From assembly GCA_025353105.1 (NCBI GenBank), contig JANXRG010000064.1, forward strand, positions 1 through 44,172: DNA of 44,172 bases, written 5' to 3'. The translations under genes and the position numbers were made by a program. A model generated the notes under the pieces. It saw nothing but the letters and a program-made list of their open reading frames with translations. It searched no databases and had not been told where the DNA came from. Origin of the DNA: Verrucomicrobiota bacterium. GTDB taxonomy: Bacteria; Verrucomicrobiota; Verrucomicrobiia; Chthoniobacterales; SZAS-18. Numbering within the stretch: the first letter of the stretch is position 1; each line of letters opens with the position of its first letter. Shown piece after piece: positions 1-44,172 of the stretch.

Positions 1-2070
1 GTGAACTTCGACTCCACCGTCGCGGGTGGCGGCGGGAACCTGTTTTTCGCCGGCGACGTGACACTCGCGGGGACCGGCAGTATCACACTGAAGGTCGAAA
101 GCCAGGACCTCATCGACGCGCTCAACGTCAACAGCACGCTCACCAATTCCTCCAGCCACACGATCAAGGGAGCCGGGGTGATGGGGCCCGGTTCGCTGTT
201 CTTTGCCTTCGCGAATGCGGGACTCGTGGACGCAAACGTGCCGGGCAAGACTCTCACGTTCATTACCCGCGATTCCAGCGGCGGAACCGTCACGAACACG
301 GGGACACTTCGCGCCAGTGGCGGCGGCCTGCTCACCCTTGCAAGCAACTCCGGCCCGGGCACGGTCACCAACACCGGGGGCCGGATCGAGGCGCTCGACG
401 CCTCTGTCGTCAACGTGCTGGGCGGCGTCACCGTCACCGGAGGCATGCTGGCGGCCATCGGCACCGGCGTCGTCCGTGGCGGGGTGTATGGTGTTGTTAA
501 CGGCGGCACATTCGCCAACCTCACGACCACCGGAAAGTTCGACCCCACGCTTTCGACCATCAGCGGCGTGGTGAGCAGCGCGGGTACCGTTACGGTATCG
601 ACGGACGGAGGCGCCACGCTCGCGAGCGGCGCGACCTTCAACAATCTCGCCGGCGCCACCGTCAACCTCACCAGCACCGGCGGATTCACGGGCAGCGGCA
701 CGTTCAACAATATTGGAACGCTGACGAAGTCCGGCAGCGGCCAGGCCGTGTTCACTGGGACGACCTTCCTGAACACCGGCACCGTGGCGGTCAACGCGGG
801 CGCCCTCGCCTTCGGGACCTTTACGCAAAGCGCCGGCACGCTGCGCTTCACCGGCGGGACAAGCGCCTCGGTCGGGTCCGGCCAGAGTTTCCAATTCACC
901 GGCGGCGCGCTCGCCGGCACCGGCACGATCACCGGGAACGCGGTGAACGCGGGCGCCCTCACGATCGGCAGCACCGACGCCACCACCTCCGCCATCACGA
1001 TCAGCGGCAACTTCACGCAGAACGCCGGCGCGATCCTCAACGCGAACATCGGCGGCCTCAACGCCGGCAACTTCGGCATGCTCACAATTGGCGGCGCCGC
1101 CACCCTCGCCGGCACCGTCAACGTCAATTTGGTCAACGGTTTCAAGTTCCGCGTCGGCGATTCCTTCCGCCTCGTTTCGGCGGGCTCTGTTTCCGGCGCT
1201 TTCTCCGGCGTCACGCTCCCCGCCGGCGTGCAGGGAACCCTCAGCGCAAACGGGACCGGCGTCACCCTCACGATCACCGTCGCTCCGCCGGCCGCCACCC
1301 TCATCAACATCGCCACGCGCGCCCGCGTCGAAACCGTCGACAACGTCATGATCGCCGGCTTCGTCATCACCGGCTCCACTTCCAAGAAAGTCATCGTGCG
1401 CGCCATCGGGCCATCGCTCACCGCCGCCGGCGTCTCCGGTGCGCTCTCCAATCCCACGCTCACACTCTACAACGCCCAAGCTCAGATCCTCGCCACCAAT
1501 GACGACTGGCGTTCCACGCAACAGGCCGAGATCATTGCCTCCACCTTCCCGCCCTCCGACAATCGGGAATCGGCCATCGTCGCCACTCTGCCCGCCGGCG
1601 CGTACACCGCCATCGTCAGCGGCGTGGGCGGCGAGATGGGCGTCGGCCTCGTCGAAGTCTACGACCTGGACCTGCCCAACGTCGCCACCGCGCGACCCAT
1701 CAACGTCGCCACCCGCGCCCGCGTGCTCACCGGCGACAGCGTCATGATCGCCGGCTTCGTCATCGGCGGCACGCGCCCCCGGCGCGTCATCGTACGCGCC
1801 ATCGGGCCAAGCCTGACGGCCGCCGGTGTTCCCGGGGCGCTGGCCGATCCCACGCTCACGCTCTACAACGCCCAGGCTCAGGTCCTCGCCACCAACGACA
1901 ATTGGAGGGACACCCAGCAGGCGGAGATCGCCGCCACGCCCTTCCCGCCGAGCAACGACCTCGAGTCAGCGATCGTGGCCACGCTCGATCCGGGCGCGTA
2001 CACCGCCATTGTCGCCGGCAAGAACGGCACCATCGGCGTCGGGCTCGTGGAAGTTTACGACCTCGAATAG
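1..2070 (+). CDS. Secreted beta-helix-like repeat protein, 5' partial
   Basis: The reading frame is open from the first base, so the true start and any signal peptide lie outside the window; the GTG at position 1 is probably an internal codon. The 689 visible residues fall in two parts. Residues 1 to about 430 are low-complexity, rich in G, T, N, A and S, with recurring pieces such as TNTGT, FNNIGTL, FLNTGTV and GTGTITGN. This pattern is typical of right-handed beta-helix or autotransporter-associated strand repeats. Residues 435-557 and 567-689 are two copies of a domain with the signature VIVRAIGPSLTAAGV and a closing GVGLVEVYDL, a domain often seen at the C-terminus of verrucomicrobial secreted proteins. 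No C-terminal beta-barrel is visible, so self-export as a classical autotransporter is unlikely. The exact function is unknown; a surface or extracellular adhesive role is inference. Confidence 0.8.
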   Translation: MNFDSTVAGGGGNLFFAGDVTLAGTGSITLKVESQDLIDALNVNSTLTNSSSHTIKGAGVMGPGSLFFAFANAGLVDANVPGKTLTFITRDSSGGTVTNTGTLRASGGGLLTLASNSGPGTVTNTGGRIEALDASVVNVLGGVTVTGGMLAAIGTGVVRGGVYGVVNGGTFANLTTTGKFDPTLSTISGVVSSAGTVTVSTDGGATLASGATFNNLAGATVNLTSTGGFTGSGTFNNIGTLTKSGSGQAVFTGTTFLNTGTVAVNAGALAFGTFTQSAGTLRFTGGTSASVGSGQSFQFTGGALAGTGTITGNAVNAGALTIGSTDATTSAITISGNFTQNAGAILNANIGGLNAGNFGMLTIGGAATLAGTVNVNLVNGFKFRVGDSFRLVSAGSVSGAFSGVTLPAGVQGTLSANGTGVTLTITVAPPAATLINIATRARVETVDNVMIAGFVITGSTSKKVIVRAIGPSLTAAGVSGALSNPTLTLYNAQAQILATNDDWRSTQQAEIIASTFPPSDNRESAIVATLPAGAYTAIVSGVGGEMGVGLVEVYDLDLPNVATARPINVATRARVLTGDSVMIAGFVIGGTRPRRVIVRAIGPSLTAAGVPGALADPTLTLYNAQAQVLATNDNWRDTQQAEIAATPFPPSNDLESAIVATLDPGAYTAIVAGKNGTIGVGLVEVYDLE
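1303..2067 (+). repeat. Tandem duplication of a 123-codon domain
   Basis: Copy 1 spans 1303-1671 and copy 2 spans 1699-2067; each is exactly 123 codons, separated by a 27-base linker. They are near-identical at the DNA level over long stretches, for example around the codons for TLTLYNAQAQ and AIGPSLTAAGV, which points to recent duplication or gene conversion. Each copy has two conserved blocks: VMIAGFVI near its start and YTAIV before the closing GVGLVEVYDL. Confidence 0.85.
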
Positions 2071-2518
2071 CAGCGCGCCGCGCGCGCGGCGGTGTGGATT
2101 AAAGCGCGTTGCCGTTCAATCCGGAACGCGGTGGCTAGTCCCAGGCTTGCCGCAACCCTGGGTTTCTTGACCAAGAAACGGATCTAACCGCAACCCAGTG
2201 GTGGGGCGGATTCAACAACACCAGCGGTGGCGGTGGAGTTAACGCCGCCGCTGGTGTCGTTCTCGGAAAGCAGCCGTATGGTTCCACCGGTACACGCGGT
2301 ACGTAAGGTCGATATTGAGATGAGCGAAACGGCACCGGAAGCGGCCAAACCGCCCGCGTCTTGAACCCGGCGTCCACCTCCGGCGACATTTGGTTCACCA
2401 CATTTTTTTTCCGCTGCTAAGCTCGGGACTGTCGCGCTTTGGCCAACAATTCAGCCCGGCGGTGAATGCGATTTGCTCCCATCCACCGGGCTGGCGACTG
2501 AACAGATCGGGAACGAAA
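2071..2518 (+). other. 448-base spacer upstream of cydA with possible gene remnant
   Basis: No complete gene is convincing here. A plus-strand frame is open from 2139 to 2306 (55 codons, no usable start codon) and reads partly like a secreted G/N-rich protein, with pieces such as WWGGFNNTSGGGG and KQPYGSTGTRG before a TAA stop. A 14-codon ORF follows at 2320-2364 (MSETAPEAAKPPAS). A strong hairpin lies at 2214-2261, and a 7-bp perfect inverted repeat with a four-base loop lies at 2162-2179. An eight-T run at 2402-2409 precedes cydA. The spacer may be a decayed gene plus the cydA promoter region, but no clear -35/-10 pair was found. Confidence 0.35.
2214..2261. repeat. Imperfect inverted repeat (hairpin)
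   Basis: The arms 2214-2232 and 2243-2261 pair at 17 of 19 positions around a 10-base loop. There is no T-run after it on either strand, so it is not a standard intrinsic terminator. It lies within the possible gene remnant between the repeat protein and cydA. Confidence 0.6.
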
Positions 2519-4144
<1,626 letters not shown>

Positions 4145-4149
4145 TCGCG

Positions 4150-5169
4150 ATGGACCTGAACACGATTTGGTTTCTGCTCGTTGGCATTCTTTTCACGGGA
4201 TACGCGGTCCTCGACGGGTTCGACCTTGGCATGGGCCCGCTGCTTTTTGCCGTGAAAACCGACGAGGAACGTCGCATCTTCCTCAATGCGATCGGTCCGA
4301 TCTGGAGTGGTAATGAGGTCTGGCTCGTCACCGGTGGTGGCGCGCTGTTCGCGGCGTTCCCTGAAGTGTACGCCACGGTGTTCTCGGGATTTTACGACGC
4401 GTTCATGTTGCTGCTGTTTGCGTTGATCTTCCGCGCGGTGGCCATCGAATTTCGCGGCCAGCGGCCAGAAGCTGGCTGGCGCCGCACGTGGGACATCTCC
4501 TTCGCCGTCGGCAGTCTCGCCTCGGCCCTGCTGATCGGCGTGGCCCTCGGAAATATTGTCTGGGGCATCCCGCTCGACGCCCGCCACGAGTTCCACGGTA
4601 GTTTCGTCACCCTGCTCCATCCGTACGCATTGCTGGTCGGCGTCACGACCGTGGCATTGTTCGTCATGCACGCGAACCTGTACCTTGTGCTGAAGACCGC
4701 CGGCTCGTTGCAGCAAAAGCTCATGGGCTGGACCACGCGGACCGTGCCAGCCTACCTTGTCCTTTTCATTGTTTTGAACGTGGTGACAATATTCACGTGT
4801 CCGCAGATCAAGTCGGCCTTGGGGCAGCGCTGGCTCCTCCTGGGCACCGCGGCCACCCTGTCGTTTGCCATCACGTTGAACATCCTTCGGGAGGTGCGCC
4901 TCAAACGGGACGGGCGCGCGTTTATCTGCTCCAGCCTGTCGATCGTGCTCCTGATGTTCCAGTTCGGTGCCGGAGTCTATCCGAACATGGTCTTCTCCGT
5001 TCCGGACCTGGCCAACAGCCTGAACATCCACAACGGCGCGTCGACCCAGAAGTCGCTGCAATTCATGTTCTACGTCGCGATGATCGGCGTGCCGATCGTG
5101 CTGACCTACACCGCGTCGATCTATTACATTTTCCGCGGCAAGGTGGTCCTCACGGAAGAATCGTACTAG
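4150..5169 (+). CDS. cydB: Cytochrome bd quinol oxidase subunit II
   Basis: CydB is the structural partner of CydA in the inner-membrane bd oxidase. The 339-residue protein opens with the diagnostic WFLLVGILFTGYAVLDGFDL, followed by GPIWSGNEVWLVTGGGALFA, and has about eight hydrophobic helices ending in VPIVLTYTASIYYIFRGKV. The length is normal for the family. It follows cydA by five bases, so the pair is co-transcribed. The next gene, tkt, is convergent, and the ABC exporter genes cydCD are not in the window. Confidence 0.96.
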   Translation: MDLNTIWFLLVGILFTGYAVLDGFDLGMGPLLFAVKTDEERRIFLNAIGPIWSGNEVWLVTGGGALFAAFPEVYATVFSGFYDAFMLLLFALIFRAVAIEFRGQRPEAGWRRTWDISFAVGSLASALLIGVALGNIVWGIPLDARHEFHGSFVTLLHPYALLVGVTTVALFVMHANLYLVLKTAGSLQQKLMGWTTRTVPAYLVLFIVLNVVTIFTCPQIKSALGQRWLLLGTAATLSFAITLNILREVRLKRDGRAFICSSLSIVLLMFQFGAGVYPNMVFSVPDLANSLNIHNGASTQKSLQFMFYVAMIGVPIVLTYTASIYYIFRGKVVLTEESY

Positions 5170-5239
5170 ACGGCGGAATCGAACGCGCGGCGCGTGATGT
5201 TAGACGTTCGTTTCAGGATCGCTCAAGCCGACCGACGGA

Positions 5240-5265
5240 CTGACCGACGCCGTGACGTCGGTCAG
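5240..5265. terminator. Hairpin between convergent cydB and tkt
   Basis: A perfect 10-bp inverted repeat (CTGACCGACG at 5240-5249 and CGTCGGTCAG at 5256-5265, six-base loop) lies in the 137-base gap between the convergent stops of cydB and tkt. Its position suits a bidirectional terminator. Neither side has a good T-run, so termination is inferred from place and stem strength only. Confidence 0.5.
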
Positions 5266-5306
5266 CTGATGTCGGGGACGGTTAACCTGCTCCCCCTCGC
5301 CACCGC

Positions 5307-7364
5307 TTATTTCTTGCCGAGCACTTCTTTCGCGACGGCGAGGATATTCTCGGGATGGAAACCGAAGCGCTTGAGCAGTTCCTTGAGCGGGGCGGACGCA
5401 CCGAAAGTCCGCATCCCGACGACTTTGCCAGCGTCGCCGACGTAGCGATCCCAGCCAAAGGTCGATGCCCCTTCGATCGCCACACGCGCTTTCACGCCGG
5501 GCGGCAGCACGCTGTCGCGGTACTCCTTCGGCTGGTGATCAAAGAGCTCCCATGACGGCATCGAGACCACGCGGGACTTAATCCCTTCCGCCGTTAAGGT
5601 CTCGTGCGCCTGGACCGCGAGGGAAAGCTCGCTGCCGGTCGCAATGAGGATGACATCGGGCTTCCCGTCCGGAGCGTCGCCCAAGACGTAAGCACCCTTC
5701 GCCGCGCCAGACGCCGGCGCATACTTCGTCCGATCGAGCGTCGGCAGGGGCTGACGCGAGAGAACCAGCACCGCCGGTTCATGGCGCGACTGCATGATCG
5801 TGCGATACGCCTCCACGACTTCGTTCGCGTCGCCTGGCCGCAACACGATCAGCCCGGGAATCGCGCGCAACGACAGGAGATGTTCCACCGGTTGGTGCGT
5901 CGGGCCGTCCTCGCCGTCTCCCAACGAGTCGTGCGTAAAAACGAAGAACGTCGGCAACTCCATCAACGCCGAGAGACGGATGCCCGGCCGCGCGTAGTCG
6001 CTGAAGATGAAGAACGTGGCGCCGTACGCCCGCAGCTTCGAGAGGGAAAGGCCGTTTACGACCGCGGACATCGCGTGCTCGCGAATGCCGTAGTGCAGAT
6101 TGCGTCCGCCGTAATTGTCCGGCTGGAAATCACCGGCGCCGGCAAACGTGAGCAGCGTCTTGTTCGACGGCCCGAGATCGGCGGAACCGCCCATGAGCCA
6201 GGGGATGTTTTGCGCCAGAATGTTGAGCACCTTGCCCGACGCGTCGCGACCGGCCATGCCCTTGGCATCGGCGGGGAAGACCGGAAGGCCCTTGTCCCAG
6301 CCCTCGGGGAGCGCGCGCTTTTGCATCAGCGGAATTTCCTTCGCGAGGTCCGCATGCTGCGCTCCATAAGCCTTCATCATTTCATGCCATTTGGCACGAG
6401 CGTCCGCGCCACGCTTGCCGATGCCCTCATTGAAATGCGCCATCACGCCGTCTGGTACGAGGAATTGGGCGTCCTCCGGCCAGCCGTACGCGCACTTGGT
6501 GAGCTTGACTTCCTCTTCCCCCAGCGGCTCGCCGTGCGCCTCGGGTTTATCCTGCTTGTGGGGCGAGCCCCAGCCGATGTGGCTGTCGAGCACGATGAAA
6601 GTCGGACGGCCCTTTGTCTTCTTGAAGTTCGCCAGTGCATCCTCGATGCGGTCGATGGCGTTCGCGTCGCCCACCCGCAGCACATTCCAACCGTAGGCCA
6701 GAAAGCGCGCCGCGACATCCTCCGTGAACGTGATGCTCGTGTTGCCCTCGATCGTGATGTGATTGTTGTCCCAGATCCAGCAGAGGTTATCGAGTTTCAG
6801 ATGACCCGCGAGGGAGGCCGCCTCGGACGCAATGCCCTCCATCAGGCAGCCGTCGCCGCAGACCGCGTAGACATTGTAATCGAAGACGTCAAAGCCCGGC
6901 TTGTTGTACCGGTTCGCGAGCCATTTCTGCGCCATCGCCATGCCGACGCTGGTCGCGACGCCCGCGCCCAACGGGCCGGTGGTGGTTTCGACGCCAGAGA
7001 CCCAATGATATTCCGGATGACCCGCCGCGCGGCTGTCGAGCTGGCGGAAGCGCTTGATGTCGTCGAGCGTGACCGACGGTTTGCCGAGGCTCTCGTAGTC
7101 CGCATTGACGGCCTGCACGCCCGTGAGGTGAAGGACGGACCACAGCAACATCGAGGCGTGGCCATTGGAGAGAACGAAGCGATCGCGGTTGGGCCAGATC
7201 GGATCTTTGGGATCGAACCGCATCTCGCGATTCCAGATTGTGTAGACCAACGGCGCGAGCGCCATCGGCGTGCCGGGATGGCCGGACTGGGCCGCTTGTA
7301 CCGCGTCGATCGACAGGGTGCGAATGGTGTTAATCGCCAATAGATCCATTTTCTCGTTGGGCAT
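5307..7364 (-). CDS. tkt: Transketolase
   Basis: This thiamine-diphosphate enzyme moves two-carbon ketol units between sugar phosphates in the non-oxidative pentose phosphate pathway. The 685-residue length is standard. Visible motifs are SGHPGTPMALAP near the N-terminus, DRFVLSNGHAS, the ThDP-binding block GDGCLMEGIASEAASLAG followed by WDNNHITIEG, the pyrimidine-domain GIREHAMSAVVNGL and THDSLGDGEDGPTHQPVEHL. The N-terminal PP, middle Pyr and C-terminal domains are all present. It is the last gene of the seven-gene operon, 18 bases after pgl, and a strong hairpin lies downstream. Confidence 0.97.
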   Translation of the reverse strand: MPNEKMDLLAINTIRTLSIDAVQAAQSGHPGTPMALAPLVYTIWNREMRFDPKDPIWPNRDRFVLSNGHASMLLWSVLHLTGVQAVNADYESLGKPSVTLDDIKRFRQLDSRAAGHPEYHWVSGVETTTGPLGAGVATSVGMAMAQKWLANRYNKPGFDVFDYNVYAVCGDGCLMEGIASEAASLAGHLKLDNLCWIWDNNHITIEGNTSITFTEDVAARFLAYGWNVLRVGDANAIDRIEDALANFKKTKGRPTFIVLDSHIGWGSPHKQDKPEAHGEPLGEEEVKLTKCAYGWPEDAQFLVPDGVMAHFNEGIGKRGADARAKWHEMMKAYGAQHADLAKEIPLMQKRALPEGWDKGLPVFPADAKGMAGRDASGKVLNILAQNIPWLMGGSADLGPSNKTLLTFAGAGDFQPDNYGGRNLHYGIREHAMSAVVNGLSLSKLRAYGATFFIFSDYARPGIRLSALMELPTFFVFTHDSLGDGEDGPTHQPVEHLLSLRAIPGLIVLRPGDANEVVEAYRTIMQSRHEPAVLVLSRQPLPTLDRTKYAPASGAAKGAYVLGDAPDGKPDVILIATGSELSLAVQAHETLTAEGIKSRVVSMPSWELFDHQPKEYRDSVLPPGVKARVAIEGASTFGWDRYVGDAGKVVGMRTFGASAPLKELLKRFGFHPENILAVAKEVLGKK

Positions 7365-7382
7365 AAGTCGTTGCGTTTGGGG

Positions 7383-8081
7383 TTAGGAATTGTTTTGACC
7401 GGCTGCCGCGCGGTCCGCCAGCACCAGACCGTGGTCGGGAAGGACGCGTCCGCCGGGGATGGAGGGATCGCCTTTCAGCAGTCGCTCGAGCATTGTCACT
7501 TTTTCACCGCCCGTGACCAGCCAAAGAATGCGCAAAGCGCGATTTATCAGCGGATAGGTCAGTGTCATTCGGCGGCGACCCTGATACAACCCGCCCGTCA
7601 GCGCGACGTCCACGTTGGTCACCCCGAGCACGGAATCCCCCGGCACGAGGGAGGCGGTGTGGCCATCCGGCCCGAGACCAAGGTGCACGACGTCGAACAC
7701 AGGCGGCGAACCGGCGAGCTTTTCGATCGTCTTCGCGTACTGCGTCGCCGCGGCCTCAATGTCGGGCGCTTCGACTGGCATCGCGTAAATTTGCTCAGGG
7801 GGCAGTGGCGCGTTCTCGAGGAGGCTGGCGCGGAGGTGCGTGAGATTACGATCCGGGTCGCCCGCGGGGGCGATGCGCTCGTCGACCTGGAACACGTGCA
7901 TGCCATGCCAGGGGACCTGTTCGTTGGCGAGCGCGCGCAGCATGACCCAGGGCGTCTTTCCGCCGCTGACGGCGAGGGTGAATCGGCCGCACGCGGCAAC
8001 GGCGGCACGCGCTTCCGCCGCAATCATTCGCGCCGCGGCATGCGCCACGGCGTCGGCATCGGCAAACACTTCAAGTTTCAT
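7383..8081 (-). CDS. pgl: 6-phosphogluconolactonase
   Basis: The product hydrolyses 6-phosphoglucono-delta-lactone to 6-phosphogluconate, the second oxidative PPP step. The 232 residues match the DevB/Pgl type (NagB-like fold): AVSGGKTPWVML near the N-terminus, HVFQVDERIAP in the middle and VHLGLGPDGHTASLVPG. It lies between zwf and tkt with gaps of 19 and 18 bases, which fits its place in the pathway. The ATG at 8081 has no clear Shine-Dalgarno sequence. Confidence 0.93.
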   Translation of the reverse strand: MKLEVFADADAVAHAAARMIAAEARAAVAACGRFTLAVSGGKTPWVMLRALANEQVPWHGMHVFQVDERIAPAGDPDRNLTHLRASLLENAPLPPEQIYAMPVEAPDIEAAATQYAKTIEKLAGSPPVFDVVHLGLGPDGHTASLVPGDSVLGVTNVDVALTGGLYQGRRRMTLTYPLINRALRILWLVTGGEKVTMLERLLKGDPSIPGGRVLPDHGLVLADRAAAGQNNS

Positions 8082-8100
8082 GGGTGCGTTTTGGTTTGGA

Positions 8101-9477
8101 TTAGTCCGTCATCACCGGCGCCTGCCAACCGCCGGGGGGCGACACTTGCTTATAGACCTCGGCCGGTCCCCACGTGCCTGGCTCGTAGGCAAAGACCGGG
8201 GTACCGACCTGCAGGACCGGATCGACGATGCGCCACGCCTCCTCCACATAATCCTCGCGGGCAAACAAGGTGGCGTCCCCGGCCATCGCGTCGCCAAGCA
8301 CGCGTTCGTAGGCGTCCATTTCCTTGGCGTCGGGACGATGACTGGCGATGATCTCCGTGGCCTCGGGCCCGGTTTCATCCGGGCTCATCACATTCGCCCC
8401 AAACGCGATGGTTTCATCCGGACTGATCCGCAGGCGAATGCAATTCTGCGTGAGACCGTGCGCATCGTAGATCGTGGGCGGCGGACGGAGCCGCAGGGTC
8501 ACCTCCGTGCAGGTCACGGGCAGACATTTCCCAGCGCGGATGTAAAACGGCACGCCGCGCCAGCGCCACGAATTTACCTGCAGCCGCAACGCGCCGAAGG
8601 TCTCGACCGAGGAATCGGGCTTCACTCCCGCCTCGGCGAGGTATCCGCGAAACTGCCCCCGGACAATGTCCCCGGCCTCGAGCGCCGGAATCGCCTTGAG
8701 GACCTTCACTTTCTCGTCGCGCATAGATTCGCTGTCGGTGCGCACCGGCGGCTCCATCGCGACATTCACCATGACCTGAAAGAGGTGATTCTGCATCACG
8801 TCGCGAATCGCGCCCGTCTGATCGTAGAATCCGCCGCGACCCTGCACGCCAAAGTTCTCCGCCATTGTGATCTGCACGCTCTCGACGTGCTCGCGGTTCC
8901 AAATCGGTTCGAGAAACGAATTCGCGAACCGGAAGAACGTCATGTTATGCACCGGGCTCTTGCCCAGATAGTGGTCAATGCGGAAAATCGCGGTCTCGTC
9001 GAATGAATTCAGCAAGATCTGATTGAGTGCCTTGGCAGACTCCAAGTTCGCGCCAAACGGCTTCTCGACGATCACGCGCGAGCCTTCCTCGGCGCAACCC
9101 GATTTCGCCAGCTGCTCGACGACCTGGCCGAAGAGCACGGGCGGGATGGCAAGATAGTGCGCCGGTCGCTGGGCCGAACCGAGTTCCTTGCGCAGGGCCT
9201 CGAAAGTGGCCGCGTCCGCATAGTCGCCGTCGACATAGCGGAGCAGGCCACTCAATTTCTCCCACGCGGCGGGGTCGAGCCCGCCGTGTTTTTCGAGACT
9301 GTCCTTCGCGCGGACCTTGAGTTGATCGAGATTCCAGCCGGCCTTGGCCACGCCGATGACCGGCACGTTGAGGTGCCCCCGCTTCAGCATGGCTTGAAGC
9401 GACGGAAAGATCTTCTTGTAGGCCAGATCTCCCGTCGCCCCAAAAAAGACGAGCGCGTCCGAATGCGGAGGACTCAT
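8101..9477 (-). CDS. zwf: Glucose-6-phosphate 1-dehydrogenase
   Basis: Zwf oxidises glucose 6-phosphate to 6-phosphogluconolactone with NAD(P)+, the entry step of the oxidative PPP. The N-terminal Rossmann block [17 protein letters not shown], the substrate-binding [13 protein letters not shown] and the [20 protein letters not shown] block are all visible. At 458 residues it is slightly shorter than the usual 480-510. A GTG lies directly in front of the chosen ATG (9480), so either codon could be used. Gnd lies upstream with a gap of about 20 bases, and pgl follows after 19 bases. Confidence 0.95.
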
Positions 9478-9501
9478 CACGGGAATTCGTTGTCCGTGTG
9501 A

Positions 9502-10512
9502 CTATTTCTTCTCGATGTGACCGCCGAATTGAAAACGCATCGCGGAAAGCAGCCTGTCCTGGTAATCGGCCTCGCCGCGCGAACTGAAGCGTTCGTACAG
9601 GGCCGCGGTGAGGACCGGCACGGGCACGCCCTCATCAATGGCGGCCTTGATCGTCCATCTCCCCTCGCCCGAATCCGAGACCTTGCCCGAAAACTTCGAG
9701 AGCTTCGTGTCCTCGACCAGTGAAGTCGCCGTCAGGTCCAGCAGCCACGAGGAGATCACACTACCCCGACGCCAAACTTCGGCAATGTCGGCGAGGTTGA
9801 GATCAAACTGATAATGCTCTGGTTCGCGCAGCGGCGTCGTCTCGGCGTCGACCTCGTGCATCCTTTTGCCGATGTCGGCGGAATGCAGGATGCCGAGACC
9901 CTCGGCATAGGCGGCCATCAAGCCGTACTCGATGCCGTTGTGCACCATCTTCACGAAATGCCCGGCCCCGCTCGGGCCGCAATGCAGGTAACCCTGCTCC
10001 GAGGTGCCACCGAGTTTTTCGCGGCCGGGCGTCACCGGGGCGTCGCCCTTGCCGGGTGCGAGGGTGTTGAAGATGGGATCGAGATGCCGCACGGTCGCAT
10101 CCGGGCCGCCGATCATCATACAGTAGCCGCGCTCCAGGCCCCACACGCCCCCGCTCGTGCCCACGCCGCAATAGTTAACCTGCCGCGGCGAAAGCTCCTT
10201 CGCGCGCCGGATGTCGTCGATGTAATACGAGTTGCCGCCGTCAATGATCGTGTCGCCCGCCTGCAGATGGGGCAGCAGGTCGGCGATCGCCGAGTCTACC
10301 ACCGCCGCCGGGACCATCAGCCAGATCGCGCGCGGCGTGCTCAGCTTCTTCACGAAGTCCGCCGTCGAAGTGGCGCCCACCGCCTTCTCCTTGGCCAGCG
10401 AGTTCACCGCTTCCGTGGAGCGATCATAGACGACGCAATCGTGGCCGTTCTTGATGAGGCGGCGCACCATGTTGGCGCCCATTCTGCCGAGTCCAATCAT
10501 TCCAAGTTGCAT
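9502..10512 (-). CDS. gnd: 6-phosphogluconate dehydrogenase, decarboxylating (short form)
   Basis: The enzyme oxidatively decarboxylates 6-phosphogluconate to ribulose 5-phosphate. The 336 residues begin with the dinucleotide-binding MQLGMIGLGRMGANMVRRL and carry the catalytic-region sequence HFVKMVHNGIEYGLMAAYAE. The length is that of the short GntZ/YqeC type, not the 470-residue E. coli type; the short type often prefers NAD+, but the cofactor cannot be read safely here. Its start is well supported: an AAAGGA Shine-Dalgarno lies just before ATG 10512. It lies between the DUF2090 gene and zwf in the operon. Confidence 0.94.
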   Translation of the reverse strand: MQLGMIGLGRMGANMVRRLIKNGHDCVVYDRSTEAVNSLAKEKAVGATSTADFVKKLSTPRAIWLMVPAAVVDSAIADLLPHLQAGDTIIDGGNSYYIDDIRRAKELSPRQVNYCGVGTSGGVWGLERGYCMMIGGPDATVRHLDPIFNTLAPGKGDAPVTPGREKLGGTSEQGYLHCGPSGAGHFVKMVHNGIEYGLMAAYAEGLGILHSADIGKRMHEVDAETTPLREPEHYQFDLNLADIAEVWRRGSVISSWLLDLTATSLVEDTKLSKFSGKVSDSGEGRWTIKAAIDEGVPVPVLTAALYERFSSRGEADYQDRLLSAMRFQFGGHIEKK

Positions 10513-10578
10513 AGATGTGTCCTTTGTTTTGTCCGATGGCGGATCGTGTTTGGTGAATCTGGCGGGATATCTGTCGAC

Positions 10579-11496
10579 TCAGCCCTTCTTGGCCTTCTCG
10601 AAAGTGTCGACGAACCCGCGGTAGCGCCGGGCCATCTCAGCCACGGCTTCTTCCCGCGTGATTTTCTTGGCAAGCCAGCCGACGAGCGGATCCCAGAAAT
10701 CAGTCCGGCCGACCGCGAAGCCGATAAAGCCCGGCACCGCCGCGGCGATGGAAAGCCACTCGTGCACCTTCTTGTCGTCCTCACCGCGGCCGAGGATGAT
10801 GCAGCCCACCTTGTCGCGACCGCCACGCCTGGCGGCGGCCACGATTTTTTCGCAATCTGAGCGGGAATCGAGACCTTCGATCTTCCAGAGGTCCGCCTCG
10901 ACGCCGGCATCCTGCATTTGCTCGATGGCCTTGACCATCAGCTTGGGGCGTAGTTCCAAATCGTAGCGCTTCTTGTCGCCGCCCAGCGCATCCAACTGCG
11001 CCTTCTCGGCCGGCACGAGCAATTCGAACATGAACTTGCTCTCACCCTTGGCATGCAGGTAATCGGACAGCCGCTTGAGTCGCGCCGTCTGCGTCGCATT
11101 CAGCGCCGCGTCGCCCTCCGCGTTGTAGCGCACGAGCACCTTGCAGAAGGTCGGCTTGAATTTCTCGAGGTGGCTGGCGAAATCGTCGCCGTACTCGAAG
11201 TCGAACTCATCCTGCCCGCTTTTCTCGGCGGGACAGGCGAATTGAAATCCCGCCGCGGCAACGTCGCGCAGGATGGCCTCGCCAAATTGTTCGTCGACCA
11301 GAATGCCGGCGATGTCCTTGGGCACGCCTCCCGCCACGGCGGAGAGGAAGCCATCATAAATGGCCCGCTTGGCGGCGGCGATCTGGGCCGTTTGATCCGC
11401 GCTCAGCGGCGCATGAAAACCAAACATTTTCGAGGCGAATGATCCACGGTGATCGAACGGCAGGATGTAGAGCGGGCGGTCGTATCCGAGAGACAT
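10579..11496 (-). CDS. DUF2090-family class I aldolase-like protein
   Basis: The 305-residue protein matches the DUF2090 family, related in fold to class I aldolases such as LacD and to the C-terminal part of some IolC proteins that handle 2-deoxy-5-keto-gluconate 6-phosphate. Visible blocks are LYILPFDHRGSFASKMFG at the N-terminus, ILVDEQFGEAILRD, CKVLVRYNAEGD, MFELLVPAEKAQLD, ADLWKIEGLDS and FAVGRTDFWDPL. The lysines in CKVLVRYN and LWKIEG are candidates for a Schiff-base residue; this is inference. An AGAAGGA Shine-Dalgarno precedes ATG 11496. The gene lies inside the PPP operon between pgi and gnd, with no other iol genes nearby, so a role on a sugar phosphate made by this pathway is likely. 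The actual substrate is unknown. Confidence 0.85.
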   Translation of the reverse strand: MSLGYDRPLYILPFDHRGSFASKMFGFHAPLSADQTAQIAAAKRAIYDGFLSAVAGGVPKDIAGILVDEQFGEAILRDVAAAGFQFACPAEKSGQDEFDFEYGDDFASHLEKFKPTFCKVLVRYNAEGDAALNATQTARLKRLSDYLHAKGESKFMFELLVPAEKAQLDALGGDKKRYDLELRPKLMVKAIEQMQDAGVEADLWKIEGLDSRSDCEKIVAAARRGGRDKVGCIILGRGEDDKKVHEWLSIAAAVPGFIGFAVGRTDFWDPLVGWLAKKITREEAVAEMARRYRGFVDTFEKAKKG

Positions 11497-11535
11497 GGCG
11501 ATGGTCCTTCTGGGGGTTGCGGGATCGGGCGAAAA

Positions 11536-13173
<1,638 letters not shown>

Positions 13174-13220
13174 ATGCGTATTTCTTTCGAATCAATTTGA
13201 GGGTGGTGGACCACTCTCCT

Positions 13221-13255
13221 GGAAGCAGGCGACGCGGGATGGGACGCCTGCTTCC
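13221..13255 (-). repeat. Intercistronic hairpin between tal and pgi
   Basis: Perfect 11-bp arms (GGAAGCAGGCG at 13221-13231 and CGCCTGCTTCC at 13245-13255) enclose a 13-base loop in the only long gap inside the PPP operon. No T-run follows. It could act as an mRNA-stability or attenuation element that sets tal apart from the genes downstream, or be one copy of a dispersed repeat; the sequence alone does not decide. Confidence 0.5.
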
Positions 13256-13295
13256 GAAGCGGAATGAATCCGGGGAACTCGGACCGGGTTCGGCC

Positions 13296-14381
13296 CTAGG
13301 CCACTTTCTTGAGCGCCGCGCTCTTCGACGCGATGACTTCCATGAGCTCGTTCCATGACGCGACGAACGACTTCGCGCCTTCCTCCTGCAACTTCGAGGC
13401 CAGCGCGTTGAGGTCGATGCCGGCTTTCGAGAACTGCGAGAGCACCGCCTCGCTGTCTCCACCATCGGAGCTCAACACCGGGCCGACGTCACCGTGATCG
13501 CCGAACGCCTTGAGCGTCGCCTCGGGAATCGTGTCGATCGTGAGCGGAGCGGCCAGCGCCTTGACGTACAGGACGTCGGACGCCTTTTTGTCCTTGGTGC
13601 CGGTGCTGGCGAGGAGAAGGCGTTGCGGGCGCGCGCCGGCATTAAAGACGCGCTTCCACCGCGGCAGGCCGATCAGATCGCAGTAGGCTTTGTAAATGCG
13701 CTTGGCGATGGCGATGCCGAGCTGGTTGCTGAGTTCCTCGGGCACCTTGCCCGTCACCGCGCCGTCCCACCGGCTGATAAAGACCGACGCCACGGAGGCG
13801 ACGTTCGGGTTCAGGCCGGCGTCGAGGCGCCGCTCGATGCCGCGGAGATACGCTTCCGCCGCGCTGACGTAATGCTCGCGCGAAAAGAGTAGCGTTACGT
13901 TCACCGGCACGCCGGCGAAAATCGCTTCCTCGATCGCGGGCAGGCCTTCCTTGGTTCCCGGAATCTTGATGAACATGTTCGGTCGACCGCCCCGCGTGAA
14001 CAAATCCTTTGCCACCTTGATCGTCGTGGCCGTGTCGTATGCCAGCAACGGCGAGACCTCGAGCGAGACCCATCCGTCCACGCCCGACGTGCGATCGAAA
14101 ATCGGACGGAAGATGTCGGCCGCGCGCCCGATGTCATCAAGCGCGAGCTCGAAGAAGAGATCTTCGCCCGACTTTCCCTCGCCGAGCTTCTTCTTGATGT
14201 CGGCGTCGTAATCCGGGCTGTTCTTGATCGCCTGATCGAAGATCGTCGGATTGGACGTCAAACCGGTGACGGTCAGCTCGGTGATGTATTTTTTAAGCGT
14301 GCCGCTATCGAGCAGTGCGCGGGTGATATTATCGAGCCAGATGCTTTGGCCGACGTCGTGAAGTTTTTTGGTCGCGTTCAT
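13296..14381 (-). CDS. tal: Transaldolase (long, Tal subfamily with C-terminal extension)
   Basis: Transaldolase transfers a dihydroxyacetone unit between sugar phosphates in the non-oxidative PPP. The 361 residues start with SIWLDNITRALLDSGTLKKY and GLTSNPTIFDQAI; the Schiff-base lysine lies in NMFIKIPGTKEGLPAIEEAI, and SVFISRWDGAV follows. A C-terminal segment (about residues 320-361, including EGAKSFVASWNELME) is longer than in E. coli TalB and is typical of the actinobacterial/cyanobacterial type, which in some bacteria is fused to Pgi. Here pgi is the next gene but separate. This is the first gene of the operon, behind a candidate promoter. Confidence 0.95.
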   Translation of the reverse strand: MNATKKLHDVGQSIWLDNITRALLDSGTLKKYITELTVTGLTSNPTIFDQAIKNSPDYDADIKKKLGEGKSGEDLFFELALDDIGRAADIFRPIFDRTSGVDGWVSLEVSPLLAYDTATTIKVAKDLFTRGGRPNMFIKIPGTKEGLPAIEEAIFAGVPVNVTLLFSREHYVSAAEAYLRGIERRLDAGLNPNVASVASVFISRWDGAVTGKVPEELSNQLGIAIAKRIYKAYCDLIGLPRWKRVFNAGARPQRLLLASTGTKDKKASDVLYVKALAAPLTIDTIPEATLKAFGDHGDVGPVLSSDGGDSEAVLSQFSKAGIDLNALASKLQEEGAKSFVASWNELMEVIASKSAALKKVA

Positions 14382-14404
14382 AGAATGGGTTCTTGGGAGC
14401 GTAG

Positions 14405-14433
14405 ATTCAGCCGATTGCGCGTGGCAATGTCAA
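14405..14433 (-). promoter_or_regulatory. Candidate sigma-70-type promoter of the PPP operon
   Basis: On the minus strand a perfect TTGACA (14433-14428) is followed after 17 bases by CTGAAT (14410-14405), about 24 bases before the tal ATG. The -35 element is ideal but the -10 element matches TATAAT at only three of six positions. The position upstream of the first operon gene supports it. Confidence 0.4.
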
Positions 14434-14564
14434 GCCATCGACTTCGGCCTCGCGCGGAAAGCATTTGGAACCCGGCGCCGGGGCGGCCTTTCCGGGCTCC
14501 GAAAGCCGCAAAGCCCCCGCCGAACAGCCCCGTCAGCGCGCACCGTCCGAGGGCGGAACGGTTT

Positions 14565-14801
14565 CTAGAATTCGCTGCTCGGCGGCAGGTGGACCCGCTT
14601 CGTGCGCGTGAGATTCACGGCGGGATATTTCTTCTGGATGTCCGCCAGGGATTCAGTCCGCCATTTTTCGAGGTCTGGGGCGGAAACGATCCCACGCGGC
14701 GAGGCGCCAATCAACTTGTCGATGATTCGCTCCAGCACCCCGATTCGCCACTCCGCGTTAATCATCGCTTCGGGTAGATTGATCCGGTCGGGAAGGCTCA
14801 T
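14565..14801 (-). CDS. Small conserved-looking hypothetical protein
   Basis: The frame encodes 78 residues from ATG 14801; an upstream ATG at 14867 would add a 22-residue arginine-rich extension that looks non-coding. The product is soluble and probably alpha-helical, with pieces such as MSLPDRINLPEAMINAEWRI and a basic, proline-containing tail. There are no Cys pairs, signal peptide or membrane segment. It lies upstream of tal on the same strand, with a 183-base gap holding the candidate tal promoter. I do not recognise a family. Codon use is like the neighbours, so it is probably real. Confidence 0.6.
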   Translation of the reverse strand: MSLPDRINLPEAMINAEWRIGVLERIIDKLIGASPRGIVSAPDLEKWRTESLADIQKKYPAVNLTRTKRVHLPPSSEF

Positions 14802-14841
14802 GGCGGAAGACTTGCATTCTAGAACCCGAGGGGCCCGATAC

Positions 14842-14955
14842 TCAACGCTTCTTGTCGTAAATCGCACCGGGAACGCCGTCGCGTCGCGTCGACCCCTTCT
14901 CCGTCACGCCGGTTACGTCGGGGACCTCGGTCGCCCGCCCCGCGGCATCGTTCAA
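14842..14955 (-). CDS. Possible 37-residue ORF overlapping the ceramidase-like gene stop
   Basis: A TTG codon (14955-14953) overlaps the TGA stop of the upstream membrane-protein gene in a TTGA arrangement. The frame then runs 37 codons to TGA, ending in GAIYDKKR. About 80% of third positions are G or C, as in the real genes here. There is no Shine-Dalgarno sequence and no recognised family, and the start codon is weak, so this is a candidate only, resting on overlap and composition. Confidence 0.25.
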   Translation of the reverse strand: MNDAAGRATEVPDVTGVTEKGSTRRDGVPGAIYDKKR

Positions 14956-15755
14956 ACTTTCCCCGCCCGCTCCGTGGCGCTCGCGGTGGACGGCGGCGCC
15001 TGCAGCGTGCGCCCCAGCAACATCCGACAGACGAAATAGCCAGTCACCGCCGCCACGAGATGCTTGAGGGTGTGACCACTGACCACGTGACCGAGCGATA
15101 GAATCTGACGGTCAAACGTCTCCAGGAGCTTGGCCAGCACGTACGCTGCGAACACCCAGTAAATGTCGCGGCCGCGCGTGTACCGTGACACATGAAAGCG
15201 CTCGATTAGAATCAGGATCACCACGGAATAGCCTTGCAGAATTCCATAAGGCATGACGTTTCCCGCGCCCGCCCGCTCCGTCGCCCGCCAATAGATCACG
15301 GAGCCCGCCCCCAGCAGCAACATCGGAATGAGCAGGGTAACACCCGCCCGGACGTTGATGCGCTCGACGACTTGGGCAGCGACGAGCGACATGAATGCGA
15401 TCGTCATCGGCAGCCGATCCCAGAACAATCGCTCGTTGTCCGGCGCGAGATGGTAATAGCCAGAGCCGACCGCGGTGAGCAGCATGCCCGCAAAGAAAAT
15501 CGCGTACGGCCAGCGTTCGACGCTGAACTCGAAACGGGTCCGGGTTCGGAATACGACGGTGAGACCAGCCAAACCCGCGAGCAGGAAACCAATGTTCGAC
15601 GCCGCATCGAGAAAATTGTGGACCCCGAACATCTCCCGGCGATCGGCGAAGTCGTGGTACGCGATCGGTTGCGCCATCGCCGGTAGCAACCACGCCGCCG
15701 CGATGCACAGCACCGTGAACGCGATGACAATGAGGTGGCGGGTTCGATCAGACAT
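14952..15755 (-). CDS. Ceramidase-like (CREST superfamily) membrane protein
   Basis: The 267-residue protein has about seven hydrophobic segments starting at the N-terminal IVIAFTVLCIAAAWLLPAM. It carries the CREST/alkaline-ceramidase pattern: N and D residues in VHNFLDAASNIGFLLAG, SGYYHLAPDNERLFWDRLPM, and a late SGHTLKHLVAAVTGYF with two histidines. In characterised members the His and Asp residues bind zinc and the enzyme cleaves amide bonds in ceramide; substrate transfer to this protein is inference. It lies downstream of an acyltransferase-like gene on the same strand, separated by a 7-bp tandem-repeat spacer. Confidence 0.75.
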   Translation of the reverse strand: MSDRTRHLIVIAFTVLCIAAAWLLPAMAQPIAYHDFADRREMFGVHNFLDAASNIGFLLAGLAGLTVVFRTRTRFEFSVERWPYAIFFAGMLLTAVGSGYYHLAPDNERLFWDRLPMTIAFMSLVAAQVVERINVRAGVTLLIPMLLLGAGSVIYWRATERAGAGNVMPYGILQGYSVVILILIERFHVSRYTRGRDIYWVFAAYVLAKLLETFDRQILSLGHVVSGHTLKHLVAAVTGYFVCRMLLGRTLQAPPSTASATERAGKV

Positions 15756-15763
15756 TGGAACTG

Positions 15764-15861
15764 GAGTCGAAAGTCAAGGGTCGAGGGTCGAGAGCCAGAA
15801 ATTCTCGGCGATCTCTGTGGCTGAAATGCGGCATTCGCACTTCGGAATTCGGCATTTTCAA
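15764..15861. repeat. Heptameric tandem-repeat spacer
   Basis: The 102-base gap between two minus-strand genes is made of drifting 7-bp units in one register. Units of the type GRGTCGA occur at 15764, 15778 and 15785, with AAGTCAA between them. Units of the type TTCGNAN occur at 15834, 15841 and 15848, exactly 70 bases (ten units) after the first. The middle units are decayed. The last unit runs into the stop codon of the acyltransferase gene (15858-15860). It has no coding character. Confidence 0.65.
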
Positions 15862-17063
15862 AGCTCCGCTGCGTTCGGGAACTGCCGGATGATCGGATCG
15901 TGCCGCACCGGCTGCAGGTAACCGAGCGCGGCCTTGAAAAACGGATTGAGCAACGGCGACGTGTGCCGCGAATAAAGATCCAGCGGCGCGAGGCGCATCT
16001 TGAAATGCAGTTTCGGATCATAGTTGAGCTGGCCCGTGACGTAGCGCTTCAACCCTTGCCTGAGCGACCAGCGGAAGATGTCCCGCATCGTCACAAAGTA
16101 GAGTTGCCGATCCAGCGAGACGGCGTAATCGAACCCAATGTTCAGGTGGTGAATTGTGTCGCCTTGGACAAGGCAGAGCGCGAACGCGGCGAGCCGCCCG
16201 TCGACCCGCCAGAGGAAAAAGCGCGCGCGCTCCGGCATCTCCCGTCCGATGAGCGCGAAGAATTCCGGGGTCAGGAATTCGAAGCGCATCTTCGACCGCG
16301 CGTGCGTCTGTTTGTACAAGGCGTGAATCTCGTCGGCCAGCGGCGTGACATCCGTGCGCACCTCCCATTCGATCGGCGTCCGCTTATTCAGCTTGATGTA
16401 CTTGTACCGCAGGCTGCGTCCGAGCTGGTCGCGCATGTAATCCTCGAAACTCGCAAAATTCAGCTCCAGCGTGCAACCGGGCATGCTCGGCACCCGCCGA
16501 TACCCCGCCGACTCGAATGGGCCGAACCCGGGTCGTGACGCCGCCGAGAAATCCTTCAGCAAGATCACCGCCGCCTTCACCTGCTTCGCGTAGATCCCGA
16601 GCGCTTCGCACAGAGCCTCGACCGCCCACGGCTCGGAGCAATCCAGAGCGCCGGTACCCGCCGGGCAACCGGCCACCAGCATGCGCAGCTGGAACCAGCG
16701 CGGGAAAAAACGCCGCGGCCAGCTCAGCAGAACATGCAGCCGGCGGGGAAGTCCTTCGAGAATATCCTGATCGACCAGGAACACCGGCTGTACCGCGGTT
16801 TCGTCGGGTCCGGCCCCGTGGAGGACCAGGTAGTGATGCTCGAATTGTCCGGCAAGCGATTGGTCCGCAATTTCGTAATAGCGGAGATCCCGCGTCTGGC
16901 CGGCGAAGGCAATGGCGCGCAACCCCGGCGGCAGCTGGCGCGCGGAAGAAAAAACCTCGACCGTCCCACGCCGTGTTTGGAACCGAACTTCGGGATCTGC
17001 TTCCGGTGCTTGTGTGCAATCGCGCGCCGACTGTCCCCGGGTGAGAGCGTCGAGCGCGTTCAT
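15858..17063 (-). CDS. FemAB/GNAT-fold acyltransferase-like protein
   Basis: The 401-residue soluble protein has a C-terminal half like the BioF2-like/Acetyltransf_6 GNAT domain. The supporting blocks are LGRSLRYKYIKLNKR (about 215-230), IHALYKQTHARSKMRFEFLT, FFLWRVDGRLAAFALCLVQG, a HHLNIGFDY core strand and YDPKLHFKMRLAPLDLYSRH near the end. Such proteins transfer acyl or aminoacyl groups to amines in cell-envelope or lipid synthesis. The N-terminal half (residues 1-200) is a second, less clear GNAT-like lobe. No signal peptide is present. ATG 17063 has an AAAAGAA stretch in front. It may be co-transcribed with the ceramidase-like gene 102 bases downstream; the substrate is unknown. Confidence 0.65.
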   Translation of the reverse strand: MNALDALTRGQSARDCTQAPEADPEVRFQTRRGTVEVFSSARQLPPGLRAIAFAGQTRDLRYYEIADQSLAGQFEHHYLVLHGAGPDETAVQPVFLVDQDILEGLPRRLHVLLSWPRRFFPRWFQLRMLVAGCPAGTGALDCSEPWAVEALCEALGIYAKQVKAAVILLKDFSAASRPGFGPFESAGYRRVPSMPGCTLELNFASFEDYMRDQLGRSLRYKYIKLNKRTPIEWEVRTDVTPLADEIHALYKQTHARSKMRFEFLTPEFFALIGREMPERARFFLWRVDGRLAAFALCLVQGDTIHHLNIGFDYAVSLDRQLYFVTMRDIFRWSLRQGLKRYVTGQLNYDPKLHFKMRLAPLDLYSRHTSPLLNPFFKAALGYLQPVRHDPIIRQFPNAAEL

Positions 17064-17117
17064 TTCTTTTAGCCAACCAGCTTTTGATCGATCACTTTTC
17101 CATGAATGGGCGGAAGA

Positions 17118-17471
17118 TCATGGGCGAAGTGCGAACAAGAATGAGACAAGGCGATTCATGGCGCCGTAGAAATGAAAATCCCCGGAGGGCGACCATTCGG
17201 GACTCGACGGCCCGGCCGCCATGCTCGCGTCTTGTCCGGTGAGTCAGAAAGCCGTGCCGCATGGTTCCGCCCGCAGCAGCGCCGACGGATGGAGCAGCCC
17301 GAGCGCGACGAACGCCGCGATGAACTTGCATTGGCCGAGCATCGACCGGACGCAGTCCTCAAGGCGACGGGTCGACTACGGTTTGGCCGGCGACTCGTCC
17401 TCCCGCGTCACGTGCATCGGCCAGATTTTGGAAATGATCCGCGCGAGCTCAAAGCCGACGATGCGACGCGG
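17118..17471 (-). pseudogene. Possible decayed gene with in-frame stops
   Basis: Between the AraC-type regulator and the acyltransferase lies a 549-base gap with no intact gene. One minus-strand frame reads like protein in three pieces parted by in-frame stops. Piece 1 (17379-17471, between TAG codons) includes FELARIISKIWPMHVTRED. Piece 2 starts at ATG 17342 and encodes a classic signal peptide (CKFIAAFVALGLLHPSALLRA) cut off by TGA at 17246-17244. Piece 3 continues in the same frame to TGA 17120-17118 with ASMAAGPSSPEWSPSGDFHF. These pieces lack the Arg/Pro bias of antisense shadow frames. It may be a broken secreted-protein gene, or the signal-peptide ORF alone may be a 32-residue gene. 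The rest of the gap (17472-17612) shows nothing. Confidence 0.3.
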
Positions 17472-17612
17472 CTAAAGCCAATTTCCACGCCGGTTAGTTT
17501 CGAATTTTTCTCCAAGCCGGCGGCGAGGATGAGCCACGAGCAGCAACGCCGAACCGTTTCCTGGAATCCGTCGGTCCGAACTCAAATTTTGTTCGCGTAA
17601 AATTCGGGTTTC

Positions 17613-18509
17613 TTACGTCCGGCCCGTGCAATCGCCGAGCCGCTTGCGCCGATAGACCGTCGGGCTTTGACCCACGATGCGGCGGAAGCTCCGATTGAAG
17701 TGCGTGAGCGAACAAAAGCCCACCTCGTAAGCCACCTCGCTCACGCGGACATGAGGCTTGAGGAGGTGCTCGCGCGCCCGTTCGACGCGCACGCGATTCA
17801 GGTAGTCCGTGAAGGTCAGGCCCGTGGAACGCTTAAACATTTTGCAAAAATAGAAAGTGCTTACGTGGACCGCCTTGGCGACGCCCCTCAAATTGACGGA
17901 CTCGCGCTGGTGCTCGGCGATATACGCGCGCGCCTTGCGGACCATGGGCGGCTCGGTGTCCACCGCCTCGATGCTGAGTTGATTCGCGACAATGGACAGA
18001 TGTTTGGCGAAAATTTCGATCAACTTCACCATCGCCGCGTACTTCCTTTTCGGGAGAACGCGCGAATGATAGTACGCATCCTCGACGCGCTTGAGGTCCA
18101 CGCTCACGCCCCAGGCCAGCACCTGGTTGGCTACGCCGCGAAAATGCCTCGCGTTCGGCGCGCGCAACCCCACGCCGCCCGTCTGCAGGAACCCAATCAC
18201 CCTTTCGCCCACCCGCACGGGAACCGACGTCTCGCAGACACCGGCGAAACAGGTCACCGTCCCGGATTCGTCGGCCTGTGCATCGGGATTGTCCCTCGGC
18301 CCACGCAGGCACTTCCGACAGGTCTCGCTCGACTCCGCCAGCACCTCGCAAAGCGGATTCGCAGCGCCTCGACGGGCGGTTGCCGCTGCAATAGCTCCCG
18401 CCGCCGAGAAATGAAAAGGCAGCTCCGTCGCACCGGCGAAGGCCTTTTCGTAGTCGCGAAAGATTTGCGATCGACTTAATTGTCCGACGATGTCCGCATC
18501 TTTTTCCAT
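17613..18509 (-). CDS. PocR-domain AraC-family transcriptional regulator
   Basis: This 298-residue cytoplasmic regulator has two parts. Residues 10-165 match a PocR-type sensory domain, with the cysteine-containing blocks ETCRKCLRGP and TCFAGVCETSVPV and the RVIGFLQTGGV strand. Residues about 200-295 are an AraC double helix-turn-helix: NLRGVAKAVHVSTFYFCKMF for the first HTH, then VRVSEVAYEVGFCSLTHFNR and FRRIVGQSPTVYRR for the second. PocR domains are thought to bind small hydrocarbon derivatives, so it probably responds to a metabolite. The target genes are not evident: the nearest downstream gene on the same strand is the acyltransferase, beyond a decayed frame. ATG 18509 is the only sensible start. 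Confidence 0.88.
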   Translation of the reverse strand: MEKDADIVGQLSRSQIFRDYEKAFAGATELPFHFSAAGAIAAATARRGAANPLCEVLAESSETCRKCLRGPRDNPDAQADESGTVTCFAGVCETSVPVRVGERVIGFLQTGGVGLRAPNARHFRGVANQVLAWGVSVDLKRVEDAYYHSRVLPKRKYAAMVKLIEIFAKHLSIVANQLSIEAVDTEPPMVRKARAYIAEHQRESVNLRGVAKAVHVSTFYFCKMFKRSTGLTFTDYLNRVRVERAREHLLKPHVRVSEVAYEVGFCSLTHFNRSFRRIVGQSPTVYRRKRLGDCTGRT

Positions 18510-18652
18510 GACGTGGGACGTCCGCTGGGACCCGGGGCGCGAGTGTTTGCTTCTCCCAACGGAGATTTGGTCTGAACGGACGACCTGCGCGGACCCTGCG
18601 ATCGTCCGGCCGATCCAACAAGTAAAAACTCGACGGCCACAAAGCTCCGCCG

Positions 18653-18692
18653 ATCGATGGGAGAGGGACTAAAAGTTCCCCTTCCCGTCGAT
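18653..18692 (-). terminator. Imperfect hairpin downstream of the universal stress protein gene
   Basis: The arms 18653-18669 and 18675-18692 can pair in an imperfect stem (ATCGAtGGG against CCCgTCGAT, with a second G/C-rich block) around a short A-rich loop. The site lies about 50 bases after the uspA-like stop. No T-run follows on the minus strand. The remaining gap to the AraC-type gene (18510-18652) shows no gene and presumably holds its promoter. Confidence 0.35.
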
Positions 18693-18742
18693 TCCGCGCC
18701 CGCGCCGCTTGGCTTCCGGCCCGGGCCTAAAACGGCCGCCGG

Positions 18743-19276
18743 CTATTTCTTGACCGGCGCTTCCTTGAGGCGCACGACCATCACCGGACAGGGCGCATGG
18801 CGAATGACGCGTTCGGTGGTGCTGCCCATCAGGAAGTGCGTGAGGCCGGAATAGCCATGGGTGGCGATGACGATGCAATCGACGTTTTCGTCCTTCGCGG
18901 CCTGGATGATCTCCGGGCTGGCAAACCCGGTTCGGACGCGAGCGTGGACGCGGACCCCGCGAGCGAGCAGGCGCTCGCTGAAGGGCTTGAGTCTTGCCTC
19001 GGCATCTTTGCGGGTGCGCGCCTCCATCTCCGCGAGATCCAGCGGTTGCGGCGCAAAGTCGGGATACGACGCGACGTAATGCGAGAACTGCGCCAACTCA
19101 ACCACGTGCAGGAGAATCAATTCGGCAGTAAACTTCGCCCCGAGATCCACCGCGAAGTTAAATGCGGTTTCCGCCGATTCCGAAAAATCGAGCGGGACGA
19201 GGATCTTCTTGAGATCAATACCGGGCGGGGGCGCGGTCGAAGCGCTGGCCGGCGGCTTGGCGGTAGGGGCTGCCAT
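18743..19276 (-). CDS. Universal stress protein (UspA family)
   Basis: A single Usp domain of the alpha/beta nucleotide-binding type fills residues 22-170 of the 177. It starts with DLKKILVPLDFSESAETAF and ends with IVIATHGYSGLTHFLMGS and HAPCPVMVV. The HG-x9-GS segment is the phosphate-binding loop of the ATP-binding subgroup. A Pro/Ala-rich tail of about 20 residues precedes the domain. Such proteins help cells survive starvation and other stress, but no partner is indicated here. The gene is monocistronic and divergent from the lipoprotein gene. Confidence 0.92.
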   Translation of the reverse strand: MAAPTAKPPASASTAPPPGIDLKKILVPLDFSESAETAFNFAVDLGAKFTAELILLHVVELAQFSHYVASYPDFAPQPLDLAEMEARTRKDAEARLKPFSERLLARGVRVHARVRTGFASPEIIQAAKDENVDCIVIATHGYSGLTHFLMGSTTERVIRHAPCPVMVVRLKEAPVKK

Positions 19277-19639
19277 AGGGAGAGGATTGGAGGGGGGCGG
19301 AGTTTGGCTTTCCTAAATTTGCGGCCGCGGTAGACCCCTGGCTACACCCCCGTTGGCCAATACCCACCGCCGGTTGCTCGCTTGGAATCCCCAGTTTCAG
19401 TCGCGGACCGGAATCGGCCGCGGCTGTGCCCCCGATTCGCCTCTTCGCTCGTCGGAACGCTTGACAAGGCAGGCCGTCCCCGGTTGAAAAGGACCGTAAC
19501 GACGGGACAAAAGATTTGCCGTGCGTCCCAGCGCCCTCGCCGTTCGTTCACCAACCTCCGCCGAACCCGACCTGAAGTTGAAAAGATTGTCCGCTTCCTT
19601 CAACGTGATCGGCGCACTCGCGCTGTCGCTCCCCCGACC
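19277..19639. promoter_or_regulatory. 363-base divergent spacer with promoter candidate
   Basis: The spacer separates the divergent uspA-like and lipoprotein genes and holds no convincing ORF. On the plus strand a perfect TTGACA at 19461-19466 is followed after 17 bases by TTGAAA (19484-19489), a weak -10 match about 150 bases before the lipoprotein start. No promoter for the minus-strand gene could be picked out with confidence. Confidence 0.3.
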
Positions 19640-20062
19640 ATGGCCATGCCTTCCATCGTGAAACTGATCAAAGTTATTGCCGCAGCCGCGCTCGTGTTCA
19701 GCGCGGGCGGTTGCACCACGGTTGCCTCGCCGGAAAAACTGCTCCACCAGGCGGGCTTCCGCCCGTACGTCGTCCGCGATGACTCGCAGCTCGCGCAGGT
19801 CCAAGCACTGCCGCAGGGCCGCATTTCCATCGTCGAACGTGGGCGACAATCCTACTGGCTGTTCCCGTCCGTCGCGCACGATCAGGTGTACGTGGGACGA
19901 AGGTCGGAATACGACGCGTACAAACGTTTCATGATCCAACTGCAAGCCACCAACGAGCAGCTCGGCGCGGCGCCCCTGGAGGCCAGCGCGGTGGTGTGGG
20001 TCGGCGGCTGGCGCACTTGGGGACCATTCTTCCCCGCGGGATCGGGCCCAATGGAATACTGA
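19640..20062 (+). CDS. Putative small lipoprotein
   Basis: The frame is open far upstream, but the region before 19640 is Arg-rich and non-coding in character. From ATG 19640 (or 19646) the 140 residues start with a lipoprotein-type signal (MPSIVKLIKVIAAAALVFSA then GGC). The Ala-Gly-Gly-Cys lipobox is atypical but acceptable. The mature part includes LLHQAGFRPYVVRDD, QVQALPQGRISIVERGRQSY and a C-terminal VWVGGWRTWGPFFPAG. It probably sits in the outer membrane or periplasm. I do not recognise a family. There is no clear Shine-Dalgarno sequence. Confidence 0.7.
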   Translation: MAMPSIVKLIKVIAAAALVFSAGGCTTVASPEKLLHQAGFRPYVVRDDSQLAQVQALPQGRISIVERGRQSYWLFPSVAHDQVYVGRRSEYDAYKRFMIQLQATNEQLGAAPLEASAVVWVGGWRTWGPFFPAGSGPMEY

Positions 20063-20236
20063 CGCCGCGCTGGTTCATCGCGTGGCGGGAAATTACCTTC
20101 GAAGTCCCGAACAAGTGCGAGTTTGACGCCTCTATGGCACTCATGACCGTGCCGTGGTAAATTGTCACCGTCGCGGTTTTGCGCGGAGACGCCGTATTTC
20201 AAAAGGACTTCGCCACGGGAGAAGTTTCAAAGAGCG

Positions 20237-21259
20237 CTACTTCCTGGCGATGACCGCCCGAAAATAGGTTGGTGGCAGCGGATGCAGCTCGCTCTGGACG
20301 AAGCCTGCGTCCCGCAGGATTCCCTCATACTGCGAGAAGGTGTACGCGTCGCCGCGCGGGGTCGAAGCGAGCATCATCAACGTGAACTGAGCAGGAACGG
20401 GCGGCGAGATTCGGTCCTCGTCGGGGATGAACTCGAGGATCGCGGCACGTCCGCCGGGCTTCAGTGCCGCATATACTTTTCCCAGCAGCGTTTGACAGGT
20501 AGCAGCATCGAAGTGGTGTAGAAAATTGGTCAGCAGCACCAGATCGTACCCGGTACCGTAGTCGACGGTAAACGCACTGCCCGGAAGGGTGCGGTAGCGG
20601 TCTGTCACGCCCGCCGCGCGCGCGTTTTCCTCGGCCACCGTAAGGACGCCGGCCCAGTCCAGGGCGACCACGTTCGCATTGGGATTTTGCCTCGCCACGG
20701 AGATTCCGTACAGGCCATGGCCCGCGGCGAGATCAAGGACCTTCCATTTCTCGTCTGATCCAGCGACGAGCAGGTTTGCCAGACATTCCGCGGGAAGCGT
20801 CATCAACGGCGCCATCGCGCGCGCAAACTGAATCCAAACGGGATGCTCCGGAGCGACCACCCCATCGTCACGCATGATCGTCCCACCCTTTCGGACGACG
20901 GCCGCCAGATCCCGGAAGGCCTCGGTCTGCGCCGGGGAGAGCAGGAACTCCAGGGCCGCACCAACATAACCGGGGGAACGCCGGTCGAGAAAGATCGCCG
21001 AGTCCTGCGTCAGGGCGAATCGTTTTCCGGTTTTGTTTAGAAACCCGATCACCGTTAGGTAATCACAGAGGATTCGCATGCCTCGCTCGGAGGCGTGACA
21101 CCTCTGGGCGAGCACGTCAGCCGTGTCTGCTCCCTCGCCGATGCCAGTGAACACATCGAGTTCGATTGCCGCCTTCAGCGCTGCCGTCCGATGAAAGGCG
21201 TGGGCAGTTTCAAAAAACTGGTCCAGCGAAGGATGCGGCGATTCGGATGTATTAGTCAT
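20237..21259 (-). CDS. SAM-dependent O-methyltransferase-like protein
   Basis: The 340 residues have the layout of the plant-type/acetylserotonin O-methyltransferase group. An N-terminal winged-helix dimerisation domain (about 10-100: FHRTAALKAAIELDVFTGI, MRILCDYLTVIGFLNKTG) is followed by a class I SAM domain. SAM motif I is KVLDLAAGHGLYGISVAR, the acidic strand end is VVALDW, and YDLVLLTNFLHHFD and LKPGGRAAILEF are further motifs. These enzymes methylate small molecules, often secondary metabolites; the substrate here is not evident. ATG 21259 is well supported by an AAAGGTGA Shine-Dalgarno seven bases upstream, among the best in the window. It follows the large secreted protein gene after 123 bases on the opposite side of its stop. 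Confidence 0.88.
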   Translation of the reverse strand: MTNTSESPHPSLDQFFETAHAFHRTAALKAAIELDVFTGIGEGADTADVLAQRCHASERGMRILCDYLTVIGFLNKTGKRFALTQDSAIFLDRRSPGYVGAALEFLLSPAQTEAFRDLAAVVRKGGTIMRDDGVVAPEHPVWIQFARAMAPLMTLPAECLANLLVAGSDEKWKVLDLAAGHGLYGISVARQNPNANVVALDWAGVLTVAEENARAAGVTDRYRTLPGSAFTVDYGTGYDLVLLTNFLHHFDAATCQTLLGKVYAALKPGGRAAILEFIPDEDRISPPVPAQFTLMMLASTPRGDAYTFSQYEGILRDAGFVQSELHPLPPTYFRAVIARK

Positions 21260-21382
21260 AAGTCACCTTTCACTTGAATGAGTAGCCTGACGTGCTCTCC
21301 CACAATGGCGCGCTTACCCAATGCTTGAAAGACGTACACTCACAAATCGCAATGGAATCGACACCCTTTGTCACGGCAGTCA

Positions 21383-23566
21383 TCAGAATACCACGACCCG
21401 ATAAAAGCCGTCCGATGCTCCGAACACGTCAGCAAATTGGATGGGCTGCCCGGTGATGCCCGCAACCGGTGAGCCGACGTTGGTAAAGGTGTCCGTCGAT
21501 AGTGACCCGGACCTCTGCAGTTGGTAGGTGTGTCCCGTATACCCGTCGATGGTAACGATCACCCCCGCGCCGTTCTTGGTGAGTTGCTTCACTTTGACCA
21601 GGCTCTTATCGAGAATCGTCCCATTGTTTGTGAAACCGGGCTGCGGCGTGAAGTTTCCCGTGATGACGTCGATCAATCCATTGTTTTGAAACGTGCCATT
21701 ATTTATGAACGTTGCGCCGCCCGTCATGCCCACGACACCTTCATTGATCGTGTTGCCGTTGAATGTGAGAGTACCGGAGTTCGCCGTCGCGACCCCGCCG
21801 GCATTGATCGTCACGGACCCGTTAATCGTGCCGGGGCCGGTCAGCAGACCCTTTTGGCCGATGGTCAGACCGTTGGTGGTAGAAATGAAACCGGGAAGTT
21901 GCAGCGCCAGCTCGGCGACGCCCGCGCCCGATCCGTTGATGAGGAGGCTGCGCACGGAGGTCGGCGCGAAAGGTCCCATGACGGTAAGGGCGGTGGCGGG
22001 GTCGATAGAGACATCGTGCGGCGGCCCGGGCGGCTGGCCAAGAGTGAAATTCAGACCGCCGTCCCAGTTGCCGCTTGCCGCCGTGCGGTAGTGAAGAATG
22101 GGCGTGAAAAGGAAAGTGCCAGATTTTCCATTCGTCAGGAGCGTGGAGAAGGCCACCTGTCCGTTGTCGTTGAATCCGCTTCGGCCCCCGCGGTTCGGCC
22201 CGCCAATGAAGGTGGGTGGAGTCAAAGCGCTGATGGTGCTTCCCTGGAGGCCTTGGCCTTGATAAGCAACGGCCACTAAATCCGTGCCGTCTCCGAGATA
22301 GATTCCCGATCCCGAGGCCGTCCGTCCCCCGAAGCAGATACAACCTGAACCATTTATCGTGACCGAGTAGAACGAGGTGAACGTGGCACCCAGTCCCGGA
22401 GCCAAGCGAAATGTCGTGGCCACAGGCGTGAGACCGCGATACACCGCACTTTGATCGTTCACCGCGGTCGCCACGAATGCCACCGCCCCGGAAGTACTCA
22501 GAGCAGGGTCGCTAAAGCGGCCAAAAGTCGAGTTCAGACCTGGCGCCACCTGATTGTTATTCGTGGCGACTGCCGTCAGAGGTCCGGCCGCCGACATGTA
22601 GATGCCCTCGCCGCCCACCAAGCCGCCGAACGCGTGGAAGGCGGTTTGTGTTGTCACATTAACAGGGTCACCGAATGCGCTAAATAGACCGCCCAATCCG
22701 GGCGCGGCGTCATAAACTGTGGCCAAGGGCTCCGGAGTTACCGTAAAGTGAAGATAATAAATTCCCGAGTTCACATTCCCACTGCTGGTGGAACCCCAAA
22801 AGGCAATATCGGAATGGAATCCGTTTCCTAAGTTAGCGGCAGCATCATGAAAGGCGAGGAAGCGGGCGGGGTTCACCCCCATTCCCGCGGCGATCTGCTG
22901 GGTACTTATACGGGGAAAAACTTGGGTGATGCCACCACTAACTAACCCCTCGAAGATTCCGTTGTCCGTCGAGAGACTGGCGCCGCCGTTGAAGTAAACA
23001 CTCGAAGCCGAAGTGATTCCCGGCAGGTCTGAGTACACGGTGAAGTTGCCGGGAAAACTTGGGTTTGGTGTGTTCGTCGTCGCGATGGCGTACAATCCCG
23101 ATCCGTCAGCGAAGTAGATGCCACTTTGGCCGGAGATGCTCGGCGCAAAAAAAGCGATTGCTCCGCGGGCATTGTTGGCTGGATCGGAAAATTGCAGGAG
23201 CCGGGACGCGGTGCCCGGACCCGGCGCGAAATCGTGGGTCGACGCAATCGTCGTGAGGGCGCCGCCGCTGCCGGTGAGAATCGCCCGCTCATTGTTAAGG
23301 GTTAGCGTCGTGAACGCGACCACCCCGGAATTGCTCAGCACCGGATTATTCCCTCCGCCGATCGTGCCGACGAGATTGGGTGCCGAGTCGCCCGACAACG
23401 CGATTTTCACAACCGTTCCTACCTGCGCCGTCGCGCGAAACGCCGGGAAGATCATGATCCCCAATCCGACGAGCCAAAACCCGCAGGCCCGCCGCGAACG
23501 GCTTGCCGCCGCGGCGCGAATGAGCGGGCGTGGTCGCTTTGACAAATCGGCAGTTTGCGTGGTCAC
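21383..23566 (-). CDS. Large secreted repeat protein (NxxG/DUF7453-like plus beta-helix part)
   Basis: The 727-residue protein has an N-terminal signal region, with a basic stretch and then ACGFWLVGLGIMIFPAFRAT before AQVG, a likely cleavage site. Residues 55-470 hold repeated modules that share phrases such as SGAVAFVAT, SGIYFADGSGLYAIA and FAPGPGT or VAPGLNSTF; this resembles the tandem-repeat family annotated as DUF7453. Residues 480-650 are a beta-helix-like part (WDGGLNF, GLLTGPGTINGSVTI, ATFINNGTFQNNGLI). The C-terminal part, GHTYQLQRSGSL to FYRVVVF, is a short beta-rich end often seen in verrucomicrobial proteins. The start is GTG 23566. The role is unknown; extracellular location is inferred. 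Confidence 0.8.
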   Translation of the reverse strand: MTTQTADLSKRPRPLIRAAAASRSRRACGFWLVGLGIMIFPAFRATAQVGTVVKIALSGDSAPNLVGTIGGGNNPVLSNSGVVAFTTLTLNNERAILTGSGGALTTIASTHDFAPGPGTASRLLQFSDPANNARGAIAFFAPSISGQSGIYFADGSGLYAIATTNTPNPSFPGNFTVYSDLPGITSASSVYFNGGASLSTDNGIFEGLVSGGITQVFPRISTQQIAAGMGVNPARFLAFHDAAANLGNGFHSDIAFWGSTSSGNVNSGIYYLHFTVTPEPLATVYDAAPGLGGLFSAFGDPVNVTTQTAFHAFGGLVGGEGIYMSAAGPLTAVATNNNQVAPGLNSTFGRFSDPALSTSGAVAFVATAVNDQSAVYRGLTPVATTFRLAPGLGATFTSFYSVTINGSGCICFGGRTASGSGIYLGDGTDLVAVAYQGQGLQGSTISALTPPTFIGGPNRGGRSGFNDNGQVAFSTLLTNGKSGTFLFTPILHYRTAASGNWDGGLNFTLGQPPGPPHDVSIDPATALTVMGPFAPTSVRSLLINGSGAGVAELALQLPGFISTTNGLTIGQKGLLTGPGTINGSVTINAGGVATANSGTLTFNGNTINEGVVGMTGGATFINNGTFQNNGLIDVITGNFTPQPGFTNNGTILDKSLVKVKQLTKNGAGVIVTIDGYTGHTYQLQRSGSLSTDTFTNVGSPVAGITGQPIQFADVFGASDGFYRVVVF

Positions 23567-23785
23567 GAGGCAATGGCCGCGACGCGGGCCGCAAAAGGCA
23601 AGCGGTCACACGCCCGGGCAGCACTCTTCAGGGTGAATATCCTCGGGTACGCCGTCAATACATCGTTTGGGGTATAGCTCATCCAGTGACCAGAGCATCC
23701 GGAGTGCAGCGCGCCTCTCCGCGTCTCGGCGTGAGAATCTCAGCGCAATTGCCATTCGTCGGACGCGTCGCCGTCCCGGAAAAAC

Positions 23786-23858
23786 TGGAGCCAAGGGGAA
23801 TCGAACCCCTGACCTCCTCAATGCCATTGAGGCGCTCTACCAACTGAGCTATGACCCC
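23786..23858 (-). tRNA. tRNA-Ala (anticodon GGC)
   Basis: The minus strand gives a full 73-base cloverleaf: a 7-bp acceptor stem starting GGGGTCA, a D-arm with AGTTGGTAGA, an anticodon stem CCTCA/TGAGG with loop ATGGCAT (anticodon GGC), a variable AGGTC and a T-arm with TTCGATT. The acceptor stem has the G3-U70 wobble pair that identifies alanine tRNA, and the discriminator base is A. CCA is not encoded (the genome continues GTTTT), so it must be added by the CCA-adding enzyme. Confidence 0.97.
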
Positions 23859-23930
23859 GTCACCAGCGAGGTCGAAACATAGCCAGACCGTCCGTTTTGC
23901 AACTGGAAAGTAGCCGGACGCATGCCGCGG

Positions 23931-24473
23931 TCAGGCGGCCAGATACGCCATCACGGAGAAAATCACCCCGATCAGGCTGAAGCCGAGACCGACGTACCAA
24001 AACGAGCGTAGTTTCGTCAGTACCGCGATGGCCGCGACCGCGATCGCCACCTGGAACATCGTGACCGCGCGCGCGTAAATCTCATGCTTGTAAAGGTGCG
24101 CGTGCGAAGCGTGCTCCTTCTCCTCCGCCTGTACCTTGATTTCCTCGAGTTGCCTGTCGTATTGCGCAATGCGCTTCTGCTCGGCGGGTTCCACCTCCTT
24201 GCCCAGCGCCGCCAGGGTTTCGATCTTGGATTCGACCACATTTTTCTTGATGCTCTTCGCTTGGTAATAGCTCCACCGATTGGCCGCGCTGATTTGCTCG
24301 AGCATCGCCTCGTTGGCGTGATGCCCGGCCAGCAGCGCCGTGACCGCCGCAAAGCCGGCGATGAGCGCCGAAGAAAGGGCCACGCCCATCATCCAACGCG
24401 GCGCATCCCCGTGCGTGGCGTGATGGTGCATGTCCTCGTGCAGTTGTTCGAGCGGAACTTCGGGGCCTTCCAT
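23931..24473 (-). CDS. DUF4337 membrane protein
   Basis: The 180-residue protein fits the DUF4337 family. A His-rich N-terminus (LHEDMHHHATHGD) precedes a first membrane segment (about 26-48, ALSSALIAGFAAVTALLAGH). A charged coiled-coil-like region with WSYYQAKSIKKNVVESK and AEQKRIAQYDRQLEEIK follows. Two more membrane segments lie at the C-terminus (FQVAIAVAAIAVLTK and LGFSLIGVIFSVMAYLA). The family's function is unknown. It is the last gene of the scpAB operon, 30 bases after the methyltransferase. Confidence 0.85.
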   Translation of the reverse strand: MEGPEVPLEQLHEDMHHHATHGDAPRWMMGVALSSALIAGFAAVTALLAGHHANEAMLEQISAANRWSYYQAKSIKKNVVESKIETLAALGKEVEPAEQKRIAQYDRQLEEIKVQAEEKEHASHAHLYKHEIYARAVTMFQVAIAVAAIAVLTKLRSFWYVGLGFSLIGVIFSVMAYLAA

Positions 24474-24503
24474 GCGCAGAAAATGCGGTTTAACGCGACG
24501 CTG

Positions 24504-25217
24504 TCAAACCGCTTCCGCTGCCTCCCACCAAAGGGCCTGCCGGCCAAACGCAAACGCTCGATGCCCAAACGCCGGCCATTCCGCCGCGCGCGCCAGTCCC
24601 TGCATCTCGTCATCCGAAAACGCCCGCCGCGCCGACATCCGCGCGTCGTGCTTCGTCATCGCCGCGCGATACAACGTCGCCGTCACCAACCACGCGCCAG
24701 CGCGGCACACGAAGCCGCGCCGCAAATCCGCCGCCAATGCGCCGAGCCGCGCCGACGCCCGCAGCCGACGCAGGATGTTCACCGCATCCGCGGCACTAAA
24801 GTGATGCAGGGCCAGCGAACAAAATGCAAAGTCGTACCCCTCCTCAAACACGGAATCCGACGCGAGGATATCCGCGCGGCGAAAGCGAATCTCGGGATAC
24901 CCGGCACTCCACCGCCGCGCGAGCTCGAGGGTCGCGGGCAGGGCATCGACCGCGGTGATTTCCACCGTCGCACCGAGGCGCCGCGCGAGATCGACCATGC
25001 AGCGCGGGCCATCCCCGCCACCGGTTGCGAAATCGATGACGCGATAGTGTCCTCGCGGTTGCATCCAGCGCCGGACGAAGTGCCGCCAGATTTTCCGGCC
25101 GCCGAACTGGCGGTTGATGGCGGCGAGATTGACGAGATCCGCCTCCAGCTCGCGCGACACCGATTGCTCGCGGTCCATCCATTCGGACTGCGAGGGGTCG
25201 AATTCCCGTCCACTCAT
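24504..25217 (-). CDS. Class I SAM-dependent methyltransferase
   Basis: The frame is open much further upstream, but that part is a shadow of scpB. The real start is ATG 25217, whose ATGA overlaps the scpB stop, giving translational coupling. The 237 residues contain SAM motif I in YRVIDFATGGGDGPRCMVD, the acidic residue in ITAVDALPATLELARR, and FCSLALHHFSAADAVNILRR as the later motif. It resembles UbiE-like small-molecule methyltransferases; the substrate is unknown. Its place behind scpB may simply reflect operon growth. Confidence 0.85.
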   Translation of the reverse strand: MSGREFDPSQSEWMDREQSVSRELEADLVNLAAINRQFGGRKIWRHFVRRWMQPRGHYRVIDFATGGGDGPRCMVDLARRLGATVEITAVDALPATLELARRWSAGYPEIRFRRADILASDSVFEEGYDFAFCSLALHHFSAADAVNILRRLRASARLGALAADLRRGFVCRAGAWLVTATLYRAAMTKHDARMSARRAFSDDEMQGLARAAEWPAFGHRAFAFGRQALWWEAAEAV

Positions 25218-25861
25218 GCGGTCGCGGCGGGCTCCACTGCTTCCGGCGTCACGAATTCCGCCGCTTCGGGCACCGGCGTAAAGGTGGGCGGCTTGAGCGA
25301 AACGCGCCGCAGCTCCGTCGCGTTTGGTAGCTCGACCACGTCGCGGATGCCGAAGTGATCCAGAAAATACTGTGTCGTGCCGTAGAGCAGTGGACGGCCG
25401 GGCACTTCCGAGCGTCCGGCGATCTTCACCAGCCCGCGCTCGAGCAGCGTCTGCATGATGCCGTCCACGGCGACACCGCGCACCGCCTCGATCTCCGATC
25501 GCGCGATCGGCTGCCGATATGCCACGATGGCCAGTGTCTCGAGAGCCGCCGGGCTCAGGCGAGCGGGCCGATCGCCCGGGAAGAGCTGTCGCACCCAGGC
25601 CCCGAATTGCACGGCCGAAACGAGTTGCCAGCCCGACGCGGTCTCCTCCAGCAGCATTCCCCTGCCCTCGGTCGCGAGCCGATCCTTGAGCGCCATCAAT
25701 GCAACGTGAACTTCGCCTTCCTTCAGTCCGGCCAACACTGCGCAATCGCCATTTTCGGAATCGTCGGTCGCGGCCGATTTGAACAGGCCAACAATTTCCT
25801 TGGTCGGCAACGGGCGCGGCGACGCAAAGAGAATGGATTCGAGAACTTGAAGAACGAGCAT
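25214..25861 (-). CDS. scpB: Segregation and condensation protein B
   Basis: ScpB is a kleisin-associated winged-helix dimer that binds ScpA and, with SMC, compacts and segregates the chromosome. The 215 residues carry the family core: LESILFASPRPLPTKEI at the N-terminus, LSPAALETLAIVAYRQPIAR in the middle, then EIEAVRGVAVDGIMQTLLERGLV and PGRPLLYGTTQYFLDHFGI. A Pro/Ala-rich tail follows. It lies after scpA, across a 156-base AT-rich spacer. No smc gene is in the window. Confidence 0.95.
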   Translation of the reverse strand: MLVLQVLESILFASPRPLPTKEIVGLFKSAATDDSENGDCAVLAGLKEGEVHVALMALKDRLATEGRGMLLEETASGWQLVSAVQFGAWVRQLFPGDRPARLSPAALETLAIVAYRQPIARSEIEAVRGVAVDGIMQTLLERGLVKIAGRSEVPGRPLLYGTTQYFLDHFGIRDVVELPNATELRRVSLKPPTFTPVPEAAEFVTPEAVEPAATA

Positions 25862-25896
25862 CAGGGCGGGATGGGAAGTGGCGGAGTTCTTAAACT

Positions 25897-25989
25897 AAAT
25901 TACAAAATTTTCCAAATTAACGAAATTAACAGCGTTTTTCTTGGGCCGATTCAAGTCATTCAGATTTTCTTCAGCAATTTTGTAAATTT
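25897..25989. repeat. AT-rich inverted-repeat island between scpA and scpB
   Basis: In a GC-rich neighbourhood this spacer is sharply AT-rich. The left arm AAATTACAAAATT (25897-25909) and the right arm AATTTTGTAAATTT (25976-25989) are inverted copies with one extra base. On the left side AATT recurs at 25898, 25906, 25915 and 25924, that is every 8-9 bases. No ORF of note is present. It may be a small mobile or repeat remnant, or a protein-binding site within the operon. Confidence 0.6.
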
Positions 25990-26017
25990 GGGAAAAAACA
26001 CAACGACGTCTTCCCCG

Positions 26018-26794
26018 TTACGACGTCGCCACCGCCGCCGGCGTCCGGATCGCGCGAAAGATCTGGATCGACGCAAACGGCTCGCTCTGCCGGACGCACA
26101 GCTCGCGCAGTCGCATCAGCTCCAGCAGCGCCAGAAACGTGACCACTACTTCCTCGCGCGAGGCCGCCCTCGCAAACAGCTCTTCGAAATCGAATGCCTG
26201 GGTCGCGTCCTCGGGGATGGCGCGCAAAAGGAATTCAATCTTGTCGGCGACCGTAAAGCGCGCGCCCTGCAAGTCCGCCACGGGCCAGCGTGCGGCGTAC
26301 TTCCGCAGCATCGCATTGAAGGCCTGCAAGAGGTCGAGCACGCCCAGCTCAGCGAGCTGCAACGGCTGCGCTACGGCGTCCGCGGTCGCCTTTGTCGGCG
26401 GCCGCACAAACACCCCCAGGCGCGCGGCCTCGCGCGTCTGCAAATGCGCAGCGGCTTCCTTGAAGCGCTTGTATTCGATGAGACGGCGGATCAGCTCGTG
26501 GCGCGGATCCAGCACATCCCCGTCCTCCTCCTCGCCTTCCGGAAGCGGTTCGTCCGGCAGCAAGCGGCGGCTCTTAATGTAAATGAGGGTCGCCGCCATC
26601 ACGATGAAGTCCCCGGCCAGATGGATGTCCATCTCGTCACACGCCGAGAGATAATCGAGAAATTGCTGCGTGATCTTCTCCAGCGGGATGTCCCACAATT
26701 CCACCTCTTCGCGACGCACGAGGAAGAGCAGGAGATCGAGCGGTCCCTCGAAGACCTCAAGCTTCACCTTGTAGTCGGGCGGGGCGGCAACCAT
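26018..26794 (-). CDS. scpA: Segregation and condensation protein A
   Basis: ScpA is the kleisin that bridges the SMC heads and binds ScpB. The 258 residues start with the canonical DYKVKLEVFEGPLDLLLFLV, then EVELWDIPLEKITQQFLDYL and AGDFIVMAATLIYIKSRRLL. An acidic linker (EGEEEDGD) precedes HELIRRLIEYKRFKEAAAHL, and the C-terminal winged-helix part follows (VVTFLALLELMRLRELCV). It starts 23 bases after the SNF2 helicase stop, so the two are co-transcribed. Confidence 0.96.
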   Translation of the reverse strand: MVAAPPDYKVKLEVFEGPLDLLLFLVRREEVELWDIPLEKITQQFLDYLSACDEMDIHLAGDFIVMAATLIYIKSRRLLPDEPLPEGEEEDGDVLDPRHELIRRLIEYKRFKEAAAHLQTREAARLGVFVRPPTKATADAVAQPLQLAELGVLDLLQAFNAMLRKYAARWPVADLQGARFTVADKIEFLLRAIPEDATQAFDFEELFARAASREEVVVTFLALLELMRLRELCVRQSEPFASIQIFRAIRTPAAVATS

Positions 26795-26817
26795 GTCGGC
26801 AAATCAAACCAGCGAAC

Positions 26818-29800
26818 TTATTTCACGGCAACCGGTTCGTCGCTGAAAAGGAAGTCGAAGTCCTTCAGCTCGAGCGATCCGCTGGCCTCGCCTACGCCCA
26901 GCACGTCGAGCGCGAGGCTGGCCTTGCGTTCCTGCAACGCGCGAATCTTTTCCTCGACGCTGTCCTTCACGAGGAGGCGGTACGCCATCACCTGGTTCGC
27001 CTGGCCGATGCGATGCGTGCGATCGATCGCCTGCGCCTCGACCGCCGGATTCCACCACGGGTCGAAGAGCACGACATATGACGCGGCCATGAGGTTCAGC
27101 CCGCTGCCCGCCGCCTTGAGCGAGAGCAGGAAGACCGCCGGGTCCGGCGACTCCTGGAATTCGTCGACGAGCGCGCCGCGGTCCTCGGTCTGGCCGGTGA
27201 GGTAGAAATACGTCCAGCCGCGCTCGATCATCCGCTCGCGGAGGATGTCGAGCATCGAGACGAATTGCGAGAACACGAGCACCTTGTGGCCCTCGTCGCG
27301 CAGCGGCTCGAGCAGATCGAACAGCGCCTCGAGCTTCGCGGAAGATTCGCCGCGCATCGTCGGGTCGATCAACCCGGGGTGACAGCAAATCTGGCGCAGG
27401 CGCAGGAGCGACTGAAGAATGTTGAAGCGTTGCTCGTTGAACTGGCGCTGACTCTCGATGCCGAGGAGCATGCCGCGGGCTCGCTTCAATTCGGCACGAT
27501 AGAGATCCGCCTGCACGCCTTCCAGCTCGCAGAGATGATCCTCCTCGACGCGCGGCGGCAGATCCGGTGCCACCTCGCGCTTGGTCCGGCGCAGCAGGAA
27601 CGGTCGGAGTCGCGCCGCGATGCGCTGGCGGGCCAGCGGGTCGTCGCGCTTCTCAAACTGCCGTTCAAAATACCCCCGCTGTCCAAGGATGCCCGGGGTC
27701 GCGAACGCCATCAGGCTCCAAAGATCGAGCAACCGATTTTCAATCGGCGTGCCCGTGAGCACGAGCCGGTGGTCCGCCCTGAGCGCGCGCACGGTGCGGG
27801 CACTCTGCGAATCTGGATTCTTGATGTTCTGGCCCTCGTCGAGGATGACCGCCAGCCAGTGCGTCTTGGTGTAGAAATCCGCGCGGCGGCGAAGCTGCGC
27901 GTAGTTCACGACAAAGACATCCGCCGAGGAGGGTTCGGGCTCCGCCATCCGGCCACCCGGGCGCGGATGCAACACCTGCACGCGCAGACCCGGCGCGAAT
28001 TTGGCCGCCTCGCGCGCCCAGTTTTCCATGACCGATTTCGGGCACACGACCAGCGAGGGAGCGGGCGCGGGCGAGAGCCGAACGTCGGCGGACGCAGGCT
28101 CGGCATGGCCGTTGGCGCCGTTGCGATTCTTGGTCAGCGTCGCCTGGCGGGCGAGCGACGATTGATGGCGAACCCAGGTGAGCCAGACCAGCGCCTGGAC
28201 GGTTTTTCCGAGGCCCATGTCATCCGCCAGGATGCCACCGAGTCCGCAGCGCGAGAGCCGCGCGAGAAAATGAAATCCCTCCAATTGATACGGCCGCAAC
28301 TCGGCCGTGATACCTTCGGGCAGCTCCGGGACCTCATCGTTCCCCACAAGTTGCTCAAAGCGAGAACGCAACTGGCTGAATTGGGCCGCATCGAAGAACG
28401 ATCCGAGCGAGGGGTCGGCCAGCTGCAAGGCGTGGAGACGCTGCGCGCCCGCCGCAAAGTCCTCGGGGTCGAGCCCCAACTGCGCGAGGCGTGATTGCAT
28501 GCCGCCGTCGATGTTCAATTCCAGCCGGCGCCAGCCCTTCCCTTTCAGGCGCACGTAGTTCCCCCGCGCGCGCAGCAACAGCTTCATCTCGGCGGCGGTC
28601 AGCTTCGTGTCCTTGACGTCGAGATCGATGTTGACGTCGAACCAGTCGGTCGATCCTGCCGTGCCATTCGGCGACGGTCGCAGGTCAAAGGTGAGTTTCG
28701 GCCGCAGCGGTGCGCTTTGCAGCGTCGCCAGCTGGGCGTCCGCCACCGTCGCGGTCACCCCCTCGGGCAGCTCGCGCAGCCAGGCCGCAAAGGCCGCGGG
28801 GAAATCATCCTCCACGCGTCGGCGCCAACGCGCGTCAAAGCGGCCGGGTTTCAGGCTGATCTTTTCCAGCAACGCTGGGATCTGCGCGAGCGGCGTGCGA
28901 TCGAAAAGCGGAATCGGCTGGCCCGGCACGACCGGCGCCTCGGTTTCGAGCACCCACTGGTCGCGCATCAACACCTCCACGCGTTCGCCATCCTCGGCGA
29001 CCGCGCGCGCGAGCACGGACAATTCCTCATGCGGATGCTTGAAGCCCTTCGTCTCGAGTTCGCACACGAGTTCGACGGTCATCGGCACGCGGCGGATCTT
29101 CTTGCGCAGATGCGCGGGCGTCTCGATGCCAAGCCGGTGCAGTAATTCAATGCCGGTGCGTCCCTCAATCGCCGACGCCGGCAGGACGTGCACGTAGTGA
29201 TCCCCCGCGAGAAAATTCCCGGTCGCCGGTCCCTCGTGAATGGATTTCGCGCCGAGGTAGAGCGACTTCGCACCCGGAAGATGCATCAGCGTCTCGGGTT
29301 CGGCGCGACCGGCGCCGCCCAGTTGGATCAGGTAACTCGTGCCGTCGTCCGAGCGCTGGCATTCCCAGCGCAGCGCCGCACCAACCGCGAACGGCTGGCC
29401 GTCGACCCCGACCAGATGCGAGGCGAGCCCGGGCTGGGTGAACAGGCCATTAAGAATTTTTCGCGTGCGCGGCAGCGAGCAGTCGAGCGCCAGCACCTGG
29501 AACTGCTGCCAGTGGTTGAGAAAGGTCAGCCACAGCACGCTGGCCGCGTCGGGCACAATGCCGAGGAGGCTCTGCCGCGCAAGCGTCATGAATCGCTGCA
29601 GTTCGGGCTTACCGATTTCCTGGAATCCGTGCGCGTCAACGTCGTGATCCGGCCGCCAATCGAGATGCGCTTCGTCGGGTCGAATCACCAGCCGGATCGC
29701 GATGCGCTCGGGCCGCCCGAGCGGTGTGCTCGACGTGAACTGCGAGATGACCTTTTCCCAGCGCGCGGTCTCGGCGTGGGCGGCGATGCTCTGGATTCGC

Positions 29801-30431
29801 GAAGTCGTTTCAGCGAGGTGCGTGACCCCTCGCATAAACTCCGGAATCGGCTGGCCGGCGTCGTTCAAGGCCAGCGCGACGTACTGCCAGAATTCGTTCA
29901 CGTCCTGCGGAGCCGCGCCCGTGGGCCACGGCGTCCACTCCCGCGGCGTCAGGTCCGGCCATTCGGGAATGACCGAGGCCAGCAGCGCGTTGCTCAACTT
30001 CTTGATGCGGCGGCTCTCGAAAAACGCGCGCTCCAGCGCGGCGTGGAATGCCTTCTCCCCCATTGCGCGCGGCGGTTGGGAGGGCGACGCGGTGGTTGCG
30101 CTCGGCGGGAACGGACGCATCACTTCGCGCCGCCGGACCCCCTCCTGCACCGCGAGCATCGCCGCGTGCGCATGCAAGCAGCCGCCTTCCGCCCCCGCCG
30201 CGCAGGTGCAGCGCGCCACCCACGCCTCATCGCCGTGTCGCATGTATGTCACGGTCTGCGGGCGCTCGGCGTCGACGACGTGCGCCTCGATGCGCTCGCG
30301 GTCGCCGTAAATTTGCCGGACTCCGCCGGCCTGGAAAAGTTGGTGTCCCCGCGCGGCCGTAATGCGGTCAAAGGGCAGCTTGAAGAGTGACTTCATCAGC
30401 GGAACGGAAAATCCAACGGGCGCTTCTCGAT

Positions 30432-30435
<4 letters not shown>
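26818..30435 (-). CDS. SWIM-domain SNF2-family helicase/ATPase
   Basis: The 1205-residue protein is a superfamily 2 DNA translocase of the bacterial Snf2 group. A SWIM zinc finger lies at residues 76-88 ([13 protein letters not shown]). A long unassigned middle part leads to the ATPase core: [19 protein letters not shown] (Walker A, about 740), the DEAH-box-like [11 protein letters not shown] (about 864), [17 protein letters not shown], and the C-terminal helicase lobe with [29 protein letters not shown] and [15 protein letters not shown] Pro/Ala-rich insert sits between motif I and the next one. ATG 30435 overlaps the yyaL-like stop by ATGA; MKSLFKL at 30396 is an alternative start. ScpA follows directly, which suggests a role in chromosome handling; that is inference. 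Confidence 0.93.
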
Positions 30436-32582
<2,147 letters not shown>

Positions 32583-32699
32583 AAAAGGGGAACCAAGCAC
32601 ACATCGACCCCCGGCGGTAATGAATTCTGCGTCCGGTCGGCTCTGCCGGCGTCCCGGCGCCTTGTCGCGCGGCGCTTTTCCCCTATCCTCGCGGCTCGC

Positions 32700-34352
32700 A
32701 TGACGCCCCGCCTGCCCCGACTCCCTGCCCCCCTGCGCTGGCTCGCCGCCGCATTGAGCGGCCTAGGCATGAACTTCGCCTTCCCCAACTTTGACCAGGC
32801 GTGGCTCGCGTGGATCGCGCTCACCCCGCTCCTGGCCGCGATCTGGCTGCCGACGCCGGAAACGAAGGCGCGACCGCGATCGAAATGGGTCCGCTGGTTG
32901 GATCAACCAAGCCCGTTCCTGCTCGGTTATCTCACCGGCGCAGTTTTCTTCCTACTCTCGATCTACTGGATGAGCGAAGTCACCGGACCCGGCTGGTTTT
33001 TCTTCAGCCTGTACCTCGCGGGGTATCCGGCGATCTGGGCGTGGTTGATGGCTCGCGCCTTCCGGCCGGGATCGATCGAATCGTTTCTTCGATCTGGTTT
33101 CAACCTGCACGCCGCCCTCGTCGGGGCTGCGGCGTGGACGGGCCTCGAGTGGCTGCGCAGCCTCGTGATCACCGGTTTCGCGTGGAATTCACTGGGCGTC
33201 GCCCTTCACGCCAATCTCCCGCTGATCCAGCTGGCTGAATTCAGCGGCGTCGGCGGAATTTCCTTTCTCCTCGTCTTCGTCAACGTCATCGCCGCCGCCA
33301 CGGTCGTCCGCTTCACCCTCGAGATCACCGCGGGAAGATTGCGACCGCACTTCGATTTCACGCTGACCATGGCGCTCGTCGTCGGGCTCTTCGTCTTCGG
33401 TTACCACACGCTTCGCTCGACCAAGATCGGCACCAGCCGAATCCCCCTGCGTTTCGCCGCGGTCCAGCCGGCCATTCCCCAAAACGAAAAATTCGATCCG
33501 GCCACCTCGCAGCGCGTCTTCGAGGTGCTCGAGCGCTTCACCGCGATTGCGATCGCGACCCAGCCCCAGTTGTTGATCTGGCCCGAAGCGGCCACGACCA
33601 ACGGACTCTTTGTGGACGAGGCAAACTACAAATTCGTCACCGGCCTCGCGCAACGCGGCCCGTTCCATTTTCTGCTCGGGACGCTCGACTTCGAGTTTCA
33701 TGACGATGGAACCCGATCCGACTTTAACGCCGCGGTGCTGCTGCCCGCCGGCGGAGGCGACGCCCTGATGTATCACAAGATTCACCTCGTCCCCTTCGGC
33801 GAATTCATCCCGTTTCGACATTCGTTCCCGCCCTTCGTCTGGATGGTGGGAGGCCAGGTGCCGGGCGATTTTACGCCCGGACGTGAGCCCGCCGTTTTCC
33901 AACTGCCCGACCCGCTGCTAAAGATCGCGCCATTGATCTGCTTTGAGGACACTGTCGGCGAGCTGACCCGGCAGCCTGTCCTGCTCGGCGCGCAGCTGCT
34001 GGTCAATGTGACGAACGATGGCTGGTTCAACCGCTCCGACGAATCCCGACAGCATCTCGCCAACGCCGTGTTCCGGACCGTCGAAAACCGCCGGCCCCTC
34101 ATCCGCGCCGCGAACACCGGCGTCACCTGCGTCATCGACGAGTTCGGGCGCATCCGGCAGCTGCTGGCCGACGAAGCGGGCGACACGTTTTCACCCGGCG
34201 TCCTGAGCGGCGTGGTGGACGTCGCCACCGATCCGCCGGTGACGTTTTACACGCGCTACGGCGAGGCCTTCTCGATCATCTGTCTGGTTTTTTCGACGAT
34301 GCATGCGGCCATTTCGCTTTTCGTCCGCCGCTCACATCCGCGCCCCGCATGA
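32700..34352 (+). CDS. lnt: Apolipoprotein N-acyltransferase
   Basis: Lnt adds the third acyl chain to the N-terminal cysteine of lipoproteins at the inner membrane. The 550 residues have about six N-terminal membrane helices, from [17 protein letters not shown] to [19 protein letters not shown], then the nitrilase-like domain. The Glu-Lys-Cys catalytic triad is visible in WPEAATT (about 293), [15 protein letters not shown] (about 357) and LICFEDT (about 413), followed by [11 protein letters not shown]. The frame is open upstream to 32355, but that part is antisense to yyaL; ATG 32700 begins the proper N-terminus. Its ATGA overlaps the start of the next gene. Confidence 0.95.
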
Positions 34353-35122
34353 AAGAAATGGTCGTGTCCATTCACGACGTGTCGCCGCGCACGCGCGAAA
34401 CCTGCGATGCAATGCTGAACGATCTGGCCGCGCTCGACATCGCCCGCACCTCGTTGCTCGTGGTCGCGAACCATCATCACCGCGGGCATTTTCTCGACGA
34501 CCCGGTCTTCTGCCGCTGGCTTGCCGGTCGCGTGGCGCAGGGGCACGAAATCGTCATCCACGGTTACTTCCACCAACGCGAATGCGTGGCGCGCGCGCGC
34601 TTGCGCGACCGTTTCATCACGCAAGTGTACACGGCCGGCGAGGGTGAGTTTTTTGATTTGTCGCGCGACGATGCGGCCGCGCTGCTCGAACGGGCGAAGA
34701 CGGATTTCGAACGCTTTCGCCGCGAGTACGCGGCAGACTCAGCTCGACCCGCGGGTTTCATCGCGCCGGCGTGGCTGCTGGGTGAAGCCGCAGCGGCAGC
34801 GGTGCGCGATGCCGGTTTCTCGTACACGACCCGGCTTGCGACCTTCGAGAATCTGCGCACGGGCGAAGTCATCCGCTCGCACTCGCTGGTGTACAGCCCG
34901 CGCAGCGCGTGGCGGCGCGTGGTGAGTCGCGGCTGGAACGCGTGGCTCGCGCGTCGGCTGCAGGCAAATCCGCTCCTGCGACTTGGCCTGCATCCACCCG
35001 ATCGCGGTTTCCCCGCCCTGTGGAATCAGATCATTCGGCTCGCGACCGCCGCCCGGCGAGAGCGCACCGCCGTGACGTATGCCGACCTCGTCACGCGTCA
35101 CGCCGAGCGCACGGGACTTTAA
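34349..35122 (+). CDS. DUF2334 polysaccharide-deacetylase-like protein
   Basis: The 257 residues fit the DUF2334 branch of the carbohydrate esterase/NodB-like fold. MVVSIHDVSPRTRETCDAML supplies the aspartate and histidine region, followed by LAALDIARTSLLVVAN, HEIVIHGYFHQRE with metal-binding histidines, and GFIAPAWLLGEAAAAAVRDA. It probably deacetylates an amino sugar in a cell-envelope glycan. ATG 34349 overlaps the lnt stop by four bases, so translation is coupled, pointing to an envelope-related role. There is no signal peptide, so the domain would act in the cytoplasm or at its membrane face. Confidence 0.85.
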   Translation: MKEMVVSIHDVSPRTRETCDAMLNDLAALDIARTSLLVVANHHHRGHFLDDPVFCRWLAGRVAQGHEIVIHGYFHQRECVARARLRDRFITQVYTAGEGEFFDLSRDDAAALLERAKTDFERFRREYAADSARPAGFIAPAWLLGEAAAAAVRDAGFSYTTRLATFENLRTGEVIRSHSLVYSPRSAWRRVVSRGWNAWLARRLQANPLLRLGLHPPDRGFPALWNQIIRLATAARRERTAVTYADLVTRHAERTGL

Positions 35123-35187
35123 CGCGCGGGATCCGGGCGGGTGCGATTCCCGTTTGTCATTTCCCGCGGCCGACCACATTTTGCGCG

Positions 35188-35685
35188 ATGATTCAGTTTC
35201 CCAAACGATCCCTCCTCGTTGCCTTTGCCCTGCTCGTCTTCGCAATTTCCTCCGCGCGCGCGGAGGATTCGGGCAAGGCCGCTTTCGCTTACGCCCTCGG
35301 TTCCAAGACCGTCGGCGCCAATCACTATTCCATTTCCGCGACCGCCCCACGCGGGTCGAAACTAAATTCGCAGACGATTCGCTTCGCCTTGAAGAAATCC
35401 GACACTGGCAGCCAGACGTGGGGATTTTTCCTCATCAGCACCGGCAGGTCGAAGACCCAGGCGCAGATCGAGCAACTCCTCGCTCAGGCGTTCCGCAAAT
35501 TTCCCGGCTCCGCGCCTGGGACTGAACTCGGCAAGATTGGCGACATCAAATACGGCGGTGAAGTCCGCGTGATGGCCGAGGGTCCGAACGCGCTGGTCTT
35601 CGCCTACAATCCCCCGCTGAATCCGGCCAACCCGCGGCTCAACGCCGCGGACGCCGCCGCCTTCGCCGAGATTCTCGGCAAGTGA
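35188..35685 (+). CDS. Small secreted protein of unknown function
   Basis: The 165-residue product starts with a good signal peptide, MIQFPKRSLLVAFALLVFAI then SSARA before EDSGK. The mature part is about 140 residues, with VGANHYSISATAPRG, TIRFALKKSDTGSQTWGFFL and IGDIKYGGEVRVMAEGPN, a mixed alpha/beta, probably periplasmic protein. I do not recognise a family. The reading frame is open further upstream to 34909, but that is a shadow of the deacetylase gene; ATG 35188 fits the signal peptide. The gene follows the deacetylase gene after 65 bases. Confidence 0.7.
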   Translation: MIQFPKRSLLVAFALLVFAISSARAEDSGKAAFAYALGSKTVGANHYSISATAPRGSKLNSQTIRFALKKSDTGSQTWGFFLISTGRSKTQAQIEQLLAQAFRKFPGSAPGTELGKIGDIKYGGEVRVMAEGPNALVFAYNPPLNPANPRLNAADAAAFAEILGK

Positions 35686-35703
35686 CCCCCGTCACTCGCC
35701 GCG

Positions 35704-36456
35704 CTACGACCAAAGCAGCCGGATCGACGCGAAGAGGCAGAAGAGGAGCAGGATTTCCTCAAAGACCCGCTGCGAGATGCGCTCGAGAATGAAGCGGCCC
35801 GTGGCAATGCCCGCCACGATCGCGGGCAACAGATAGAGATTGAAGAGCAGCGATTGCGGCGTGATAACGCCGAGGCTGTAGCTCAGCGGCAGCTTGGACG
35901 CGTTGATGATGAGGAACATCATCGCGTTCGTGCCGACGAACTCCCATTTGCCAAGCGACGGGTCGAGCAACAGGTACATCGCCATGAACGGCCCCGCGGA
36001 GTTGGCGATCATGGTGTTGATGCCGCCCACGAGTCCCAACCCGATGCCGGCCGCCGCGGGCGGCGGGCCGGGCTTGGGCGTGGGCATCAGCCAGCGGCGC
36101 AGGTATTGTCCCGCCACCAGCAGGAGAATGATCGCGCCCACGACCGCGCGAAATCGATTCTCCGGAATCCGCGCAAACAGCAGGTAGCCGACGACAATTC
36201 CAATCATTGCCCACGGCAGGAAAGACCGAATCAGCGGCCAGCGCGCCTCCTTGTAGAAGCTGCGGATGACCCAGACATCCGCGAATACGACCATCGGCAG
36301 AATCACGCCCGTCGATTCGCGCGCGGGCATGATCTCCGTCATGAGATAGATGCCGACGAGGCCGACGCCGGCAAATCCGGTCTTTGACAGTCCGATGGTG
36401 TAGGCCGCCAGGAGCGCGATTCCCCACTGCAATGGCGTGAACTGGAAGCTCAGCAT
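35704..36456 (-). CDS. TSUP-family (TauE/SafE-like) membrane transporter
   Basis: The 250-residue protein has about eight hydrophobic segments and is a TauE/SafE-type anion permease. Hallmarks are LQWGIALLAAYTIGLSKTGF near the N-terminus, a repeat-half pattern in IGLGLVGGINTMIANSAGPF and WEFVGTNAMMFLIINASKLP. Family members export or import sulfite or other sulfur-containing or organic anions; the substrate is not predictable here. ATG 36456 is chosen because the 13 residues upstream are Arg-rich and atypical. It is convergent with the secreted-protein gene (18-base gap) and divergent from the PHP-glycosyltransferase gene, with a 201-base promoter spacer. Confidence 0.9.
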   Translation of the reverse strand: MLSFQFTPLQWGIALLAAYTIGLSKTGFAGVGLVGIYLMTEIMPARESTGVILPMVVFADVWVIRSFYKEARWPLIRSFLPWAMIGIVVGYLLFARIPENRFRAVVGAIILLLVAGQYLRRWLMPTPKPGPPPAAAGIGLGLVGGINTMIANSAGPFMAMYLLLDPSLGKWEFVGTNAMMFLIINASKLPLSYSLGVITPQSLLFNLYLLPAIVAGIATGRFILERISQRVFEEILLLFCLFASIRLLWS

Positions 36457-36657
36457 GAAACCGGCCCGGCGGCGTGGATGGCGCGACCGAGGCACCGCGC
36501 GGACTGGACCGATTTCTCCCGTGCGCCCGTCCGCTTGTCAAACAATCGTCACCGAACCCACGCCGACTTTCCGCGCATCGGGCCGGCGGGCGGGCGTCGA
36601 TCGGCGTCTTGCGCCCGGGCCGCGGTGGCCGAAACTTCGCTTCCCCGGATCGAACTG

Positions 36658-39063
36658 ATGAAAGCCGACCTCCACATCCATTCGCGCGCCAGCAACCGCT
36701 CGGCGGAGTGGCTCTTTCGGCGGGCCGGTTTCCCCGAAAGCCTGACCGATCCCACCGCTCTCTACGACGTGCTGCGCGCCGCGGGCATGGATTTTGTCAC
36801 GATCACCGACCACGATTCAATCGACGGCTGCCTCGCCATCGCCGATCGTCCCGGCGTGTTCCTCGGGGAACAGGTCACGTCGCATTTTCCGGACGATCGC
36901 TGCAAGATCCATGTGCTCGTCTGGGGTCACACCGAGTCGCAACACCGTGAATTGGGGAAACTGCGTGGCAACGTTTTCGATCTTCAGCGCTACCTCGCGG
37001 ATCAGAAGCTGACGCACGCGGTGGCGCACCCGCTTTTCGATCCCGAGGAGCGGCTCAATCTTTCGCATGTCGAGCAGCTCATTCTGCTCTTCCAGCATTT
37101 TGAAGGGCTCAACGGCTTGCGCGAAGACCTGCTCAACGACGTGCTCCGGCATACCCTTGCCTCCCTCACTGCGACCAAGGTCGATGAGATGGCCAACCGC
37201 CACGGCTTCGCACCCACCCATTCCACGCCATGGAAAAAATTTCTGATCGGCGGATCCGACGACCACGGCGGGATGTTTCCCGCGCGGGCCTACAGCGAGA
37301 CGCCGGCCGCGACTTCCCCGGGCGAGTTTCTGGCGCACGTGCGCGACGGCCGCATCGTGACCTGCGGTTCGGGCGGCTCGCCGCTCACGTTATCCCACAG
37401 CCTTTACAACACAGCCTGGGAGTTCGCAAAGGAGAAATTCCTCTCGGGCAAAGGGAAGACTCCCGCGCTGGTGGAGAAGGCGATCTCCCGATTTCTCGAG
37501 GGCAAGGATCCAACCGTCTTCAGTCTCACCGACAAGCTCGGTTTTCTCGCGCAGAGCGTGCTCGACGGAAAGATCTTTGAGCTCGTCAAGCCGGGCAACG
37601 TCTCCGCGTGGCGTGAGCTCTCCGCGTATTTTTCCGAACCGGCCGTCAAGGCGGCGCTCGCCCGGGAGACCGCCGGCGTGTCCGAGCCGGAGCGCCGCGC
37701 GTTCATCATTGCGAACCTTTTCACCAACCAGCTCGCATTTCGTTTCTTCACGAAATTTCTCAAGCAGCTGTCGGGTGGAAACGTGATCGACGCGGTCCAG
37801 GCGATCAGCGCGATCGTCCCATTGGGGTTGCTGTTGAGCCCGTACATTTATGCCATCATGAGCCAGGCCCCAAACCGCCGGCGTCTGCGCGAAATTACCG
37901 AGCCCATCGCCGGTCAGGTGCCGCCGATGCTGCAGAATACCAAGCGCGGCTGGTTCACGGACACGCTCGAGGACGTCAATGGAGTCGCCACCACGATCCA
38001 GCGCATGGTCGCCGCCGGTCATGCCGCCGGGCGGGATTTGCGGATTGTCACGTCGCGGCCCCCGCTCGATTTCGGACCGGAAATTCCGATCCAGAATTTC
38101 AAGCCGATCGGCGAGTTCGAGATTCCGGAGTACGAGCTGCAGAAGCTCACGTTCCCGCCGATCCTCGAAATGATCGACTACATCCAGCGGGAGCGCTTCA
38201 CCGAGTTGATCATCAGCACTCCGGGACCGATCGGACTCACCGCGCTGCTCGCCGCGCGTTTGCTGGGTCTGCCGACCAGCGGGATCTATCACACGGACAT
38301 CCCGTACTACGTGCAAATCCTGACGGACGATCACTTCATGGAGTCGCTGACGTGGAACTTCATGTCGTGGTTCTACCACCAGTTCGATGTCGTCTACGTG
38401 AACTCGGAGCGGTACCGCGAAATTTGGATCGATCGCGGCATTCCCGCCGAGAAATTAAAAATTTTGCCGCGCGGCGTGGCGACGGAGTTGTTTACTCCGG
38501 CGAAGCGCGACCCAAAGTACTGGACCAGGCGCGGCGCGATGCCGGGGCAATTTATCGTGCTCTACGTCGGCCGGATTTCAGTCGAGAAGCAGCTCGATTT
38601 GTTTGCCGCGTGTGTCGGCCGTTTGCGCGACCAGGGACTGCCTGTTCGCGCGGCCGTCGTGGGTGACGGTCTCTATAAACGCGAGCTGAAGAAGTTGCTC
38701 CCGAACGCGATTTTCACCGGCATCCTCAGCGGCGAGGAACTCGCGCGGGCCTACGCGTCGGCCGATGCATTCCTCTTCCCGAGCGTCACGGACACCTATG
38801 GCAATGTCATCGTCGAAGCGCAGTCCAGCGGATTGCCCGTGATCGTGTCCGATGAGGGCGGCCCGCGCGAATTGGTGGAGCACGGCAAGACCGGGCTGAT
38901 CACGCGCGGCCTCGATCTGGATGAGCTTTGCGCCGCCGTGGAGCGTCTCCTGAAGGACGAGTTGCTGCGCGCGGCATTGAGCGCCAACGGCCGGAAGGCT
39001 GTCGACGCGCGCGGCTGGGACCAGGCGTTCCCGTGGTTTTGGGCGGGGTCGGAGAATTTGTAG
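36658..39063 (+). CDS. PHP-domain and GT4 glycosyltransferase fusion protein
   Basis: The 801-residue protein is a fusion. Residues 1 to about 240 form a PHP metallophosphoesterase-type domain: MKADLHIHSRAS, VTITDHDSIDG, VAHPLFDPEERL and FLIGGSDDHGGMFP supply the metal-binding histidines and aspartates. About 185 helical residues follow, with no clear family (EFAKEKFLSG to PNRRRLREI). Residues 427-801 form a GT4-type glycosyltransferase: GWFTDTLEDVNGVATTIQRM, IYHTDIPYYVQI, IVLYVGRISVEKQLDLF and FPSVTDTYGNVIVEAQSSG with the EX7E motif. It probably transfers a sugar to a lipid or surface glycan, with the PHP domain acting on a phosphate or as a regulator. ATG 36658 is chosen over an Arg-rich upstream extension. 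Confidence 0.9.
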   Translation: MKADLHIHSRASNRSAEWLFRRAGFPESLTDPTALYDVLRAAGMDFVTITDHDSIDGCLAIADRPGVFLGEQVTSHFPDDRCKIHVLVWGHTESQHRELGKLRGNVFDLQRYLADQKLTHAVAHPLFDPEERLNLSHVEQLILLFQHFEGLNGLREDLLNDVLRHTLASLTATKVDEMANRHGFAPTHSTPWKKFLIGGSDDHGGMFPARAYSETPAATSPGEFLAHVRDGRIVTCGSGGSPLTLSHSLYNTAWEFAKEKFLSGKGKTPALVEKAISRFLEGKDPTVFSLTDKLGFLAQSVLDGKIFELVKPGNVSAWRELSAYFSEPAVKAALARETAGVSEPERRAFIIANLFTNQLAFRFFTKFLKQLSGGNVIDAVQAISAIVPLGLLLSPYIYAIMSQAPNRRRLREITEPIAGQVPPMLQNTKRGWFTDTLEDVNGVATTIQRMVAAGHAAGRDLRIVTSRPPLDFGPEIPIQNFKPIGEFEIPEYELQKLTFPPILEMIDYIQRERFTELIISTPGPIGLTALLAARLLGLPTSGIYHTDIPYYVQILTDDHFMESLTWNFMSWFYHQFDVVYVNSERYREIWIDRGIPAEKLKILPRGVATELFTPAKRDPKYWTRRGAMPGQFIVLYVGRISVEKQLDLFAACVGRLRDQGLPVRAAVVGDGLYKRELKKLLPNAIFTGILSGEELARAYASADAFLFPSVTDTYGNVIVEAQSSGLPVIVSDEGGPRELVEHGKTGLITRGLDLDELCAAVERLLKDELLRAALSANGRKAVDARGWDQAFPWFWAGSENL

Positions 39064-39103
39064 GCTGCACTTTCCGGGCGGGCTCGCCTTCGCCCCGGCA
39101 GAT

Positions 39104-41356
39104 TCACAGCAACTGCTGCGGGTCGACGTCGACCTGCGCCTGCACGTCCTCGGGCAGGGGAAGCGCGTCGAGCACTTGCCGCACATACCGGGACAACGTC
39201 AAAATCGCACGCGACCGGAGTTGAATCTGGAAACGGTAGTAGGTCTTCAACTTCTCCCAGGGCGCCGGCAGCGGATCGAACATCACCGCGCCCCGCGGCA
39301 GATTCTCGCGAATCCGGCGCGCCATCGTCTGCGCCGAAAATTCCGCCCGCTCCTTGTGCGGCGAGCGCACCGTGATCAAGACCAGATGCGTGAACGGCGG
39401 ATGATCGCAAGTCTGACGAAACTCACTCTCCTGTTCCCAGAAACCCTGGAAATCGTGATGCCGCGCGAACTGGATCGCCGGGCTCATCGGCGTGCATGTC
39501 TGCACGATCACCTCGCCTTCCATGTCGCCGCGACCCGCCCGGCCCGCGACCTGGGTGAGCAATTGAAACGTCCGCTCCGCCGCGCGGAAGTCATTCATAT
39601 GCAGCGAGAGATCCGCGTTGATGATGCCCACGAGCGTGACGTTTGGAAAATGCAGACCCTTCGCGATCATTTGCGTCCCAACGAGGATGTCGGTTTTGCC
39701 CGCCTTGAACGCGCCGAGCGCGTCGCGATGCGCATGCTTGCCCGTCATCGTGTCCGCATCCATCCGCGCGATGCGCGCCTTGGGGAAGACCTTCGCCACG
39801 ACATCCTCCACCCGCTCGGTGCCGAATCCGCGATGACGAATCGCCGGATCACGGCAGTCCGGGTTTGGGCAGCGCTTGGGTGCCTTCTGCCGGTGACCGC
39901 AGAGATGGCACATCAGCAGGTCGTTCGTGCGATGAAACGTCAGCGCGAGGCTGCAATTCGGACACTCGCAGACAAAGCCGCATTTCGGACACAGCATCGC
40001 GCTGGCGAAGCCGCGCCGATTCAAAAAGAGAATCGTCTGTTCCCCCTTGTCCAACCGTGAAGTCACCGCCGTGCGCAGCTTTTCCGACAGGACGGACGGC
40101 CCGCTGGAGTTTTGCCGCTGCGACTCACGCCGCATGTCGATGATGCGGATGATCGGCATCTTGCGATCGTCGACACGTGTCGTCAGGTTGAGGAGCACGT
40201 ATTTTCCGGTGGTCGCGTTGTGGTAGCTCTCGAGCGATGGCGTGGCGCTCCCAAGCAACACGGCGCAGCCCTCGAGCTTCGCACGGACCACGGCGATGTC
40301 CCGGGCATGGTACCGCGGCGCCTCCTCCTGTTTGTAGGATCCCTCGTGCTCCTCATCCACGACGATAAGCCCCGGTTCGCGCACCGGCGCAAAGATCGCG
40401 CTGCGCGCGCCAATGACAATGCGGGCCTCGCCCGAGTGAATGCGATGCCACTCATCGTGGCGTTCCCCCTCGGAAAGCCGGCTGTGAAGGACCGCCACCT
40501 CGTCGCCCGCGCCGGCGAAGCGGCTCTTGAATCGCTCCACCGTCTGCGGTGTCAGCGAAATCTCCGGCACCAGCACGAGGGCGCCGCGACCCTTCGCCCG
40601 GGCCATCGCGATGGCTTGAAGGTAGATCTCCGTCTTGCCGCTGCCCGTCACACCGTGCAGCAGCATCGGCTTCTGCTCGGCCCGCGGGGTCATCATCATG
40701 TCGCGCACCTCGCGCAATGCGGCCGACTGCTCCGGGTTCAAGATCAGCGGCGTGTCAGCGAGAAAGACATTCGCGCCAAACGGGTCTCGCGGAATCGTCC
40801 CATGCTCGATCGCCACGAAGCCCAGCTTGACCAGCCCCTGCAACGTCTGCCGGGTCGTGCCGAGGTCCTCGAGCAATTGGACCACCTGCACGCGTTGCGA
40901 CGGCGCGGACTCGAGCGCGGCGAGCAACTCCGCGCGGCGTGGAGACCGTTTCGCCAGCGCTGCCGCTTCCTCCTCATCGGGCGCCCGGACCAGCCGCGCA
41001 AACTGCCGCTCCTTGAAATCGATCTCCGCCTTGCGAATCACGTCCGGCAGCACGCCCCGCATGGCTTGGTCCAGCGGCGCGCAATAGTACTCGGAAATCC
41101 AGCGCGCCAGCTCGAGCAGCACGGCGGGAATGGCCGGATCATCGCCCACAACCGACGTAATCGGGCGCAATTTCTCGACCGGCACCTCGCTCACGGCCGG
41201 CAGAGCGATGACCGTCCCGAGCAACTGCCGGTGACGGAACGGCAACCGGACCCGGCTCCCGACCTGCACCCCATCGACCAAGGCATCCGGCACCGTGTAG
41301 TCGAATTCACGGTCCGTCGTGCCATCCACGAGGATGCGCGCGAGGCGGGGGTTCAT
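39104..41356 (-). CDS. priA: Primosomal protein N' (replication restart helicase PriA)
   Basis: PriA binds abandoned replication forks and loads the replicative helicase. The 750 residues have the 3'-DNA-binding N-terminal domain, then the helicase core with Walker A in LLHGVTGSGKTEIYLQAIAM (about 233-240) and the DEAH-type VVDEEHEGSYKQEEAP. The PriA zinc-binding insert carries cysteine pairs in CPKCGFVCECPNC and MCHLCGH, followed by CPNPDC. Late motifs are GTQMIAKGLHFPNV and QVAGRAGRGDMEG. The length is normal. The stop is convergent with the PHP-glycosyltransferase gene across a 40-base GC-rich gap, and the start is divergent from the transglycosylase gene. Confidence 0.97.
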   Translation of the reverse strand: MNPRLARILVDGTTDREFDYTVPDALVDGVQVGSRVRLPFRHRQLLGTVIALPAVSEVPVEKLRPITSVVGDDPAIPAVLLELARWISEYYCAPLDQAMRGVLPDVIRKAEIDFKERQFARLVRAPDEEEAAALAKRSPRRAELLAALESAPSQRVQVVQLLEDLGTTRQTLQGLVKLGFVAIEHGTIPRDPFGANVFLADTPLILNPEQSAALREVRDMMMTPRAEQKPMLLHGVTGSGKTEIYLQAIAMARAKGRGALVLVPEISLTPQTVERFKSRFAGAGDEVAVLHSRLSEGERHDEWHRIHSGEARIVIGARSAIFAPVREPGLIVVDEEHEGSYKQEEAPRYHARDIAVVRAKLEGCAVLLGSATPSLESYHNATTGKYVLLNLTTRVDDRKMPIIRIIDMRRESQRQNSSGPSVLSEKLRTAVTSRLDKGEQTILFLNRRGFASAMLCPKCGFVCECPNCSLALTFHRTNDLLMCHLCGHRQKAPKRCPNPDCRDPAIRHRGFGTERVEDVVAKVFPKARIARMDADTMTGKHAHRDALGAFKAGKTDILVGTQMIAKGLHFPNVTLVGIINADLSLHMNDFRAAERTFQLLTQVAGRAGRGDMEGEVIVQTCTPMSPAIQFARHHDFQGFWEQESEFRQTCDHPPFTHLVLITVRSPHKERAEFSAQTMARRIRENLPRGAVMFDPLPAPWEKLKTYYRFQIQLRSRAILTLSRYVRQVLDALPLPEDVQAQVDVDPQQLL

Positions 41357-41448
41357 GCCGTCAAACTATGGACACGCGCGAAAAGAATGTGAGTGGTTTT
41401 TTTCCCGGGCCGGTCTAAGCGAACATTCCCGTGTCCGCTTCGACCATC

Positions 41449-42093
41449 ATGCTTCGTTCCCGCACGCGTCTGTTCTTCCTGCTGCTTGCCGCCTCCATCG
41501 TGGCGCTGGTGGTCGCCACGCGTCTGTCCCCGGACTTTGCCTACACCATGGGTGAGTCGTTCTTCCCCGAGCGGTTTCATCGTTACGATCGCATGATCGC
41601 GGAGATCTCGGGGCGTCACCAGGTCGATCCCGCGCTGGTGAAGGCGGTCATCTGGCGCGAGAGTCGGTTCCGGCCATATATGGAGGGTAGCTCCGGAGAA
41701 CGTGGCCTGATGCAGGTCGGCGAGTCAGCCGCCGCCGAATGGGCCAAGGCGGAGAAGATGGCTACCTTTGTCCCGACCGACCTCTTTGACCCGAAGACAA
41801 ACATCGAAGCGGGCACCTGGTACCTCGCGCAGGCTTTGCGCCGTTGGAACGACAAGGACGATCCCATTCCCTTTGCGCTCGCCGAGTACAATGCGGGTCG
41901 CCGGAACGTGAAGCGCTGGATCGATGACGCGAAGGCGCGGGAGCAAGAGCGCGAGCGCCGTCAGCCGGGATCGACGGATGCGCAAGTGTCTGGCGGAGAA
42001 CTAGCTGACAGCATCGATTTTCCCGGAACAAGAAACTACGTCGCGGCGATTAGACGGCGCATGGACTATTATAAGACACGGGGGAAGTTGTGA
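41449..42093 (+). CDS. Lytic transglycosylase (SLT domain)
   Basis: The 214-residue protein has an N-terminal anchor or uncleaved signal (LFFLLLAASIVALVVATRLS) and a soluble lytic transglycosylase domain. The catalytic glutamate is residue 71 in AVIWRESRFRPYM, followed by the family block GSSGERGLMQV, AGTWYLAQALRRWND and FALAEYNAGRRNVKRW. It cleaves peptidoglycan glycan strands in the periplasm, making 1,6-anhydromuramic ends. A GTG at 41431 is an in-frame alternative, but ATG 41449 puts the hydrophobic segment in the usual place. It is divergent from priA with 92 bases between the starts. Confidence 0.93.
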   Translation: MLRSRTRLFFLLLAASIVALVVATRLSPDFAYTMGESFFPERFHRYDRMIAEISGRHQVDPALVKAVIWRESRFRPYMEGSSGERGLMQVGESAAAEWAKAEKMATFVPTDLFDPKTNIEAGTWYLAQALRRWNDKDDPIPFALAEYNAGRRNVKRWIDDAKAREQERERRQPGSTDAQVSGGELADSIDFPGTRNYVAAIRRRMDYYKTRGKL

Positions 42094-42111
42094 CGGGGAG
42101 TGGCGTTGGAA

Positions 42112-42274
42112 GTTAAGCGTTAAGGGTCGGCGTACTAGTTATTGGTTTCCGGGTTATTCGTTATCGGCCGGGGGTTCAGGGTTAATGGTTTGGTGTTAAG
42201 CGACTGTCCTCTGTCCTCTGTCTTCTGTCTTCTGTCTTCTGTCCTCTGCCCGCTCGTCACTCATTACTCGTCCC
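42112..42274. repeat. Heptameric tandem-repeat spacer with drifting unit
   Basis: Most of the 233-base gap between the transglycosylase and protease genes is built of 7-bp units. Units of the GTTNNNN type start at 42112, 42119, 42138 and 42145, and again in unbroken register from 42153 to 42201 (seven units, six of them starting GTT). From 42205 the unit becomes TGTCYTC, six copies to 42246, and the register continues through three TCNTNNC-like units to 42274. No ORF spans it. Between the repeat and the protease start lies only an eight-T run (42283-42290) and the ribosome-binding region. Confidence 0.8.
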
Positions 42275-42326
42275 GGGGTATTTTTTTTGCCGGGAAACGG
42301 GCACGGACTTGGCTGATAGGTTGGGC

Positions 42327-43550
42327 ATGAAAGGCCATCGATACGTCGCATTTGTCGCGGGCGTTGGAATCGCGATCTCGGCCTGCGCGCCGGGCGCGCG
42401 GGCGGTCATTGTGCTGGGGAGCGGCGATCCGAACTTCAACGATGTCGCGCTGAACCCGCCCGCCGGTGCCCTGGCCAATAGCGGCTCGCAGTTCGAGGGA
42501 CTTTTCAACAGTTTTCTCGGCACGGTCATCGCTCCGAATTTCTTTATCACGGCCAATCACATCGGTGGCGGCGTGGGCAGCGTCTTCACGTTCCGCGGCG
42601 CCGACTACACGACGACCGCGACCTACGGGGACCCAGGTGGGAGCGATCTGCGCATTTGGCAGGTGGCTGGGACATTTCCAGAATTTGCCCCCCTGTACCT
42701 TGGCGCGGGCACCGAAGTCGGAAAATTGCTTGTGGCCTTTGGGCGCGGGACGAGGTGTGGCCCTGCCATCACGGGCGGCGGCAGCCCCGCCGGCTACGCG
42801 TGGGGCCCACTCGACTTCACCGAGCGCTGGGGCATCAACGTCGTGACCGACATTTACAACGACCCCGGCTACGGCCCGTTGCTGCATGCTACTTTTGATG
42901 CGGGAGCGGCCGGCCTCGGCGACTTTGAGTGCCATCTTTCCGATCACGACTCCGGCGGCGGATTGTTCATCCAGGAGGCTGGCGTCTGGAAACTGGCCGC
43001 AATTCATTTTACGGTCGACGGCCCGTTCTACGACGCGCCAACGGGGGGAAGTACGTTCAATGCGGCCCTGTTCGACATGCGGGGTTTTTACTTCGACGAC
43101 AGCAGTGGGGGTCGAATGCTGATCACCGGGTCCAGTCCCCTGCCGAGTGGTTTCTATTCAACTCAGATTTCCAGTCGGCTCAGTTGGATCCTCAGCGTAA
43201 TAAGTCCGCAGGACGATTCCGACGGCGACGGATTGGCGAATCTCGCGGAATACGCATTTGGTTCCGATCCCCTCAGTCCGGGCTCCGCGGCGGATCCGGT
43301 CGTCGCCATCGTTCAAACGGGCGCCGATAATTTTCTTGCCATCACCTACTCGCGCCCAAAATCGACCGCGGATTTGAACTACCTGGTCGAGGTTTCGGCT
43401 GACCTCCAGAATTGGAACAGCGGCGTCTCGTTCACAACGGTGGTGTCAGATTTGGACCAAGGCACGACACGGTCGGTGACGGTGCGCGACAACCGGTCGC
43501 AAGCCGAGAACAATCAGCGCTTCATCCGCGTGCGCGTGACGCGGCCGTAA
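42327..43550 (+). CDS. Secreted trypsin-like serine protease with calcium-binding-like linker
   Basis: The 407-residue protein has a signal peptide (HRYVAFVAGVGIAISACAPG, cleavage near ARA). Residues 30-275 form an S1-like chymotrypsin fold. The triad is readable: His78 in FFITANHIGGG, Asp107 in GGSDLRIWQV and Ser209 in SDHDSGGGLFIQ. The usual GDSGGP is replaced by HDSGGG, which keeps the catalytic serine. A short Asp-rich motif of the thrombospondin type 3 sort follows (DDSDGDGLANLAEYAFGSDP, about 300-320). The C-terminal beta-rich domain (YLVEVSADLQNWNSG) resembles the end domains of other verrucomicrobial secreted proteins. ATG 42327 fits the signal peptide. Active-site geometry supports activity, but this is not proven. 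Confidence 0.75.
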   Translation: MKGHRYVAFVAGVGIAISACAPGARAVIVLGSGDPNFNDVALNPPAGALANSGSQFEGLFNSFLGTVIAPNFFITANHIGGGVGSVFTFRGADYTTTATYGDPGGSDLRIWQVAGTFPEFAPLYLGAGTEVGKLLVAFGRGTRCGPAITGGGSPAGYAWGPLDFTERWGINVVTDIYNDPGYGPLLHATFDAGAAGLGDFECHLSDHDSGGGLFIQEAGVWKLAAIHFTVDGPFYDAPTGGSTFNAALFDMRGFYFDDSSGGRMLITGSSPLPSGFYSTQISSRLSWILSVISPQDDSDGDGLANLAEYAFGSDPLSPGSAADPVVAIVQTGADNFLAITYSRPKSTADLNYLVEVSADLQNWNSGVSFTTVVSDLDQGTTRSVTVRDNRSQAENNQRFIRVRVTRP

Positions 43551-43590
43551 GCTGAAAGTGGAGACCGTCTGGCAAGGCGGACGTGACATG

Positions 43591-43688
43591 GTGGAACGCG
43601 ATCTCCGAGCGCGTTGGCGAAAATAAATGCAGTCCGCGCCCGCGGACTGCCAAACCCTTTGGCAACGCGCTCAGAGATCGCGTTCCAC
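43591..43688. repeat. REP/BIME-like nested palindrome
   Basis: Outer arms 43591-43618 and 43661-43688 are inverted copies (26 of 28 positions). Inside lies a perfect 10-bp inverted repeat, GCAGTCCGCG (43629-43638) and CGCGGACTGC (43641-43650), with a two-base loop. The outer arm recurs at the right window edge (44153-44172), on the other side of the RAYT gene. Paired palindromes next to a RAYT are the arrangement of bacterial REP elements. Confidence 0.8.
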
Positions 43689-43710
43689 CTGAATCACGCG
43701 CCCGGCAAGG

Positions 43711-44126
43711 TCACGTCAGCGAGAGAATCCACGGCCAATCCTCGGGTGATTTGCACAGCCCCTTTGCCGCAGCGGTTCGATCTCGTTGCGCAAGAGATGA
43801 TCGAAGAACCCGTCCTGCCACTGCACGCTAAGGTGCCTAGTTTGAAATCGCTTCCAATCGCCGACCACCCGGCTCATCGCATCATTGTCTGGGAATCCGA
43901 CGAGCGCATGTAGGTGGTCAGGCATCAACAAGAACAGCACCAGCTCCCAACGTGATCGTTCATGGTAGGTTCGCGCAGATTTCAATAGCTGTTGCGCAAG
44001 TTCGGGCTCGGTGAGGACTGGACAAACCGCTCGAATCCGAATGTGAGAAGGCGCGCCACGTGACACCCAACCGGGCGTGTCATGAGCCAAGCGACCGGGA
44101 AACCCTTGATCAAGCCTTCGCTCCAC
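43711..44126 (-). pseudogene. Broken REP-associated tyrosine transposase (RAYT)
   Basis: The frame from GTG 44126 to TGA 43716 encodes 136 residues of an IS200-like Y1 transposase: HDTPGWVSRGAPSHIRIRAV near the start, the metal-binding HxH in LFLLMPDHLHALVGFP, VVGDWKRFQTRHLSVQWQDG and FFDHLLRNE. After that point the normal catalytic-tyrosine segment is missing. The usual C-terminal end (GLCKSPEDWPWIL) is present just downstream but in another frame, ending at 43711. A deletion that is not a multiple of three therefore removed the nucleophile region and shifted the frame. Copies of the REP-like palindrome lie on both sides. In cells with intact RAYTs the protein cuts and joins REP DNA; this copy should be inactive. 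Confidence 0.8.
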
Positions 44127-44152
44127 GGAGTAAGACTAGGCATCGGCACGGC

Positions 44153-44172
44153 GGAACGCGATCTCCGAGCGC
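44153..44172. repeat. Second REP-like repeat copy, cut by the window end
   Basis: The last 20 bases (GGAACGCGATCTCCGAGCGC) match 43593-43612 exactly and lie upstream of the RAYT start, so the RAYT is bracketed by REP copies. The rest of this copy is beyond the window. Confidence 0.8.

What the first reader, a model, noticed from the sequence alone, without database searches (positions are those of the whole stretch)
42112..42274. Intergenic spacer made of 7-bp units whose sequence drifts from GTTNNNN to TGTCYTC to TCNTNNC
The sequence shows unbroken 7-bp register over two blocks (42153-42201 and 42205-42274), with further units upstream. Unit families change along the tract but the period does not, and 7 bp is not a codon multiple, so no coding constraint explains it. 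Heptameric short tandem repeats are established in some cyanobacteria; I do not know a named family of this kind in this lineage. A copying process that keeps unit length but lets sequence drift is an inference.
Basis: partly seen in the sequence, partly recalled or inferred. Interest (0 to 1): 0.7.

Follow-up and report, generated by a model that had tools for sequence, protein, structure and literature searches.

The report
Drifting seven-base repeats between genes
The gap between two genes is built of 7-base units copied head to tail and slowly mutated, one of dozens of such arrays in this Verrucomicrobiota genome; 7-base intergenic repeats are a known bacterial phenomenon, but the many unit families, their fixed length and their mirror-image pairing here have hardly been described.

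Summary
Spacer 42094-42326 carries a strong 7-bp tandem array at 42204-42274 and a weaker, indel-broken one at 42105-42201. Lag-7 identity is far above dinucleotide shuffles and is the window's highest at any lag tested. The locus is not special: in 1.4 Mb of the same genome I found 92 noncoding lag-7 segments, against 0-5 at lags 4-6, 8-11 and 13. About 34 unit words occur.

Unit similarity falls smoothly with unit distance, which points to local tandem duplication plus point mutation.

Three features go beyond simple slippage. Arrays read purine-rich inward from the nearest gene (57 of 69). Two-array spacers with opposite bias are always purine...pyrimidine (18:0 in four genomes with different words). 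One word, GAAACTC, forms the ends of a dispersed ~150-bp hairpin element limited to this genus. Most order genomes sampled match the 7-bp skeleton, and one genus shows period 8 as well.

Heptameric intergenic repeats are known from Xanthomonas, Nostoc and Beggiatoaceae, including convergent pairs in Xanthomonas. I rate this a new variant of a known kind. Function at this locus is probably none.

The parts
42094..42326 (.). Intergenic spacer between a transglycosylase gene and a 407-aa ORF; about 170 of 233 bp are heptamer units
   Evidence: ORFs, Pfam SLT domain on the left gene, lag-7 scan
42105..42151 (+). Degenerate heptamer units GTTGGAA GTTAAGC GTTAAGG GTCGGCG (TACTA) GTTATTG GTTTCCG
   Evidence: Sequence; lag-7 identity 0.48 over 42094-42203, z 4.4
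42153..42201 (+). Block 1: GTTATTC GTTATCG GCCGGGG GTTCAGG GTTAATG GTTTGGT GTTAAGC
   Evidence: z 3.5, p 0.001
42202..42204 (.). 3-bp phase break between the two blocks
   Evidence: sequence, phased print
42205..42246 (+). Block 2a: six TGTCYTC units
   Evidence: TRF score 69-76; z 7.1 for 42205-42274; same word at C10, C31, C100, C109, C117 of this genome
42247..42274 (+). Block 2b: four diverged in-register units TGCCCGC TCGTCAC TCATTAC TCGTCCC
   Evidence: phased print; similarity falling with unit distance
41458..42093 (+). Left neighbour: lytic transglycosylase (SLT domain); not part of the array
   Evidence: PF01464 E 5.8e-24
42327..43550 (+). Right neighbour: ORF of 407 aa with a signal-like N-terminus, no Pfam family; not part of the array

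Best explanation
The tract is a satellite-like, noncoding mosaic of heptamer tandem repeats. Short arrays of one 7-bp word are gained and lost by local tandem duplication (replication slippage or unequal exchange in 7-bp steps). Loops of 7 nt would be expected to escape mismatch repair; this step is inferred. Units then diverge by point mutation, so neighbours stay similar and distant units do not. Different words become juxtaposed at indel breaks. Spacers tolerate this and coding sequence does not. In this genome the same process also surrounds a dispersed ~150-bp palindromic element whose ends are four to five GAAACTC heptamers, so some words spread as element ends while others, such as the window's TGTCYTC, occur as bare arrays. 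At this locus I see no sign of function: no hairpin, no Rfam match, no array beside the transglycosylase gene in the relatives checked. Shown: period 7 genome-wide, similarity decay, polarity, pairing, word sharing without shared flanks. Inferred: slippage as the motor, neutrality at this locus.
For: Only lag 7 and its multiples are enriched in the genome's noncoding DNA: 92 segments at lag 7 against 0-5 at lags 4-6, 8-11 and 13, and 44 against 0 in Markov-shuffled spacers in a first 735-kb sample. Unit similarity decays with unit distance from 0.78 to 0.52 over 10 units, near-flat (0.65 to 0.61) when unit order is shuffled, in 34 arrays (first seen). The window's TGTCYTC array matches other loci only within the array and not in its flanks. 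Many words occur: 34 canonical words among 64 exact runs. An E. coli stretch of 50 kb has none.
Against: Plain slippage predicts neither the inverted pairs, the purine-inward polarity, nor the reuse of the same word at many loci. It does not say why 7: a fixed polymerase footprint is hard to square with a genus of the same order that has many period-8 arrays of the same architecture. In 7 of 37 arrays mismatches are unevenly spread over the seven columns at p < 0.05 (about 2 expected), with GA/GAA held in several, which hints at constraint. No strain or read data show copy-number change.
Confidence: 0.62

Rival explanations
1. The arrays are terminal repeats, intact or decayed, of MITE-like palindromic elements moved by an unknown transposase; the window tract is a degenerate or half copy.
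For: GAAACTC/TTCGAGT pairs bound a dispersed element with sharp edges, a ~35-bp heptamer end and a ~80-bp partly conserved core; it folds as a hairpin, z mostly -3 to -13; it is in all 3 genomes of the genus and absent from 4 sister-genus genomes. Two-array spacers with opposite bias are always purine...pyrimidine, 18:0.
Against: The window spacer is no hairpin (z +1.2); TGTCYTC arrays share no flanks; no target duplication or transposase link was found; arrays often occur singly and with many words.
Confidence: 0.2
2. The arrays are cis-regulatory: repeated binding sites for an RNA- or DNA-binding protein, acting on transcript ends or translation starts, as proposed for TAACTGA repeats in Beggiatoaceae.
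For: Arrays often lie within tens of bases of gene ends; strand rule relative to the gene: 5' side pyrimidine on the coding strand 36:5, 3' side purine 24:9. Uneven column conservation in some arrays. Precedent PMC4679880.
Against: Dozens of words in one genome; words change between genera; unit identity follows distance rather than a fixed motif; almost no covariation in the hairpin element.
Confidence: 0.12
3. A dedicated process writes units of fixed length (7 in most lineages, 8 in one genus) at spacer edges, for example an element-encoded polymerase or strand-switching repair that makes inverted pairs.
For: Period is nearly exclusive within G000 (139 skeleton matches at 7, 0 at 8) while genus g19 has more at 8 than at 7 in three of four genomes; polarity and convergent pairing are the same although words differ.
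Against: No candidate enzyme was identified or tested; g19 genomes and G001 carry both periods; skeleton counts overlap and a few long arrays can dominate.
Confidence: 0.06

Closest known systems
Heptameric GGGNATC / GGGGAYT intergenic repeats of Xanthomonas and Nostoc (Rehm 2015, PMC4692102)
   Same: 7-bp units, intergenic, heterogeneous units, purine-rich strand pointing away from the nearest gene end, convergent inverted pairs (70-75 cases per Xanthomonas genome), length variable between species
   Different: One main G-rich word per genome is described there; here about 34 words, often several in one spacer, and most are not G-tract words
TAACTGA direct repeats of Beggiatoaceae, Cyanobacteria and Bacteroidetes (MacGregor 2015, PMC4679880)
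   Same: Intergenic heptamer tandem repeats, other heptamers mixed in within some genomes
   Different: Single word, mostly just upstream of start codons in Maribeggiatoa; there close variants are rare as repeats, here variants are the rule
Short tandemly repeated repetitive (STRR) heptamers of heterocystous cyanobacteria
   Same: Heptameric tandem repeats in spacers (from my own knowledge; Calothrix heptamers are cited in PMC4692102)
   Different: Different words and lineage; inverted pairing not, to my knowledge, a defining feature
Long simple sequence repeats of 5-11 bp, heptamers most abundant (Mrazek 2007, as cited in PMC4679880 and PMC4692102)
   Same: Genome-wide excess of period 7; slippage proposed as the cause
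   Different: That survey, as cited, concerned long near-perfect repeats; here most arrays are diverged, and a genus rich in period-8 arrays exists in the same order

Membership tests
Heptameric intergenic simple sequence repeats (LSSR class) | 7-bp tandem units in excess over other unit lengths | tested here: met
   92 noncoding segments at lag 7 against 0-5 at other non-multiple lags from 4 to 13
Heptameric intergenic simple sequence repeats (LSSR class) | mostly intergenic | tested here: met
   92 of 102 lag-7 segments mostly noncoding, home-made gene calls
Heptameric intergenic simple sequence repeats (LSSR class) | copy number varies between strains | not testable with these tools
   no second strain of the species held; nearest genomes are other species of the genus
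Xanthomonas/Nostoc GGGNATC repeats | GGG tract in every unit (G-quadruplex potential) | tested here: not met
   window words TGTCYTC and GTTNNNN have no GGG in each unit
Xanthomonas/Nostoc GGGNATC repeats | convergent inverted pairs and purine strand directed away from the gene | tested here: met
   18:0 pairs in four genomes, 57:12 polarity in G000; at the window only the right block fits the polarity and no hairpin forms
TAACTGA repeats | word TAACTGA, close variants rare | tested here: not met
   words differ and variants abound
MITE / palindromic mobile element | dispersed copies with shared ends, core and target duplication | tested here: inconclusive
   ends and part of the core shared for GAAACTC elements; target duplication and empty sites not shown; the window tract itself shares no flanks
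Known structured RNA (Rfam) | match to a covariance model | tested here: not met
   only tRNAs found in window, L087, L025, L116, L118, L093

The most novel reading that the evidence does not exclude
Verrucomicrobiota genomes carry a period-locked repeat-writing process (7 bp in most lineages, 8 bp prominent in one genus) that builds convergent, purine-first arrays at spacer edges, with lineage-specific words but an invariant geometry shared with Xanthomonas. It would not be generic slippage but an unidentified element or enzyme.
Probability: 0.12. Interest if true: 0.8.

Novelty: new variant of a known kind. Interest (0 to 1): 0.5.

Why it matters
Heptamers were reported as the most abundant long repeat class in a 2007 survey, and why seven is favoured is still unsettled as far as the papers I could read say. 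Here one order offers many genomes with period 7, one genus rich in period 8, many words and a constant geometry, so the polymerase-footprint idea, element-borne spread and binding-site selection can be told apart by comparing strains and relatives. For genome reading, such spacers should not be annotated as genes or as unique regulatory sites.

Tried and rejected
Coding origin: ORF 42142-42330 runs through the array, but it is short and is best read as a by-product of a stop-free word. Hairpin or RNA element at the window: fold z +1.2 and +0.75, no Rfam match. Dispersed copy with flanks: only the array itself matches elsewhere in the fetched genome. Syntenic comparison: short flanks of the transglycosylase gene in 5 relatives show no lag-7 array. 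Word specificity in IMG/VR: TGTCYTC x3 in 42 stretches, but the reversed pattern is partly a rotation of the same word and a scramble gives 12, so only a weak preference. Paralogous gene pair on C10 (89% identical) with different upstream arrays: suggestive of fast array turnover, but the duplication ends at the arrays, so not conclusive. RAYT as mover of heptamers: its own palindrome GGAACGCGATCTC is a different repeat; not pursued. The genome-contig scan with the transglycosylase found nothing.

Full report
Observation. The spacer 42094-42326 lies between a lytic transglycosylase gene (41458-42093, SLT domain) and a 407-aa ORF starting at ATG 42327. Its right half, 42205-42274, is ten units of exactly 7 bp: TGTCCTC x2, TGTCTTC x3, TGTCCTC, TGCCCGC, TCGTCAC, TCATTAC, TCGTCCC. 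Lag-7 identity there is 0.79 against 0.34 in dinucleotide shuffles (z 7.1); TRF finds 6.4 copies at 94%. The left half holds GTTNNNN units from 42105 to 42201, weaker (z 4.4 for 42094-42203; z 3.5 for 42153-42201) and interrupted by breaks of 5, 1 and 3 bp. The step from GTT words to TGTCYTC is a phase-broken junction, not drift.

Not a single locus. The window is contig 1 of a 3.72-Mb genome in 121 contigs, by PriA similarity a Verrucomicrobiota related to MAGs labelled Verrucomicrobia and Chthoniobacter flavus (66% and 60% identity). I fetched 1.4 Mb of it, called genes with a simple codon-usage model and scanned every lag. Noncoding segments above threshold: 92 at lag 7, 37 at lag 14, and 0-5 at lags 4-6, 8-11 and 13. 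In an earlier 735-kb sample the count was 44 against 0 in Markov-shuffled spacers. Words include TGTCCTC, GAAACTC, GGAACAA, GAATGCC, GTCGAGG, TCGTCAT, GTTATTA and GGTTAAT, often several in one spacer. E. coli, 50 kb: none.

How it evolves. Over 34 arrays from this genome and relatives, unit identity falls from 0.78 (neighbours) to 0.52 (ten units apart); with unit order shuffled it stays near 0.65-0.61. This is what local duplication with mutation predicts; a fixed binding motif would give a flat curve. Detection by lag 7 favours neighbour identity, but it does not by itself explain the gradual decline. The window array behaves the same: 0.79, 0.71, 0.59, 0.60, 0.54, 0.46. In 7 of 37 arrays the mismatches are unevenly spread over the seven columns at p < 0.05, with GA or GAA held in several; this is a modest excess and may mean some constraint.

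Geometry. For arrays with a clear strand bias, the strand reading inward from the nearest gene is purine-rich in 57 of 69 cases (p 4e-8), and in 35 of 43 after removing the GAAACTC family. Spacers with two oppositely biased arrays are always purine then pyrimidine: 18 against 0 in G000, G018, G003 and G001, although the genomes differ in their leading words (AACTCCG in G018, AGGATGC in G003). Rehm et al. 2015 (PMC4692102) report the same for GGGNATC repeats: convergent pairs, G-rich strand on the coding strand after a gene and on the non-coding strand before one. The rule can come from element structure or from selection near gene ends (purine-rich upstream sequence could mimic ribosome-binding sites); the present data do not separate the two.

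A dispersed hairpin element. GAAACTC arrays face TTCGAGT arrays across about 80 bp; the ends (four to five heptamers, then GAAGNAA) are strongly conserved, the core partly, the flanks not at all. RNA folding z is mostly -3 to -13 on either strand, but there is almost no covariation to support a selected RNA fold. About 24 strict copies exist in G000. The doubled word is in all three genomes of the genus, in none of four sister-genus genomes and in 2 of about 140 others of the order. So some heptamers spread as ends of a genus-limited palindromic repeat. The window locus is not one: it has no hairpin, and only its TGTCYTC array, not its flanks, matches other loci.

Wider spread. A generic skeleton (GRA every 7 bp, five times; about 0.2-0.3 expected per genome by base composition alone) occurs in 89 of 97 genomes of the order, up to 1160 overlapping matches. 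With 8-bp spacing most genomes fall to near zero (G000: 139 to 0), but four genomes of genus g19 (G025, G047, G064, G076) give 105, 312, 405 and 226 at period 8 against 207, 71, 163 and 66 at period 7, with convergent pairs as well. These counts overlap within arrays and include coding sequence; I could not fetch an unbiased sample. TGTCYTC x3 is in 4 of 144 order genomes from several families and in 42 stretches of IMG/VR contigs.

Verdict. The feature is real and belongs to a known kind, heptameric intergenic tandem repeats, in a phylum where I found no report (one search returned none in the held library, which lacks most subscription papers). The best account is 7-bp-step tandem duplication with drift in tolerated spacers, confidence 0.62. 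What is new is the number of words, the constant inward-purine geometry across genomes with different words, the hairpin element and the hint that the period is a lineage trait. Limits: draft MAG, home-made gene calls, no strains, no expression data.

Noticed in passing
window 43593-44172: A Y1_Tnp (IS200-like, RAYT-type) gene at 43716-44126(-) lies among palindromic repeats with GGAACGCGATCTCCGAGCGCG (17 copies of GGAACGCGATCTC in the fetched 1.4 Mb; 8 Y1_Tnp matches in the genome): a REP/RAYT-like system apparently unrelated to the heptamers.
   Followed up: partly
L087:8530-8674, L085:15676-15824, L093:4309-4439, L097:5138-5270 and about 20 more: Genus-limited dispersed palindromic element of about 150 bp with GAAACTC heptamer ends and a partly conserved ~80-bp core.
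   Followed up: partly
genomes G047, G064, G076 (genus g19), e.g. G064:C7:2123-2249, G076:C14:6871-6961: Same kind of arrays and convergent pairs but with period 8 (GGAGTGAT, GGAGTTCA words).
   Followed up: partly
L025 (C10) 3687-4796 and 9658-10763: Gene duplicated within 6 kb at 89% identity; one copy has a 196-bp heptamer mosaic upstream, the other a short one.
   Followed up: partly
L116:971-1068 and 1332-1469; L118:6204-6335: Other PVC MAGs also carry convergent heptamer pairs with other words (CGAACAT/GTTCAAT, TCAGAAG/TTCTGAC).
   Followed up: no
L182:13479-13538 and 11478-11568 (G031, another family): Both window words, GTTAAGC/GTTGGRC and TGTCCTC, recur as arrays close together in a genome of a different family.
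   Followed up: no
window 1302-2063: Tandem duplication of a 396-bp unit, 77% matches, probably a repeated protein domain.
   Followed up: no
L091 (C100) 165-215, L092 (C109) 117-152: Heptamer arrays sit within about 200 bp of contig ends, so long arrays may be breaking or shortening the assembly.
   Followed up: no
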